This document shows, in pieces, positions 1 to 64,000 of a stretch of 64,000 nt of DNA. The position numbers were made by a program, and so were the translations under genes. Source of the stretch: Selenomonas sputigena ATCC 35185 (GTDB taxonomy: Bacteria > Bacillota > Negativicutes > Selenomonadales > Selenomonadaceae). The notes under the pieces were generated by a model that saw only the letters and a list, made by a program, of their open reading frames with translations, made no database searches and was not told the origin of the DNA. The stretch is taken from assembly GCF_000208405.1 (NCBI RefSeq), contig NC_015437.1:1543501-1607500 (forward strand), written 5' to 3'. Positions within the stretch are counted from its first letter, which is position 1. Each line of letters begins with the position of its first letter.

Positions 1-567
1 GACGCGCGAGGCGAGACAAGCGGCACTGGGCTTCGACCACACGGGGACGCCCCACGCTTTCGCCGCTTCGCGTATGTCGCACTTCGTCCACCGCGCTTCC
101 TTCAATGGCGAGGCGACGAAAGGGGCAAGCTCTTCTATCGCGGCGAGTCCCGGGCGATAGTCTCCCGCATCATCAGCATTCGTGCCATCGAGAACGCGTC
201 GGAAGCCATGTTCCTTTGCCCATGCGATCAGCATTTCAAAGCGGCGCTTCTTGCAGTAGTAGCAGCGGCGCTCGTCGTTCCTTGCGACGTCGGGCGAGGC
301 GAGGTCGTCCGCCGGCAGAATCGTCAGGGGAACGCCCGCAAGAGATGCGCATCGCTTCGCGTCCTCTAGCTCCCCCTCAGCCAAAAGCTCGGACGCAGCG
401 GTGACGGCGGCGACATGCGCCGCGCCGAGCGTGCGCACCGCCGCCATGAGCAGAACGGCGCTGTCGACGCCGCCCGACAGGGCGACGGCGGCAGAGCCGT
501 AGGACTGCAGCAGGTAGGAGAGTGTTTCCTCCTTTTCCCTTTCCTTTTCCTTTTCCTTTTCCATCAT
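1..567 (-). CDS. larE: LarE, ATP-dependent sacrificial sulfur transferase (partial, C-terminus off the window)
   Basis: LarE adenylates the carboxylates of the LarB product and transfers sulfur to make the dithiocarboxylate precursor of the nickel-pincer nucleotide cofactor. The reading frame is open to the window edge, giving about 189 residues. Visible are the PP-loop motif LSGGVDSAVLL near residue 30, the motif RCYYCKKRRFEML, DGTNADD, and PSAACLASR at the truncated end. The Cys in that last motif probably matches the sulfur-donating Cys of LarE (from memory of the family). The start ATGATG overlaps the larC stop TGA, so the two are translationally coupled. The N-terminus is an odd Lys-Glu run encoded by a hexamer repeat. 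Confidence 0.93.
   Translation of the reverse strand, partial: MMEKEKEKEREKEETLSYLLQSYGSAAVALSGGVDSAVLLMAAVRTLGAAHVAAVTAASELLAEGELEDAKRCASLAGVPLTILPADDLASPDVARNDERRCYYCKKRRFEMLIAWAKEHGFRRVLDGTNADDAGDYRPGLAAIEELAPFVASPLKEARWTKCDIREAAKAWGVPVWSKPSAACLASRV
541..562. repeat. TTTTCC hexanucleotide tract at the start of larE
   Basis: About three and a half perfect copies of TTTTCC, with an imperfect copy just upstream, encode the (Lys-Glu)n start of LarE on the minus strand. Because the unit is 6 bp, copy-number changes keep the frame and would only lengthen or shorten the charged N-terminus. The purine-rich minus-strand sequence also lies where translation starts. Confidence 0.7.
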
Positions 568-1838
568 TCGCCAAGCCGCTCGCGCAGATCGTCGAGCGCT
601 TCTTGGCGCACGCGCTTCAGAGGAATGCCCTCACGCGCAGCAATCTCACGGCAGTCGTCATACTCGGGCGAGAGTGAGACAATCTTGCCGCCGTAGGCGC
701 TGACCTTGCAGCGCACCTTGCCGTGCGGCGTATCGACGAGCGCTGTATGGCGCACAGCCTCGACGCGCTCATCGACGTGCAGCACGCGCATGCCGATGCT
801 CGTCGTCTCCGAAAAGAGCAGAGAAAGGCACTGCGCCTTCTTGTCTTCCGCCACGAGGACAGACAGCATGTGCGCCGGGCGATTCTTCTTCATGTAGATG
901 GGCGTCGTCCAGACGTCGAGCGCACCGAGGGCGAAGAGGCGCTCGCTCACATAGCCGAAGAGCTGCGCGTCCATGTCGTCGATATTCGTCTCAATGAGCG
1001 AGAGATCGCGCTTGCCGCCGCCCTTGCACTCGCCGATATAGAGCCGCACGACGTTCGGCAGTTCGAGATCCCATGTGCCCGCACCGTAGGCAATGCACTC
1101 TGTCAGAAGATCTGTGGGCACATGATCGGAGAACTCAGCGAGTGCGGCGAGAACGGCGGCACCCGTCGGCGTCGTCAATTCCTTCGCCGCGCCTTCATGG
1201 TAGGTGGGGAAAAGGCGCAGTAGTTCCGCCGTCGCGGGCGCGGGCACCATCATAAGCCCGTGCTGCGTATGCACGGTGCCGCTTCCCGTATTCACACGGG
1301 AAACAAAGATCTTCTCGATTTCAAGATAGTCGAGGCAGATCGCTGTTCCCACGATGTCGACGATGGAATCGACAGCGCCGACCTCATGGAAATGCACGTC
1401 CTCCGGCATCATGCCGTGCACCTTGCCCTCCGCCTGCGCGAGAACGCCGAAAATCTTGAGACTCGTCTCCTTGACTTCAGCAGAAAGCGACGAGCGTTCA
1501 AGAATCGCACGCACATCGCGCATCGTGCGGTGATGGTGTTCATGGCTGTGCTCATGCAAAGGCACAGCTCCTTCATTTGCATGGCCATGGTCATGCTCGC
1601 AGCTATGCTCATGCGCGTGTTCGTGTTCATGACCTTCGCCCAAAAGCTCGACGTCGACATACGTCGCGGCGATGCCGTTCTTCTTCACGGAACTGACCTT
1701 CAAACGAAACTCTTCCGCCATCGGCAGGCGGCGCAGCTCGGCTTCCAGCGTTTCCAGCGGCATTCCCGCCGCAAGGAACGCACCGAGCAGCATGTTGCCG
1801 CTCAGTCCTGAAAAACAATCCAAATATATCGCTCTCAT
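564..1838 (-). CDS. larC: LarC, nickel insertion protein for the NPN cofactor
   Basis: CTP-dependent cyclometallase that inserts nickel into the dithiocarboxylated pyridinium mononucleotide. The 424-residue product is one uninterrupted frame. In Lactobacillus plantarum the gene is read as larC1/larC2 through a frameshift; no such break is seen here. Residues 1-22 carry the family start YLDCFSGLSGNMLLGAF. Residues 70-103 are a His-rich metal-binding stretch, and HFHEVGAVDSIVD follows at 149-161. The start ATG has a GAGGTGA ribosome-binding site. It lies 3 bp after larB and overlaps larE, so the three are one operon. Confidence 0.95.
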   Translation of the reverse strand: MRAIYLDCFSGLSGNMLLGAFLAAGMPLETLEAELRRLPMAEEFRLKVSSVKKNGIAATYVDVELLGEGHEHEHAHEHSCEHDHGHANEGAVPLHEHSHEHHHRTMRDVRAILERSSLSAEVKETSLKIFGVLAQAEGKVHGMMPEDVHFHEVGAVDSIVDIVGTAICLDYLEIEKIFVSRVNTGSGTVHTQHGLMMVPAPATAELLRLFPTYHEGAAKELTTPTGAAVLAALAEFSDHVPTDLLTECIAYGAGTWDLELPNVVRLYIGECKGGGKRDLSLIETNIDDMDAQLFGYVSERLFALGALDVWTTPIYMKKNRPAHMLSVLVAEDKKAQCLSLLFSETTSIGMRVLHVDERVEAVRHTALVDTPHGKVRCKVSAYGGKIVSLSPEYDDCREIAAREGIPLKRVRQEALDDLRERLGE

Positions 1839-1841
1839 ATT

Positions 1842-2510
1842 TCACCTCGTCTGATTGATGCGGCTCGCCATCGCACCCGCACCGAAGCCATTGTCGATGT
1901 TCACGACGGCGACGCCCGTCGCACACGAATTGAGCATGGAAAGAAGCGCCGTCAGCCCATGGAACGATGCGCCGTAGCCCACGCTCGTCGGCACGGCGAT
2001 GACGGGCCGCGCGACGAGACCGCCGACGACGCTCGCGAGCGCCCCCTCCATGCCGGCGACGACAATGACGACGTTCGCCGACATAAGTTCCTCCTTATGG
2101 GCGAGCAGGCGATGGATGCCCGCAACGCCGACATCGTAGATCGTTCTGACGTCGTTTCCCATGAGCCTTGCCGTCAGCACAGCTTCCTCGGCGACGGGGA
2201 TGTCGCTCGTGCCCGCCGTGAGGACGAGGATGCGGTGCGCTGCATCCTCGCATTGCGCCTTGCGCTCGACGTAAACGATGCGCGAAACTTCATCGTAGTG
2301 CGCCTCAGGCAAGGCGGCAAGCACCGCCCGCGCCTTTTGTGCGTCGACGCGCGTCGCCATGACGTTGCCCTCGCTCTCGGCGAGCAGCGTCTTCAAAATC
2401 TCGGCGATCTGCTCCGCCGTCTTGCCCGCGCCGTAGACGACCTCGGCAAATCCTTGACGCTTCTCGCGACCCGTATCGACAGCGGCGAAGCCCAATTCCT
2501 TCTGCTCCAC
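1842..2510 (-). CDS. larB: LarB, pyridinium-3,5-biscarboxylic acid mononucleotide synthase
   Basis: LarB carboxylates and hydrolyses nicotinic acid adenine dinucleotide, the first step to the NPN cofactor; its C-terminal half is PurE-like. The motifs LTAGTSDIPVAEEA, GYGASFHG and NIDNGFGAGAMAS are visible. The frame stays open to 2591, but I place the start at GTG 2510 because it follows GAGGTGA by 6 bases, giving 222 residues. The upstream TTG (2591) and ATG (2585) lie next to the previous gene's terminator and have no ribosome-binding site. An ATG start at 2585 would give 247 residues, closer to many LarB proteins, so the start remains uncertain. Confidence 0.9.
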   Translation of the reverse strand: MEQKELGFAAVDTGREKRQGFAEVVYGAGKTAEQIAEILKTLLAESEGNVMATRVDAQKARAVLAALPEAHYDEVSRIVYVERKAQCEDAAHRILVLTAGTSDIPVAEEAVLTARLMGNDVRTIYDVGVAGIHRLLAHKEELMSANVVIVVAGMEGALASVVGGLVARPVIAVPTSVGYGASFHGLTALLSMLNSCATGVAVVNIDNGFGAGAMASRINQTR

Positions 2511-2530
2511 GAATCTCACCTCATAGCATG

Positions 2531-2564
2531 GATTTTCCTGCACAGAAAGCCTCGCAGGAAAATC
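2531..2564. promoter_or_regulatory. Perfect 11-bp inverted repeat in the larB leader
   Basis: GATTTTCCTGC (2531-2541) and GCAGGAAAATC (2554-2564) are exact reverse complements around a 12-base spacer. They lie just upstream of the proposed larB start and downstream of the preceding terminator. This could be an operator or an RNA stem-loop controlling the lar operon. It would lie inside the coding region if larB started at 2585. Confidence 0.55.
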
Positions 2565-2587
2565 TGCGGCTTCTCTCCGTCGCATAG

Positions 2588-2616
2588 ACAAAAGGCGCTG
2601 TCTTGCACAGCGCCTT
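2588..2616 (-). terminator. Intrinsic terminator after the coiled-coil protein gene
   Basis: The 10-bp stem AAGGCGCTGT/ACAGCGCCTT with a 5-base loop is followed on the minus strand by TTTTGTCT. It separates the 2629-3114 gene from the lar operon. Confidence 0.8.
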
Positions 2617-2628
2617 CTTCTCCGTTCG

Positions 2629-3114
2629 TCAGCCTCTGGGGCCGTGGTTCAGATCGTCCTTTGCCTGCTGCACGACCTGCAGCGCGTTGCCGAGGTTGCC
2701 GATCAGATGATCAAAGACCTGGTTCGCATATTGGTCAGCATCGTCCCTGAGCTGCTTTGCATTCGCCATGGTCTTTTCCATGATCTCGCGCTCCTGCTCC
2801 TTCGTCTGCTGCATGATCGCCTTGGCCTTCTCCTCCGCCTGCATGACGATCTCGTTCTTGTCGACAAGCTCCGCCGCGTACTTCTTCGCCTTCTCGATGA
2901 GTGCCGCCGCTTCGTCGTTCGCACGGTCGAGGATCTCCTGACGCTCCTGCATGACCCGCTCCGCCTTCTGCAGTTCCAAAGGCAATTCGCGGCGCAGCTC
3001 GTCGACGAGGTGGATGAGATCCGTCTCGTCGATGAGGCTCTTATTCATCAAAGGCATGCGCCTCGACTCGACAACAAGGTTTTCTATGGAATCTAAAATA
3101 TTTTTTACAGCCAT
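2629..3114 (-). CDS. Coiled-coil protein resembling ATP synthase subunit b / V-type subunit H
   Basis: 161 residues, highly charged and helical from about residue 40 onwards. The run of Glu, Lys, Gln and Ala resembles the stalk of ATP synthase b or V-type H subunits, and such genes are often annotated simply as ATPase. No nucleotide-binding motif or membrane segment is visible, so an ATPase activity is not supported. The start at ATG 3114 is preferred over ATG 3159, whose purine-rich stretch lies too close. It follows coaD by about 50 bp and ends at a strong terminator. A role as a scaffold or DivIVA-like protein is equally possible. Confidence 0.75.
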   Translation of the reverse strand: MAVKNILDSIENLVVESRRMPLMNKSLIDETDLIHLVDELRRELPLELQKAERVMQERQEILDRANDEAAALIEKAKKYAAELVDKNEIVMQAEEKAKAIMQQTKEQEREIMEKTMANAKQLRDDADQYANQVFDHLIGNLGNALQVVQQAKDDLNHGPRG

Positions 3115-3165
3115 ATTTCTGCCCGCCTTCTTTTCAAAAATATTGATATGAGGAAACATCTTCCT

Positions 3166-3657
3166 TCAATGAGCTGCCTCTTCAAAACGCCTATTTATAG
3201 CTAATTCTACACACTCGGGTACAAGTCCTGTCACGCGCCCGTGAAAATTTGCAATTTCCCGCACGCCCGAGGAACTGACGAAGGAATAGCGCGGATCGGT
3301 GAGCAAAAACACCGTCTCGATGTCGGGCGCGATGTACTTGAGCATCTGCTCCTGCTTTTGCTCATACTCGTAGTCCGTGACGGAGCGCAGGCCGCGCACG
3401 ATGACGGTCGCTCCAACCTCGCGCATGTATTCGGGCAGCAGCCCTTCGAATGCACCGACGCGCAGGTTCGGGATATGGCGCGTCGCCTCTGCCAGAAGTT
3501 CCAAACGCTCCTCCACCGTGAAGAACGGCGTCTTTCGGATGTTGTGGAAAACACCCACGATAAGCTCATCAAACATGCGGCTCGCTCGCTCGAAAATATC
3601 GACATGACCGTTCGTCACAGGGTCGAAGCTCCCCGAGCATACAGCCTTGATCATCAA
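3166..3657 (-). CDS. coaD: Phosphopantetheine adenylyltransferase
   Basis: Converts 4'-phosphopantetheine and ATP to dephospho-CoA, the fourth step from pantothenate to CoA. The 163-residue length is typical. The nucleotidyltransferase signature GSFDPVTNGH is at residues 9-18, and the C-terminal YSFVSSSGVRE matches the conserved ISSS-type active-site motif. The start overlaps the rsmD stop by 4 bp. The pathway's first enzyme, coaX, is also in this window but in another operon. Confidence 0.97.
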   Translation of the reverse strand: MMIKAVCSGSFDPVTNGHVDIFERASRMFDELIVGVFHNIRKTPFFTVEERLELLAEATRHIPNLRVGAFEGLLPEYMREVGATVIVRGLRSVTDYEYEQKQEQMLKYIAPDIETVFLLTDPRYSFVSSSGVREIANFHGRVTGLVPECVELAINRRFEEAAH

Positions 3658-4226
3658 GACTCGCCTCCTCGATCTTCACCGACCACGCAAAAAAAGCGCA
3701 GTCGCGTCGTCTTTCCATACCTCTCCTCACGCACGCAACGAAGGTTTTCGAGCGCCGGAAGCGCTTCTTCCTCCGCACCGTGCTCCACGATCATGCAGCC
3801 GCCGGGCGCGAGCAGTCCTTCTCTATCCACAGAGGAAAGAACCTTCTCCCAAAGCCCCTGCCGGTATGGCGGATCGCAGAAAATCAAGTTGAAGGAACGC
3901 CCCGCGCCGCCGAGGCGCGTCAAGATGCGCAGGACGTCGGCGCACACGACCTCGGCGCGCTCCAAAAGCCGCGTCTTGGCGGCATTCTCCTCGATCAGAG
4001 AAGCCGTCCTCTCATCGACAAAGAGCGCCGACGCCGCGCCGCGGCTCAAAGCCTCCAGCCCGAGCGCCCCCGTCCCCGCAAAGAGATCGAGCACGTGCGC
4101 CGCTTCGACGCGCCGACCGAGGATGTTGAAAAGCGATTCCTTGATGCGGTCAGCCGTCGGCCGCGTCGCCTCGCCCTTGGGCGTCTTCAGGCGACAGCCA
4201 CGCGCCGTGCCCGTGATGATACGCAT
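3654..4226 (-). CDS. rsmD: 16S rRNA (guanine(966)-N2)-methyltransferase
   Basis: Methylates G966 of 16S rRNA in the small subunit. The 190 residues show the family start MRIITGTARG, the SAM-binding loop DLFAGTGALGLEAL near 48-60 and the catalytic motif DPPY at 118-121. It leads the rsmD-coaD pair common in Firmicutes. A promoter with TTCACG, a 17-bp spacer and TAGAAT lies upstream, divergent from the DUF4127 gene. Confidence 0.96.
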   Translation of the reverse strand: MRIITGTARGCRLKTPKGEATRPTADRIKESLFNILGRRVEAAHVLDLFAGTGALGLEALSRGAASALFVDERTASLIEENAAKTRLLERAEVVCADVLRILTRLGGAGRSFNLIFCDPPYRQGLWEKVLSSVDREGLLAPGGCMIVEHGAEEEALPALENLRCVREERYGKTTRLRFFCVVGEDRGGES

Positions 4227-4259
4227 AATCCCACCTCGAAGTCAAGCATAACATTTTAT

Positions 4260-4288
4260 ATTCTATCATATTTTTTTCGTTTCGTGAA
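4260..4288 (-). promoter_or_regulatory. Promoter of rsmD-coaD
   Basis: Minus-strand -35 TTCACG (4283-4288), 17-bp spacer, -10 TAGAAT (4260-4265). The transcript would start about 25 bases before the rsmD ATG. Confidence 0.6.
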
Positions 4289-4305
4289 CCGCGCTATGCT
4301 ATAAT
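4277..4305 (+). promoter_or_regulatory. Extended -10 promoter of the DUF4127 gene
   Basis: Plus-strand -10 TATAAT (4300-4305) preceded by TGC, which makes an extended -10. The -35 position (TCGTTT) is poor. It overlaps the divergent rsmD promoter, so the two may compete for polymerase. Confidence 0.6.
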
Positions 4306-4339
4306 ATTGAAAAATCGAATTGTCTTAGGAGGAACTTCC

Positions 4340-6013
4340 TTGAAAAAGCGACTGCTGTATCTCGCCGTCCTCGCGCTCTGCGTCCTTTCGCTCTTCCACG
4401 CTTTCCTGCGCCCTTCTTACGGCGGCACACCGCTCAACGCCGTTCGTGAAAAGACGGGTCGCATCGTGCTTGTGCCGCTCGACGGCAGACCGCCGTGCCG
4501 CCAACTCGTGCTCGACGCCGCCGATGTCGCGGGCACAGAGATTGCCGCCCTGCCCTACGAGATGCAGGACTACTACACGATGCCGGGCGAAACGAAGGAG
4601 GCGCAGAAGTGGCTGCGCGAAAATCTGGCGCAGAGCGACGCCGCCATCATCTCCATCGACCAGCTTCTCTACGGCGGTTTGCTCGCGGCGCGTGAGGCGG
4701 ACAAATCGCCCGACGAAATCGAAGCCTTCATCGCCTACCTGCGCGAACTGCACGCCGCACATCCGACGGTTCCCCTCTACGCCTTCTCCATCCTGCCGCG
4801 CATGATTCCGCCCGCGAGCATCGACGACTACTACGACAACAAGTACCTCCTCGCCTACTCGCGCCTCGCCGATCACTATGCGCTCTGCGGCGATCCCGAG
4901 GACGCGGCGAAGATGCAGGAGCTGGAAGAAAAAATCAACCCTGCAAGCCTCGCGCAGTACCTCGCGCTCTTCGAGCAAAACGAACACCTCTCCCGTGCCC
5001 TCATCGAACTTGTCAAGGAAGGAACACTGGAACGACTCCTCATCGGACAGGACGACGGCGAAAAGTACAGCATCCCCAACATCGAGAAGCGCCATCTGCA
5101 GGCTTTTCTCATTGAAGAACAAATTCCAAAGGAAAAAGCCGCCATCGTCCACGGCGCAGACGAACTCGCGCTGACGCTCCTCGCTGTCATCTCTGCCTCC
5201 AAAAGCGGTCACCGTCCGCAGATATTTCTCGATTGGAATGACGAATCAGCACCCGACGAAATCCTGCCCTTCATGGCGATTTCCCTGCGCGAAACGGCGC
5301 GGGAAAAAATCGCAGTTTTCGGCGGCGAATGTACGGCGTCCGCCGCGAGCGCCGACTTCGTACTCTTCATCAGCGCAGGCTCAGAAGAAACCCTCTCCTC
5401 GCGCCGAAAAAGCGTCGAGCGCATCGAAAGATACCTCGCCTCGGGCACGCCCGTCGCTCTCGTAGACCTCAGCCGCCACTTCGCAGCCGAGGAAACGCTG
5501 CTGCCGCTCCTCATCGAGCGCGGCGCTCCCATCGAAGGACTTCGCTCCTATGCCGGTTGGAACACGGCGAGCAACTCCGTCGGCACAGCGCTCTCGCAGG
5601 CAGCGATTTTTACCGCCGTACGCGAAAAGGCGGCGACGCGAGATGAAGTTCTCGCACTTCACGCAGCGAATCTCAAACTGCTCAACAATCGTTTCTTGGA
5701 AGACTATTTCTACCTCAAAGACGTCATCACTCTCGTCAATACGAACCTCAAGAAAAACGGCACAAAAAACGTCTACGACCTCGACTTGGAACGCGACTAC
5801 CTCGCGGCGACTGCGATGCTCCGAAAAGCGATGAGCGATCGCCTGCAGACCTTCAAGAGTACGAAAGCCTGCCGCCGCCCCTTCCGTATCCATCTGCCCG
5901 GCGGCGAAAGTGCCGAACTCACCGTCTATGATCTCCAAACCGACATGAGCTTCCCATGGCCGCGCACCTTCGAGATTTATCTGGAAACGACGCCCTTCAT
6001 CGCCGTGCAGTGA
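4340..6013 (+). CDS. DUF4127 family protein, membrane-anchored or exported
   Basis: A large protein of unknown function. Start TTG 4340 is chosen because AGGAGGAA precedes it by about 6 bases, while the in-frame TTG at 4307 has no site. This gives 557 residues. The N-terminus is LKKRLLYLAVLALCVL, a signal or anchor segment, then a region starting IVLVPLDGRPPCR that is characteristic of DUF4127. GGLLAAREA and YAGWNTASNSVGTALSQA are other conserved-looking blocks. No catalytic residue can be assigned. It is one of only a few plus-strand genes and is a monocistron ended by a bidirectional terminator. Confidence 0.85.
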   Translation: MKKRLLYLAVLALCVLSLFHAFLRPSYGGTPLNAVREKTGRIVLVPLDGRPPCRQLVLDAADVAGTEIAALPYEMQDYYTMPGETKEAQKWLRENLAQSDAAIISIDQLLYGGLLAAREADKSPDEIEAFIAYLRELHAAHPTVPLYAFSILPRMIPPASIDDYYDNKYLLAYSRLADHYALCGDPEDAAKMQELEEKINPASLAQYLALFEQNEHLSRALIELVKEGTLERLLIGQDDGEKYSIPNIEKRHLQAFLIEEQIPKEKAAIVHGADELALTLLAVISASKSGHRPQIFLDWNDESAPDEILPFMAISLRETAREKIAVFGGECTASAASADFVLFISAGSEETLSSRRKSVERIERYLASGTPVALVDLSRHFAAEETLLPLLIERGAPIEGLRSYAGWNTASNSVGTALSQAAIFTAVREKAATRDEVLALHAANLKLLNNRFLEDYFYLKDVITLVNTNLKKNGTKNVYDLDLERDYLAATAMLRKAMSDRLQTFKSTKACRRPFRIHLPGGESAELTVYDLQTDMSFPWPRTFEIYLETTPFIAVQ

Positions 6014-6061
6014 CGATTCAACGGAACGATTCTGCATAAGATGTCAAATCCCACGGACATG

Positions 6062-6096
6062 AAAAAACCGCCGAACAAAATCGGCGGTTATATTTT
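6062..6096. terminator. Bidirectional terminator between the DUF4127 gene and tRNA-Ser
   Basis: Nine-bp stem AACCGCCGA (6066-6074) and TCGGCGGTT (6081-6089) with a 6-base loop. It has T-rich tails on both sides: TATATTTTT on plus and TTTTTTC on minus. Confidence 0.9.
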
Positions 6097-6100
6097 TCAA

Positions 6101-6191
6101 TGGCGGAGTGGAGAGGATTCGAACCTCCGCTGCAGTTGCCCACACTAACGATTTAGCAAACCGTCCTCTTCAGCCTCTTGAGTACCACTCC
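6101..6191 (-). tRNA. tRNA-Ser (anticodon GCU)
   Basis: A 91-nt class II tRNA with a long variable arm. The acceptor stem GGAGTGG pairs with CCACTCC, followed by G and an encoded CCA. The anticodon loop TTGCTAA gives GCU, which reads AGC and AGU. The T-arm GGAGG TTCGAAT CCTCT is intact. Confidence 0.96.
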
Positions 6192-6248
6192 GTATGCGAT
6201 TGACGCGCAAGCTACGAAAAATCTGTCCGCAAGCTGGCGACATAAGAT

Positions 6249-6277
6249 ATAATAACAGACCCATGCCGCCTTGTCAA
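6249..6277 (-). promoter_or_regulatory. Promoter of tRNA-Ser
   Basis: TTGACA (6272-6277), a 17-bp spacer and TATTAT (6249-6254) on the minus strand, about 50 bp before the mature 5' end. The tRNA is an independent unit with its own terminator. Confidence 0.8.
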
Positions 6278-6293
6278 CCGAAATTTTGCCTTT

Positions 6294-6923
6294 TTACTGA
6301 TGCAAAGAGGCATACGACCAATCATCGACACCCAACATGCGGATGGAGATCCTCATGCCGGCAGTCGTCGGATGCAAAGACAGCGCGAAATATTTCTCCG
6401 TGCCGTGGTCGTTGATCTTGAAGATGCTGTCGAAGTGGTTTCCTACGCCATAGAAACTCAGGAACGTCATCGGATAGGTGTTGAACGTGCCGCTCCTAAA
6501 AAAGGCGACGAGATTATTATCCGCGTCGTACCAATGACCGTCAAGGTAATCATAGGCGCTGTCGGGGACTTGAAACCATTCCTTGTGGACATTGACGCCG
6601 TTCAAGTGCACCGTCGGACGGAAGAACGGGTTGTTCTTCTCCTTGTCGTTTGCCGCCGCATTGGAATATTCGACGGGCACGTTGCGGAAGCCGTTCGGTT
6701 CCTGCACCTGCACGGCTGCAGCAAAATTGCCGGGGCTGCCCGCCATCGTGATCATATCCATGCGGAAGGTATTGAGCCTGCCGTCGCGCACGATGGCAAA
6801 GAGATTGCCGTTGTCGTCGTACCAGTTCCCCTCAAGGAGATCCAGCTCGGAATATGCGTGCGCCTGCGGCGCCGCCAAGAAGAGCGAACACGCGAAAAGC
6901 GCAGCAGCAAGGAATTTTTTCAT
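6294..6923 (-). CDS. Secreted protein with an internal duplication, function unknown
   Basis: 209 residues. Residues 1-23 are a classical signal peptide ending in PQAHA. The mature part contains two similar blocks: LEGNWYDDNGNLFAIVRDGR followed by LNTF near residues 29-53, and LDGHWYDADNNLVAFFRSGT followed by FNTY near 127-151. The shared pattern is L-x-G-x-W-Y-D-x-x-N-x-L-x-A, then an aromatic-rich tail. This suggests two copies of a small lipocalin-like beta-rich fold, but I do not recognise a named family. The start ATG has a GGAGG site. It is a single gene between the tRNA promoter and a repeat element. Confidence 0.8.
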   Translation of the reverse strand: MKKFLAAALFACSLFLAAPQAHAYSELDLLEGNWYDDNGNLFAIVRDGRLNTFRMDMITMAGSPGNFAAAVQVQEPNGFRNVPVEYSNAAANDKEKNNPFFRPTVHLNGVNVHKEWFQVPDSAYDYLDGHWYDADNNLVAFFRSGTFNTYPMTFLSFYGVGNHFDSIFKINDHGTEKYFALSLHPTTAGMRISIRMLGVDDWSYASLHQ

Positions 6924-7022
6924 ATTTTCTGCCTCCTGATTTCAAAATGATTGCCTACACCAAATATTTTTATTCTTCATCAAGGCTTAAACTCCTGCTT
7001 CTTTGCCTAAACCACCCAAATT

Positions 7023-7098
7023 TTAAGGAAACGCGGATAAGTCGAGATCGCCCGGATCTTTGAAGATGGGAGGCTGAATTTATCGGCAGTTCCTAAAG
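7023..7098. repeat. Short copy of the palindromic MITE-like element
   Basis: 76 bp bounded by TTAAGGAAACGCGGATAA and the inverted, diverged end TTATCGGCAGTTCCTAAAGG. It shares the ends and inner words (GTCG-A-ATCGCCC, GAAGATGGGAGGCTGAAT) with the 168-bp copy at 14577 but lacks the centre. No coding capacity. Confidence 0.65.
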
Positions 7099-7111
7099 GA
7101 AAGGTCTTTGC

Positions 7112-8281
7112 TCAGCAGAAGAAGCGGTCGACGCGAATCACAGGATGGTAGGCGGGATGACGTTCCTCGATTGCCCGCGCGAGGAAGAAACGCACATCTT
7201 CGTTCGTCATCTTGCATTCGGGCGCGACCTCGACGTCAAAGATGAGTTTCTTGCCGCCGCCCTTCGCCGTCGTCATGCGGAAGTCATGGATGGATTCGCC
7301 CAGCTTGTTCTCGTGCATGATGGCCTCCACCTCCGCGCGTGCACGCTCAGCCTCGGGATTGTCCGTGACGACGGGATCCATGTGGACGGTCACGATGATG
7401 TGATACTTCCTGCGCAGAAGTTCTTCGACTCCGTCGATGATCTCGTGCGCTTTGAGGAAGTCCATCGAAGCAGGCACCTCGGCGTGTACCGAAGCGAAGA
7501 TGCGCCCCGGGCCGTAGTCGTGGATGATGATGTCATGCACGCCTGTGATCGCGCGGTGCTTGAGCACCGTCTTCTCAATTCCCTCGACGAGCGCGGGATC
7601 GGGCGGCTGCCCGAGGAGCGGCTGCAGCGTGTCGCGCGCCGCCTCCCAGCCGCTGTGCAGAATGAAGAGCGCGACGAGGACGCCCGCCCAGCCGTCGATG
7701 TCGATTCCCGTCGCATAATGGAACGCAAGGCTGGCGACGACGACGACGGTCGCGATGCAGTCGTTCAGACTGTCCGCCGCCGCCGCACGGATCGCCGCCG
7801 AGTCAATGCGCTCGCCGATCGTCTTGTTGAAGCGGCCGAGCCAAAGCTGCAGTGCGATGGACGCCGTGAGGATCACGAGCATCGAAACGCTCACCTCGGG
7901 CGGTTCTGGCGCGAGGATCTTCTCGACGGAAGCTTCCAATAGCTTGAAGCCGATCAGAAGGATCAGCCCCGCGATGCAGAAGCCCGCAATGTACTCGACC
8001 CTGCCGTGCCCAAAGGGATGCTCGGCATCCGCCGGCTTCGCCGCGAGACGAAAGCCCAGGAGCGTCGCAATGGACGCCGCTGCATCGGCGAGGTTGTGCA
8101 CGGCGTCGGCGACGACGGAGACGGCGCCGCTCATGAGGCCGAGCGCAAGTTTGACGGCGCTGAGGAGGAAATTGACTGCGATGCCGACGCGGCCGCTCAA
8201 GTTCCCGTAGGCAAAGCGCACCTCGGGCAGCGCTGTCTTGTCATGGTTCTTGACGAAACGGCGGAAAAGAACTTCGTACAT
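7112..8281 (-). CDS. Cation diffusion facilitator (CDF) family metal transporter
   Basis: A proton-coupled divalent metal exporter in the cytoplasmic membrane. The 389 residues have a CDF transmembrane half (about residues 30-210), with candidate metal ligands HNLAD (His62, Asp66) in TM2 and DSLND (Asp170, Asp174) in TM5. A long cytoplasmic tail with ferredoxin-like metal-sensing domains follows, longer than in the usual 300-residue protein. HxxxD plus DxxxD resembles the Fe/Zn group, but the metal cannot be fixed from sequence alone. It lies 6 bp downstream of the aminopeptidase gene. Confidence 0.9.
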   Translation of the reverse strand: MYEVLFRRFVKNHDKTALPEVRFAYGNLSGRVGIAVNFLLSAVKLALGLMSGAVSVVADAVHNLADAAASIATLLGFRLAAKPADAEHPFGHGRVEYIAGFCIAGLILLIGFKLLEASVEKILAPEPPEVSVSMLVILTASIALQLWLGRFNKTIGERIDSAAIRAAAADSLNDCIATVVVVASLAFHYATGIDIDGWAGVLVALFILHSGWEAARDTLQPLLGQPPDPALVEGIEKTVLKHRAITGVHDIIIHDYGPGRIFASVHAEVPASMDFLKAHEIIDGVEELLRRKYHIIVTVHMDPVVTDNPEAERARAEVEAIMHENKLGESIHDFRMTTAKGGGKKLIFDVEVAPECKMTNEDVRFFLARAIEERHPAYHPVIRVDRFFC

Positions 8282-8287
8282 GCCGCT

Positions 8288-9685
8288 TTATGCCTCCGCG
8301 AGAAACGCGGCGTACCCTTTCTTCACTTCGTAGACGTCGACCTTGCTCGTGACTTCCCACGGCGCATGCATCGAAAGCACCGCGACGCCGCTGTCGATGA
8401 CCTGCATACCGTAGAGCGCCATGATGTAGGCGATCGTGCCGCCGCCGCCGAGGTCGACCTTGCCGAGTTCGGCGGACTGGTAGCGCACGCCGCGCGCATC
8501 GAGCATGGCACGAAGTTCGCCCAGATATTCGGCATTCGCGTCATTCGAGCCGGACTTGCCGCGCGAACCCGTAAACTTGTTGAAAACCATGCCGCGCCCG
8601 AGGTAGGCGACGTTGCGCTTGTCGAAGGCCTCGGCGTAGAGCGCGTCATAGCCCGAGGAAACGTCGGACGAGAGCATCTTGGACGAGGCGAGCGCACGGC
8701 GCACGGCAAGTTCCGAATATTGGCCGAGCGCATTCATGAGTTCGGCGAGCATGTTCTCGAAGAAGTGCGAGCGCATGCCCGTCGCGCCAACGCTGCCGAT
8801 CTCCTCCTTATCGACGAGCAGGCAGCACGCCGTGCGCTTCGAGGGCTTCGTCTCAAGCATGGCAGCGAGCGATGTGTAGGAGCATACGCGGTCGTCCTGC
8901 CCGTAGCCGAGGATCATGCTGCGGTCGAAGCCCATCTCGCGCGCCGCACCTGCGGGCACGAAGGAAAGCTCCGCCGACAGGAAGTCGTCTTCCTCGATGC
9001 CGTACTTTTCCTGCAGCAGACGGAGCACATTCTTCTGCACAGCCTCCTTTTCCTCCCCGGCGAGCGGCAAGGTGCCGACGAGCACATCGAGCTTTTCGCC
9101 CTCGACGACCTTGTCCGCCGACTTCTTGAGCTGTTCCTGCGACAGGTGCACGAGGAGATCCGTCACGCAGAAGGTCGGCTCCGATGCCGCCTCGCCGATG
9201 ACGACGTCGAGCACCGTGCCGTCCTTTTTGACGACGACGCCGTGCAGCGCGAGCGGCACCGTAACCCACTGGTACTTCTTGATGCCGCCGTAGTAATGCG
9301 TATCGAGGTAAGCGAGGCCGCTGTCCTCGTAGAGCGGGTTCTGCTTCACGTCGAGGCGGCAGGTGTCGATGTGCGCGCCGAGAATCGCCAGGCCGTTTTC
9401 CAGCGGCTCCGTGCCTACATGAAAGAGCGCGATCGCTTTCTTCATGTAGGCGCAGTAAACCTTCGCGCCAGGTGCGATCTTCCTTCCGGAACGCACGATT
9501 TCTTCAAGATCCTCATAGCCTGCCGCCTGCGCCTGTCGGATGATCTCGCGCACGCTCTCGCGCTCCGTCTTGCACTTCGTCAAAAACTCGATGTAGCCTT
9601 TGGAAAGCGTCTCAAGTTCCTTTTTCTCAGCTTCGGAGTACGCACTCCAAGGCAGTTCCTTCTTCTTGTCCTTCGTTTCAGCCAT
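8288..9685 (-). CDS. M18 family aminopeptidase (aspartyl aminopeptidase-like)
   Basis: A cytoplasmic dizinc exopeptidase that removes N-terminal acidic or neutral residues. The 465-residue length fits the M18 family. Visible are HIDTCRLD with zinc ligand His105 and Asp107, GYGQDDRVCSYT, the catalytic DKEEIGSVG, and the C-terminal zinc ligand in SMHAPWE. The ATG start has GGTGA nearby. It is the upstream partner of the CDF gene, which suggests but does not prove a metal link. Confidence 0.93.
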   Translation of the reverse strand: MAETKDKKKELPWSAYSEAEKKELETLSKGYIEFLTKCKTERESVREIIRQAQAAGYEDLEEIVRSGRKIAPGAKVYCAYMKKAIALFHVGTEPLENGLAILGAHIDTCRLDVKQNPLYEDSGLAYLDTHYYGGIKKYQWVTVPLALHGVVVKKDGTVLDVVIGEAASEPTFCVTDLLVHLSQEQLKKSADKVVEGEKLDVLVGTLPLAGEEKEAVQKNVLRLLQEKYGIEEDDFLSAELSFVPAGAAREMGFDRSMILGYGQDDRVCSYTSLAAMLETKPSKRTACCLLVDKEEIGSVGATGMRSHFFENMLAELMNALGQYSELAVRRALASSKMLSSDVSSGYDALYAEAFDKRNVAYLGRGMVFNKFTGSRGKSGSNDANAEYLGELRAMLDARGVRYQSAELGKVDLGGGGTIAYIMALYGMQVIDSGVAVLSMHAPWEVTSKVDVYEVKKGYAAFLAEA

Positions 9686-9708
9686 AATATCACCTTTCTA
9701 TAAACGCC

Positions 9709-10665
9709 TTATGCCAAATTTTCCAAGATCGCGGCGAAATCCGCTCTCGTTTCCGCGCGATTGAAGAGCTCTCTGAGACGCGCACCGTTCTTCATGCCGC
9801 GCGTATACCACGTCGCATGCTTTCGCATCTCGCGCGGCCCAACGTAGTCGCCCTTCGTTTCGAGCAGCATGTCGAGGTGGCGCAGGATGAGCGCACGCCG
9901 CTCGGAGGCCGTCGGCGGCGCAGCGACCTCGCCCGTGCGCAAGAAGCCCGCCATCTCACGAAAGATCCACGGATTCCCCTGCGCGGCTCTGCCGACCATC
10001 ACGCCGTCGGCATCCGTCACCTCGAAGATGCGCACGAGATCGACGACGCTTCGGACATCGCCGTTCGCGATGACGGGAATGGCGACACGCTCCTTCACGG
10101 CGTGGATGATTGCCCAATCCGCCTCGCCGCTGTAGAACTGCTCGCGCGTCCTGCCGTGCACGGCGATGGCGTCAACGCCCGCCGCTTCGGCGCGCACGGC
10201 AATCTCCACCGCGTTGACGTGCGCCGCGTCCCAGCCCTTTCGGATCTTCACCGTCACGGGCAGTTTGACAGCACGCTTCAATGCCTTCAAGATGCGCTCG
10301 GCACGCACAGGATCGAGGAGCAGCGCCGATCCCTCGCCGTTCTTGACGATCTTCGGCGCGGGACATCCCATGTTAAAGTCGATGACGTCGGCGACGCCGA
10401 GGCTCTCGACATAGGCGGCGGCACGCGCCACGGCTTCCGGCTCATTGCCAAAAAGCTGCATGGCCAGAGGACGCTCGCGCGGATCGGTCTGAAGCATTTT
10501 GAGCGTGCGCTCGTTTCGGTAGTTGATGCCGTTCGTGCTGACCATCTCCGTGTAGACGAGCGGGCAGCCCATCTCGTGAACGAGAATGCGGTACGCCATG
10601 TCCGTCACGCCCGCCATCGGTGCAAGAAAGACGGGCACGGGAAAATCGAGCCTGCCGAGCCTCAT
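9709..10665 (-). CDS. dusB: tRNA-dihydrouridine synthase, DusB type
   Basis: An FMN-dependent enzyme that reduces uridines in the tRNA D-loop. The 318 residues show the start motif [14 protein letters not shown] and the catalytic Cys101 in [39 protein letters not shown] and IPVIANGDV follow, ending in [15 protein letters not shown]. It overlaps the end of coaX by 4 bp, forming a birA-coaX-dusB order common in Firmicutes. Confidence 0.95.
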
Positions 10666-11432
10666 TCAGCGTTCCTCTCATAGAGGACGCGAAGTCCCGT
10701 GAGCGTCAGGAAATGATCGATCTTGTCAATCGTCTTCGATTCGCGTGAAACCATGCGTGCGTAGCCGCCCGTCGCGATGACCTTGATCTCGTCGTAGCCC
10801 ATCTCCTTCTTCATGCGGCGCACGATCTCGTCGATCTGCCCGACGTAGCCGTAGATGATGCCAGCCTGCATACCGCTGACCGTGTTGCGGCTGATGATGC
10901 GCTTCGGCGTCACCAGCTCGATGCGCGGCAATCTCGCGGCACGCTGGAAGAGCGCGTCCGCAGAACTCGACAGCCCCGGCGCGATGACGCCGCCGAGGAA
11001 GTCGCCGTTCGGCGCGACGACATCGAAGGTCGTCGCCGTGCCGATGTCGATGACAATCAAGGGCCCGCCGTACTGCTCGAAAGCACCTGCGACGTTGACG
11101 ATGCGGTCGGCGCCGATCTCGCGCGGATTCTCATAGGAAATGCGAAAGCCCGTCTTGATTCCCGGCCCCACGACGAGCGGATGGATGTGGAAGTAGCGCT
11201 CGCACATCTTGATCATCGGCACCATCAGAGGCGGCACGACGGACGATATGATGATCGACCTCACCTGCTCCATGCGGATGTTCTGATACGCGAAGAGGTT
11301 GTTGATGAGCATGCCATACTCGTCGCCCGTCTTCTGCCTGTCCGTCGAGATACGCCAATGGCGCAGGAGCTTCTTCCCCTCGTAGGTGCCCATCACGATA
11401 TTGCTGTTTCCTATGTCAAAAACAAGTAACAT
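10662..11432 (-). CDS. coaX: Type III pantothenate kinase
   Basis: Phosphorylates pantothenate in the first step of CoA synthesis. CoaX needs a monovalent cation and is not feedback-inhibited by CoA (family knowledge). The 256 residues carry the ASKHA phosphate loop [14 protein letters not shown] at 6-19, [11 protein letters not shown] and [10 protein letters not shown]. The start ATG has GGGAGG 7 bases upstream. It overlaps dusB and lies about 60 bp after birA. Confidence 0.96.
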
Positions 11433-11493
11433 TCTCCATCCTCCCAGACTGCGCTGCCCCTAGGCAGGCTAGAAAAGGCACATTCCCCATGAT

Positions 11494-12474
11494 CTACGCC
11501 TTCTTCGGGCGAATCGACACGTCGCCCGCGAGCACGCGGCGCACGCCGCCCTCCGCCTCAACGAGCAGCGCACCCTCTTCATCGATGTCGACCGCTCTGC
11601 CGTCGAAGCTGTCCTTGCCTATGGCGCCGATGACGTGAACCTCCTGCCCGAGCGTCACGGCGTACTCGCGCCAGCGCGCGATGATGGGCGCGAATCCGTC
11701 TTCTTCCAGCACGATGCAAAGCTCGTCGAGCGCTTCGAGAACCGCTTGGAAGAAGGCGACGCGCGGCAATCTCTCCCCCTTCATGATGGAAAGCGACGTC
11801 GCCTTGTCGCGCAGTTCCTCGGGGAACTCCTCCTCCTCCATATTGACATTGATGCCCGTGCCGATGACGATGTAATTGATGCGGTCGATCTCGGCGCTCA
11901 TCTCCGTCAGGATGCCCGTGAGTTTCTTCCCCTCGTGCAGGATGTCGTTCGGCCACTTGATCTCTGCCTGAAGGCCAAACCGCTTCATCGCCATCGCCAC
12001 AGCGACGGCGGCAAGAAGCGTGCACTTCGGCGCTTCCTGCGGCAGGATGTGCGGGCGCAGGATCACTGAAAACCAGATGCCCTTGCCCGCAGGCGAGAAG
12101 TACGAACGCTCCAAGCGTCCGCGCCCCTTGCCCTGCGACTCCGCCACGACGACGGTACCCGCCGCTGCGCCCTTTTGTGCGAGCTGCTTCGCCACTTGAT
12201 TCGTCGAATCGATCTCTTCAAAAAAGACGATGTCCTTGGCGATGAAGCGTGTCCTAAGGCCGTTCTTGATCTCCCCAGGCAACAGGCAGTCGGGCGTCTC
12301 CTCCAAGGCGTAGCCGCTTCTCGACCGACTCTTGATCCCATAGCCAGCCTCGCGAAGCTCCTTGATGTGCTTCCAGACGGCGGTGCGCGAAACGCCGAGC
12401 CTCTTGGCGATCTCCTCGCCTGACATATACTCTTCGCCCGCCTTGCGCAAAAGCTCTAAAATCCTGGAGCGCAA
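11494..12474 (-). CDS. birA: Bifunctional biotin protein ligase / biotin operon repressor
   Basis: Attaches biotin to carboxyl carrier proteins and, with biotinyl-AMP bound, can repress biotin genes. About 326 residues: an N-terminal winged helix (EEIAKRLGVSRTAVWKHIKEL near 22-42) and a ligase domain with GRGRLERSYFSPAGKGIWFS and KWPNDI. The ATG at 12480 lies directly against AGGAGGG, so the in-frame TTG at 12474, 6 bases from that site, is the likelier start. It follows the ftsH terminator. Confidence 0.94.
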   Translation of the reverse strand: MRSRILELLRKAGEEYMSGEEIAKRLGVSRTAVWKHIKELREAGYGIKSRSRSGYALEETPDCLLPGEIKNGLRTRFIAKDIVFFEEIDSTNQVAKQLAQKGAAAGTVVVAESQGKGRGRLERSYFSPAGKGIWFSVILRPHILPQEAPKCTLLAAVAVAMAMKRFGLQAEIKWPNDILHEGKKLTGILTEMSAEIDRINYIVIGTGINVNMEEEEFPEELRDKATSLSIMKGERLPRVAFFQAVLEALDELCIVLEEDGFAPIIARWREYAVTLGQEVHVIGAIGKDSFDGRAVDIDEEGALLVEAEGGVRRVLAGDVSIRPKKA

Positions 12475-12490
12475 AATCATCCCTCCTGAC

Positions 12491-12520
12491 GAAAAGGGCT
12501 GTTTCCTGGAAACAGCCCTC
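12491..12520 (-). terminator. Intrinsic terminator after ftsH
   Basis: Stem AGGGCTGTTT/AAACAGCCCT (12495-12504 and 12510-12519) with a 5-base loop, then TTTC on the minus strand. It sits immediately before birA, so birA expression may depend on read-through or a promoter inside the ftsH end. Confidence 0.85.
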
Positions 12521-12554
12521 TGTCTTTGAAGTGCGGGCGTCCTCCCGACTTCTC

Positions 12555-14546
<1,992 letters not shown>

Positions 14547-14576
14547 TCGGTCATCCTCCTGTTCCAAAACAATGCT

Positions 14577-14744
14577 TTAAGGAAACGCTGATAAAATGAA
14601 GTCGCCCAGATTTGCACAGATGCGCTGTTCCTATCTAGGAGACAAACCGTAGGCGTAGCGGTGCTACGTCGAGGATTTGTTGACGACGAGAGGACAGTGC
14701 AGATGTGTGAAGATGGGGGGCTGAATCTATCAGTGTTTCCTTAA
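14577..14744. repeat. 168-bp palindromic MITE-like element in the ftsH leader
   Basis: It begins TTAAGGAAACGCTGATAAA and ends in the inverted TATCAGTGTTTCCTTAA. The subterminal words CAGATTTGCACAGATGCG and GCAGATGTGTGAAGATGG also pair imperfectly. The centre contains a GTAGGCGTAGCGGTGCTAC arm. There is no coding capacity. A second TTAAGGAAACGCCGG starts at its right end, so another element may have abutted it. Related copies lie at 7023 and 46370. Confidence 0.7.
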
Positions 14745-14797
14745 GGAAACGCCGGAAACTCACGGCATTTCGCCAAAATCCCCATATCATGTTTCAG

Positions 14798-14822
14798 CAA
14801 AAGGCGACGAAAGCGCCTTTTG
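14798..14822. promoter_or_regulatory. Nine-bp hairpin in the ftsH leader
   Basis: CAAAAGGCG and CGCCTTTTG are exact reverse complements around a 7-base loop, 25-50 bases downstream of the ftsH transcription start. The stem ends in TTTT without a long T-tract, so it may be a weak attenuator or a stabilising 5' stem. Confidence 0.5.
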
Positions 14823-14854
14823 ACTCACATAACAAAAAACCTCTACAGCGTTTC

Positions 14855-14883
14855 ATTATAGCATTAAAACAGGTGTTATACAA
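14855..14883 (-). promoter_or_regulatory. Promoter of ftsH
   Basis: TTGTAT (14878-14883), 17-bp spacer, TATAAT (14855-14860) with an upstream TGC (extended -10). The predicted start near 14848 leaves a leader of about 300 nt that holds the hairpin and the MITE-like element. Confidence 0.85.
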
Positions 14884-14925
14884 ACCCTTTCGCACGATAT
14901 TCGAATATTTCACGATGGGGCAAAT

Positions 14926-15594
14926 TTACGCCAATCTTCCCGATTCCATGCGATAGAGGCGATCGGCGTAGTCCGCAGCCTCACGCTCATGCGTCACGAG
15001 AAGGACTGCCTTGCCGCGCGCCGCCTCTTCGCGCAGCAGCGTGAGGACGAGGCGCGTATTTTCGTCGTCGAGATCGCCTGTCGGCTCGTCGAGCAGCAGG
15101 ACAGCGCTGTCGCGCACCAAGGCGCGAGCCAACGTCAAGCGGCGCAGCTCGCCGCCCGAAAGCTCCGTCGGATCGGCGCACCTGAGATGCGCGATGCCGA
15201 GCCGCTCCATGAGCTGTTCGGCGCGCGGCTTCGCCTCTCGCGCCTCGCCGTAGAGCGAGCACGGCAGCAGCACGTTCTCCTGCACCGTCAAGCTGGAGAG
15301 CGCCATGAGCGTCTGAGGCGCGAGGCCGATCTGCCGATTGCGCAGCCGGGCAAGCTCCGCCTCTTCCAGTCGGTAGATGTCCGTATCATCTAAGAGCACG
15401 CGTCCCGTGCCCGGCTCCATGAGGCCTGCCAACATTTTCAAAAGCGTGCTCTTGCCGCTGCCCGAGCGTCCCGTGATAGCGATCAAGGCACCCGCACGCA
15501 GCGAAAAGTCCGTTTTCTCGACCGCCATGAAGAAGCCCTGCGGCGCACTCGGCCGCAGGAAATCCCGGCTGATCTTTTCTGCTCGAAGTTCCAT
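14926..15594 (-). CDS. ABC transporter ATP-binding protein (MacB/LolD type)
   Basis: Energises the FtsX-like permease encoded just upstream. The 222 residues have Walker A GRSGSGKST near 43-51, the Q-loop, the signature LSGGELRR, Walker B VLLLDEPTGDLD and the switch His in LVTHERE. The ATG at 15594 overlaps the permease stop (TGATG). The same frame is open further upstream, but that stretch is antisense to the permease reading and is not coding. Family members export lipoproteins, peptides or drugs; the substrate here is unknown. Confidence 0.93.
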   Translation of the reverse strand: MELRAEKISRDFLRPSAPQGFFMAVEKTDFSLRAGALIAITGRSGSGKSTLLKMLAGLMEPGTGRVLLDDTDIYRLEEAELARLRNRQIGLAPQTLMALSSLTVQENVLLPCSLYGEAREAKPRAEQLMERLGIAHLRCADPTELSGGELRRLTLARALVRDSAVLLLDEPTGDLDDENTRLVLTLLREEAARGKAVLLVTHEREAADYADRLYRMESGRLA

Positions 15595-16784
15595 CACATA
15601 TCCTCCCGCAGTGTCACATCCATGCGCCGCACCGTCCAAAGCGCCGCGAGCGCGGCGGAAAGAACGGAGACGCAAAAAGCCCCTGCCGCCAAAAGAGCGA
15701 TGCCCGAAGCGTCGGGCAGAAGGTACGGCCGCGCAAAGCTGTCCTTCAAGAGTGCGGCAAAAGGCAGCAGCACGAAAGCGCCCGCAAGGACGCCGCCCGC
15801 CGCGCCAAGAGAGGACACGATAAGGGCTTCGGCGAGGACGATTCGCGCGAGCACGCCTCTCCTTGCGCCGCTGATGAGGAGCACGGCAAACTCCCCGCGT
15901 CTCTCCGCGAACACCAGTCGGAAGGCGAGCGCCAGAAGTCCGATGCACAGCAGCCATACCACGAAGAGCAGGATGCCGACCGTCCCCGTGACACCGCCCA
16001 GTCCCGCCTCCACGCTCCGAACCATGCCGTGCGCAGGCCGCGCCGCGAGATCGGGATAGGCAGCGGAAATCGCCTGCGCCACGGCCTCGGGGCTGAAGTC
16101 GGGCGCGGTCTTGACGAGCACGGCGGAAATCGCCTGCTCGGGATCGACGCCCTGAAACGATGCGAAATCCAACTCCGCCGCATTCTTCATCATGGCGCGG
16201 ATCGTCTCCATATTCGCGTAGACCGCCATATCCATGCCCGTTCCCGTCGGACTCAGGCGGCCGACGACGCGGCACGGCACATTGTAAAACTTCAGCCGCC
16301 TGTCTGCGGGCACGGAGATGCCGCTGCCGCAGAGGATGTCACCATAGCCAACGTCACCCGCATAGCTCTCCAGAAGCCACGGCCGGATCGTGAAGTCCGT
16401 CGCCGGATCGAAGCCGATCAGCTGCACCGCTACGGAGCAGCAACCAGCATTTGCCGACGTCAGGAAAAACTGCGGCGCGGCGCGCTCGACGCCAGGCAGG
16501 GACGCGATTTCTGCAAGTCGCGAGGCTTCCATGTAGAACTGAAGCGGCTTTCCCTGCACGAGCACGCCTTCCAGGCCGCCGTCCGCCTGCGCCGCCTTGG
16601 GCAGAACGAGAATGTCCGCGCCCAGACGCTCCTGAAAGCGATTCAGGCCATTCTGCAAACTCAAGACGACGAGCGAACCGCCGAAGAGCGCCAAGGCGAG
16701 CAGCGCTGCCACCAGCCCCAGCGCGGCGGTGCGCGAAGGATTCCTGCGGCAGTTCCGCACGGCAAGAAAGCGTGCGAAGCTCAT
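15594..16784 (-). CDS. ABC transporter permease, FtsX/MacB-like
   Basis: 396 residues: one TM helix near residues 20-45, a roughly 200-residue extracytoplasmic domain, then three C-terminal TM helices, the FtsX-domain layout. AVRNCRRNPSRTAALGLVAALLALALFGG at the N-terminus is typical, and RRMDVTLREDM ends the protein. It overlaps both the DUF4418 gene (4 bp) and the ATPase gene (1 bp). Together they form a three-gene export unit. Confidence 0.9.
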   Translation of the reverse strand: MSFARFLAVRNCRRNPSRTAALGLVAALLALALFGGSLVVLSLQNGLNRFQERLGADILVLPKAAQADGGLEGVLVQGKPLQFYMEASRLAEIASLPGVERAAPQFFLTSANAGCCSVAVQLIGFDPATDFTIRPWLLESYAGDVGYGDILCGSGISVPADRRLKFYNVPCRVVGRLSPTGTGMDMAVYANMETIRAMMKNAAELDFASFQGVDPEQAISAVLVKTAPDFSPEAVAQAISAAYPDLAARPAHGMVRSVEAGLGGVTGTVGILLFVVWLLCIGLLALAFRLVFAERRGEFAVLLISGARRGVLARIVLAEALIVSSLGAAGGVLAGAFVLLPFAALLKDSFARPYLLPDASGIALLAAGAFCVSVLSAALAALWTVRRMDVTLREDM

Positions 16785-17194
16785 CGGTCATCCCCCTTCC
16801 GATAGCAATAAACATCCAGGCAGGCGAGCAAGATCAACACGACGGAAATCGCCCTGGCCGCAGGCTGCATCACCGTATGGCAGCGCATCGTCTCCATCAT
16901 GCAAAGATCGATCATTGTTCCCGGCAGGAGGAACGCCAACGCCGCTGCAGGAATCATCGCCAGAGACAGCCCCATCTTGATTTGGGCGCGAGGAATCAAA
17001 GCGTGCAGCAGCGAGATGACAAAGAGCACTGCAGCAACACCCGTGAGCGCCTCGCCCGCCCAGTGGCACACCATCCACCTGCCATCCGCCTGCTGCGCAC
17101 AAGGCGCGAGAAACGTGCGCATGCCGACGAGAAACGCACCGCTTGCGAGCAAGAGCAGGATGTCCGTGATCTTGAACCTCCACTTCTTTTCCAA
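16781..17194 (-). CDS. DUF4418 family membrane protein
   Basis: 137 residues with about four TM segments. The MVCHWAGEA block and the Met/Cys-rich GTMIDLCMMETMRCHTVM resemble the conserved CHW and MxCH motifs of DUF4418, which are plausible metal or thiol ligands. The TTG at 17194 is chosen because GGGGAGG lies 5 bases upstream. It is the first gene of the ABC unit, as is usual for DUF4418. Function unknown. Confidence 0.85.
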   Translation of the reverse strand: MEKKWRFKITDILLLLASGAFLVGMRTFLAPCAQQADGRWMVCHWAGEALTGVAAVLFVISLLHALIPRAQIKMGLSLAMIPAAALAFLLPGTMIDLCMMETMRCHTVMQPAARAISVVLILLACLDVYCYRKGDDR

Positions 17195-17230
17195 GGGAAC
17201 CTCCCCTTTCTTCTGCAAAACATTTCTCCC

Positions 17231-17267
17231 ATCATAGCAAAGTCGATAATTATTTTCAAGAATAATT
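17231..17267 (-). promoter_or_regulatory. Promoter of the DUF4418-ABC unit with an overlapping inverted repeat
   Basis: TTGAAA (17254-17259), a 17-bp spacer and TATGAT (17231-17236) with TGC upstream. The -35 is embedded in the perfect inverted repeat AATTATT-6-AATAATT (17248-17267), with GATAAT at its edge. The AT-rich palindrome on the -35 looks like an operator. It only partly matches a Fur box (about 12 of 19 by eye). Confidence 0.6.
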
Positions 17268-17282
17268 CTCTTACGGTTCTGC

Positions 17283-17322
17283 AAAAAAATCTCCCGAACA
17301 GAATCATACTTCCGTTCGGGAG
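17283..17322 (-). terminator. Terminator after the first HD-GYP-like gene
   Basis: Stem CTCCCGAAC/GTTCGGGAG (17314-17322 and 17291-17299) with a 14-base loop, then ATTTTTTT on the minus strand. Confidence 0.85.
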
Positions 17323-17350
17323 CGCCCTTCAATAGAGCATATCATCATAT

Positions 17351-18724
17351 TTACATGCCGCCTGCCGCCGTTTCCTTTGCGGCACCTTCCTTTTTTTCCG
17401 CCTCAGGACTCGCCAAAAGATATTCAACCTTGATGCTCAGCATCGTATTGAGGTCGACGAACTGTCCATCTAGCGTCTGCACAACGGGAAGCGCATTCAT
17501 GCGCGAGCCGTCGATGTAGACGATCTTCGCCACCTCGCCGTTGGAAAGCTTGACCCAATTGCCGTTAAGCGTACTGGAAAAGTTGCGGATGAAAGCGATG
17601 CCATACTCCGCATCCAGTCGTCCCGCAATACACTCGTCCGAAATAACGGAAAAGACCTCGAAGGGAGAACGCCTTTTCGCATAGTAACGGCGCGACGCCA
17701 TCGCATCGTAGGTGTCCAGAATGGCGAGAATTCGCGCGAATCTGCAAATTCCGTCCTTCTTCATCTTTTGCGGATAGCCCGATCCGTCATTGCGCTCATG
17801 GTGCTGCAGAACAGCCTCCACGACCTGCTTGTCAAGCTGCAGTGAGGAGCGTGAGACGATGTCGTAACCCAGACGCGCATGTTTCTGCATGAGTCGTCGC
17901 TCCTCGGGTGTATAGCGCGCAATCTTCCTGAGAAAGTTCGGTGCGAACGAAGTATAGCCAATATCCATGAGGAATGCCGCCAAAATCAATCGCTGCTTTT
18001 CCTGCGCCGACATCTTGAGCCACTGCGCCATGAGTCCGGCTAGAACCGCGACGCGCATCGTGTGATGCAGTTGGTACTCGCCAATGGTTTCCATATTGTA
18101 AATGTGCGTGACTGCTTTCGCGCTTGAGGAAAGCGGCGCAAAGTTGCGTGAAATCGCCTCCGCCTCTGCCGTATTGATGCGGCCTGTTGCACGCACCGAA
18201 CTGAAAAAGCCCTGCAATTCCTCAAAGCACGCCTCATACTGCTCGATGTACGCCGCTTCGAGCACAGAAGTTTCGCGCAGCACAATGCCCGACTTCGAGG
18301 TTGGTCGGTTGTCCGGCTTCTCTTCCGCCGCTGCGTCCGGCAAAGGCACATCATCGCGCACCCCCGCTTCCTTCGGCTCTTCCTTCGTCTGTGCCGCCCG
18401 CTCAGTCGCGCGCGCTTTGAGTTTGGCCAACGCTTCCTTCTTCGCGGTTTCTGCAGCAGCCACCACCTCCATGGCCGTCTGTTCCTGCGCGTTCGGAATC
18501 GCCTTCTCTTTCTTCGCCTGCGGAGGCTCGGCGTCAGCAATCACTTCATCCGAATCGGGCATCAAAATACGGACGAAAACAATCCCCCTCTGATCGAGAT
18601 ATTCGATTCGCTGCTCATCGAGCACTGTCCCCTCGCCCAAGAGGACGGACATATCCTCAGCATATACCGTTCGCCCAATGACCATGCCCGCTTCCAACTG
18701 GTCAACGGGATACTTCTTCAACAT
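17351..18724 (-). CDS. HD-GYP-like protein 1, HD dyad His replaced by Met
   Basis: 457 residues from ATG 18724, which has AAGGGAG 9 bases upstream. The N-terminal block LKKYPVDQLEAGMVIGRTVY is shared with the two neighbours. An Ala/Glu/Lys-rich linker (about 70-150) follows, then an HD-GYP domain. Conserved: LHHTMRVAVLAG, KHARLGYDIV, HHERNDGSGYP and ILDTYDAM. The usual LHDIGK is LMDIGY here, so the metal-binding His and the Lys are missing. HD-GYP domains hydrolyse cyclic di-GMP; this one may be inactive or a sensor. It is probably co-transcribed with the second paralogue, as no promoter stands out before it. Confidence 0.9.
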   Translation of the reverse strand: MLKKYPVDQLEAGMVIGRTVYAEDMSVLLGEGTVLDEQRIEYLDQRGIVFVRILMPDSDEVIADAEPPQAKKEKAIPNAQEQTAMEVVAAAETAKKEALAKLKARATERAAQTKEEPKEAGVRDDVPLPDAAAEEKPDNRPTSKSGIVLRETSVLEAAYIEQYEACFEELQGFFSSVRATGRINTAEAEAISRNFAPLSSSAKAVTHIYNMETIGEYQLHHTMRVAVLAGLMAQWLKMSAQEKQRLILAAFLMDIGYTSFAPNFLRKIARYTPEERRLMQKHARLGYDIVSRSSLQLDKQVVEAVLQHHERNDGSGYPQKMKKDGICRFARILAILDTYDAMASRRYYAKRRSPFEVFSVISDECIAGRLDAEYGIAFIRNFSSTLNGNWVKLSNGEVAKIVYIDGSRMNALPVVQTLDGQFVDLNTMLSIKVEYLLASPEAEKKEGAAKETAAGGM

Positions 18725-18814
18725 CCACTTGCACTCCCTTGCGAACCATTGCAAATCGAGGGACTTCTCTCATCCATTCCCCAGCAATTTTTCCAAAACA
18801 ACGAAAAAGACCCG

Positions 18815-19987
18815 TCATGCTCCCTGCACTTCCTCACTCGTCAGCAAGGACACGATTTTGATATTGCCATTCGTGTTCAGATCAAGGAAGTCCCCTTCCA
18901 TTGTCTGAACGACCGGCAACGCATCGAGACGCGATTCATCGATATAGACGATCTTGCCCACACCTCCGTCACTGAGCCTGACCCAACAGCCATTCAAGGC
19001 TTGACCGATATGACGGATGAACGAGACGCCGTATTCCGTATCCAAGCGGCCTTTCAAGATGTCATCGGCAAGAATTTTGAACACATCAAAAGGCGACCGC
19101 TTTCTCTTATAAGCACGATTGGAAGCCATCGCATCAAAGATGTCCACAATGGCAAGGATGCGGGCAAAGCCGCATATCTGCTCTTTCTTCAGTCCTGCCG
19201 GATAGCCCGAGCCATCGTTTCTCTCATGATGCTGCAGCACAGCGCCGACAATCTGCTCATCCGTCCCAAACGCAGACCGAGCAAGAAGTTCCTGACCCAA
19301 GCGTACATGCTTCTGCATGAGCCTGCGCTCCGCATCGCTGTAATATCCCTGTATCTCAAGGAACTCCAGCGCGATGCGCGTCGTGCCGATGTCTAGGAGA
19401 AAGGCCGCCATAATCAGACGTTCCCTCTCCGACGCGCGCAGTTTGAGGAATTGCCCCATAAGTCCTGCAAGAATGGCAATGTGCATGCTATGGTGAAGGC
19501 GATAATCCTCTTCTGTTTCCATATTATAAATCTGCACGATCGCCTTCGCGCTTTCGCACAACGGCAGAAACTTCCGCGTCAGCGAGCGAGCAGCCTCCGC
19601 ATCAATGCGCGAGGCCGTCCTCGTGTCGGCATAGAACTTCTTCAACAAAGCAAAAACTTCGTCATATTGCCGCACATAGGAATCATCCTGAAGCCTCTCC
19701 TTCTTCGGCACAACCTTCGCAGGCATCTCCTCAGCTGCCTCGGCAGGAATCTCGCCCCGCTCCTCATCTTCCCCGAGCAACGGCGGGTTTGCCGCCGAGA
19801 TCGCTTCCTCCTCGTCCTCCGCCTGAATATACACGGAAAAGATGTCGTGATCGGCGAGGGAATCGAGCATCTTGGACGTGAGCACCGTTCCTTCGCCCAA
19901 AAGGATCGTCATATCGTCCTTGTATACATCCCGTCCAAGAATCATGCCTTCCCGCAGGCGGCCGATGGAACACTTCTTCAACATCAT
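18815..19987 (-). CDS. HD-GYP-like protein 2, HD dyad His replaced by Leu
   Basis: 390 residues from the ATGATG at 19987, with GGAAGGG upstream. It begins MMLKKCSIGRLREGMILGRDVY, the shared N-terminal block. The linker is acidic and shorter than in protein 1. The domain keeps HHSMHIAILAGLMGQ, KHVRLGQELL, HHERNDGSGYP and AIVDIFDAM. The HD site reads LLDIGT instead of LHDIGK. It has its own promoter. The C-terminal GVGKIVYIDESRLDALPVVQ followed by TMEGDFLDLN is closely shared by all three paralogues. Confidence 0.9.
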   Translation of the reverse strand: MMLKKCSIGRLREGMILGRDVYKDDMTILLGEGTVLTSKMLDSLADHDIFSVYIQAEDEEEAISAANPPLLGEDEERGEIPAEAAEEMPAKVVPKKERLQDDSYVRQYDEVFALLKKFYADTRTASRIDAEAARSLTRKFLPLCESAKAIVQIYNMETEEDYRLHHSMHIAILAGLMGQFLKLRASERERLIMAAFLLDIGTTRIALEFLEIQGYYSDAERRLMQKHVRLGQELLARSAFGTDEQIVGAVLQHHERNDGSGYPAGLKKEQICGFARILAIVDIFDAMASNRAYKRKRSPFDVFKILADDILKGRLDTEYGVSFIRHIGQALNGCWVRLSDGGVGKIVYIDESRLDALPVVQTMEGDFLDLNTNGNIKIVSLLTSEEVQGA

Positions 19988-20099
19988 CCTGCACCCTTCC
20001 ATGGCGAGGCAGTCGAGCACGTCATCGAAACGTCCGCGTCCGATGGTATCCGACTGCCTTTCTTTCTCCGCCCAAAAATCCCTACAATCGTCGCATTAG

Positions 20100-20128
20100 A
20101 TTATATCATGATTCCTTTCTGAATGCTA
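20100..20128 (-). promoter_or_regulatory. Promoter of HD-GYP-like gene 2
   Basis: TAGCAT (20123-20128), 17-bp spacer, TATAAT (20100-20105). The same TAGCAT-17-TATAAT layout precedes gene 3. The leader is about 105 nt. Confidence 0.65.
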
Positions 20129-20165
20129 CTGTTTTCGCCAGATAACAGGGCGCGCAGGAAACCAG

Positions 20166-21482
20166 TCAATGTGTCATCTCTTCGCTCGCGAGCATGGACT
20201 CGATGCGTATGCTGCTCAGCGTATTGAGGTCGACAAAGGCGCCGTCCATCGTCTGCACGATCGGCAATGCATCAAGCCGCGACTCATCGATGTAGACGAT
20301 CTTGCCCGTCTCGCCGTTCGTGAGTTTGACCCAGTTGCCGTTCAGCGAATTGCAGACGTGGCGGATGAACGGCAGGCCATAAGCCGCATCGAGATGGTTT
20401 GCGACAAATTCATCGGACAACGCAGAAAAGACATCGAAGGGCGAACGCCTCTTGGCGTAGGAGCGTCTCGAAGTCATCGCATCGTAACTGTCGAGAACGG
20501 CAAGGATGCGTGCAAAGTCGCAGATCTGCTCCTTCTTTACGGCATCCGGATAACCCGAGCCGTCGTTTCGCTCATGATGCTGCAGCACTGCCCCAGCAAT
20601 CTGCGCGTCTGAAGCAAATGCCGAGTTCATGACGAGCGCATGACCGAGGCGCGTGTGCTTCTGCATGAGGACACGATCCTCCTTCGTATAGCCGCCCACC
20701 TTTTTAAGAAACCCCGGCGCTATGCGTGTGGAGCCAATATCAAGAAGGAGCGCCGCCATGACGAGGCGCAGCCGATCGCGCTGCATCATCTTTAGCCATT
20801 GCCCCATGAGACCTGCGAGAATGGCGACGCGCACGCTGTGATGAAGCGCGTAGTCGCCCTTCATCCTCACATTGTAAATGTGCGTCATCGCCTTGGCGCT
20901 TGAGCAAAGCGGCAGAACCTGCTGCGCTAGGATCTCCACCGCCGCCTTGTCGATGTGCCCGCTCGTGCGCGTCGTTTCGTAAAGCATCGAGAGATTAAGA
21001 CAAAGATCCTTGTACTGGCTCACATAAGCAGACTCAAGAGAAGCGTCCTTTTGCGGGGCAATCCCCGTCTGCACGACAGAACGGGCAGTCCTCCGACGAA
21101 TCACAGGCTTCACGGCAACGGTGTCCGCCACCTCCCGCATGAATTCCGCCAAGGCGGCGTCCTTGTCGGGAGAAGACGCTTCAGGCACGATGTTCAGCGT
21201 GGGCAAGAGAGCTCTGCCGGACTTTGCCCGCGAGCCGCCCAAGGCCGCCGCCACATCTGCCAGAGCGATTTTCACATTGTCAACCTGATGCACAGGAGGC
21301 ACAGGCGCGATATCATCACGCACATGAACGAAGTATACGTCGCGGCTTTCCAGTAAAGAAATCATCTGACGATCAAGAACCGTTCCCTCCGACAAAATGA
21401 CCGTCATATCCTCTTCATAAATGCCTCTGCCAATAACCATTCCTTCCTGCAACTGACTTACTGGATACTTTTTCAGCTTCAC
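20166..21482 (-). CDS. HD-GYP-like protein 3, HD dyad His replaced by Leu
   Basis: 438 residues. The start is GTG 21482 behind GAAGGGATGA, which gives VKLKKYPVSQLQEGM and lines up with the two neighbours; the GTG at 21506 would add 8 residues. The domain keeps LHHSVRVAILAGLMGQ, KHTRLGHALV, HHERNDGSGYP and AVLDSYDAM, but has LLDIGS at the HD site. The linker carries the basic stretch KPVIRRRTARSVV. It has its own promoter, and its gene ends about 60 bp before the promoter of gene 2. Confidence 0.9.
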   Translation of the reverse strand: MKLKKYPVSQLQEGMVIGRGIYEEDMTVILSEGTVLDRQMISLLESRDVYFVHVRDDIAPVPPVHQVDNVKIALADVAAALGGSRAKSGRALLPTLNIVPEASSPDKDAALAEFMREVADTVAVKPVIRRRTARSVVQTGIAPQKDASLESAYVSQYKDLCLNLSMLYETTRTSGHIDKAAVEILAQQVLPLCSSAKAMTHIYNVRMKGDYALHHSVRVAILAGLMGQWLKMMQRDRLRLVMAALLLDIGSTRIAPGFLKKVGGYTKEDRVLMQKHTRLGHALVMNSAFASDAQIAGAVLQHHERNDGSGYPDAVKKEQICDFARILAVLDSYDAMTSRRSYAKRRSPFDVFSALSDEFVANHLDAAYGLPFIRHVCNSLNGNWVKLTNGETGKIVYIDESRLDALPIVQTMDGAFVDLNTLSSIRIESMLASEEMTH

Positions 21483-21526
21483 GATAAACTCATCCCTTCT
21501 TCGCACCTCACTAGTTTGTTTGTCCT

Positions 21527-21555
21527 ATTATAACACCGCCTAGGACTAAATGCTA
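21527..21555 (-). promoter_or_regulatory. Promoter of HD-GYP-like gene 3
   Basis: TAGCAT (21550-21555), 17-bp spacer, TATAAT (21527-21532), matching the promoter of gene 2 in both hexamers and spacing. The leader is about 40 nt. Confidence 0.65.
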
Positions 21556-21624
21556 TACTTTTTTCAAATTTTATTTTTTTCTTATCTTATCTAAGATCGG
21601 TTTTCCTTCATAAAAGAGCTTGCC

Positions 21625-21659
21625 ATAAAAAAAGATGGGAGGCATTCGTCTCCCATCTT
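21625..21659 (-). terminator. Terminator after clpB
   Basis: Stem AAGATGGGAG/CTCCCATCTT with an 8-base loop, followed by a T7 tract on the minus strand. Confidence 0.92.
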
Positions 21660-21688
21660 TACCCGCTTATGCAGCTTTCTGCTTTTCC

Positions 21689-24262
<2,574 letters not shown>

Positions 24263-24339
24263 AATTTCTTCCTCCTATATATCAATGATGATTCCCTAAG
24301 AAACAACAAAGCCTCTTTCACCTCGCCTTGCTACTTCTT

Positions 24340-24388
24340 ATTATAACGCTAAAAGTCAAAAAGTCAAATAGTTTTTGACCTTTTGACC
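24340..24388 (-). promoter_or_regulatory. clpB promoter with a palindromic double-heptad operator
   Basis: -35 TTGACT (24362-24367), 16-bp spacer, -10 TATAAT (24340-24345). Two AGTCAAA heptads (24354-24360, 24362-24368) face two TTTGACC heptads (24374-24380, 24382-24388) about one symmetry axis. Spacing within each pair is 8 bp. The words resemble the CtsR half-site RGTCAAA, but the classical CtsR box has a 10-bp period, so the regulator is unproven. Confidence 0.75.
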
Positions 24389-24445
24389 AATTCTTTTCAA
24401 GAGAATATGCCGTCGGTCAGACTTTATGTCGAGAACAGTTTATGG

Positions 24446-24451
24446 TATAGT
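24446..24451 (+). promoter_or_regulatory. Extended -10 of the toxin-antitoxin unit
   Basis: TATAGT preceded by TGG; the -35 position (TTTATG, 17 bp upstream) is weak. It lies about 50 bp before the toxin ATG and is divergent from clpB. Confidence 0.5.
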
Positions 24452-24504
24452 AAAGACAGGAATGACACTTTCAAAGCAATTCCATGAGGCCAGAGGATTC
24501 GACA

Positions 24505-24852
24505 ATGAATGTTATATTTTATCAAAAAGCCGACGGTTCTTCTCCCGTCGCAAATTTTCTCGATACTTTAGACGATAAGATGCGCGCCAAAGTCATCCGC
24601 TCATTAAAACTGCTCGAAGCGAAAGGATACTTGCTGCGTGCTCCCGATTCTAAAGAGCTTACGGATGGCATCATGGAACTTCGCACCACATTTGCTGGCA
24701 ACATATCGCGAGTCCTCTACTTTTTCATTGTCGGCAATACTGCCATTGTAACAAACGGATTCATTAAAAAAACGCAAAAGACCCCTATTGAAGAAATCGA
24801 ACGTGCCAAAGCATATCGTCTTGACTACCAGAGGAGGAATCTATCATGTTAA
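24505..24852 (+). CDS. RelE/HigB-type toxin (phage Gp49-like family)
   Basis: 115 residues from ATG 24505 with AGAGGA upstream. The fold-typical blocks are VIFYQKADGSSPVANFLDTL, KELTDGIMELRTTFAGNISRVLYFF and ITNGFIKKTQKTPIEEIERA (here VTNGF). Such proteins are usually ribosome-dependent mRNA interferases, here with the toxin gene first, as in higBA systems. It overlaps the next gene by 7 bp. Activity depends on a partner antitoxin, and the partner here is unusually small. Confidence 0.85.
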   Translation: MNVIFYQKADGSSPVANFLDTLDDKMRAKVIRSLKLLEAKGYLLRAPDSKELTDGIMELRTTFAGNISRVLYFFIVGNTAIVTNGFIKKTQKTPIEEIERAKAYRLDYQRRNLSC

Positions 24853-25034
24853 CTTTGAACGACTACCTTGAAGAGCAGCTCAAAGACCCAGCCTTCAAGC
24901 GCGAATACGATGCGCTCGAAGGCTGGTATCAGGAGCAGCTTGCACGACAGGACGCACCCGCCCATACCGAAAAGCCAGTGGCTTCAAACGCCCCGCACCC
25001 ACCGCGCAAGAGCCGAACTGTCATTCCTGTATAG
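24846..25034 (+). CDS. Small antitoxin-like protein lacking the HTH domain
   Basis: 62 residues. The N-terminus LNDYLEEQLKDPAFKREYDA matches the leader of many HigA-type Xre antitoxins (family knowledge). Those continue into a helix-turn-helix of about 60 residues. Here the sequence instead turns into a Pro/Ala/His-rich tail and stops. No HTH appears in the other frames downstream. It could be a truncated antitoxin that still binds the toxin, or a decayed gene. Confidence 0.65.
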   Translation: MLTLNDYLEEQLKDPAFKREYDALEGWYQEQLARQDAPAHTEKPVASNAPHPPRKSRTVIPV

Positions 25035-25058
25035 TCCGAACACACGCGAGGAATCTAT

Positions 25059-25451
25059 ATGCTGAACACAATTCTCCTCATATCCCTCGGCCTTCTCACC
25101 GCCCTCTTCATTCTGCAGATGCGCCGCTCGCTCAAACGTTCGACGCTCGTCAACTCACTCATCAACGAGTACATCGACCATCTCGAAGACCCTGCACTCA
25201 TCGACGCGATCTATGCCTACTGCACATCGGACTGGCGGCTGCGGCGCATCATGAAGAGATACGGCGGCACACGCACGGACATCGAGACGCTTTTCCAGAA
25301 GCTCCTCGTCTGGGCGAACTTCAGGAAGGGACGGCGCTTCGTCCCCATCTCCGCCTTCTTCTTTGCCGGATCTCTCGCCTACCTGCTGCGCAACAAGGAC
25401 GCCGAACCGAAGAAGCTCGCGATGAAGATGATGAATTTCTTCCATATCTGA
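25059..25451 (+). CDS. Small membrane-anchored protein, function unknown
   Basis: 130 residues from ATG 25059 with AGGAA upstream. Residues 3-20 form a membrane anchor (ILLISLGLLTALFILQM), followed by a basic, mostly helical cytoplasmic domain rich in Arg and Leu. A second hydrophobic patch lies near 95-110 (FVPISAFFFAGSLAYLL). I do not recognise the family. It follows the toxin-antitoxin pair by 24 bp and ends at a strong terminator, so it may belong to the same transcript. Confidence 0.7.
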   Translation: MLNTILLISLGLLTALFILQMRRSLKRSTLVNSLINEYIDHLEDPALIDAIYAYCTSDWRLRRIMKRYGGTRTDIETLFQKLLVWANFRKGRRFVPISAFFFAGSLAYLLRNKDAEPKKLAMKMMNFFHI

Positions 25452-25455
25452 TGCA

Positions 25456-25488
25456 AAAACGCCGCTCGACCAAGCCGAGCGGCGTTTT
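25456..25488. terminator. Bidirectional terminator between the membrane protein and cbiK
   Basis: Thirteen-bp stem AAAACGCCGCTCG/CGAGCGGCGTTTT with a 7-base loop. It is symmetric and serves both converging units. Confidence 0.92.
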
Positions 25489-25519
25489 CTTATAGAAAGA
25501 AGATGTATCGTTGTTTTTC

Positions 25520-26518
25520 TTACTTGGACTGGAGCATATCCCATGCTTCATTCGCACGATCAACGAAGAGACCGCGGATGAGCCCGTTTTCACCAATGCC
25601 ATGAATGTACGTGTTGACCTTGAAGCCCTCCTTCATGAGGATGGACTTGTGCGAATCCGGCTCGTTACCAGCCATATCGTTGTTCGCATGATCGCCAGCA
25701 ACCATCATCAGCGGCATGAGCGTGACGGACTTAATGCCCTTCGCCTTGAGCTCAGGAATGATATCCTCCAGGCCCGGCCAGCCCTCAACCGTGTAGATGT
25801 AGGTGTTCTTGAGCTGCATGCGGTTGATCCCCGACTGAATGACGCTGTAGTAGGCATTTGCCGGATGCGGCGTTCCATGCGCCATGATGAGGATAGCTTC
25901 ATTATCAGCAACCTCAGGGAACTGCGTTGAAAGCGCCGAGAGCGCTTCCTTGACATCATCGCGCTGCTCTTCCTGACCCTGCCAGTAGATGAGCGACGTG
26001 CCGAGCGTCATCCTCTTGAAGCTGTCCTTGTACTCGTTGAAGATCGCCTTGTCGTAGGCATATTCCATACCCGGAACAACATCGAGCGAGCACAGCGCAA
26101 TGCGCGTATAGCCATCCTTCTTGAGCTGCTTCAGCGCCGCTTCCGGTGTCGGAATATCAAGCCCTTCTTTGGCCTTGATACGATCCACGATGATATGCGA
26201 AGTGAACGCCAACTCGACCTTCACATTCGGATGAGCTGCCTGAATCGCCTTGACCGTCGCCTCGATCGTCTTCTCGCGCGAATCCTTGAAGGTCGTACCG
26301 AAACTCATGACGAGGATGGCATCCTTGTTCGGGAGGTTCTGCATCTTGGGATTGTCGTACTTCAAAGCACCGATTTCCGATGCCTCAAGAAGCGCGGGAG
26401 TCGCATCCGTAACTTCAGGATTCAGCATGTAAGCCGCGTCCACGGAAGGTGCCCCCAAGCCAAAGACAGCGCCACACGCAAGCGACATGGCCAGCATCTT
26501 CTTGAAATTCCTTTTCAT
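25520..26518 (-). CDS. cbiK: Sirohydrochlorin cobaltochelatase CbiK, with a signal peptide
   Basis: A class II chelatase that inserts Co2+ into sirohydrochlorin early in anaerobic B12 synthesis. 332 residues. The N-terminus MKRNFKKMLAMSLACGAVFG followed by LGAPSVDA is a signal peptide, so the enzyme is exported, as reported for some Desulfovibrio CbiK proteins. The chelatase domain starts AILVMSFGTTFKDSREKTIE. Likely metal-site His residues are in MAHGTPHPANAYY and MVAGDHANNDMAG. Expression is under a cobalamin riboswitch about 390 bp upstream. A cytoplasmic role would need a second form; an extracytoplasmic role in metal or tetrapyrrole binding is possible. Confidence 0.9.
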   Translation of the reverse strand: MKRNFKKMLAMSLACGAVFGLGAPSVDAAYMLNPEVTDATPALLEASEIGALKYDNPKMQNLPNKDAILVMSFGTTFKDSREKTIEATVKAIQAAHPNVKVELAFTSHIIVDRIKAKEGLDIPTPEAALKQLKKDGYTRIALCSLDVVPGMEYAYDKAIFNEYKDSFKRMTLGTSLIYWQGQEEQRDDVKEALSALSTQFPEVADNEAILIMAHGTPHPANAYYSVIQSGINRMQLKNTYIYTVEGWPGLEDIIPELKAKGIKSVTLMPLMMVAGDHANNDMAGNEPDSHKSILMKEGFKVNTYIHGIGENGLIRGLFVDRANEAWDMLQSK

Positions 26519-26642
26519 TCAATATCTCTCCTTTGAAAATCAGAACATAAGCACATGGGGAAACACCCATCAAAGAGTGCTCCTCAAAAATTATGGCAGG
26601 CTTTGCGCCCGATGTCAAGTCATCGAGACAAAAACCGGTCTT

Positions 26643-26677
26643 GAAAAAGGAAGCTCCGTGTCTCCACACACGGAGCT
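26643..26677 (-). terminator. Hairpin with T-tract in the cbiK leader
   Basis: Stem AGCTCCGTGT/ACACGGAGCT with a 6-base loop, then CCTTTTTC on the minus strand. This is a second potential stop 125 bp before cbiK, downstream of the riboswitch terminator. Confidence 0.7.
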
Positions 26678-26821
26678 GCTGCAGAGCAGCAAAAGAGAAC
26701 TGGATCGGAAATAATATATGAGCAATGCTTTCCCCTGTAGCCCAAGCCGCAGGGAAAACTCTCCGCCGAAATGGATCCCCTTTGCCCGCGAAGGGGAAGG
26801 GGTTTCGGAGGGGAGGCACTA
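26678..26821. other. Unexplained intergenic stretch between two terminator hairpins
   Basis: About 140 bp with no convincing coding frame. It holds GC-rich inverted words such as CTCCGAAACCCCTTCCCC against GGGG-ATCC-ATTTCGGCGGAG, and TTTCCCCTG against CAGGGAAAA. It could be a small RNA, a spacer of the leader, or a decayed repeat. Confidence 0.4.
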
Positions 26822-26848
26822 CAAAAGAAAACCCGGCCTTCAGCCGGG
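26822..26848 (-). terminator. Expression-platform terminator of cobalamin riboswitch 1
   Basis: Stem CCCGGC-TGAAG-GCCGGG (26832-26837 and 26843-26848), then TTTTCTTTTG on the minus strand. It lies about 55 bp after the aptamer, as expected for transcription attenuation. Confidence 0.75.
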
Positions 26849-26901
26849 ATTCATTGCGTTGCGCAATAATCCCCTTCCCCATCACTCGCAGGTCAAACGG
26901 T

Positions 26902-27066
26902 GATTGTCAGCTAGGCAGTTCTCCTGGCTCCAGGTCATCGCTACTCTGCGCCTTCCCAAGGAAAACTCCCCAGTGACATTATGCAGATTCGCTCGCTGTT
27001 ACAGTGGCGGGACCGCTCCGGCATTGACCGGATTCCCTATTAAGTCTTGCGACACCTAACCCAATC
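26902..27066 (-). ncRNA. Cobalamin riboswitch 1 (upstream of cbiK)
   Basis: The minus strand carries the B12-box AGCCAGGAGAACTGCC (26914-26929), the core AATAGGGAATCCGGT, and GGTCCCGCCACTGTAAC. The closing stem pairs GATTG with CAATC. A terminator follows. Binding of adenosylcobalamin or a related corrinoid should turn cbiK off. Confidence 0.93.
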
Positions 27067-27104
27067 GATATGAAGTTTTTATGTTCTCATGAACTTCATG
27101 TATT

Positions 27105-27133
27105 ATGGTAGCACTATGCGCGTCCCTTGTCAA
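27105..27133 (-). promoter_or_regulatory. Promoter of the riboswitch-cbiK unit
   Basis: TTGACA (27128-27133), 17-bp spacer, TACCAT (27105-27110) with TGC upstream. It starts about 40 bp before the aptamer. Confidence 0.6.
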
Positions 27134-27257
27134 CACCTTTTATGAAAACTATCCGATTTGCTATTACAATCAACCTTGCTATTGCAATGCACCGTTGCCA
27201 TAGCTCCAATGTTTTCAAGCCTTGCGGAATGTTTTTGCTGCGCGAAACCCGGGTAAG

Positions 27258-27293
27258 AAACGAATGCGCCTCCCCCATTGCAGAGAAGGCGCA
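27258..27293 (-). terminator. Probable terminator after copA
   Basis: Stem TGCGCCT/AGGCGCA with a 15-base loop, followed by TTCGTTTCTT on the minus strand. The T-tract is interrupted, so this is a moderate call. The rest of 27134-27257 shows no gene. Confidence 0.55.
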
Positions 27294-27310
27294 CACGCGC
27301 AAACCATCCG

Positions 27311-27520
27311 TCAGCTGATACCGACAACCTCGTAGCCTGCATCGACAATCGTCGCCGAAAGAGCCTTGTCTGAAACGTCGGCGCTCAAGGTGACGACGGC
27401 ATTCTTGTTTTCCAGGCTGACTTCCGCCTTTTCCACGCCGTTCATGCCTTCCAAAGCCTTCGTCACATGGGCGACGCAGTGGCCGCACATCATACCTTCG
27501 ATAGAAATCGTCTTTTTCAT
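27311..27520 (-). CDS. Putative internally translated CopZ-like copper chaperone
   Basis: In frame with the copA end. The ATG at 27520 (Met806 of CopA) is preceded by GGAGG at 27529-27533, 8 bases upstream, which is ideal for initiation. The 69-residue product MKKTISIEGMMCGHCVAHVT... has the size and motif of a CopZ chaperone, which hands Cu+ to CopA. No separate copZ is visible nearby. E. coli makes a CopA(Z) fragment from copA by frameshifting, so a dual product from one gene has a precedent. Translation from this site is an inference. Confidence 0.6.
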   Translation of the reverse strand: MKKTISIEGMMCGHCVAHVTKALEGMNGVEKAEVSLENKNAVVTLSADVSDKALSATIVDAGYEVVGIS

Positions 27521-29935
27521 TACACTTGCCTCCAATTTTTCATCTGCCTGCATTTGTGCAGCTTCTTCCGCTCCCGCTTCTGCTTCTGCTTCCTTCTGCA
27601 AAAGGAAGCCGGGCAGTTCACGCAAAACCTTGCGCTTATCTTTCCTATCGTCATAAACGTCAAAAAAGTTCAGCCGCAGAGCATTCATCACGACACAGAA
27701 GCTTGAAAGGCTCATCGCCGCCGCGCCGAACATCGGACTCAATACGATGCCGAACACGGGCAGCCAAAGGCCTGCCGCCAGCGGTATGCCGATGACATTG
27801 TAGAAAAACGCCCAGAAGAGATTTTCCTTGATGTTGCGGATGACCTGCCGCGAAAGGCGAATGGCCGCGACGACGTCCCTGAGCGACGACTTCATGAGGA
27901 CGACGTCGGCAGCATCCATGGCAATGTCAGCGCCCGCACCGATGGCGATGCCGACATCGGCACGCGTCAAAGCGGGCGCGTCATTGATGCCGTCTCCTAC
28001 CATGACCGTCCTGCCGCTCTCCTGCAGACGGCGCACGACCTCTTCCTTGCCGTCGGGCAGAACGTCAGCGACGATGGCAGAAAGGCCGAGCTTCACGCCG
28101 ACCGCGTTCGCCGTACGGCGGTTGTCTCCCGTCAGCATGACGGGCTGCACGCCCATGCGCAGAAGTTCCTCGATCGCCTCGCGGCTATCCGGCTTCAAGG
28201 CGTCAGCGACGGCGATGATGCCGAGCAAGCGATCCGCAGCGGCGAAGAAAAGCGGCGTCTTTCCCTCCGACGCGAGCTTTTCCGCCGCCGCCTTCATGTC
28301 CGCTGTCAGAAGCCCTTTCTCCTTCATCAGCGCCATGCTGCCGCCGATCACCTCTCGACGTTCACCCGAAAGCTCCGCCGTGCCCGTGACGCCATGCCCG
28401 GGCAGTGCCTGGAAATCCTGCACCTTCGAGAAAGAAATGCCGCGCTCTTCTGCCTCGCGTCGAACGGCAACGGCAAGTGGATGTTCACTCTGCGCCTCCA
28501 AGGCGGTCGCCACGCAAAGAAGCTCTTCTTCTCCTACACCTGCAGCAGGCATGAGATCCGTCACGCGCGGCTTGCCTTCCGTTATTGTGCCCGTCTTGTC
28601 GAGCACAACGAAGTCTGCCTTGCCAGTCGCCTCCAAAGCAGCCGCCGTCTTGAAGAGAATGCCGTTCTTCGCTCCCTTGCCGCTGCCGACCATGATGGCG
28701 ACCGGAGTAGCAAGTCCTAGGGCGCAGGGGCAGCTGATGACGAGCACGCTGACGGCACGCGCGAGAGCGAAGCTCGCCGTCTCGCCCAGAAGCAACCAAA
28801 GAGCGCCCGTAGCAAGAGCCAAAACAATGACGACGGGAACGAATACGCCCGACACTTTGTCAGCGAGCTTCGAGATCTCCGCCTTTGAAGCGGCGGCGTT
28901 CTGCACCATCTCGATGATCTGCTGCAGCGTCGTGTCCTCGCCGACGCGCCGCGCTTCGCAGGTCAAAGCGCCGTTCTGATTGATCGTGGCGGCGCTCACG
29001 AGACTGCCCGGCGCCTTGTCCACAGGCAGGCTCTCGCCCGTCAGCGCCGCCTCATTGACGGCGCTCTCGCCTTCGAGCACCTTGCCGTCGACGGGGAAGC
29101 TCTCGCCCGGCAGTACGAGAAAGACGTCGCCGACGGCGACCTCCGAAGCGGCGACAACGACCTCCTCGCCGTCCCTTACGAGTCGCGCCGTCTTGGGTGC
29201 AAGATCCATGAGCCCCTTGATGGCATTCGTCGTCTTGCCCTTGCTGCGGCTTTCCAGCCACTTGCCCACCGTGATGAGCGTCAAGATCATCGCGGACGTC
29301 TCAAAGTAGAAATCCATGCCGCCCGCAGCGACGCTCTGCCAGTCGCCGGCTCGCGCCGCGAGAAGCATGGAGAAGAGATTTCCCGTACTGTAAACGAAGC
29401 CCGCCGCACTGCCAAGAGCTACGAGCGTATCCATGTTCACGCCGCCCGAAAAGATATTGCGAAAGCCGTTGATGAAGAATTTCTGATTGACGATCATGAC
29501 GGCGACAGCGAGAAGAAGCTCGTAAAGGCCGATGACGAGCGCATTGTTCTCCATCGCCTGCGGAATGGGAAGCGCAAGAAGCATGTGCCCCATCGAAACG
29601 TAGAGAAGCGGCACGAGGAGCACGAGCGACACGATAAAGCGGCGCAGAATCTTCGGCGTCTCATGATCTTCAAGCGCCTCTCGCTCTTCTCGCATATCCT
29701 TTGCCCGTCCTGCCCCCTTGCCGGCAGCAAGGCTCGCGCCGTAGCCCGCATGCTCGACAGCGGCGCAGATCATCTCCGACGTCAGCGGCGCATCGTAACT
29801 TACGAGCATCGAATTCGTCAGAAGGTTCACAGACACCTCCCGCACGCCCGCCAGATGACGAACCGCCTTGTCAACACGCGCACTGCACGCCGCGCACGAC
29901 ATGCCCGTGATCTGATACTTTTCATTTTCCGTCAT
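27311..29935 (-). CDS. copA: Copper-translocating P1B-type ATPase with N- and C-terminal heavy-metal domains
   Basis: Exports Cu+ across the cytoplasmic membrane. 874 residues. The N-terminal HMA domain has GMSCAAC (residues 11-17). Eight TM helices follow, with the metal-binding CPC at 402-404, the phosphorylated Asp446 in DKTGT, and GDGINDAPAL. After the last TM helix there is an acidic linker, then a second HMA domain at 806-874 with GMMCGHC (Cys817, Cys820). A C-terminal HMA domain is unusual. It begins with Met806 behind its own GGAGG site and could also be made as a free CopZ-like chaperone. Confidence 0.96.
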   Translation of the reverse strand: MTENEKYQITGMSCAACSARVDKAVRHLAGVREVSVNLLTNSMLVSYDAPLTSEMICAAVEHAGYGASLAAGKGAGRAKDMREEREALEDHETPKILRRFIVSLVLLVPLLYVSMGHMLLALPIPQAMENNALVIGLYELLLAVAVMIVNQKFFINGFRNIFSGGVNMDTLVALGSAAGFVYSTGNLFSMLLAARAGDWQSVAAGGMDFYFETSAMILTLITVGKWLESRSKGKTTNAIKGLMDLAPKTARLVRDGEEVVVAASEVAVGDVFLVLPGESFPVDGKVLEGESAVNEAALTGESLPVDKAPGSLVSAATINQNGALTCEARRVGEDTTLQQIIEMVQNAAASKAEISKLADKVSGVFVPVVIVLALATGALWLLLGETASFALARAVSVLVISCPCALGLATPVAIMVGSGKGAKNGILFKTAAALEATGKADFVVLDKTGTITEGKPRVTDLMPAAGVGEEELLCVATALEAQSEHPLAVAVRREAEERGISFSKVQDFQALPGHGVTGTAELSGERREVIGGSMALMKEKGLLTADMKAAAEKLASEGKTPLFFAAADRLLGIIAVADALKPDSREAIEELLRMGVQPVMLTGDNRRTANAVGVKLGLSAIVADVLPDGKEEVVRRLQESGRTVMVGDGINDAPALTRADVGIAIGAGADIAMDAADVVLMKSSLRDVVAAIRLSRQVIRNIKENLFWAFFYNVIGIPLAAGLWLPVFGIVLSPMFGAAAMSLSSFCVVMNALRLNFFDVYDDRKDKRKVLRELPGFLLQKEAEAEAGAEEAAQMQADEKLEASVMKKTISIEGMMCGHCVAHVTKALEGMNGVEKAEVSLENKNAVVTLSADVSDKALSATIVDAGYEVVGIS

Positions 29936-29973
29936 AAGAAAAACACCTCCTCGTTTCCTATGACTATTTGAAC

Positions 29974-30002
29974 AGAATATACGTCGATGCGATGTTTGTC
30001 AA
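29974..30002 (-). promoter_or_regulatory. Promoter of copA
   Basis: TTGACA (29997-30002), 17-bp spacer, TATTCT (29974-29979). I see no CopY-type TACAnnTGTA box; a regulator cannot be named. Confidence 0.7.
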
Positions 30003-31150
30003 GAACAAATTTCATTTCCCACTTTCTTTAACGCACTTTGCACAAGTTCCGCTAGATAATGCGCCGTCGGCGCGAGCGCAGCGGGGTCTACGCGAAAGCT
30101 CGGATTGTGGATGGCAGCGGACAATCCCGTTCCAACCAGCACGAAACAGCCCGGCACGTTCTCCTGATAGAAGGCAAAGTCCTCACCGCCCAAGGATTTC
30201 GGAGCAGACACAACCTGCAAATCACACGCCTCTGCCACCCGCTTGGAAAACGATGTCCAAAAAACATCGTTCGCCGTCGCCGGCGGCCCTTCGTACCAAT
30301 CCGTCACCACCTCAGCGCCATGCGCCTGTGCCAGACCTTCGGCCAAAGCACAGACGCGCTTACGAATCAAGGCGCGTTCTTCTCCATCCATGCTGCGCGT
30401 CGTTCCTTCGACGAGCGCTTCTTCAGGGATGACGTTCCACGTATTGCCCGCGGCGACATGCGTGACGCTCACAAGCCCTGCCGAAAACGGATGAAGGTTG
30501 CGCGCGACGACGGTCTGCACCGCTTGGATGAATCCCGCCGCCAAAGGAATCGGATCGATGCCGCGCTGCGGATGCGCGGCATGCGTCCCCTTGCCGATGA
30601 AGCGAAATACGAAGCGGTCGACTGCCGCCGTGACAGCACCTTCCGATATGCCGACCGTGCCAACCGTCAAAAGGGGCGACGCGTGGAGTCCGAAAATTGC
30701 CTGTACATCGCGCAGGGCTCCTGCCTCCATGAGTACCTTAGCCCCGCCCGGCGCCTCCTCTGCTGGCTGGAAGAACAGGCGCACGCGCCCTTTCAGCTCC
30801 ATCTCGCGCTTTTTGAGCAGAAGCGCCGCACCGAGAACGGATGCTGTATGAAAATCATGCCCGCAGGCGTGCATGCGTCCCTCATTCTCCGAGCGATACG
30901 GCAAATCTGTCTGCTCTTCGATGGGCAGGGCGTCGATATCGGCACGCAAGGCAACGACAGGCTCACCCTCGCCCACTTCCGCAACAATTCCTGTCGAAAG
31001 CGGTAATTTGAGAATGCGTATGCCCGCACGTTCCAAGGAAGCACGGATGCGCTTCGTCGTTTCCACTTCTTCATAGGAAAGCTCCGGATGGCGGTGAAAC
31101 CACTGAAATTCTTCCTCGATATATGCTTCGATGTTTTCGATAGCTGACAT
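29999..31150 (-). CDS. M20 family metal-dependent amidohydrolase
   Basis: 383 residues from ATG 31150 with GAGAGG upstream. It belongs to the M20D hippurate hydrolase / N-acyl-L-amino acid amidohydrolase group. Residues show FHRHPELSYEE, ALRADIDALPIEE, the metal ligands HACGHDFHT, FQPAEEAPGGAKVLMEAG and the C-terminal GGEDFAFY. It is cytoplasmic by sequence and the acyl substrate is unknown. It is a monocistron with a consensus promoter; its stop overlaps the copA -35 region. Confidence 0.93.
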   Translation of the reverse strand: MSAIENIEAYIEEEFQWFHRHPELSYEEVETTKRIRASLERAGIRILKLPLSTGIVAEVGEGEPVVALRADIDALPIEEQTDLPYRSENEGRMHACGHDFHTASVLGAALLLKKREMELKGRVRLFFQPAEEAPGGAKVLMEAGALRDVQAIFGLHASPLLTVGTVGISEGAVTAAVDRFVFRFIGKGTHAAHPQRGIDPIPLAAGFIQAVQTVVARNLHPFSAGLVSVTHVAAGNTWNVIPEEALVEGTTRSMDGEERALIRKRVCALAEGLAQAHGAEVVTDWYEGPPATANDVFWTSFSKRVAEACDLQVVSAPKSLGGEDFAFYQENVPGCFVLVGTGLSAAIHNPSFRVDPAALAPTAHYLAELVQSALKKVGNEICS

Positions 31151-31196
31151 AATGTTTTGCCTCTCTAATTCATATATGTTTAGTATATTATATGGT

Positions 31197-31225
31197 ATTA
31201 TATAGTGACTGCCCCATTTTGTCAA
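31197..31225 (-). promoter_or_regulatory. Consensus promoter of the M20 amidohydrolase gene
   Basis: TTGACA (31220-31225), 17-bp spacer, TATAAT (31197-31202): a perfect sigma-A consensus. Confidence 0.9.
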
Positions 31226-31344
31226 CAAATCTTCTCGTCCCGCTGTATCATCTAAAGACATCAAAAAAATCCACACACGGCACAGACCTACAGTTTCTGC
31301 AGCAAAATAATCTGCACATGCAGCAAATTTTTGGGGCATGAAGA

Positions 31345-31378
31345 AAAACCGGCACCCGTCAAGGACAGATGCCGTTTT
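31345..31378 (-). terminator. Terminator after the Opp/Nik-type ABC operon
   Basis: An imperfect stem of AAAAACGGCATC against GGTGCCGGTTTTT followed by CTTC on the minus strand, immediately after the last ABC gene. Confidence 0.75.
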
Positions 31379-31382
31379 TCAT

Positions 31383-31997
31383 TCATGCCTGCAGATCATC
31401 GACATGCACCAGGCGCGTGCAAATGCGCCGCGCTAATGCCTCGTTGTGCGTGATAGCAATGAGGATCATATCATGTCTTTCGACTTCCTGTAAGATGACC
31501 GACCAGATCTGCGCCTGTGTGATGGGATCAAGGCTTGCCGTGATCTCGTCGGCGATGAGCACGCGCGTCTTGGGACTGAGCGCGCGCAGAATCGACAGCC
31601 GCTGCAGCTGACCGCCCGAGAGCTCGTTCGGCCAGCGTGTGAGCCAATCAAGCTCGGCGCCGATCGCCCTGAGGAGTTCATCCGGCACATCCCATGCTTC
31701 GCTCAGGGAATCCTTCACCTTCCAGCGCGGATCCATCGCCTTTTCCGGATGCTGATAGATGAGCTGGATGGGATTGTAACCGCCCTTCGGCAAGGCTGCA
31801 CCGTCCAATGCAATAGACCCTTCCTGCAGCGGCAGATAGCCTGCAAGGAGCAGCGCGAGCGTGCTCTTGCCGCGCCCGCTTGATCCTAAAAGAGCGAGCC
31901 GCTCCCCGTCTGCAATATGCAAAGATATATTCTGCAGAACGGGAGCGTTCATCCCATAGCGATAGGAGAGATTCTTCACATCGAGCATCTCATGCAC
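31383..31997 (-). CDS. ABC importer ATP-binding protein (OppF/NikE type)
   Basis: 204 residues. Walker A GSSGRGKST near 38-46, signature LSGGQLQRLSI, Walker B VLIADEITASLD and switch His in ITHNE. It is shorter than a typical OppF (about 300) and lacks the C-terminal extension, as in NikE-type subunits. It overlaps the partner ATPase gene by 8 bp and is last in a five-gene operon behind a cobalamin riboswitch. Confidence 0.9.
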   Translation of the reverse strand: MHEMLDVKNLSYRYGMNAPVLQNISLHIADGERLALLGSSGRGKSTLALLLAGYLPLQEGSIALDGAALPKGGYNPIQLIYQHPEKAMDPRWKVKDSLSEAWDVPDELLRAIGAELDWLTRWPNELSGGQLQRLSILRALSPKTRVLIADEITASLDPITQAQIWSVILQEVERHDMILIAITHNEALARRICTRLVHVDDLQA

Positions 31998-32808
31998 CTC
32001 CCGCTTCCGTCATCTGCCGCACCTCTTGCGCCGAATAGACCTTGAAACTGTTCTGCGGCAGGGCATGATAAAGCGCCTGTGTATAGGGATGCTGCAGATC
32101 GCTGCCGTCGCCGCAAAATGCAGCGGCCGGAACCCTGTCCACGGTTCGGCCTTCATAGAAAACGGCAACCGTGTCGGCAACTTCGACGGCGAGATCGATG
32201 TCGTGCGTGATGAGCAGAATGCCCTTTCCCGCATCGGCAAGCTCGCGCAGAAGCTGCAATGCCTCGACGGCGCTCTTGATATCCATGCCAGGCGTCGGTT
32301 CATCCGCGATGATGAGAGCGGCGTCCGTGATAACCGCTGTCGAAAAGAGGACGCGCCGCGCCATGCCGCCCGAAAGCTGAAACGGATACAGGCGCTGAAC
32401 CTTTTCCTCCAAATGCAGACGCCGGAAGGTCGCCGCCATATCGACAGGCGAACCGTAGAGCCCGCATACCTCTTTGCCGACGCGCATGAGCGGGTCGAGG
32501 TGTGTCACAGACTGCGGGATCAACGCCAGCTCCCGTCCGCGCAGCTCTTCCTGACGCGCCGCATCAAGCACGGTCCCGCGATAGATCATCTCGCCGCTCG
32601 TCACGGCGTTGTACGGAAGGATGCCGAGCAGGGCATGCGCCAAAAGGCTCTTGCCCGAACCGCTTGCGCCGACGACGGCAAGGATTTCTCCTGCACCCAG
32701 GCACAGATTGACATCGTACATCCCTGCCACCAGTGTATGCTTCAGTGCGCTCTGATACATGCGAAACGACACGGACAGATTCTTTACTTCGAGAAGTTCT
32801 TGTCCCAT
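31990..32808 (-). CDS. ABC importer ATP-binding protein (OppD/NikD type)
   Basis: 272 residues. Walker A GASGSGKSL, signature LSGGMARRV, Walker B LIIADEPTPGMD and switch His in ITHDIDLAVEVAD. It pairs with the 31383 ATPase to power uptake. It lies 8 bp after the NikC-type permease gene. Confidence 0.9.
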   Translation of the reverse strand: MGQELLEVKNLSVSFRMYQSALKHTLVAGMYDVNLCLGAGEILAVVGASGSGKSLLAHALLGILPYNAVTSGEMIYRGTVLDAARQEELRGRELALIPQSVTHLDPLMRVGKEVCGLYGSPVDMAATFRRLHLEEKVQRLYPFQLSGGMARRVLFSTAVITDAALIIADEPTPGMDIKSAVEALQLLRELADAGKGILLITHDIDLAVEVADTVAVFYEGRTVDRVPAAAFCGDGSDLQHPYTQALYHALPQNSFKVYSAQEVRQMTEAGGA

Positions 32809-32816
32809 AAAGCCTC

Positions 32817-33665
32817 CTATTCCTGTCCGGACTGTGGGTCGAGAATATCGCGCAGTGCTTCGCCGAGACGATCAAAAATCAGAACGACGAGCAGCAGCAA
32901 GAAGCCCGGGAAAAATGCCAGCCACCACATGCCGAGCGCCAGATAGCGCATGGACTCCGCCAGGATGATGCCGATCGCCGGCATATCGAGCGGCAGGCCG
33001 TAGCCGAGGAAGCTGATGGCTGCCTCATGCATGATCGCATGCGGAAAGAGCAAAACAAGCCCGATGATGTACTGCGGTGCAACATGCGGCACGAAGTGCC
33101 GGCGCGCGATGGAAAACCACGAGCAGCCATACTGACGTGCCGCCAGAACATAGGGCTGCGAGCGCAGCTGCATGACTTCCGCACGGATGACACGCGTCAA
33201 ACGCGGCCAATGCGTGACGATGACGCCGATGGATACGCCGAGGATTCCGCCGCCCATCATCACCGAAATCATGAGGATGAGGAGGATGTGCGGAATTCCC
33301 ATGCAGAGATCGACGAGCCAAAGAACGAAGCGATCCACCTTGCCGCCGAATGCCGCCGACAACGTTCCGAGGAGGAGCGCGATGCAGGAGCTGAAAAACG
33401 CGGCGGCAAAACCGATCTGCAGACTGATCGACATGCCCTTGACGGAGCGCAGAAACATGTCGCGCCCCATGTTGTCCGTACCGAACGGATGAAGGACGGA
33501 CGGCGCAAGATTTTTCTGCCCGAAGTCGACCGCATAGGAACTCTCATCCATCGTTGTACCCCAGAGGAGCAGTCCCAAAATGAACAGGATCGCAAACACG
33601 GCAAAGATGAGTCGGCGCTGACGGACACTCAGACCGCTTTGCGCGAGGGGAAGCGCCTTGTTCAT
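32817..33665 (-). CDS. ABC importer permease (OppC/NikC type)
   Basis: 282 residues with about six TM segments. The OppC-type start has one TM helix (LIFAVFAILFILGLLLWG), then HPFGTDNMGRDMFLRSVKG, which is characteristic of OppC/NikC. The EAA-like loop region is near 200 (EAAISFLGYGLPLDMPAIG). It overlaps the OppB-type gene by 4 bp. Confidence 0.92.
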   Translation of the reverse strand: MNKALPLAQSGLSVRQRRLIFAVFAILFILGLLLWGTTMDESSYAVDFGQKNLAPSVLHPFGTDNMGRDMFLRSVKGMSISLQIGFAAAFFSSCIALLLGTLSAAFGGKVDRFVLWLVDLCMGIPHILLILMISVMMGGGILGVSIGVIVTHWPRLTRVIRAEVMQLRSQPYVLAARQYGCSWFSIARRHFVPHVAPQYIIGLVLLFPHAIMHEAAISFLGYGLPLDMPAIGIILAESMRYLALGMWWLAFFPGFLLLLVVLIFDRLGEALRDILDPQSGQE

Positions 33666-34648
33666 GACATCCCCCTCCCCTCGCGCAGCTGCGGATCCAC
33701 AATCCCATATAGAATGTTGGCGATGAGATTACCGACAAAGATAAAGATTGCACTGAAGACTGCAATGCCGAGCAGCAGTGCAAGATCGCCGCGCAGCCCC
33801 GCCAGCGTGACCGTACTGCCCAGTCCCGGGTAGGAGAACACCGTCTCCGCGAGAATGGCGCCGCCAAACAGCTCATTGAAGGACGCGAACTGCAAGGTGA
33901 TCGCAGGCAGCAGGATGTTACGCAAACCATGCCGCCGCACGCGCTGCCAAAGATTCTCGCCGCGCGCCTCGGCAAAGAGCATGTAGTTCGTCCCCATCAC
34001 CTCGATCATCTTTTCGCGCGTCTGCAGCGTGATGGAAGAAATCCCCGTGACGCTGAGCGTCAGTGCCGGCAAAATCAGATGATGGATCTGCTCTGCCAGC
34101 GTAACCTCCTCATGCAGCTTTCCGATGGGAGCGGCAAGCGCGAGCGGAAACCACTGCAGCTTGACCGCGAAGAGCATGAGGAACAGGAGTCCGAGCCAGA
34201 ATACCGGCACGGAGACGCACAGAAGGGAAAATCCCTGAATTGCCTTGTCCAGGCGGCTGTCGCGGTACATTCCCGCGAGCACGCCCAGAACAAAGCCGAT
34301 TGCGCCCGACAGCGTCCACGCCGTCATCATCAAGAGAAGCGTAAGGCGAAACTTTTCTCCGATGACTTCGAGTACAGGGGCGCGATAGATGAACGATGTG
34401 CCGAAATCACCATGCAGAATATTCCCCGCCCAAAGCAGGAAGCGTTCGAGCGGCGGCTTGTCAAAGCCCCAATAAGAGGCAATGAGCGCATGCTGTTCCG
34501 CTGATGCCGCCTTATTGATGAAGTACGCGTCGATGGGATCGATGGGCGAATTGGCGAGCAGTATAAAACTGATGACGCTCACCGCAGCCAGGAGGAGCAC
34601 AAGCCGAAACAGATTGCCCCCAAGAAAGCAGACGATTCTCTTATCCAT
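33662..34648 (-). CDS. ABC importer permease (OppB/NikB type)
   Basis: 328 residues with six TM segments. The N-terminal helix, the FLLWAGNILHGDFGTSFIY block and the EAA loop with FSYPGLGSTVTLAGLRGD are typical of OppB/NikB. It abuts the binding-protein gene with no gap and overlaps the next permease by 4 bp. Confidence 0.92.
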   Translation of the reverse strand: MDKRIVCFLGGNLFRLVLLLAAVSVISFILLANSPIDPIDAYFINKAASAEQHALIASYWGFDKPPLERFLLWAGNILHGDFGTSFIYRAPVLEVIGEKFRLTLLLMMTAWTLSGAIGFVLGVLAGMYRDSRLDKAIQGFSLLCVSVPVFWLGLLFLMLFAVKLQWFPLALAAPIGKLHEEVTLAEQIHHLILPALTLSVTGISSITLQTREKMIEVMGTNYMLFAEARGENLWQRVRRHGLRNILLPAITLQFASFNELFGGAILAETVFSYPGLGSTVTLAGLRGDLALLLGIAVFSAIFIFVGNLIANILYGIVDPQLREGRGMS

Positions 34649-36232
34649 TTACTTCTTCCACTGCCATTCGTCAAGTGTTATAAGGATCCCCATGCCCTGT
34701 CCGCGCTCACCCACACGCAGCTGACCGAGATCGAGCTGATTATTGACGAAATACGGCACCTGAACCGTCGCAATCCAAAGATAAGGGATATCGACCTTCG
34801 GCCCCGTCACGCCATCCCACTGTGCCGCACGGAACTCGCGCAGCATCTCCTCATCGGTCGCAGCGGCAAGTGCCCGATCGATATGCGCAGTGACCGTCGG
34901 ATTGCGATACATGGCAGAGTTGTTGATGACATTCACCCCGACCTGCGAGGAATGGAAATAATTGTAGATTGCTTGCGGCGTATAGTCGCCAATCGCCCAT
35001 ACCGTCGGGATGTTGCGCGCTATCTTGCGGGCCTCCGACCACGGCGTCGACTTTGCGATAATGTTGATGCCGAGCTTCTTCGCATCCTGTGCAAGCGCCA
35101 CCGCTGTATTGTAACGCTGCAGGTCATTGGAACGGCCATTGATGACGAATTCCGCCTTCTGCCCGTTCTTCTCGCGAATGCCGTCGCCGTCCGTATCCAC
35201 CCAGCCCGCAGCCTCAAGAATCTTCACTGCTTCGTCCACGCGGTTGTCCGATTCCTGCAAATCGTTATTCGCCCAAGAAAGAGCTTCTGCAAAATTCATC
35301 GTCGGCTTTCCGAAGCCGCCGAGCGCATTCTCGATGATCGTCTTGCGGTCGATGCCGATGTTCAGTGCTTGGCGGATGGCAGGATCGCTCGTCACATTGT
35401 TGCCGACCAGCATGCCGTTTTCGTCATGCTCCGACTCCTGCGGCATATTGACGCAGAAGCTGTCAATGCTGTCCATCACTACCAATTTCATATTCGGCAC
35501 GCTTGCCTCAGCAAATTCGGGCGGTGCAAAGACGAGATCGACCTGTCCGGACTGCGCTGCTGCAAGCACAGCATCATCACCCAGATTCAGCGCCGTCACC
35601 TTTTTCAGCTTCGGCTTTTCTCCGTAATAATATTCGTTCGGCTCCATCACAAGCTGCTGTTCCTTTTGGAACGAGACGACCTTCCAGGGACCGCTGCCGA
35701 CCGGTGCCGTCGCATACCCTTCTTTATAGGCGTGCTTCGGCACAATGCCGAGGGAGGCCGCCGTTTCGAGGAAAACAGACCACGGGCGTGACAGCTTGAA
35801 CTCCACCTGCGTCGGGGACAGGGCGCGCACCGACTCCATCGCGGTCAGATCCACGGCGCTGGCCGCCTTCTTCGCCGTTTCGTAGGTAAAGACGACATCC
35901 TCTGCCGTCAGCGGCTGACCGTCAGAGAATTTCGCATCATCCCGGATCGTAAAGGTATATTTCAGCCCGTCCTCTGAACGCTCAACGTTTGTAGCCAGCT
36001 CCTTGATGAGCTGATTCTTTTCATCATGTCCCATCAATGCGCTGTGGAACGGATCCGGTCCCCAGAGCCCCCATCCCATCGTCGGATCGAAGCCCTCGCC
36101 TACCATATACTTGCCGACCGAGATCACGATTTCACCCTTCTCTGCGCGCTCGTTTTTCGCCTGATCCGCGCCTCCGCAGCCGACGGTGAGAATCATCATC
36201 GCCGCCAGCAGAAACATACAAAACTTCTTCAC
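34649..36232 (-). CDS. Solute-binding lipoprotein of an Opp/Nik-type ABC importer
   Basis: An SBP family 5 protein of 527 residues. A signal peptide ends in the lipobox LTVGC, so it is lipid-anchored outside the inner membrane. Blocks such as DAKFSDGQPLTAEDVVFTYE and AIRQALNIGIDRKTI are typical of peptide or nickel binding proteins. The GTG at 36232 is favoured because GAGGAGG lies 7 bases upstream, whereas ATG 36238 is only 1 base from it. The cobalamin riboswitch upstream suggests the ligand is cobalt (free or chelated) or a corrinoid, not a peptide. Confidence 0.9.
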   Translation of the reverse strand: MKKFCMFLLAAMMILTVGCGGADQAKNERAEKGEIVISVGKYMVGEGFDPTMGWGLWGPDPFHSALMGHDEKNQLIKELATNVERSEDGLKYTFTIRDDAKFSDGQPLTAEDVVFTYETAKKAASAVDLTAMESVRALSPTQVEFKLSRPWSVFLETAASLGIVPKHAYKEGYATAPVGSGPWKVVSFQKEQQLVMEPNEYYYGEKPKLKKVTALNLGDDAVLAAAQSGQVDLVFAPPEFAEASVPNMKLVVMDSIDSFCVNMPQESEHDENGMLVGNNVTSDPAIRQALNIGIDRKTIIENALGGFGKPTMNFAEALSWANNDLQESDNRVDEAVKILEAAGWVDTDGDGIREKNGQKAEFVINGRSNDLQRYNTAVALAQDAKKLGINIIAKSTPWSEARKIARNIPTVWAIGDYTPQAIYNYFHSSQVGVNVINNSAMYRNPTVTAHIDRALAAATDEEMLREFRAAQWDGVTGPKVDIPYLWIATVQVPYFVNNQLDLGQLRVGERGQGMGILITLDEWQWKK

Positions 36233-36345
36233 TTTCATGCCTCCTCGCATCCATAACACTGAATACTCATAATATCTCTTCCTGTAGATGCTCCATCATT
36301 CTACGCCTTCCATCCACCTCCTTCCATCGCTTTCGTCCAGACATA

Positions 36346-36369
36346 TAAAAAGCCTCTTTGCTAAAGAGC
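36346..36369 (-). terminator. Expression-platform terminator of cobalamin riboswitch 2
   Basis: Minus-strand hairpin CTCTTT-AGC-AAAGAG followed by GCTTTTTATA. A second stem (AGGCG/CGCCT then TTTTT) lies just upstream at about 36371-36399 and may be the alternative fold. Confidence 0.65.
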
Positions 36370-36424
36370 AAAAAGGCGCACGAAACACAAGCCACGCCTT
36401 CCTGTCTCTCGCAGGAATAATAAC

Positions 36425-36565
36425 AGCGCTCCGAGCGGGCAGTTCTTCTGGCTCTGCATCCTCATCTTCCTCGCCTTCCCAGTTTCCCAGTGGCATCATG
36501 AGGTCGACTCTGCATTACAGCTGCGGGACAGCACAGGTCTTTCACCTGCTTCTCTATTGAGCGCT
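36425..36565 (-). ncRNA. Cobalamin riboswitch 2 (upstream of the Opp/Nik-type importer)
   Basis: The minus strand carries the B12-box AGCCAGAAGAACTGCC (36438-36453), ATGCCACTGGGAAACTGGGAAGGCG and AGCAGGTGAAAGACCTG. The closing stem pairs AGCGCTC with GAGCGCT. It shares the whole layout with riboswitch 1. The remaining 36233-36345 and 36566-36607 show no gene. Confidence 0.93.
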
Positions 36566-36607
36566 ATGCGCACCCGATCGGCAAAATATGAAGTTACTTT
36601 CGGATTC

Positions 36608-36636
36608 AGCCTATCATAGAATAAATAGGGTGTCAA
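36608..36636 (-). promoter_or_regulatory. Promoter of the riboswitch-importer operon
   Basis: TTGACA (36631-36636), 17-bp spacer, TAGGCT (36608-36613, weak). It starts about 35 bp before the aptamer. Confidence 0.55.
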
Positions 36637-36673
36637 TGGGCGTTGAGAAACCAAACCGCTCATGCGCCTAGTT

Positions 36674-37147
36674 CTACTGCAATTTCTTGCGCTCCTTCGC
36701 CTTCTGCAAAAGCTGCACAGCCTCCGCAAAGGCATCGGGCAGGTAGTCCTCTTCCCACTCTCGACCGGACTTCTCCCATGCCTTGATTTCCTTCCATTCC
36801 GTCAGTGGCTTGCCTGACGCATCCTTGACCGGCTTGCCGAACACGTGCGGATGGCGGCGCACCATCTTCTCTGCGGCAGCCTTTGCCACATCCTCCAACG
36901 TGAACAGTCCCTCTTCTTCGGCAAGCTGCGCATGAAAGATCACTTGCAGCAGAAGATCTCCAAGCTCCTCACGCAGGTTTTCCGCCCTTCCTGTCTCCTT
37001 CAGGATATTGATGCCGCAGAGCACCTCGACCGCTTCCTCTATGCAGCCTGGCTTGATGCTCTCATGCGTCTGCTTCCGATCCCATGGGCAGCCATGTTCG
37101 GAGCGCAGCGTGCGCACAATATCCTGCAATTGATCAACGTATGTCAT
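36674..37147 (-). CDS. mazG: MazG family nucleotide pyrophosphohydrolase (short, single domain)
   Basis: Hydrolyses (d)NTPs to monophosphates and clears damaged nucleotides. 157 residues from ATG 37147 behind GAGGAGG. The motifs HGCPWDRKQTHESIKP, EEAVEVLCGI and EELGDLLLQVIFHAQLAEEEG give the metal-binding Glu/Asp set. E. coli MazG has two such domains (about 263 residues); this protein has one plus a short tail with the RRHPHVFG and WEEIK-like (EWKEIK) blocks. It is downstream of the nitroreductase gene, separated by a terminator. Confidence 0.93.
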   Translation of the reverse strand: MTYVDQLQDIVRTLRSEHGCPWDRKQTHESIKPGCIEEAVEVLCGINILKETGRAENLREELGDLLLQVIFHAQLAEEEGLFTLEDVAKAAAEKMVRRHPHVFGKPVKDASGKPLTEWKEIKAWEKSGREWEEDYLPDAFAEAVQLLQKAKERKKLQ

Positions 37148-37182
37148 AAGTCCTCCTCGCATTCAACAAAATCCGCTCCATA

Positions 37183-37216
37183 AGGAAAACCCCGCCGCAA
37201 CATGCGTGCAGCGGGG
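37183..37216 (-). terminator. Terminator after the nitroreductase gene
   Basis: Stem GCCCCGCTGC against GCGGCGGGG (one bulge), followed by TTTTCCTT on the minus strand. Confidence 0.8.
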
Positions 37217-37229
37217 CAACAGCGATCTC

Positions 37230-37742
37230 TCAAAGCCAATCCGCAAGCATCTCAATACCTACTCGCTCCGCATGACGCGCCGAAGGCTTTGCATCTTCGG
37301 CTGGATAGCCGACGGGGAAGATCGCCACAAGCTCATAGTCCTCCATCTCAGGGAAAAGCTCCTTGAGCTTCGGCGCATCGAAATGCGCGACCCACGTCGT
37401 CCCAAGTCCCAAGTCTTCAATCGCCAGCATCATATGCGTCGCCACAATGCTCGCATCGACATCGGCGAAGTTTTTCTTGTCAAAGGGACGTACCCAAGCA
37501 TCATCCGCCTTGCTGCCCACAACAAAGGCGACGGGTGCGCCGAAGATGAAGGATGTCGTCTGTGAAACCTTCTCCATCGCCTCAGCGCTCTCAAGAAGCC
37601 AGATATGAAGCGGCTGATTGTTGTGGGCGGTCGGTGCGAGATTCCCCGCCTCCAAAATCTTTTGCAGCTTCTCCTCCTCCACAGGCTGCGCCGAAAGCTT
37701 GCGGCAAGAATAGCGCTTTTTCGCCAAATCAAGAAACGACAT
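37230..37742 (-). CDS. Nitroreductase family protein (FMN-dependent)
   Basis: 170 residues from ATG 37742, with GAGGAGG upstream. The family start KKRYSCRKLSAQPVEEEKL and the FMN-binding APTAHNNQPLHIWLL are clear. GLGTTWVAHFDAPKLKELF and FPVGYPAEDAKPSARH complete the fold. Such enzymes reduce nitro or quinone substrates with NAD(P)H; the physiological substrate is unknown. It is a monocistron with its own promoter and terminator. Confidence 0.93.
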   Translation of the reverse strand: MSFLDLAKKRYSCRKLSAQPVEEEKLQKILEAGNLAPTAHNNQPLHIWLLESAEAMEKVSQTTSFIFGAPVAFVVGSKADDAWVRPFDKKNFADVDASIVATHMMLAIEDLGLGTTWVAHFDAPKLKELFPEMEDYELVAIFPVGYPAEDAKPSARHAERVGIEMLADWL

Positions 37743-37789
37743 AAAGAACTCCTCCTCTACGAAAATGCACATCCATACATCTTTAATAT

Positions 37790-37817
37790 ATTCTAGCATA
37801 ACCTCCCAAGAGATCAA
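37790..37817 (-). promoter_or_regulatory. Promoter of the nitroreductase gene
   Basis: TTGATC (37812-37817), 16-bp spacer, TAGAAT (37790-37795) with TGC upstream. Confidence 0.7.
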
Positions 37818-37833
37818 GGCGCAGACCGATCGA

Positions 37834-40964
<3,131 letters not shown>

Positions 40965-41014
40965 TCACCTGCAGTCTCGGCCAAATGCTCTGCCAAGCTG
41001 CATCCACAAAAGCC

Positions 41015-41356
41015 TTATTCCTCCTGTATGCCCTCCAAGAGCTTTTCGCGGCGGCGCGACGTCTTGGGGCTGGAAGAAGCGCCCGTGCGCGAGGCGTGCG
41101 TGCGCTTCACTTCAGGCGGATTCCACTCCGTCAGTCCCCATTTCCCCTCTCCCTCGTAGTGGAAACGGCTGTCCATATTGATCAGCGTGTAAACCTCCGA
41201 AATCGCATGAGAAAGCGACTGCACAGGCTTTCGCTTCTTGTCGATGACCTCCAGAACGAGATCCTTGTAGTACATCGCTTCGTTCTTTTCACTCAAAATA
41301 TCATGCGCCACATCCGTCTCCGAGCGCTTCGCGTAATCCGTATTTTCCAAAATCAT
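41015..41356 (-). CDS. rpoE: RNA polymerase delta subunit-like protein with a HARE-HTH domain
   Basis: 113 residues from ATG 41356 (a TTG 6 bases on is better spaced from GGAGG). Residues 12-80 match the HARE-HTH fold of delta (ETDVAHDILSEKNEAMYYKD, then KPVQSLSHAISEVYTLINMDSRF). Bacillus delta carries a long acidic tail that displaces nucleic acids. Here the tail is short and basic (RTHASRTGASSSPKTSRRRE), so its effect on polymerase may differ. It lies between argS and pyrG, as in Bacillus. Confidence 0.85.
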   Translation of the reverse strand: MILENTDYAKRSETDVAHDILSEKNEAMYYKDLVLEVIDKKRKPVQSLSHAISEVYTLINMDSRFHYEGEGKWGLTEWNPPEVKRTHASRTGASSSPKTSRRREKLLEGIQEE

Positions 41357-41372
41357 GACCTCCTGCTTCCTG

Positions 41373-43028
41373 TCACATCTTCTCCGGCGCGGAAATGCCA
41401 AGAATTCCCAGCGCATGGCGCAGGACATTCCTCGCGACCGCCACAAGCGCCAAGCGTGCGCCCGAGAGTGCCGGCTCCACGCCTACGATGCGGCACTTGT
41501 TGTAAAAGCTGTGGAACAGCCCCGCCGTATCGTAAGCGAAACGCGCGATGCGGTGCGGCGCACGCTCTCTCGCCGCACGCTCGATCTCTTCCGCATATTC
41601 CTCGATCTTCTTGATCAGGGCGATTTCCGTCTCATCGATGAGCCGCGAAAACTCGGGTGCGCCGCCCGTCTCGATTCCAGCGTCGGCCGCCTGGCGGAAG
41701 ATGCTCGAAATGCGTGCATGCGCATACTGGATATAGTAGACGGGATTCTCGTTGGAATGCGACTTCGCAAGGTCGAGGTCGAAGTCGAGCTGGCTGTCCA
41801 GTGAGCGCATGAGGAAGAAGTAGCGCGCCGCGTCCGTACCGACCTCCTCGATGAGTTCTTCAAGCGTCACGCTCTCGCCCGTGCGCTTCGACATCTTCAC
41901 GAGTTCGCCGCCGCGATACAGGCTGACCATCTGCAGGAGGAGCACTTCCAGCTGCTCGGGCGCATAGCCAAGCGCCGCGAGCGCCGCCTTGACGCGGCAG
42001 ACATAGCCGTGATGATCGGCTCCCCAGATGTTGATGAGATGGCCGAAGCCGCGCTCTAACTTGTTCCGATGGTAGGCGATATCTGCTGCAAGGTACGTCG
42101 GCACGCCGTTGTCACGTATGACGACGCGATCCTTGTCGTCACCGTAATCCGTCGAGCGCAGCCACAGGGCGCCGTCCTTGTCGTAGACCTTTCCCTTCTC
42201 CTTGAGCGTCTGACAAGCGTCGCGCACGGCCTCGGGATGGAGCGTGCGTTCGCTGAACCATTCGTCGAACGTCACGTTGAACGCGGCGAGATCCTCCTTC
42301 AGCTGTGCAAGCTTTTCCTTCAGAGCGATTTCCTTGAAAGCGGCGAGACGCTGTTCCTCGCTCAGCGAGAGATACTTCTCGCCGTCCGCTTCCACGATGC
42401 GCTTCGCCGTGTCGATGATGTCCGCGCCGTGGTAGCCGTTTTCAGGAAAGGCCGTCTCCTTGCCCAGCAGTTCCAAGTAGCGCGCGTTGACCGATGCCGC
42501 GAGGTTGTCGATCTGATTGCCCGCGTCGTTGATGTAGTATTCGCTGTGAACGGGATAGCCGGCCGCTCGCAGGAGATTGACGAGGGCGCTGCCGACCGCT
42601 GCGCCGCGTCCGTGCCCGACGTGCAGCAGGCCTGTCGGATTCGCGCTCACATATTCGACCATGATGCGCGCCGTATCTTTCTGCGGCAGGTTGAAACACG
42701 CCTCGCCCCCTTCGTATATATGGCGAAGCAGATCATAGAGCACATTGCCCTTGAGGTAGAAATTGATGAAACCCGGCCCTGCGATCTCCGCATGATCGAG
42801 CCAGTCGCCCTCGATGCGCGACACAAGCTCCTCGGCAATCTTCTTCGGATTCATGCGAAAGACGCGCGCCGACTGCATGGCAAAGTTCGTTGCAAAATCA
42901 CCAAACTTCTTGTCCGGCGGCACTTCGAGCAGGATGTCGGCAAGCTCTCCTGCCGGAAACACGCCGTCGGCGATCGCCTGTTCCGCCGCCTGACGAATGG
43001 CTGCGCTCAACTGTTCCTTGATGTCCAA
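41373..43028 (-). CDS. argS: Arginyl-tRNA synthetase
   Basis: 551 residues. The start is TTG 43028 behind AGGAGG. The class I signature is HVGHGRGAAVGSALVNLL after VEYVSANPTGLL, and the KMSKS-type loop is VKMSKRTGE. The C-terminal DALR domain ends ALGILGISAPEKM. It has DUF1934 upstream and rpoE downstream, the Bacillus ywiB-argS-rpoE order. Confidence 0.97.
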   Translation of the reverse strand: MDIKEQLSAAIRQAAEQAIADGVFPAGELADILLEVPPDKKFGDFATNFAMQSARVFRMNPKKIAEELVSRIEGDWLDHAEIAGPGFINFYLKGNVLYDLLRHIYEGGEACFNLPQKDTARIMVEYVSANPTGLLHVGHGRGAAVGSALVNLLRAAGYPVHSEYYINDAGNQIDNLAASVNARYLELLGKETAFPENGYHGADIIDTAKRIVEADGEKYLSLSEEQRLAAFKEIALKEKLAQLKEDLAAFNVTFDEWFSERTLHPEAVRDACQTLKEKGKVYDKDGALWLRSTDYGDDKDRVVIRDNGVPTYLAADIAYHRNKLERGFGHLINIWGADHHGYVCRVKAALAALGYAPEQLEVLLLQMVSLYRGGELVKMSKRTGESVTLEELIEEVGTDAARYFFLMRSLDSQLDFDLDLAKSHSNENPVYYIQYAHARISSIFRQAADAGIETGGAPEFSRLIDETEIALIKKIEEYAEEIERAARERAPHRIARFAYDTAGLFHSFYNKCRIVGVEPALSGARLALVAVARNVLRHALGILGISAPEKM

Positions 43029-43064
43029 AAAAATCCTCCTAATCTTCTCCGTGAAAAAGGCGTC

Positions 43065-43508
43065 TCAGTTCAGCTTCTGCCGTTCCGATGCGTCCACCTC
43101 AACCTCGATGTGCAGTTCGTTCGCCGACTGCCATTCGCCGTTGATGTGCATGTCGTAGGAGACGTCGATCCGACCTGAGACGGAGCCGTAAGCGATATCA
43201 AGACGCTGCGTCGCAACGCAAAGATCGAGATCGCCGAAGGGCGTGCGGTAGCGGCTGCGGCTCTCGCTCTCTGGCGAGAAGCACTGCTTCTGCTCGACGG
43301 CGCCGCGCCGCGTCAGCGTCAGGGAATCCGCCGCAACCTTGAGCATCGTCGAGGCGGGCGCGCCTTCGGCAAGGGATGTGTCCTCATAGATGATGTAGTG
43401 CTTGCCGTTGCGAAAGTAATGCTCGCCCATGGCCGTCATCTCTATGCGGCTGACATCGCCTGCCGCATCCTTCTGCTCTCCCGTGACTTTTACGATCACC
43501 CTGTTCAC
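43065..43508 (-). CDS. DUF1934 family protein (YwiB-like)
   Basis: 147 residues from GTG 43508 behind AGGAGAG. A small calycin-like beta-barrel family. Blocks are VIVKVTGEQKDAAGDVSRIE, YFRNGKHYIIYED, TPFGDLDLCVATQRLDI and the alternating SYDMHINGEWQSANELHIEV. No catalytic residues are recognised. It is probably in an operon with argS. Confidence 0.88.
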   Translation of the reverse strand: MNRVIVKVTGEQKDAAGDVSRIEMTAMGEHYFRNGKHYIIYEDTSLAEGAPASTMLKVAADSLTLTRRGAVEQKQCFSPESESRSRYRTPFGDLDLCVATQRLDIAYGSVSGRIDVSYDMHINGEWQSANELHIEVEVDASERQKLN

Positions 43509-43548
43509 GCTGTCTCTCCTCTTCCCGTCGATTCCTAAATCCAAGTAT

Positions 43549-43574
43549 AAAGGCTACCATGTCTGCCAGCCTTT
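43549..43574 (-). terminator. Possible weak terminator after the DUF697-like gene
   Basis: Stem AAAGGCT/AGCCTTT with a 12-base loop, followed by ATACTT on the minus strand. Confidence 0.4.
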
Positions 43575-43584
43575 TTCCATAAGA

Positions 43585-44067
43585 CTAAGGAAGTACTTTC
43601 GCCTCCGCATCGATCGTGACCGCATTCTCACGCGCCAAGCGTGCAAGCTCGTAGCAGTCCTCGATGTACTGGCGTGCGAACCAGCGCATCATGCCATACC
43701 CGGCAGCCGCTGCGATTCCCTGCCCGATGAAGGGCACATACTTCGCCGTCGTCTTGCCGAGGTAGCGCTTGCCGAAGCTTTTCAAAACGATCATCACGCC
43801 CTCCTTCGTCGCGAAGTCGAACACCTTCTTAACGAGCGGCACGAGGACATCGTAGTGGCGCAGCTTGCTCTCGGCTTCCTTCGACAATCCGAAACGCGCA
43901 CGCATATCCGCCATCATGCGCAGGCAGAGTCCCGCATCAACGCCGATGTCGAGTCCTGGAATCGGATTGACCGCATTCGCCGCGCCCAGCACGGCATACC
44001 GCTTGACGCTCTTATGGCAGCCTTCGCGAATCTCTTCCAAAGTTTCCATGCGCACCATTTCAGCCAT
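43585..44067 (-). CDS. DUF697-like small membrane-associated protein
   Basis: 160 residues from ATG 44067. The block AANAVNPIPGLDIGVDAGLCL, then a glycine-rich hydrophobic segment (VPFIGQGIAAAAGYGMMRWF), matches DUF697-like proteins, which are often fused or linked to Era-like GTPases. No GTPase is next to it. It overlaps the end of the DUF985-cupin gene by 8 bp, so the two are co-translated. Confidence 0.7.
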   Translation of the reverse strand: MAEMVRMETLEEIREGCHKSVKRYAVLGAANAVNPIPGLDIGVDAGLCLRMMADMRARFGLSKEAESKLRHYDVLVPLVKKVFDFATKEGVMIVLKSFGKRYLGKTTAKYVPFIGQGIAAAAGYGMMRWFARQYIEDCYELARLARENAVTIDAEAKVLP

Positions 44068-45085
44068 GAATATCGCCTCCCGCCTGTGCCGTTTCCTGCG
44101 TCCGAGCCGCTCCCCACGGCGCATCGGTGTAGCGCTCGATCGCTTCCTTCGCCTGCGGATATTTTGCCAGAAGCTCCTCACGCTGCCAGACGCGGATTCC
44201 CGCCGTCTCCAAGGCAGGAATCGTCATGCAGCTGATGAAGCTGTAACCCGCAGAGTCCACGTTCTCCGCCGCGAAGATCTGTCCCCTGGGAATCAGAACC
44301 ATCGGCATAGCCGCGCCGCCCACGCCAAGCTCGAATGTGCGCACCGTGCCGTCGGCGCCGAGCACCGTCAGCCTCATGCCGCAGCCTTCATGAAAGTACC
44401 ATACTTCATCGCAGTCAAAGGACTGGAAGCGCAGGTTTTCCGAGCCGGCGAGCAGGAAGTAACTGCTGCCCGCCGCCGGGCGGCTGATGGCTTCCGCCGT
44501 CCACGTCGGCGACGTGTAGACCCAGCTGTAGGCGCCGCTTCGCGGATTGCCCGAGAGTCGGAACTTCTGCATGATTTCCTGCACGCGTGCTGCCGCATTC
44601 GGAACTGCCGTCGTCTTTGCTGCCTGAACCTCGGGCGGCGTCATCTGTACGGCCGTGCTTTCCTGCTGCATCTGCTGCGCAGACTGCACCTGCTGCATCG
44701 CTGCGCCTCCATCGGGCGTCAGCGCCGTCTGCGCTGCATCAGACGTTTCATTTGTTGTCGGTGACTCAGCAGGACGCTCCGCTTGAGCTACGCCCGCATT
44801 TGCCGCTGGCGCAGCATCCGGCGCCGCCTGCGCTGCAGCTGGATCCGGCGTCACCGTCCCATGCACGGCGCTGACCGTCGCGCCTGCAGCCAAGGCGGCT
44901 TCCCACGCCGCCTCATCCATCGCCGTCCCCGCAGTATTCGTCTTGCCGTCCGCACCTTGGGCGGCGGACGAAGCCGGAGGTTTCGACTGAGCCGCCGCCT
45001 CCGCCGCCTCAACCGTCTGCACCGTCGGTGACATCCCTGCCAAGATTCCCGTCAGAAGCCAGACCACAGCCCTTCCATACCGCAT
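44060..45085 (-). CDS. Exported protein: Ala/Gln-rich linker plus DUF985-type cupin domain
   Basis: 341 residues from ATG 45085 behind GGTGGAGG. A signal peptide ends near VEAAEA. Residues about 35-165 are a low-complexity Ala/Gln/Thr/Pro linker. The C-terminal domain (about 170-315) has SSYFLLAGSENLRFQSFDCD, EVWYFHEGCGMRLTVLGADG, VLIPRGQIFAA and FISCMTIP, the DUF985 (cupin_5) pattern. Members are normally single-domain cytoplasmic proteins of about 160 residues. Signal plus linker implies a periplasmic or surface form. Ligand unknown. Confidence 0.8.
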   Translation of the reverse strand: MRYGRAVVWLLTGILAGMSPTVQTVEAAEAAAQSKPPASSAAQGADGKTNTAGTAMDEAAWEAALAAGATVSAVHGTVTPDPAAAQAAPDAAPAANAGVAQAERPAESPTTNETSDAAQTALTPDGGAAMQQVQSAQQMQQESTAVQMTPPEVQAAKTTAVPNAAARVQEIMQKFRLSGNPRSGAYSWVYTSPTWTAEAISRPAAGSSYFLLAGSENLRFQSFDCDEVWYFHEGCGMRLTVLGADGTVRTFELGVGGAAMPMVLIPRGQIFAAENVDSAGYSFISCMTIPALETAGIRVWQREELLAKYPQAKEAIERYTDAPWGAARTQETAQAGGDIHG

Positions 45086-45111
45086 GCGCCTCCACCTTTC
45101 ACACAAATTCA

Positions 45112-45140
45112 AAAGAAAAGCGGCAGCAGAAAAGCGCCGC
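45112..45140 (-). terminator. Probable terminator after the patatin-like gene
   Basis: Minus-strand stem GCGGC/GCCGC with an 11-base loop, then TTTTCTTTT. Confidence 0.55.
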
Positions 45141-45145
45141 CCGCC

Positions 45146-46102
45146 TCATTTTTCCGTCAAAAGTTCCATGATCTCACTGCGCTTTCGCTCGGCTTCGCGA
45201 TCCTCCGTCCGTTTCGCCTGCTTGAGGAAGTCCCCTTCCTTCGCCTTGACCTCCTTGATCTTATCACCGATGGGACAGCTTACGACGCCCTCCTTCATGA
45301 GCTTCTGAATCAAGTCGACCATATCGCCGTAGCCTTCCTTCATGCGCTTTTCGACAGCGAGACGCGTGAAATCGACACAGCCCGGGCGATCGGAGAAATC
45401 GGGGCGCGGAAAAAGCTCGTAAATCTTCGCGTCGGGATAAAGGTTCTTCTGCACAGTGCTCCTCTGCGACAGGTGCAGCACGAATATCAGCCGCACGCCC
45501 GCCTCGTAGACGGGCAGGAGCGGAGAAAGATCGGTGAAGCTTCCCTCCCAGAGCACGACGCCGTTGGAAAAGCGCAGCTGCGAGTAGAGGATCGGCAAAG
45601 CATTCGCCGCAGTCAGAAGAACCTTGCGCATCTTCTCCGGATAGCGCAGGATATCGTAGTAAGAAGGCTCGACCGTCGGAAACTTCGTTGCTCCGATAAA
45701 GATGTGCTCGATGCTTTCACGCACCTTGGAAAGATCCAGATGCTCTTCCAAGAACGCAGCGAAGCTCTTTTCATCGAAAAGACCATGCCCGAAAAGTGCG
45801 AGAAACTGCTCGAACGATACGCCGGAAAGCCCGCTCGTCACGATGATGTCGTAGATCTCCTTGAGCTTCGTGATCGGCACGTTGGAAATCTTGAGCTTCG
45901 CGGCATTCTGCCACATGACTTCCGCCTTCTCGTAGCCGTCGCTCGCGAACATCATGGCGTTCAGCGCACCGAAAGACGTTCCGGAGACGACGCTGACGGA
46001 AGATTCAAGCTCGTAGCTGCGCAGCGCCTTCCATGCGCCCATCTGATAAGCGCTGTTGCCGTTACCGCCGGCGAACACTATGCCCATCTTCTCCATACTC
46101 AT
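45146..46102 (-). CDS. Patatin-like phospholipase family protein
   Basis: 318 residues. The oxyanion-hole region is GGNGNSAYQMG (12-22), and the nucleophile Ser43 is in GTSFG. The expected catalytic DGG/DGA near residue 205 reads WEGSFTDLSP, with Glu in place of Asp, so activity is uncertain. A Met at position 3 (46096) is better spaced from GGAGG. Cytoplasmic by sequence. It follows the DUF5348 gene. Confidence 0.88.
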   Translation of the reverse strand: MSMEKMGIVFAGGNGNSAYQMGAWKALRSYELESSVSVVSGTSFGALNAMMFASDGYEKAEVMWQNAAKLKISNVPITKLKEIYDIIVTSGLSGVSFEQFLALFGHGLFDEKSFAAFLEEHLDLSKVRESIEHIFIGATKFPTVEPSYYDILRYPEKMRKVLLTAANALPILYSQLRFSNGVVLWEGSFTDLSPLLPVYEAGVRLIFVLHLSQRSTVQKNLYPDAKIYELFPRPDFSDRPGCVDFTRLAVEKRMKEGYGDMVDLIQKLMKEGVVSCPIGDKIKEVKAKEGDFLKQAKRTEDREAERKRSEIMELLTEK

Positions 46103-46111
46103 CGCCTCCGG

Positions 46112-46333
46112 CTACTTCTTCTCAAAACGCGCCTGGCAGCCGATGCCGTCGCCATAGCCGACGCCGACGAGAACCGACTCGCCGTTCTTCGCCTCCACCT
46201 TCACCTTTTTCCATGCGTCGTTGACGAGGACTTCGATCTCATCGCCCAATGCCAGCGACTGCAGATGTTCATCGCCATCCTCGAAGTAACGTATGGCGTA
46301 ATGATCCTTCTTCCAGAGGATTTCTCCTTCCAT
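46112..46333 (-). CDS. DUF5348 family small protein
   Basis: 73 residues with a SPOC- or SH3-like alternating pattern: HYAIRYFEDGDEHLQSLALG, DEIEVLVNDAWKKVKVE and GYGDGIGCQARF. It matches the DUF5348 profile by eye. AAAGGAGT precedes the ATG. Function unknown. It lies 9 bp upstream of the patatin-like gene. Confidence 0.7.
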   Translation of the reverse strand: MEGEILWKKDHYAIRYFEDGDEHLQSLALGDEIEVLVNDAWKKVKVEAKNGESVLVGVGYGDGIGCQARFEKK

Positions 46334-46369
46334 GATGCTCCCACTCCTTTCTCAGCAGTCTCCCATATC

Positions 46370-46423
46370 AAAGAAGCACTAATAAATTCAGTCGCCCATC
46401 TTCACACATCTGCGCTTCCTAAA
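46370..46423. repeat. Half copy of the palindromic MITE-like element
   Basis: AAAGAAGCACTAATAAATTC, then AGTCGCCCATCTTCACACATCTGCGC, matches one arm of the element at 14577 (read on the other strand) almost base for base. It directly abuts the proS stop. The other arm is missing. Confidence 0.6.
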
Positions 46424-46426
46424 AAC

Positions 46427-48133
46427 TCAAAGATCTTTCAAAAGCTCCTGTACCTTCGCCAAGCACTCCGCCTTCGTGCAATCGCAGCTCTCGCCCGAGC
46501 GGCGCACCTTCAGCTCGATCTTGCCCTCTTCCAAGGCTTTCGGTCCGATCGTGATGCGCAGCGGATAGCCGATGAGGTCGGCATCTTTGAACTTCACGCC
46601 CGCGCGATCCTTGCGGTCGTCAAGAATCGCATCGACACCCGCGGCCAGAAGCATCTCATACACCTCTTCGGCAAGCGCCAGCTGCTCGGATGCCTTCGCA
46701 TTGACGGGAACGACGACGACCTCGTAGGGCGCAATGGCACGCGGCCAGATGATGCCGTGCTCATCGTTATGCTGCTCGATGGCCGCCGCCATCGTTCTGC
46801 CGACGCCGATGCCGTAGCAGCCCATGAAGAGCGCCTTCTCCTTGCCGTTCTCATCAAGGAAGGTCGCGCCGAGCGCCTCGCTGTACTTCGTGCCGAGCTT
46901 GAAGACCTGTCCCGCCTCGATGCCTCGCGTGATCTCAACGGGCGCACCGCAATGCGGGCAAGGATCGCCCGCCGCCATCAAGCGGATATCTGCGGTGAGG
47001 ACATCCGTGAAATCGCGCACGGGATTCACACCCGTATAATGCACGTCAACCTCGTTCGCACCCGCAACGGCATTCTTCATCTTCATGACCGTGCTGTCGA
47101 CGACGATCTTCGTGCCCTTCTTGATGCCGATGGGACTCATGAAGCCCGCGACACCGCCCGCTGCCGAAATCGCCGCCTCATCCGCCATGCGCAGTTCAAG
47201 CGCCCCTACGGCATTCTGCAGCTTCACATCGTTGACTTCATGGTCGCCGCGCACGAAAGCGAGCACGAGGGCATCATTTTCATCTTGGAAGGCGACCGCC
47301 TTGATCGTCCTTTCGAGCGGCACGCGCAGGAAGTCGGCAACAAGCTCGATGGTCTTGCAGGCAGGCGTCTCGACCTTCTTCAAAGGCTGCGCCTCTTCTT
47401 CGGATGCGTCGATGGGAAGAAGCTCTGCCTTTTCCACGTTCGCCGCATAGTCGCACGCCGTGCAGCACGCAATTTCTGACTCGCCGGCGGCAGCGAGCAC
47501 CGTGAACTCGTGCGTGTGATTGCCGCCGATCGCACCCGCGTCCGCCTCGACGGGGCGGAACTTCAGTCCGCAGCGCGTGAAGACATTCGTATAGGCGTCG
47601 TACATTTTCTTGTAGGAAATGTCGGCTCCCGCCTCGTCCTTATCGAAGGAATAGAGATCCTTCATGATGAACTCGCGGCTGCGCATGAGTCCGAAGCGCG
47701 GACGAATCTCGTCGCGATACTTGTTCTGAATCTGATACAGAAGGAGCGGCAGCTGCTTGTAGGAGCGCACCTCATCGCGCACGAGCGTCGTGATCATCTC
47801 CTCGTGCGTCGGGCCGAGACAGAATTCACGGCCGTGGCAGTCCTTCAGGCGGAACATCTCCTGCCCGAATACGCTCCAACGCCCCGACTCCTGCCAGATC
47901 TCCGCCGGCTGCATGATCGGCATGCACAGCTCCTGTCCGCCCGCCGCATCCATCTCCTCGCGGATGATCTGCTCGATCTTCTTTATCGTGCGCCACGCCA
48001 GAGGCAGATACGTATAGACGCCGCCCGCCGCCTTGCGGATCATTCCCGCACGCAGCATGAGACGATGGCTCGTGATCTCAGCGTCGGAAGGCACCTCGCG
48101 CAGCGTCGGCGCGTATAACTTCGATGTAAGCAA
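46427..48133 (-). CDS. proS: Prolyl-tRNA synthetase (bacterial type with editing domain)
   Basis: 568 residues from TTG 48133 behind AGGAGG. Class II motif 2 region YKQLPLLLYQIQNKYRDEIRPR and RSREFIMKDLYSFD are clear. The INS editing domain (about 230-390) includes MSPIGIKKGTKIVVDSTV. The anticodon-binding domain begins APYEVVVVPVNAK. The stop is flanked by a partial repeat element. Confidence 0.97.
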   Translation of the reverse strand: MLTSKLYAPTLREVPSDAEITSHRLMLRAGMIRKAAGGVYTYLPLAWRTIKKIEQIIREEMDAAGGQELCMPIMQPAEIWQESGRWSVFGQEMFRLKDCHGREFCLGPTHEEMITTLVRDEVRSYKQLPLLLYQIQNKYRDEIRPRFGLMRSREFIMKDLYSFDKDEAGADISYKKMYDAYTNVFTRCGLKFRPVEADAGAIGGNHTHEFTVLAAAGESEIACCTACDYAANVEKAELLPIDASEEEAQPLKKVETPACKTIELVADFLRVPLERTIKAVAFQDENDALVLAFVRGDHEVNDVKLQNAVGALELRMADEAAISAAGGVAGFMSPIGIKKGTKIVVDSTVMKMKNAVAGANEVDVHYTGVNPVRDFTDVLTADIRLMAAGDPCPHCGAPVEITRGIEAGQVFKLGTKYSEALGATFLDENGKEKALFMGCYGIGVGRTMAAAIEQHNDEHGIIWPRAIAPYEVVVVPVNAKASEQLALAEEVYEMLLAAGVDAILDDRKDRAGVKFKDADLIGYPLRITIGPKALEEGKIELKVRRSGESCDCTKAECLAKVQELLKDL

Positions 48134-48225
48134 TGAAAACTTCCTCCTCTTAGGGCGTGCGCTTCGTTCGCCGCATCCCCGTCTATGAAAGCGCTTTGCC
48201 GCTCAAGGCAAGCGGACGCTTTTAC

Positions 48226-49293
<1,068 letters not shown>

Positions 49294-49322
49294 GGTCTAC
49301 CCTTCTTTTTTCAACAAAAATA

Positions 49323-50360
49323 TCAGCCGCCAACGAAGATGCGCATGATGTCATTCTTCGTCGCGTAGAGCATCAAGAGCACGAGAAGCGATACACCGAA
49401 CATCTGCGCGTAGTGCATCGCCTTCGCCGAAAGGGGCTTGCCGCGCACGGCCTCGACGACGAGCGTCAGGAAGTGACCGCCGTCGAGCGCCGGAATCGGG
49501 AACAAGTTGATGATCGCGAGATTGAGGCTCAAGAGAGCCGTGAGACTCAAAAGCGGCACGACGCCGATCTGCGCCGCCTCTCCTGCGATCTGCGCGACAC
49601 CGATGGGCCCCGCGAGATCGGCCTGCTGTGCGCCTGTGACCATCTGCCCGAGCATCGAGAGCATCATCATGAGCGTCGTGCCCGTGCGCGTGACGGCAAG
49701 CTCGGCGGCTTCGAAGAAGCCCGGCATACGCGTCGTGACGGACGAACTGACGCCGATGAGCGAGCGCTTCTCCTGCGCGTTGTAGGCAGGAATGACGCTC
49801 GTCGTCTGACGCTCGCCCGCACGTTCGTACTCGACGTGCAGAACCTTGCCGTCCGCGTCCTTGATGAGGCTCGTGATGTCCTGCCACGAGTTCACGGGCG
49901 CACCCTCAATAGCGACGATGCGGTCGCCCGCAAGGAGTCCCGCACTGGCGGCAGGATGCCCCGCGACCACCGTACCGAGCACAGGCTCGCTCGAAGGCGT
50001 AGAAACGCCGGCGAAAAAGAAGATGCCGAAGAAAAGGAAGATCGGCAGGACAAGGTTCATGAAAGAGCCGGCAAGTATGACGATCATGCGTGCGGGAATC
50101 GACTTCGCGCAATAGCCGCGCTCACCCGCCGTATTGTTCGCGGCGTCCATGCCCGCGATATCGTTGAAGCCGCCCAGCGGAAGCGCACGCAGCGAGTATT
50201 CCGTCTCGCCGTGCGTGTACTTGACGATCCTCGGTCCGAAGCCGATCGCGAAGCGGTCGACGCGCATATCCGTGAGCTTCGCCGCCACGAAATGCCCGAC
50301 CTCATGCACGAGGACGAGGATGCCGAAGACGAAAATGGATGCTAGAAGCGTTACGACCAT
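49323..50360 (-). CDS. rseP: RIP metalloprotease RseP (site-2 protease)
   Basis: 345 residues. Zinc site HEVGH at 19-23 in the first TM helix, a PDZ domain near 110-190, and the third zinc ligand in LFPIPALDGGHFL. It cleaves membrane-bound anti-sigma factors or signal-peptide remnants. It starts 1 bp after dxr in the uppS-cdsA-dxr-rseP-ispG order. Confidence 0.96.
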   Translation of the reverse strand: MVVTLLASIFVFGILVLVHEVGHFVAAKLTDMRVDRFAIGFGPRIVKYTHGETEYSLRALPLGGFNDIAGMDAANNTAGERGYCAKSIPARMIVILAGSFMNLVLPIFLFFGIFFFAGVSTPSSEPVLGTVVAGHPAASAGLLAGDRIVAIEGAPVNSWQDITSLIKDADGKVLHVEYERAGERQTTSVIPAYNAQEKRSLIGVSSSVTTRMPGFFEAAELAVTRTGTTLMMMLSMLGQMVTGAQQADLAGPIGVAQIAGEAAQIGVVPLLSLTALLSLNLAIINLFPIPALDGGHFLTLVVEAVRGKPLSAKAMHYAQMFGVSLLVLLMLYATKNDIMRIFVGG

Positions 50361-50361
50361 C

Positions 50362-51519
50362 TCAACCCCCTATTTTCTGCAGGAAGCCCTGCGCCACGCG
50401 CCGCGCTTCATCATCGGCGGCAAAGAGATCGTCCAGCGTCGGCGCCTTCTGCACGCCGCACTTCTCCATCGTGCGCTCGATGATCGCATAGATGTCGAGG
50501 AAGCGGATTTTCCCCGCCAGAAATGCCGCGACGGCCACCTCGTTCGCTGCGTTCATGATGCACGGCATCGTGCCGCCTGCACGCCCCGCCTCGTAGGCGA
50601 GAGGAAGTCCGCGAAACGTCGCCGTGTCGGGCTTTTCAAAAGAAAGATGCGCGAGCTTGGAAAAGTCCAGCCGCTCGAAAGACGAAGACTGGCGCTTCGG
50701 ATACGTCAGCGCGTACTGGATCGGCAGGCGCATATCGGCCGGTCCGATCTGTGCCATGACGGCGCCATCCGTAAAGCCAACCATCGAATGGATGATGCTC
50801 TCAGGATGGACGACGACCTCGATCGCATCGTATGACACATCGTAGAGCCAATGCGCCTCAATGACCTCAAGCCCCTTATTGACGAGCGTAGCAGAGTCGA
50901 TCGTGATCTTCTGCCCCATCTGCCACGTCGGATGCGCAAGGCACTCCTCGACCGTCGCCTTCTTGAGCGTGTCCTGCGTCTTTCCTCGGAAGGGGCCGCC
51001 CGAAGCCGTGAGAATGATGCGCTCGACGCATCTCGCCTCCTCGCCCTGCAGGCACTGAAAGAGCGCCGAGTGCTCGCTGTCGACGGGCAGGATCGCCGCG
51101 CCCATCTCACGCGCCTTCGCCATGACGAGTTCGCCCGCGACGACGAGCGTCTCCTTGTTCGCTAGCGCGATGTCCTTCTTCGCTTCGAGCGCCTTCATCG
51201 TCGGTGCAAGCCCCGCAAACCCCATCATGCTCGTGACGACGATGTCCGCCGCCGGATATGCCGCCGCCTCGATGAAGGCGTCGCGGCCGCCTTCTATGCG
51301 CGTCTTGCCGCCGTACCGCGCCTTGAGCCTCGCCGCCGCCGCCTCGTCGGCAAGCACGGCAAGCTCAGGGGAGAGCGCTTCGATCTGCTTCTCCAACAAT
51401 TCGTCGCTCGCGTTCGCTGCGAGCACGGAAACACTAAAAAGCTCCGGATGTGCAAGCGCCACATCAACCGTCTGGCGTCCAATCGAACCCGTAGAACCCA
51501 AGATTGCAATATTCTTCAT
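50362..51519 (-). CDS. dxr: 1-deoxy-D-xylulose-5-phosphate reductoisomerase
   Basis: Second MEP-pathway enzyme. 385 residues: NADPH site GSTGSIGRQTVDV, ALANKETLVVAGE, metal and substrate residues in PVDSEHSALFQCL, LTASGGPFRG and HPTWQMGQKITIDSATLVNK. It lies 3 bp after cdsA. Confidence 0.97.
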   Translation of the reverse strand: MKNIAILGSTGSIGRQTVDVALAHPELFSVSVLAANASDELLEKQIEALSPELAVLADEAAAARLKARYGGKTRIEGGRDAFIEAAAYPAADIVVTSMMGFAGLAPTMKALEAKKDIALANKETLVVAGELVMAKAREMGAAILPVDSEHSALFQCLQGEEARCVERIILTASGGPFRGKTQDTLKKATVEECLAHPTWQMGQKITIDSATLVNKGLEVIEAHWLYDVSYDAIEVVVHPESIIHSMVGFTDGAVMAQIGPADMRLPIQYALTYPKRQSSSFERLDFSKLAHLSFEKPDTATFRGLPLAYEAGRAGGTMPCIMNAANEVAVAAFLAGKIRFLDIYAIIERTMEKCGVQKAPTLDDLFAADDEARRVAQGFLQKIGG

Positions 51520-51522
51520 ACA

Positions 51523-52353
51523 TCAAACTCCTGCCAAGCCGAAGACTTGAATAAAATAATAGACAAAGGGCGCGGTGAACATCACGCTGTCGAAGCGGTC
51601 AAGGACGCCGCCGTGCCCCGGGATGAGCCGCCCCGAATCCTTGACGCCCGCATAGCGCTTGATGACGGATTCAGCGAGATCTCCGACCGTCGCTGTGAGC
51701 GCAAGAAGCACGCCGAGCAGCGCCATCAACGGCACGGAAAAGCCAAGAGCACAGCCAAGCGCGGCGACGACTGCCGTCGTGCCGACAAGGCCGCCAAGAA
51801 ATCCTTCGACCGTCTTCTTCGGACTGATGGCGGGGCACAGTTTGCGCCTGCCGAAGAACGAGCCGGCGAAGTAAGCGAACGTATCGCTCGACCATGTGCC
51901 GAGGAACATGATCCAAAGGAACGCGCAGCCGAGCGTCATATCGCCGGCGGGCGTTGCGAGAACAACATCCTGCGCCAGGAAGCGCAGCAGGATCAGATGC
52001 GCGAAAGAGAAGCCGACGTAGACGATGCCGGCGATGGAAAAGCACGCCTGATCGACGGCAAAAGTTTCATGGCGAAAGACAGCCTCGGCAAAAACGAGGA
52101 GCGCAGCAAACGTTGCGATTGCGACGAGCCACGCGCTTCCCCACAGCCAGGCGGCAGTGCCGAAGAGCGAGATAGCGATGAAGCCGACAAGTCTCGCGAG
52201 AGGCTTTCCCAAATGATCGAACGCCGACGCGTACTCGTGCCATGCAACGAACGAAAGCACAATGGCAAAAACGGCATAGAGCCAACCTCCCTGCATGATG
52301 ACGAAGGCTGCGAGCGCTATGCCGACAACGCCCGTGATAATTCTTGTAAGCAA
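51523..52353 (-). CDS. cdsA: Phosphatidate cytidylyltransferase
   Basis: Makes CDP-diacylglycerol from phosphatidate and CTP. About 276 residues with eight TM segments. The signature SPKKTVEGFLGGLVGT and the C-terminal SVIKRYAGVKDSGRLIPGHG then GVLDRFDS are intact. A GTG at 52362 is in frame, but the TTG at 52353 is better spaced from AGAGGTG. Confidence 0.96.
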   Translation of the reverse strand: MLTRIITGVVGIALAAFVIMQGGWLYAVFAIVLSFVAWHEYASAFDHLGKPLARLVGFIAISLFGTAAWLWGSAWLVAIATFAALLVFAEAVFRHETFAVDQACFSIAGIVYVGFSFAHLILLRFLAQDVVLATPAGDMTLGCAFLWIMFLGTWSSDTFAYFAGSFFGRRKLCPAISPKKTVEGFLGGLVGTTAVVAALGCALGFSVPLMALLGVLLALTATVGDLAESVIKRYAGVKDSGRLIPGHGGVLDRFDSVMFTAPFVYYFIQVFGLAGV

Positions 52354-52392
52354 GTCAAGCACCTCTTTGTTGGGCGATCCCCTTATTTCCTC

Positions 52393-53169
52393 TTATTTTT
52401 CCTTGATTCCACCGAAGCGCCGCTCGCGGCTCGCATAGTCGCGAAGCGCTTCCATGAAGCATTCAGGCTTGAAATCCGGCCAATTCGTTTCCGTGAACCA
52501 GAACTCCGCATACGCCGCCTGCCACAACAGGAAGTTGCTCAGACGCATGTCGCCGCTCGTGCGGATCACAAGGTCAACGGGCGGCAATTCCTTCGTATCA
52601 AGCGATGCCTGAAAAAGCTCCGGCGTGATTTCCTCCGGCGAAAGTTCCCCCGCCTGTACCTTCCCAGCCAACCCCTGCACGGCACGGCAGATCTCGTCCT
52701 GCCCGCCGTAGTTGACGGCGACGCAGAAGTGCACGCCCGTATTGTTCTTCATCAGTTCTTCGGCATGGCGCACGCGCCGAATCAGCTCGGGCGTCAATTC
52801 ATCGACGCGCCCGATGAAGCGGATGCGCACATTCTTCTCGTGCATCTCCCTTTCTTCCTTATCGAGATACTCGGAAAAGAGCCGCATGAGGAAGTCGACC
52901 TCGTCGTGCGGCCGCTTCCAGTTTTCCGTGGAAAACGCATAGACCGTCAGAACTTCCAGCTTCAAATCGATCGCTGTATCCAAAATATCATGCAGCGTAT
53001 CTACACCCGCGCGATGACCGACCGTGCGCAAGAATCCCTGCCCCTTCGCCCAGCGTCCGTTGCCGTCCATGATGACGGCAACATGGCGCGGCAGGCGCGA
53101 GCGCTCGATATCGACGGGAGTCACTTCATTCTTTTGTGTTGCGGACTTGCCAAAAATCTTCTTCCACAT
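52393..53169 (-). CDS. uppS: Isoprenyl transferase (undecaprenyl diphosphate synthase)
   Basis: 258 residues. The cis-prenyltransferase motifs VAVIMDGNGRWAKGQGF, TVYAFSTENWKRPHDEV and the C-terminal DLVIRTSGDMRLSNFLLWQ then AYAEFWFT are complete. It makes the lipid carrier for wall and outer-membrane glycan synthesis. It leads the uppS-cdsA-dxr-rseP-ispG operon. Confidence 0.97.
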   Translation of the reverse strand: MWKKIFGKSATQKNEVTPVDIERSRLPRHVAVIMDGNGRWAKGQGFLRTVGHRAGVDTLHDILDTAIDLKLEVLTVYAFSTENWKRPHDEVDFLMRLFSEYLDKEEREMHEKNVRIRFIGRVDELTPELIRRVRHAEELMKNNTGVHFCVAVNYGGQDEICRAVQGLAGKVQAGELSPEEITPELFQASLDTKELPPVDLVIRTSGDMRLSNFLLWQAAYAEFWFTETNWPDFKPECFMEALRDYASRERRFGGIKEK

Positions 53170-53236
53170 ATACGCTCCCCTTACCAGTCATGGGTCTTCC
53201 TCACGCTCACCTTTTGCCGCAAATACTTCATCAGTC

Positions 53237-53265
53237 ATTATAGCATGGAAGCAAGATCATATCCA
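53237..53265 (-). promoter_or_regulatory. Promoter of the uppS operon
   Basis: TGGATA (53260-53265), 17-bp spacer, TATAAT (53237-53242) with TGC upstream. Confidence 0.65.
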
Positions 53266-53368
53266 TAGTATATTTAGCAGCTTATAGCGAATAGACACGA
53301 GCAGCGACGGCACAAATTCCACAATGAACCATCAAAAAAAATCATATTCCTGTACTCCGGTATGCACC

Positions 53369-55777
53369 TCACATCGTCATGATCGGATCGACGTCGATGA
53401 GCACATCGTTCCTCTTATCCAGTCCCTCGCCGCGCAGGAACTCCCTCACTGCGGCGAGATCCGCCGTCTTGATGAGAAGCACGAAGCGATGGATGCCGCG
53501 AAACTGGGCGATCAGAGCGGGCGCAGGGCCAATGATCTGCTGCCCTTCCCTGCCTGCGAAGGCAACGAGGAAATTCTCCTGGATGCGGCACGCTTCCTGA
53601 CGCGCCGCCTCCTCTTCCCCATGCTGCACGATGAGCTTGACGAGGCGGCTGAACGGCGGGTAAAAGAGCTGCTCGCGTATGGCAATCTCCTCGCGGTAAA
53701 AGGCCTCGTAATCCTGCTTGAGCGCCGCCTGCACCGCATAGTGCTCGGGGCTGTAGCACTGCACGACGACTTGTCCCGCAGCCTCGCCCCTGCCTGCGCG
53801 GCCCGCCGTCTGCGTGATGAGCATGAAGCAGCGCTCTGCCGCGCGAAAGTCAGGCATGTTTAGGCTCGCATCGGCGCTGAGGATGCCGACCGCCGTAACG
53901 CCCGGGATGTCATGCCCCTTGGCGACCATCTGCGTGCCGAGCAGGATGTCGTACCTCTTCTCGCGAAACGCTGTGAGGATTTCTTGGTGCGCGAGCTTTC
54001 GCGCCGTCGTATCCCTGTCCATGCGCACGACGCGTGCTGTCGGCACGAGCGCCTTGAGTTCCGCTTCCAGCTTTTCCGTGCCCGAGCCAAAGTATTTGAT
54101 GTAGGGACTCGAACATTCGGGGCACAGGAGCGGCACGGCCTGCTCGATGTCACAGTGATGGCACAGGAGCTTGCCGCTTCGATGATAGACGAGCGGCAGC
54201 GAGCAGGAAGGACATTTGACGACAGCGCCGCACGAACGGCACATGACGAAGGTCGAGAAGCCGCGGCGGTTCAGCATGAGGATCATCTGCTCCTTCTTCG
54301 CCATCGTTTCCTCGATGAGTTGACGCAGAGGTGCGGAGATGATCGTGCGATTGCCGCGATGCAGTTCCTCGCGCATGTCTACACATTCGACATGCGCGAG
54401 TGGTCTCGCACCGATGCGCTCCGGCATAGAAAGGAGCGTAAACTCGCCGCAGCGCGCGCGGTACGAAGTCTCAAGAGACGGCGTAGCGCTGCCCAAAAGC
54501 AGTACGGCGCGATGCAGCTTCGCCATGACCTCGGCGATGGGACGCGCATGGTAGCGCGGCGCCTCGTCCTGCTTGTAGGACATATCCTGCTCCTCGTCGA
54601 GGATGATGAGTCCGACGTCCTCGATGGGCGTAAAGAGCGCCGAGCGTGCACCGATGACGATGCCCGCCTCCCCGCGCCGCACGCGGAAGATCGCGTCGTT
54701 TCGCTCGGCAAGAGAAAGCTGGCTGTGCATGACGACGATGTCCTCGGGAAAAGATCCCTTGAAGGCGAGGACGATCTGGCTCGTCAGGGCGATTTCGGGC
54801 ACGAGCACGATGACCCTGCGCCCTTCCCTGCGCGCGGCCGCCGCCGTCTCGATATAGACCTGCGTCTTGCCGCTTCCCGTCACGCCCTGCAAGAGGAAGC
54901 CGCGATGCTCGCGCCGCCCGATGTAGGGAAGCACGGCATCGACAGCCGTCCTCTGCTCCGCCGTCAGGTCGACCATCGCCCCGACGCCCGTCACATCGCC
55001 GTAGCTGTCGCGCAGAGCGCGCCGCTTCTCGCTCTTCACATCGCCCTCTTCGAGCACCGCGCGAAGGACAGCGGCGGAAAATCCTGCCTCGCGCAGGGTG
55101 GCATCCGTCTTTTCCCCCTCTGCGGCAAGAAGCTCCAACAGACGCTTCTGTGCACGCCGCCTTCGATAGCGGGCGAGCACAGCCTCATCGAGCGGACGCG
55201 CGAGCGACAGGATATTCTCATAACGCGCCTTGTCGCGCTGCTGCGCCCGATAGAGCTTTCGCACATATTTCTGCTGCACGAGCTTTTCCAAGAGGGCGGG
55301 AATCTCGGCGGCAAGCGCAGGAAGCGCCTTGCGAAAAGCAGAAAGCTGCATGACGCCATTTTCACGGAGAGAACGGAAGACCTGCTGCGCCGCTCCCGTC
55401 AAAGGCGGCTCTTCCCCCTCTTTTGCCTCATATTCGACCTCGATCTTCAAGCCGCTCTTGCCCGGCATGAAGAGCCGCATCGCCTCAGCGGGCGAGCACA
55501 GGTAGAAGTCCGCGATCCGACGTGCCGTTTCCAGCATCTCGGACGTAAACCATGCCTCTTCGTCGACAACAGAGAGGATCGGCTTCAGCTCGTAGTCTGT
55601 CCGCTCCCCTTCATTCTCCCGAACAGCGACGACGAAGCCCTCGACCCTGCGCCCGCCGAAAGGCACAAATACGCGCCAGCCCGCCGCAAGGAAAGACAGC
55701 TCGTCAGGCACGGCATAGCTGTACGCCTTCGCTATGCTCTTCACGGGAATATTGACAAAGACTTCCGCCCTTCGCAA
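53369..55777 (-). CDS. priA: Primosomal protein N' (replication restart helicase PriA)
   Basis: 802 residues from TTG 55777, 6 bases after GGGAGGAG. N-terminal DNA-binding domain with SYAVPDELSFLAAGWRVFVPF. Walker A is GVTGSGKT, the helicase box is DEEQDMSYKQD, and Cys-rich zinc motifs appear as CRSCGAVVKCPSC and CHHCDIEQAVPLLCPEC. C-terminal GTQMVAKGHD and QTAGRAGRG complete it. The gene stands alone. Confidence 0.97.
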   Translation of the reverse strand: MRRAEVFVNIPVKSIAKAYSYAVPDELSFLAAGWRVFVPFGGRRVEGFVVAVRENEGERTDYELKPILSVVDEEAWFTSEMLETARRIADFYLCSPAEAMRLFMPGKSGLKIEVEYEAKEGEEPPLTGAAQQVFRSLRENGVMQLSAFRKALPALAAEIPALLEKLVQQKYVRKLYRAQQRDKARYENILSLARPLDEAVLARYRRRRAQKRLLELLAAEGEKTDATLREAGFSAAVLRAVLEEGDVKSEKRRALRDSYGDVTGVGAMVDLTAEQRTAVDAVLPYIGRREHRGFLLQGVTGSGKTQVYIETAAAARREGRRVIVLVPEIALTSQIVLAFKGSFPEDIVVMHSQLSLAERNDAIFRVRRGEAGIVIGARSALFTPIEDVGLIILDEEQDMSYKQDEAPRYHARPIAEVMAKLHRAVLLLGSATPSLETSYRARCGEFTLLSMPERIGARPLAHVECVDMREELHRGNRTIISAPLRQLIEETMAKKEQMILMLNRRGFSTFVMCRSCGAVVKCPSCSLPLVYHRSGKLLCHHCDIEQAVPLLCPECSSPYIKYFGSGTEKLEAELKALVPTARVVRMDRDTTARKLAHQEILTAFREKRYDILLGTQMVAKGHDIPGVTAVGILSADASLNMPDFRAAERCFMLITQTAGRAGRGEAAGQVVVQCYSPEHYAVQAALKQDYEAFYREEIAIREQLFYPPFSRLVKLIVQHGEEEAARQEACRIQENFLVAFAGREGQQIIGPAPALIAQFRGIHRFVLLIKTADLAAVREFLRGEGLDKRNDVLIDVDPIMTM

Positions 55778-55796
55778 AATACTCTCCTCCCACAAG

Positions 55797-55835
55797 AAAA
55801 AGGCTTCCGGCGCGAATCTTTCGCGCCGAAAGCCT
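55797..55835 (-). terminator. Terminator after the 3D-domain gene
   Basis: A 16-bp near-perfect stem of AGGCTTTCGGCGCGAA against TTCGCGCCGGAAGCCT with a 3-base loop, then TTTTC on the minus strand. Confidence 0.9.
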
Positions 55836-55887
55836 GGCTTTCCGATGCTCTGCCGCCATCATGCTGCAAAAACAGCAAACGCCCTTC

Positions 55888-56490
55888 TCAATCCATGATG
55901 AAGATCTCGATGGTCTTGCGGCCGAACTGAATCGCTTCTTCTGCGGTCTCAAAGGCGATGTCGATCGTATTGCCGCGAATCGCCGAGCCGATGTCCTCGG
56001 CCACCGCTTCGCCGTATCCCGGAATAAAGACGCGCGTGCCCATCGGTATGACCGCAGGATCGACAGCGATCACACCTTTTCTCACCAAGGTTCCGCTTGC
56101 CGTATGATTTGAAAGACCTGGATCGAAGCGGCTGTATGCCGACGCCGACACGAGCAGCGAACGACCGCCGCCGCGGCTTGCAGGAGTCGCAATGACAGGC
56201 GGCTCCTCACCGCCCGAGAGCGCCCTGTACGTCATCTGTCCGCAGATGCCGTCAACCTCCAAGCCGTTCTCCTGCTGGAACTTCGTGATGGCAGTCACCG
56301 TCTTCTTGCCGCATACGCCGTCGTCTTCCCCCTCCGCAAGATAGCCGCGCCCGATCAGCAGCTTCTGCACGGCACGCACGCTGTCGCCCCGCATGCCCTC
56401 CTTGACAAGGAAGCCGCCGGCAAAGGCTGCGGCGCTCGACAAGAGCAGACAAATGCAAAGGATGGTCGAAAAAATCACCGTTTTTCTCAA
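55888..56490 (-). CDS. Exported protein with peptidoglycan-binding and 3D domains
   Basis: About 200 residues from TTG 56490 behind GAGGTGG. A signal peptide (to about residue 24) is followed by a peptidoglycan-binding repeat (GMRGDSVRAVQKLLIGRGYL to VDGICGQMTYRAL). A linker and a 3D (MltA-like) domain come next: SASAYSRFD, TASGTLVRKGVIAVDP, IPMGTRVFIPGYGEAVAEDI and the final Asp residues. 3D domains are lytic transglycosylase folds. The order matches cortex- or wall-lytic YabG-region and YocH-type proteins. Likely cell-wall remodelling. Confidence 0.88.
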   Translation of the reverse strand: MRKTVIFSTILCICLLLSSAAAFAGGFLVKEGMRGDSVRAVQKLLIGRGYLAEGEDDGVCGKKTVTAITKFQQENGLEVDGICGQMTYRALSGGEEPPVIATPASRGGGRSLLVSASAYSRFDPGLSNHTASGTLVRKGVIAVDPAVIPMGTRVFIPGYGEAVAEDIGSAIRGNTIDIAFETAEEAIQFGRKTIEIFIMD

Positions 56491-56532
56491 TAGACGCCAC
56501 CTCACAGAAAAGCCGATTTTCCTACGAGGACT

Positions 56533-56561
56533 ATTATAGCAAAAAAACGATATTCCGTCAA
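56533..56561 (-). promoter_or_regulatory. Promoter of the 3D-domain gene
   Basis: TTGACG (56556-56561), 17-bp spacer, TATAAT (56533-56538) with TGC upstream. Confidence 0.85.
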
Positions 56562-56580
56562 AGTTTTCCTTTAGCCCCGA

Positions 56581-57336
56581 CTAATCTTTCTCACAATTCT
56601 CTTCTTGCGTCATAAGATTCGCCAAATAGGCTTTCTCTCGCTCCGTCAGCTGCGCGCCCTTCAAAAGCTCGGGTCGCCTCTCGCGCGTGATGCGCAGCGA
56701 TTCCTCGCGACGCCAGGCGCGAATCTTCGCATGATCGCCGGACAGAAGAACCTCGGGCACTTCCATTCCCTCGAAGATGCGCGGCCTTGTGTACTGCGGG
56801 AACTCCAAGAGGCCATCGTAGAAAGAATCCGTCGGCGCAGACTCCTCCGAACCGAGGACGCCCGGGATCATGCGCGCCACGGCGTCGACGACGACCATCG
56901 CGGGCAGTTCGCCGCCCGTCAGCACGAAATCGCCGATGGAGATCGCCTCATCCGCCAGATGCGCATGGATGCGTGCATCGAATCCCTCGTAATGCCCCGA
57001 GAGGAAGATCAGCTGCTCCTCTTTCGCCAGTTCCTTCGCCTTCGCCTGGGTGAACGTCTCGCCGCTCGGGCACAGAAGCACGATGCGCCGCCGCCTCAAA
57101 GCACTGTTCGCCACGATCGAGCGCACGGCGCGAAACATCGGCTCAGGCTTCAAGACCATGCCGCTGCCGCCGCCGAAGGGCGAATCATCGACCTGCCTGT
57201 GCTTGTCAAAGGCAAAGTCCCGCAGCTGCGTCAGACGTATGTCGAGCAGCCCCTTCTCCCTCGCGCGCTTGATGATGCTCTCACCGAACACCGCCTCAAA
57301 CATCGCGGGAAAGAGCGTCACGATGTCAATCCGCAC
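56581..57336 (-). CDS. trmD: tRNA (guanine(37)-N1)-methyltransferase
   Basis: A SPOUT methyltransferase forming m1G37 to prevent frameshifting. 251 residues from GTG 57336. The knot region shows LSGHYEGFDARI and SIGDFVLTGGELPAM. DDSPFGGGSGMVLKPEP and GVLGSEESAPTDSF are also present. It overlaps rimM by 11 bp. Confidence 0.96.
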   Translation of the reverse strand: MRIDIVTLFPAMFEAVFGESIIKRAREKGLLDIRLTQLRDFAFDKHRQVDDSPFGGGSGMVLKPEPMFRAVRSIVANSALRRRRIVLLCPSGETFTQAKAKELAKEEQLIFLSGHYEGFDARIHAHLADEAISIGDFVLTGGELPAMVVVDAVARMIPGVLGSEESAPTDSFYDGLLEFPQYTRPRIFEGMEVPEVLLSGDHAKIRAWRREESLRITRERRPELLKGAQLTEREKAYLANLMTQEENCEKD

Positions 57337-57835
57337 GGTCTTCCAACTCTTCCTGCAAGTCGACACGCAAAAATCCTCCGGCGATGTCGATCTCGCGCAC
57401 GACCTTCTTCAGTGCCGGCACGAGCAATTCCGCGCCGTCGGTCTTCTTCACCACATAGACGTCATTGCTGCCCGTCTTGAGGACGTTCGTGACCTCTCCA
57501 AGCCTTTCCCCTGCCATATCGAGCACTGCGAGTCCTATGATGTCGAACGTGTAGAACTCGCCCTCAGCGAGAGGCGCAGCATCTTCCCGCGCGACACGCA
57601 GAAGCTCGCCCGTCAATTTTGCCGCCGCCTCGCGCGACGTGCATTCAGCGAGCGTCAGCAGCACGAACTGGCGATGGTAGTGAACGTGTTCGACGTGGAA
57701 AACGCGCTCGCCGATGAAGACCTCGCGCAGGGACTCGAAGCGCTCAGGAAAATCCGTCAGCGGTATCACGCGCACTTCGCCCCGAAGGCCGTGCGGTGCA
57801 CCCGCCTTGCCTATGACGACGCGCCCGTCAGCCAC
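57326..57835 (-). CDS. rimM: 16S rRNA processing protein RimM
   Basis: A ribosome maturation factor of the 30S head that binds S19. About 169 residues from GTG 57835; a TTG at 57844 is also possible. GKAGAPHGLRGEVRVIPLTD and GEFYTFDIIGLAVLD are conserved, with a PRC-barrel C-terminus (VPALKKVVREIDIAGGFLRV). It overlaps ylqD by 8 bp and trmD by 11 bp. Confidence 0.95.
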   Translation of the reverse strand: MADGRVVIGKAGAPHGLRGEVRVIPLTDFPERFESLREVFIGERVFHVEHVHYHRQFVLLTLAECTSREAAAKLTGELLRVAREDAAPLAEGEFYTFDIIGLAVLDMAGERLGEVTNVLKTGSNDVYVVKKTDGAELLVPALKKVVREIDIAGGFLRVDLQEELEDRAD

Positions 57836-58235
57836 GGATCGCAACGACCTTGTCGTCCTCGACGAGGACTTCGACGTTCATAAGCTCGCGCATGTTCGAG
57901 CCGATCTTCAGCTCCGCCGTGCGCTCCAGCGTGCCCTGCACGATTTCGGCGCCGATGGCGAGCTTCTTCGTCTCTTCGAGCTTCGCTTGTGCCTGCTCCT
58001 TGAAATCCATGCGCTTTTGACGCTCGATGGCGAAGTGCTGACGCGCCGCCTGCGCACGCTGGATGTCCTGCTGTGCCGCCTCAGAGACGATGCGCTTCTC
58101 CTCGATGCCCATCTGCTGCAGTTCGAGATCGACCTTCTGCAGACTGTCTTCCAGCTCGTCAATGATGCGCTTCTTGAGCTTTTCTGTCAGCTTCGCCTTG
58201 ACCGTGCAAGGAACCTTCACCTGAATGCTGTCCAT
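57828..58235 (-). CDS. YlqD family protein
   Basis: 135 residues. A long helical coiled coil in the middle (about 25-95, rich in Glu, Gln, Arg) and a small C-terminal beta region (GSNMRELMNVEVLVEDDKVVAI). YlqD-type genes sit in the ffh-rpsP-rimM-trmD cluster of many Firmicutes. Function unknown. Confidence 0.88.
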   Translation of the reverse strand: MDSIQVKVPCTVKAKLTEKLKKRIIDELEDSLQKVDLELQQMGIEEKRIVSEAAQQDIQRAQAARQHFAIERQKRMDFKEQAQAKLEETKKLAIGAEIVQGTLERTAELKIGSNMRELMNVEVLVEDDKVVAIRG

Positions 58236-58347
58236 ATTCTCTCTCCTTCATCGAGCGCAACTGATAGAGGCAACACCGTCACCTCATCCGTGCGCCTAAA
58301 GAAATAGCGGCAAGAACCCCCGGAAGGGAATGCTGCCGCGTAGTTCA

Positions 58348-58575
58348 CTAATTGATGTCGACCTTGACTTTTTTGTTCTCGCGGGTACCGGCGGCCTTGG
58401 CAACCGTGCGGATCGCCTTCGCAATCCTGCCCTGCTTGCCGATCACCTTTCCCATATCGTCCGAAGCGACATGAAGCTCGATCAATGTCATGCGGTCTTC
58501 CTGTTTTTCGTCGACAACGACGTCTTCGGGATGATCGACCAACGCCTTGGCGATGATTTCAACGACTTCCTTCAT
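58348..58575 (-). CDS. khpA: KH-domain RNA-binding protein KhpA
   Basis: 75 residues. The KH motif VIGKQGRIAKAIRTV is clear, with ELHVASDDMGK before it. In other Firmicutes KhpA works with KhpB in RNA binding and cell-division control. It lies between rpsP and ylqD, the usual place. Confidence 0.93.
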   Translation of the reverse strand: MKEVVEIIAKALVDHPEDVVVDEKQEDRMTLIELHVASDDMGKVIGKQGRIAKAIRTVAKAAGTRENKKVKVDIN

Positions 58576-58645
58576 GCTGATCCTCTTTTCTCAAGAGAAG
58601 CTGCGGGAGGCGGCTTTTCACGCCGTCTCCGTCGCCTCGTCTCGA

Positions 58646-58921
58646 TCAGTTCTTCGAGCGCTTCTTCTCATCGAACTTCGCCATGATGCCCTTCTTGCTG
58701 AAAAGGGAGCGGACGGTATCCGTCGGCTGTGCGCCCTTGCTCATCCAATCGATGGCCTTGTCTTCATCGACATTGATGACGGCCGGCTCCTTCGTGGAGT
58801 CGTAGTTGCCGAGAATCTCGATGAAGCGACCGTCGCGCGGCGAGCGGGAATCCGCCACGACGATGCGGTAGAACGGGTTCTTCTTCGCGCCCATGCGGGT
58901 CAAACGAATCTTTACTGCCAT
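58646..58921 (-). CDS. rpsP: 30S ribosomal protein S16
   Basis: 91 residues, family start [20 protein letters not shown] and [24 protein letters not shown] precedes the ATG by 5 bases, among the strongest ribosome-binding sites in the window, as expected for a ribosomal protein. Confidence 0.98.
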
Positions 58922-58996
58922 GTTTTCACCTCCTTTAAAGGATAATTTTTTTGTCAGCCGCGACGCATCGCAGCCGACGAATCTTCCATGAGCCGA

Positions 58997-60367
58997 TCAG
59001 TGCATGAACGGCAGCTTCATGCCGCCGAGGCCGGGGAATCCCTTGCCCTTCTTGCCTCCCTGCATCTTCTTGACCTGCTTCATCATCTTTTTCATTTCGT
59101 TGAACTGCTTCAAGAGCTTGTTCACATCCTGTACGCGCGTGCCACTGCCGAGCGCGATGCGCTTGCGGCGGCTGCCGTTGATGATGGAGATGTCCGCGCG
59201 TTCCTTCGGCGTCATGGACTTGATGATCGCCTCGATGCGGCGCACTTCCTTGCCGTTGAGGTCGATGTCCTGTCCCTGCAGCTGCTTCTTGAGCCCGCCC
59301 ATACCCGGAATCATGCCGAGGATTTGCTCAAAGGAGCCGAGCTTTCGTACCTTCTGCATCTGCGCGAGGAAATCGTCGAGCGTGAAGTCCGCCTTGCGCA
59401 GCTTCTTCTCCATCTTCTTGGCTTCTTCCGCATCGAACGTGGACTGTGCCTTCTCGATGAGGGAGAGAACGTCGCCCATGCCGAGGATGCGCGATGCCAT
59501 GCGATCGGGATGGAAAGGCTCGAGCGCTTCAAGCTTCTCGCCCATGCCGACGAACTTGATCGGGCAGCCCGTGACCGCCTTGACCGACAGCGCCGCACCG
59601 CCTCGGGCGTCGCCGTCGAGCTTCGTCAAGACGACGCCGTCGATGCCCAGCCCCTCGTTGAAGCTCTCGGCCACGTTCACGGCATCCTGACCCGTCATGG
59701 CATCGACGACGAGCAGGATCTCGTGCGGCTTGACGTCCGCCTTGATGTCCTTAAGCTCCTGCATGAGCTTCTCATCAATGTGCAGACGACCCGCCGTATC
59801 AATGATCACGACATCGTTGATGTGCGAACGCGCATGATCGATCGAACTTCTGGCAATCGTCACGGCATCCGTGCCCTGCGGCATGGAAAAGACGGGGATG
59901 CCAAGCTGCTCGCCCAACACCTGGAGCTGCTTGACGGCCGCAGGTCGATAGATATCGGCTGCGACAAGCAAAGGCTTCTTCCCCTGCTTCTTGAGAGAAA
60001 GGCCGAGCTTTCCCGCCGAGGTCGTCTTGCCTGCGCCCTGAAGTCCCGCCATCATGATGACGGTCGGCGGCACAGACGAGATATTGAGGCGGCTCTGCGT
60101 GCCTCCCATGAGTTCCGTGAGCTCCTCGTCGACAATCTTGATGACGACCTGCGCCGGCGTCAAGGTATCGAGCACATCCTGCCCGACGGCGCGCTCCTTC
60201 ACCTTCTTGATGAAATCCTTGACGACCTTGAAATTGACGTCGGCTTCGAGGAGCGCCATGCGCACCTCGCGCATCGCCTCGTTTACGTCGTCCTCCGTCA
60301 GCTTGCCATGTCCGCGCAGCTTTTTAAACGTCTGCTGCAGGCGATCCGCCAAGCTTTCAAAAATCAT
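58997..60367 (-). CDS. ffh: Signal recognition particle protein Ffh
   Basis: 456 residues: NG domain with GTPase motifs GLQGAGKTTSAGKLG, DTAGRLH and TKLDGDARGGAAL, and a Met-rich C-terminal M domain that binds SRP RNA and signal sequences (KKMMKQVKKMQGGKKGKGFPGLGGMKLPFMH in short). It overlaps ylxM by 11 bp. Confidence 0.98.
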   Translation of the reverse strand: MIFESLADRLQQTFKKLRGHGKLTEDDVNEAMREVRMALLEADVNFKVVKDFIKKVKERAVGQDVLDTLTPAQVVIKIVDEELTELMGGTQSRLNISSVPPTVIMMAGLQGAGKTTSAGKLGLSLKKQGKKPLLVAADIYRPAAVKQLQVLGEQLGIPVFSMPQGTDAVTIARSSIDHARSHINDVVIIDTAGRLHIDEKLMQELKDIKADVKPHEILLVVDAMTGQDAVNVAESFNEGLGIDGVVLTKLDGDARGGAALSVKAVTGCPIKFVGMGEKLEALEPFHPDRMASRILGMGDVLSLIEKAQSTFDAEEAKKMEKKLRKADFTLDDFLAQMQKVRKLGSFEQILGMIPGMGGLKKQLQGQDIDLNGKEVRRIEAIIKSMTPKERADISIINGSRRKRIALGSGTRVQDVNKLLKQFNEMKKMMKQVKKMQGGKKGKGFPGLGGMKLPFMH

Positions 60368-60725
60368 GCTGTACCTCCCGCTGCGCCCCTAAAAGACGCG
60401 AAATCCGCTGCAAGACCGCCTCTATGGCGGCATCGTTCTCTTCCGTGCGCAGCTTGCGAATCGCCTCGCCGATCGCCGCAAGTTCCTCGTGCTCTTTGGC
60501 AAGACGCCGCAAGAGGCCGAGCTTTTCTTCGTAGCCTTCCAGCGCCTGCTCCGATCGATGAATGATATCGTAAGCGGCCTGCCGCGAAACTCCGACCGCT
60601 TCGCCGACCTCCGCGAGGGAGAAATCGCCGAAGAGATGAAGTTCCAGACAGCGCCGCTGCTTTTCCGTGAGCAGCATGCCGTACATGTCGAACAGTTCCG
60701 CCAGATGAAAGAGTCTTTCGAGCAT
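60357..60725 (-). CDS. ylxM: YlxM family SRP-associated HTH protein
   Basis: 122 residues from ATG 60725 behind GGTGGAG. A sigma-70 region-4-like helix-turn-helix: LTEKQRRCLELHLFGDFSLA, EVGEAVGVSRQAAYDIIHRS. YlxM proteins associate with SRP in streptococci. It leads the ylxM-ffh cluster. Confidence 0.93.
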   Translation of the reverse strand: MLERLFHLAELFDMYGMLLTEKQRRCLELHLFGDFSLAEVGEAVGVSRQAAYDIIHRSEQALEGYEEKLGLLRRLAKEHEELAAIGEAIRKLRTEENDAAIEAVLQRISRLLGAQREVQHDF

Positions 60726-60796
60726 CACTCCACCCGCCTTCCTGCAAGGCACGTTTCCAAAACGGACATGCGCAGGGGATCTCCCCCGACTAGGCT

Positions 60797-60825
60797 ATTA
60801 TAAGCAAGGCGAAGCGTCCTGTCAA
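60797..60825 (-). promoter_or_regulatory. Promoter of the ylxM-ffh cluster
   Basis: TTGACA (60820-60825), 17-bp spacer, TATAAT (60797-60802), a perfect consensus. The leader is about 65 nt. Confidence 0.9.
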
Positions 60826-60868
60826 GTTTTTTCCTTGGCAGACAGATAAGATTTTTCTGTGGTTAATT

Positions 60869-60975
60869 GTAAACTACACGCACAAACGTCCACTTTGTGG
60901 ACATTGTGCGCCGCCCTTAATGAAAGTTACCCAATCAGTCTGCGCCCTTCGGGCTTGACTTCTTGGACTTTCATA
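60869..60975. repeat. 107-bp tandem repeat, copy 1
   Basis: It starts GTAAACTACACGCACAAACG. It contains the hairpin GTCCAC-TTT-GTGGAC and the outer pair TGAAAGT ... ACTTTCA, which can close a 50-base stem-loop that includes GCGCCCTTCGGGC. No coding capacity. Confidence 0.85.
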
Positions 60976-61082
60976 GTAAACTACACGCACAAACGTCCAC
61001 TTTGTGGACATTGTGCGCCGCCCTTAATGAAAGTTACCCAATCAGTCTGCGCCCTTCGGGCTTGACTTCTTGGACTTTCATA
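60976..61082. repeat. 107-bp tandem repeat, copy 2
   Basis: An apparently identical second copy directly follows the first. A third copy begins (GTAAAAC) and diverges at once. The perfect identity points to a recent duplication. The rest of 60826-61190 has no gene apart from the lysS-side terminator. Confidence 0.85.
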
Positions 61083-61127
61083 GTAAAACGAAATCGGACA
61101 CTGTGAATCTTCGCAAACACCTTGAAA

Positions 61128-61168
61128 ACAAGAGGACTGCTGCACGTCTTGCGCACAACAGTCCCTTA
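61128..61168 (-). terminator. Terminator after the 79-residue protein gene
   Basis: Imperfect stem of GGACTGTTGTGC against GTGCAGCAGTCC with a 7-base loop, then TCTTGTTTTC on the minus strand. Confidence 0.7.
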
Positions 61169-61190
61169 TGCTTTATCTCATATTTTCCAT

Positions 61191-61430
61191 TCAGCGATTG
61201 ATGTGATGCGAACCGAGGTCGTCGATGACCGCTTTTTCCTTCTTGCCGAGAACCCAGCCGAGCAGCTTGATCTCCGCATACAGTTCCATGCGCTGCTCGC
61301 GGTGGTCGCCCTGCGCCTGCATCAGCTCGTTGTACTTCTTGATCTTCACCTCGTACTGCGCCTTGACCTCCGCCTGCGAACGCATCTTCAGCGGACGCGA
61401 AGAGACTTCCGGCACCCCGTTCATATTCAT
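61191..61430 (-). CDS. Small helical protein of unknown function
   Basis: 79 residues from ATG 61430 (or the ATG 6 bases on) with AAGG upstream. Mostly charged helix: QAEVKAQYEVKIKKYNELMQ and EQRMELYAEIKLLGWVLGKK. I do not recognise the family. It lies about 45 bp after lysS and is probably co-transcribed with it. Confidence 0.65.
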   Translation of the reverse strand: MNMNGVPEVSSRPLKMRSQAEVKAQYEVKIKKYNELMQAQGDHREQRMELYAEIKLLGWVLGKKEKAVIDDLGSHHINR

Positions 61431-61475
61431 GCAATCAGCCTTCTTTCTTTGTGAAAACGTCTGCACTTCGCTCTG

Positions 61476-63513
<2,038 letters not shown>

Positions 63514-63632
63514 CAAAATTCCCCTTTTCCCGGCACTTGGCACTCCTCCGCGAGTAGGCTCGCCAGGCACGTTCCGTGCCCGGCCATCCCGCAGGAAGAA
63601 GCGCCGTCTGATACTGCCCCGTATATCCTATC

Positions 63633-63661
63633 ATTATAGGTAGCAAGCCGCACCTTGTCAA
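63633..63661 (-). promoter_or_regulatory. Promoter of the greA-lysS unit
   Basis: TTGACA (63656-63661), 17-bp spacer, TATAAT (63633-63638), a perfect consensus. The leader is about 115 nt. Confidence 0.9.
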
Positions 63662-63984
63662 TGAAGGCCGCGGCTAAAAATCCCCGCTTCAGCCGAAAGC
63701 GCGACGTCAAGCCCCGCCTGCGGCAAATGCGCGGCAAGCGCGATCTTCTTTTCACGCGGCAGTCGCTTGATCTCGCACTCGCGGCGCTGCGCCTCGCACT
63801 TTTCCGCGAACTCCTCATAGTAAAAGAGCCGCACGGGACGGCGGCTCCTCGTATACTTCGCGCCCCTGCCCGCATTGTGCGCGGCAAGGCGTTTCTCCAA
63901 GTCGTTCGTCCATCCCGTGTAGAGCGTACCGTCTGCACAGACGAGGATGTAAGTGAACGCCTTCACCTCACTCTTTTTCCTCAC
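63658..63984 (-). CDS. GIY-YIG domain protein (YazA/YhbQ-like, UPF0213)
   Basis: 108 residues from GTG 63984. The GIY-YIG motif reads [22 protein letters not shown], with [20 protein letters not shown], and a catalytic-type Glu in [15 protein letters not shown]. These single-domain nucleases have no settled role. It overlaps the end of the upstream gene. Confidence 0.93.
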
Positions 63985-64000
63985 GGCGAATCGTGACCTT
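63968..64000 (-). CDS. C-terminal tail of an upstream gene, possibly the YabB-like tRNA methyltransferase
   Basis: Only [10 protein letters not shown] and a TGA stop are visible, overlapping the GIY-YIG start. In Bacillus the yabB gene (tRNA1Val methyltransferase family) precedes yazA, so this is the likeliest identity, but it is an inference from gene order alone. Confidence 0.35.

Follow-up and report, generated by a model that had tools for sequence, protein, structure and literature searches.

Three tandem genes of Selenomonas sputigena, here called P3, P2 and P1, encode HD-GYP proteins in which the histidine of the HD motif and the lysine of the HDxGK motif have been lost while the GYP motif and the other metal-site residues are intact. 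As a rule, HD-GYP proteins are taken to be c-di-GMP phosphodiesterases. We favor, with slightly more confidence than doubt, the notion that these three proteins have lost c-di-GMP hydrolysis and are now receptors for c-di-GMP (or another cyclic dinucleotide), with both binding and inactivity inferred from the residues that were kept and lost. The histidine was lost once in the ancestry of the trio, and other losses of the same residue are found across the family Selenomonadaceae.

The window, i.e., the whole 64,000-base stretch of DNA that was analyzed, comprises bases 1543501-1607500 of a complete genome of 2,568,361 bases from this family. Within it, the three genes lie in tandem on the minus strand, between clpB and a terminator-like hairpin (Table 1). 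The three open reading frames placed at 17351-21482 by a preliminary description of this DNA are present there, and their products match Pfam HD_5 with 91-95 bits (cut-off 27.2; E 5e-27 to 7e-26). All three proteins consist of a DUF3391-like N-terminal block, a linker of variable length, the HD-GYP domain and a beta-rich C-terminal domain, and they are 50-52% identical to each other in pairwise comparisons. Both the common N-terminal block and the differing linkers had been noticed before. The former is a divergent DUF3391, which scores above the curated cut-off in P1 and below it in the second protein, with no match in the third; the latter suggest that the proteins have different partners. 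In an AlphaFold2 model of P3 (core pLDDT mostly >90), the predicted HD-GYP fold matches those of Bd1817, PmGH, DvhD and PA4781.

Table 1. Positions in the window of the three genes, their key active-site codons and motifs, and putative transcription signals
Feature	Position	Strand	Remarks
P3, first gene	20166..21482	-	GTG start; 438 aa; N-terminal block, linker, HD-GYP (LLDIGS), C-terminal domain
P2, second gene	18815..19987	-	390 aa; architecture as P3, short linker, LLDIGT
P1, third gene	17351..18724	-	457 aa; architecture as P3, long linker, LMDIGY
P3 codon at lost HD histidine (PmGH H221)	20742..20744	-	Leu247
P2 codon at lost HD histidine (PmGH H221)	19394..19396	-	Leu198
P1 codon at lost HD histidine (PmGH H221)	17966..17968	-	Met253
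P3 codon at HDxGK lysine (PmGH K225)	20730..20732	-	Ser251
P2 codon at HDxGK lysine (PmGH K225)	19382..19384	-	Thr202
P1 codon at HDxGK lysine (PmGH K225)	17954..17956	-	Tyr257
P3 HHERNDGSGYP	20547..20579	-	H302-P312, intact
P2 HHERNDGSGYP	19199..19231	-	Intact
P1 HHERNDGSGYP	17771..17803	-	Intact
Putative P3 promoter	21527..21555	-	TAGCAT, 17 bases, TATAAT with TG extension; read by eye
Putative P2 promoter	20100..20128	-	TAGCAT, 17 bases, TATAAT with TG extension; read by eye
Terminator-like hairpin after clpB	21631..21660	-	Upstream of the trio
Terminator-like hairpin after P1	17291..17322	-	End of the trio

Using the residue numbering of PmGH from Persephonella marina, the HD histidine H221 is replaced by Met in P1 and by Leu in P2 and P3, and the lysine K225 by Tyr, Thr and Ser, respectively. 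Residues H189, D222, H250, H276, H277, D305, D308, Y285 and R314 are intact in all three, as is the HHExxDGxGYP motif, which reads HHERNDGSGYP each time. The ligand set H...HD...H...HH...D is therefore broken at H221. These observations bear out, for all three proteins, the preliminary description, according to which LHDIGK had become LMDIGY, LLDIGT and LLDIGS with the GYP motif and the remaining metal-site residues kept. That description overlooked the loss of Lys225, the second of the residues that are essential in PmGH. The E/D-T-G signature of the trinuclear subgroup is absent from the trio, each member of which carries Tyr at position 185, four residues before H189; this is the residue usual for the Y/F two-metal subgroup (PMC4159591). 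K317, which in PmGH also contacts guanine, corresponds to Ala in two of the three proteins, which speaks against a receptor, but Ala is also found in most members of the subfamily that retain the histidine.

A tree was built from 117 domains with columns 221, 222 and 225 left out and with the sister group of canonical HD-GYPs as the root. The trio was monophyletic (support 100/97), lying inside a larger clade (98/85) that adds a fourth copy from the same genome (L004, with ILIGN in the HD region), a tandem pair from genome G019 (MDxGN) and a protein from G009 (CDxGM), these last two genomes representing two other genera, all without the histidine. As the entire clade lacks this residue, one inherited loss explains all three proteins, and three independent losses within the trio are ruled out by the tree. 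The preliminary description had in effect treated the shared loss as parallel events; judging from the sequences, however, the paralogues arose by local duplication of a single ancestor that was already His-less. Within the subfamily, loss of K225 is confined to this clade.

The subfamily is widespread in Selenomonadaceae and usually present as a single copy per genome; counting the canonical sister group as well, 143 of 151 genomes have a match at E 1e-30. Among 133 distinct subfamily domains, His221 is kept in 41 and absent from 92, where it is replaced by Leu (39), Ser (28), Ile (8), Met (6), Cys (5), Thr (4) or Tyr (2). Every one of the 20 relatives from other families in the class, like every one of the 24 sister-group proteins, has the histidine, which is therefore the ancestral residue. 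The tree needs 7 changes at this position (7-8 over the bootstrap trees), 5 of which are forced by well-supported branches; without any regain of His, 9 losses are required on the best tree, read by hand. The histidine may have been regained in single lineages, for example in L048 as compared with its close relative L058. At the level of sequence, independent losses between genera are evident. Most His-less sequences (81/92) retain K225, and among all 92, 98% have Y285 and 95% have R314. D222 is replaced by Glu in 32/92, always alongside Ser, Thr or Cys at 221; the Ser-Glu or Thr-Glu pair is found in a Quinella-like genus (31/133 sequences). As a rough measure of rarity, a DNA pattern encoding Leu, Met or Val followed by D-I-G and then HHER..DG..G[YF]P was found in 3 of 398 genomes of the phylum, all from this family, compared with 307 of 398 for its His version; this pattern covers NTG codons only and misses many variants, P2 and P3 among them, and all Ser or Ile variants.

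Column 221 changed 18 times on the tree, as compared with a median of 17 steps per column, and acquired no conserved new identity in the His-less sequences. The numbers of steps at the other ligands were 1 for H189, 2 for H250, 3 for H276, 1 for H277, 0 for D305 and, for D222, 6, most of them to Glu. The preliminary description had named a nearby histidine taking over from the lost ligand as a finding that would speak against its proposal. When His-less and His-keeping subfamily sequences were compared, no column gained His or Cys alongside the loss of His221, so that no replacement ligand is visible and a substitute histidine is ruled out at this level. An extra His beside H189 occurs in 95% of the members with His221 and in 13 of the 20 outgroups from the class, is unchanged in most independent pairs, and is not associated with the loss.

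Several HD-GYP proteins whose HD motif is not intact have been described before, namely DvhD, VC1087, VCA0895, ECA3548, LIC_10122, LIC_10138 and LIC_10139. The active phosphodiesterase PmGH (4MCW) resembles the P3 model in fold (Z 19.2) and shares with the trio the GYP motif, R314 and six of eight ligands (H189, D222, H250, H276, H277 and D305); it differs in having E185, H221 and K225, where the trio has Tyr, Met or Leu, and Tyr, Thr or Ser. In PmGH, H221A and K225A essentially abolish activity whereas Y285A, P286A and R314A do not, K225 holds E185, D222 and D183 in place, and crystals with iron only in the G site contain bound, uncleaved c-di-GMP (PMC4159591). DvhD of Desulfovibrio vulgaris, described in 2026, binds c-di-GMP at about 99 nM without hydrolyzing it, and does so without metal (PMC13090378). 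Its structures (PDB 9RBZ, 9RC0) match the model with Z 19.0 over 190 residues, and in both cases the HD motif is not intact. However, DvhD reads SQ in place of HD and MN in place of HH, holds no metal and has lost more ligands than the trio, which retains the HH pair and every ligand but one; it is also a membrane receptor with dCache and PAS domains, which the trio lacks. Bd1817 of Bdellovibrio (3TM8), an inactive HD-GYP protein, is the best structural match to the P3 model (Z 23.8) and shows the reverse pattern, with the di-iron site kept and the GYP tyrosine and last aspartate lost. In Vibrio cholerae, VC1087 and VCA0895, whose HD motifs are not intact, had no phosphodiesterase-like effect, and changing HD to AA in VC1348 abolished function (PMC4212101). 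VC1087, VCA0895, ECA3548 and the three Leptospira (LIC) proteins resemble the trio in their non-intact HD motif and are predicted or shown to be inactive, although the Leptospira proteins, unlike the trio, have also lost substrate-contacting residues. The His-keeping subfamily members (e.g., the Megamonas-like L020 and genus g7) have the same domain order and C-terminal domain and HHER(C/N/G)DGSGYP; unlike the trio, they keep LLHDIGK or LLHDVGK and are predicted to be ordinary phosphodiesterases.

We take H221 to belong to the classical HD metal site, and D222, H250, H276 and H277 to the other one, an assignment made from general knowledge of HD domains. If so, the loss of H221 would remove one ligand of the classical site, and that of K225 would remove the residue equivalent to the one that positions E185, D222 and D183 in PmGH. 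Hydrolysis has very probably been lost, and a single metal is probably left. As the other metal site and the nucleotide contacts Y285 and R314 remain, the domain could continue to bind a metal and to grip c-di-GMP, similarly to the one-iron PmGH crystals with their uncleaved nucleotide, and the N-terminal and C-terminal domains would report the bound state. Production of c-di-GMP by S. sputigena has been reported (PMC13339959). Its genome contains 11 GGDEF, 4 EAL, 3 PilZ and 3 canonical HD-GYP domains, and four of its seven HD-GYP domains in total are predicted to be inactive. The kept pocket with one metal site, the PmGH and DvhD precedents, and this c-di-GMP machinery make a receptor trio the best reading. 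Moreover, because the histidine was lost repeatedly in related genera with the rest of the pocket intact, these proteins are probably signal sensors rather than enzymes. Of the two proposals in the preliminary description, a set of receptors is thus preferred, with binding presumed and with DvhD as a precedent, while a different metal centre may exist.

The main doubt about the receptor reading comes from H189 and D305, which are invariant though a one-site receptor would not need them, and which would equally fit a working two-metal site that is one ligand short. Since DvhD binds its ligand without metal, receptor function alone does not explain why metal ligands are retained. The proteins could thus still be enzymes, i.e., phosphodiesterases whose two-metal site has been rebuilt, with water or substrate where H221 would be, and they might use a different metal or substrate or work more slowly; in the Quinella-like relatives, such a site would combine Ser or Thr at 221 with Glu for D222. 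This is consistent with the very strong constraint on the remaining ligands after at least five losses, with the frequent retention of K225, and with the D222 replacement, which preserves a carboxylate. We consider it unlikely, as the H221A and HD-to-AA changes abolished activity or function in PmGH and VC1348, position 221 has no conserved new identity, and the clade of the trio also lacks the essential K225. A wider proposal, which we put forward only tentatively, is that the subfamily has repeatedly dropped the HD histidine yet keeps a working metal centre, forming a one-ligand-short series (L/I/M-D, S/T-E, and the trio, which is also Lys-less) that either cleaves a cyclic dinucleotide or holds one as a signal through one metal.

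Alternatively, the domains might neither cleave nor bind nucleotides and act only as scaffolds for protein-protein contacts, with the metal site serving folding. Bd1817, inactive with its di-iron site kept, is a precedent, and ECA3548 of Pectobacterium lacks the HD motif and still influences c-di-GMP processes, as cited in PMC4212101. However, Bd1817 has no GYP tyrosine, whereas the nucleotide-contacting Y285 and R314 are nearly always kept in His-less sequences, making this possibility quite doubtful. Finally, decay of former enzymes on their way to being lost is highly improbable for the trio, even though other members have gone further: the fourth copy is missing H, D, K and one His of the HH pair, SH stands in place of HH in one G019 paralogue, and hardly any ligands are left in L098/L099. 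Between this genome and the congener G030, dN/dS for the HD-GYP plus C-terminal part of the three genes was 0.042, 0.052 and 0.067, with synonymous sites of P1 near saturation; the values were 0.22-0.31 for the N-terminal part plus linker and 0.013 for clpB. The His-less motif also occurs in the sister species which, together with these low ratios, indicates that it did not arise by chance and that the genes are maintained rather than decaying. Intact reading frames, conserved gene order and the six intact ligands argue the same way. Selection rather than decay, as proposed in the preliminary description, is therefore upheld by dN/dS, not by the shared loss of one ligand, the argument originally given.

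If the wider proposal above is true, a single repeatable substitution would turn an HD-GYP enzyme into a receptor. The repeated, family-wide loss of just one ligand offers matched natural pairs (with and without His, with and without Lys) for studying how an enzyme of this type becomes a receptor. In the open-licence literature, we found no description of the HD histidine alone being lost repeatedly within one family while the remaining ligands stay fixed, none of a tandem set of His-less HD-GYP paralogues, and no papers on "HD dyad" loss, although an earlier report may exist. Signalling by c-di-GMP in oral Selenomonas has been described as unstudied, with only one phosphodiesterase named by annotation (PMC13339959).

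The preliminary description assigned separate promoters to the three genes. Putative ones were recognized by eye before P3 and P2, each with an extended -10 element (TGnTATAAT) and TAGCAT 17 bases upstream, but none is visible before P1. Both parts of the P2 element are found in G030, while for P3 the -10 is conserved there and the -35-like part is not; the same arrangement is seen at the fourth copy. An automatic promoter scan did not call these two sites, and it gave no more promoter-like sites than in shuffled sequences. Gene neighbors are uninformative about function: in other genera, a LeuS-like class-I aminoacyl-tRNA synthetase gene and uvrB often flank the single copy, while the neighbor in the window is clpB, and the order clpB-P3-P2-P1 is the same in G030.

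The genome that holds the tandem trio of HD-GYP proteins lacking the HD histidine (P1 to P3) also encodes, at another locus, two canonical HD-GYP proteins in tandem, both with LHDIGK (L001 and L002; G000:C1:287121-288818). A fourth, more degenerate copy of the trio type is found at G000:C1:1901007-1901948 (L004, L038), with ILIGN at the position of the HDxGK motif and YH at that of the H276/H277 pair. This copy is also retained in the congener G030, and it has a putative TAGCAT-17-TATAAT promoter in common with P2 and P3.

Ser-Glu or Thr-Glu replaces HD in 31 distinct sequences (L101-L106 and many of L162-L217), carried by the Quinella-like genus g13 and its relatives. As the HDxGK lysine and all remaining ligands are mostly retained in these variants, it looks like the metal site has been rebuilt. 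In genus g18, L048 (genome G060) and L058 (G044) are close orthologues with near-identical surroundings, one having HD and the other LD, reflecting either a recent loss or a regain of the histidine; they form a natural pair usable for comparing activity. A second paralogue in both genomes (L098, L099) has lost nearly all metal ligands (QYSK..Y..HR), and its ORF is still intact despite this loss.

Proteins of about 800 aa in genus g7 (L053, L066, L073, L074, L077, L110 and L112) are fusions: the DUF3391-like plus HD-GYP part follows an enzyme that, on visual inspection, is ATP-grasp-like. These proteins retain the HD histidine. In the predicted model of P3 (window positions 20166-21482), the N-terminal block (residues 9-65) aligns structurally with a portion of MoeA-type proteins over 55-56 residues (Z 8.1-8.3, rmsd 1.3), a likeness that may merely reflect a common small barrel.

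The same 64 kb window holds two cobalamin riboswitches.

Cobalamin riboswitches, by window position
Feature	Position	Strand	Score (bits)
Cobalamin riboswitch	26897-27074	minus	105.6
Cobalamin riboswitch	36421-36592	minus	98.8
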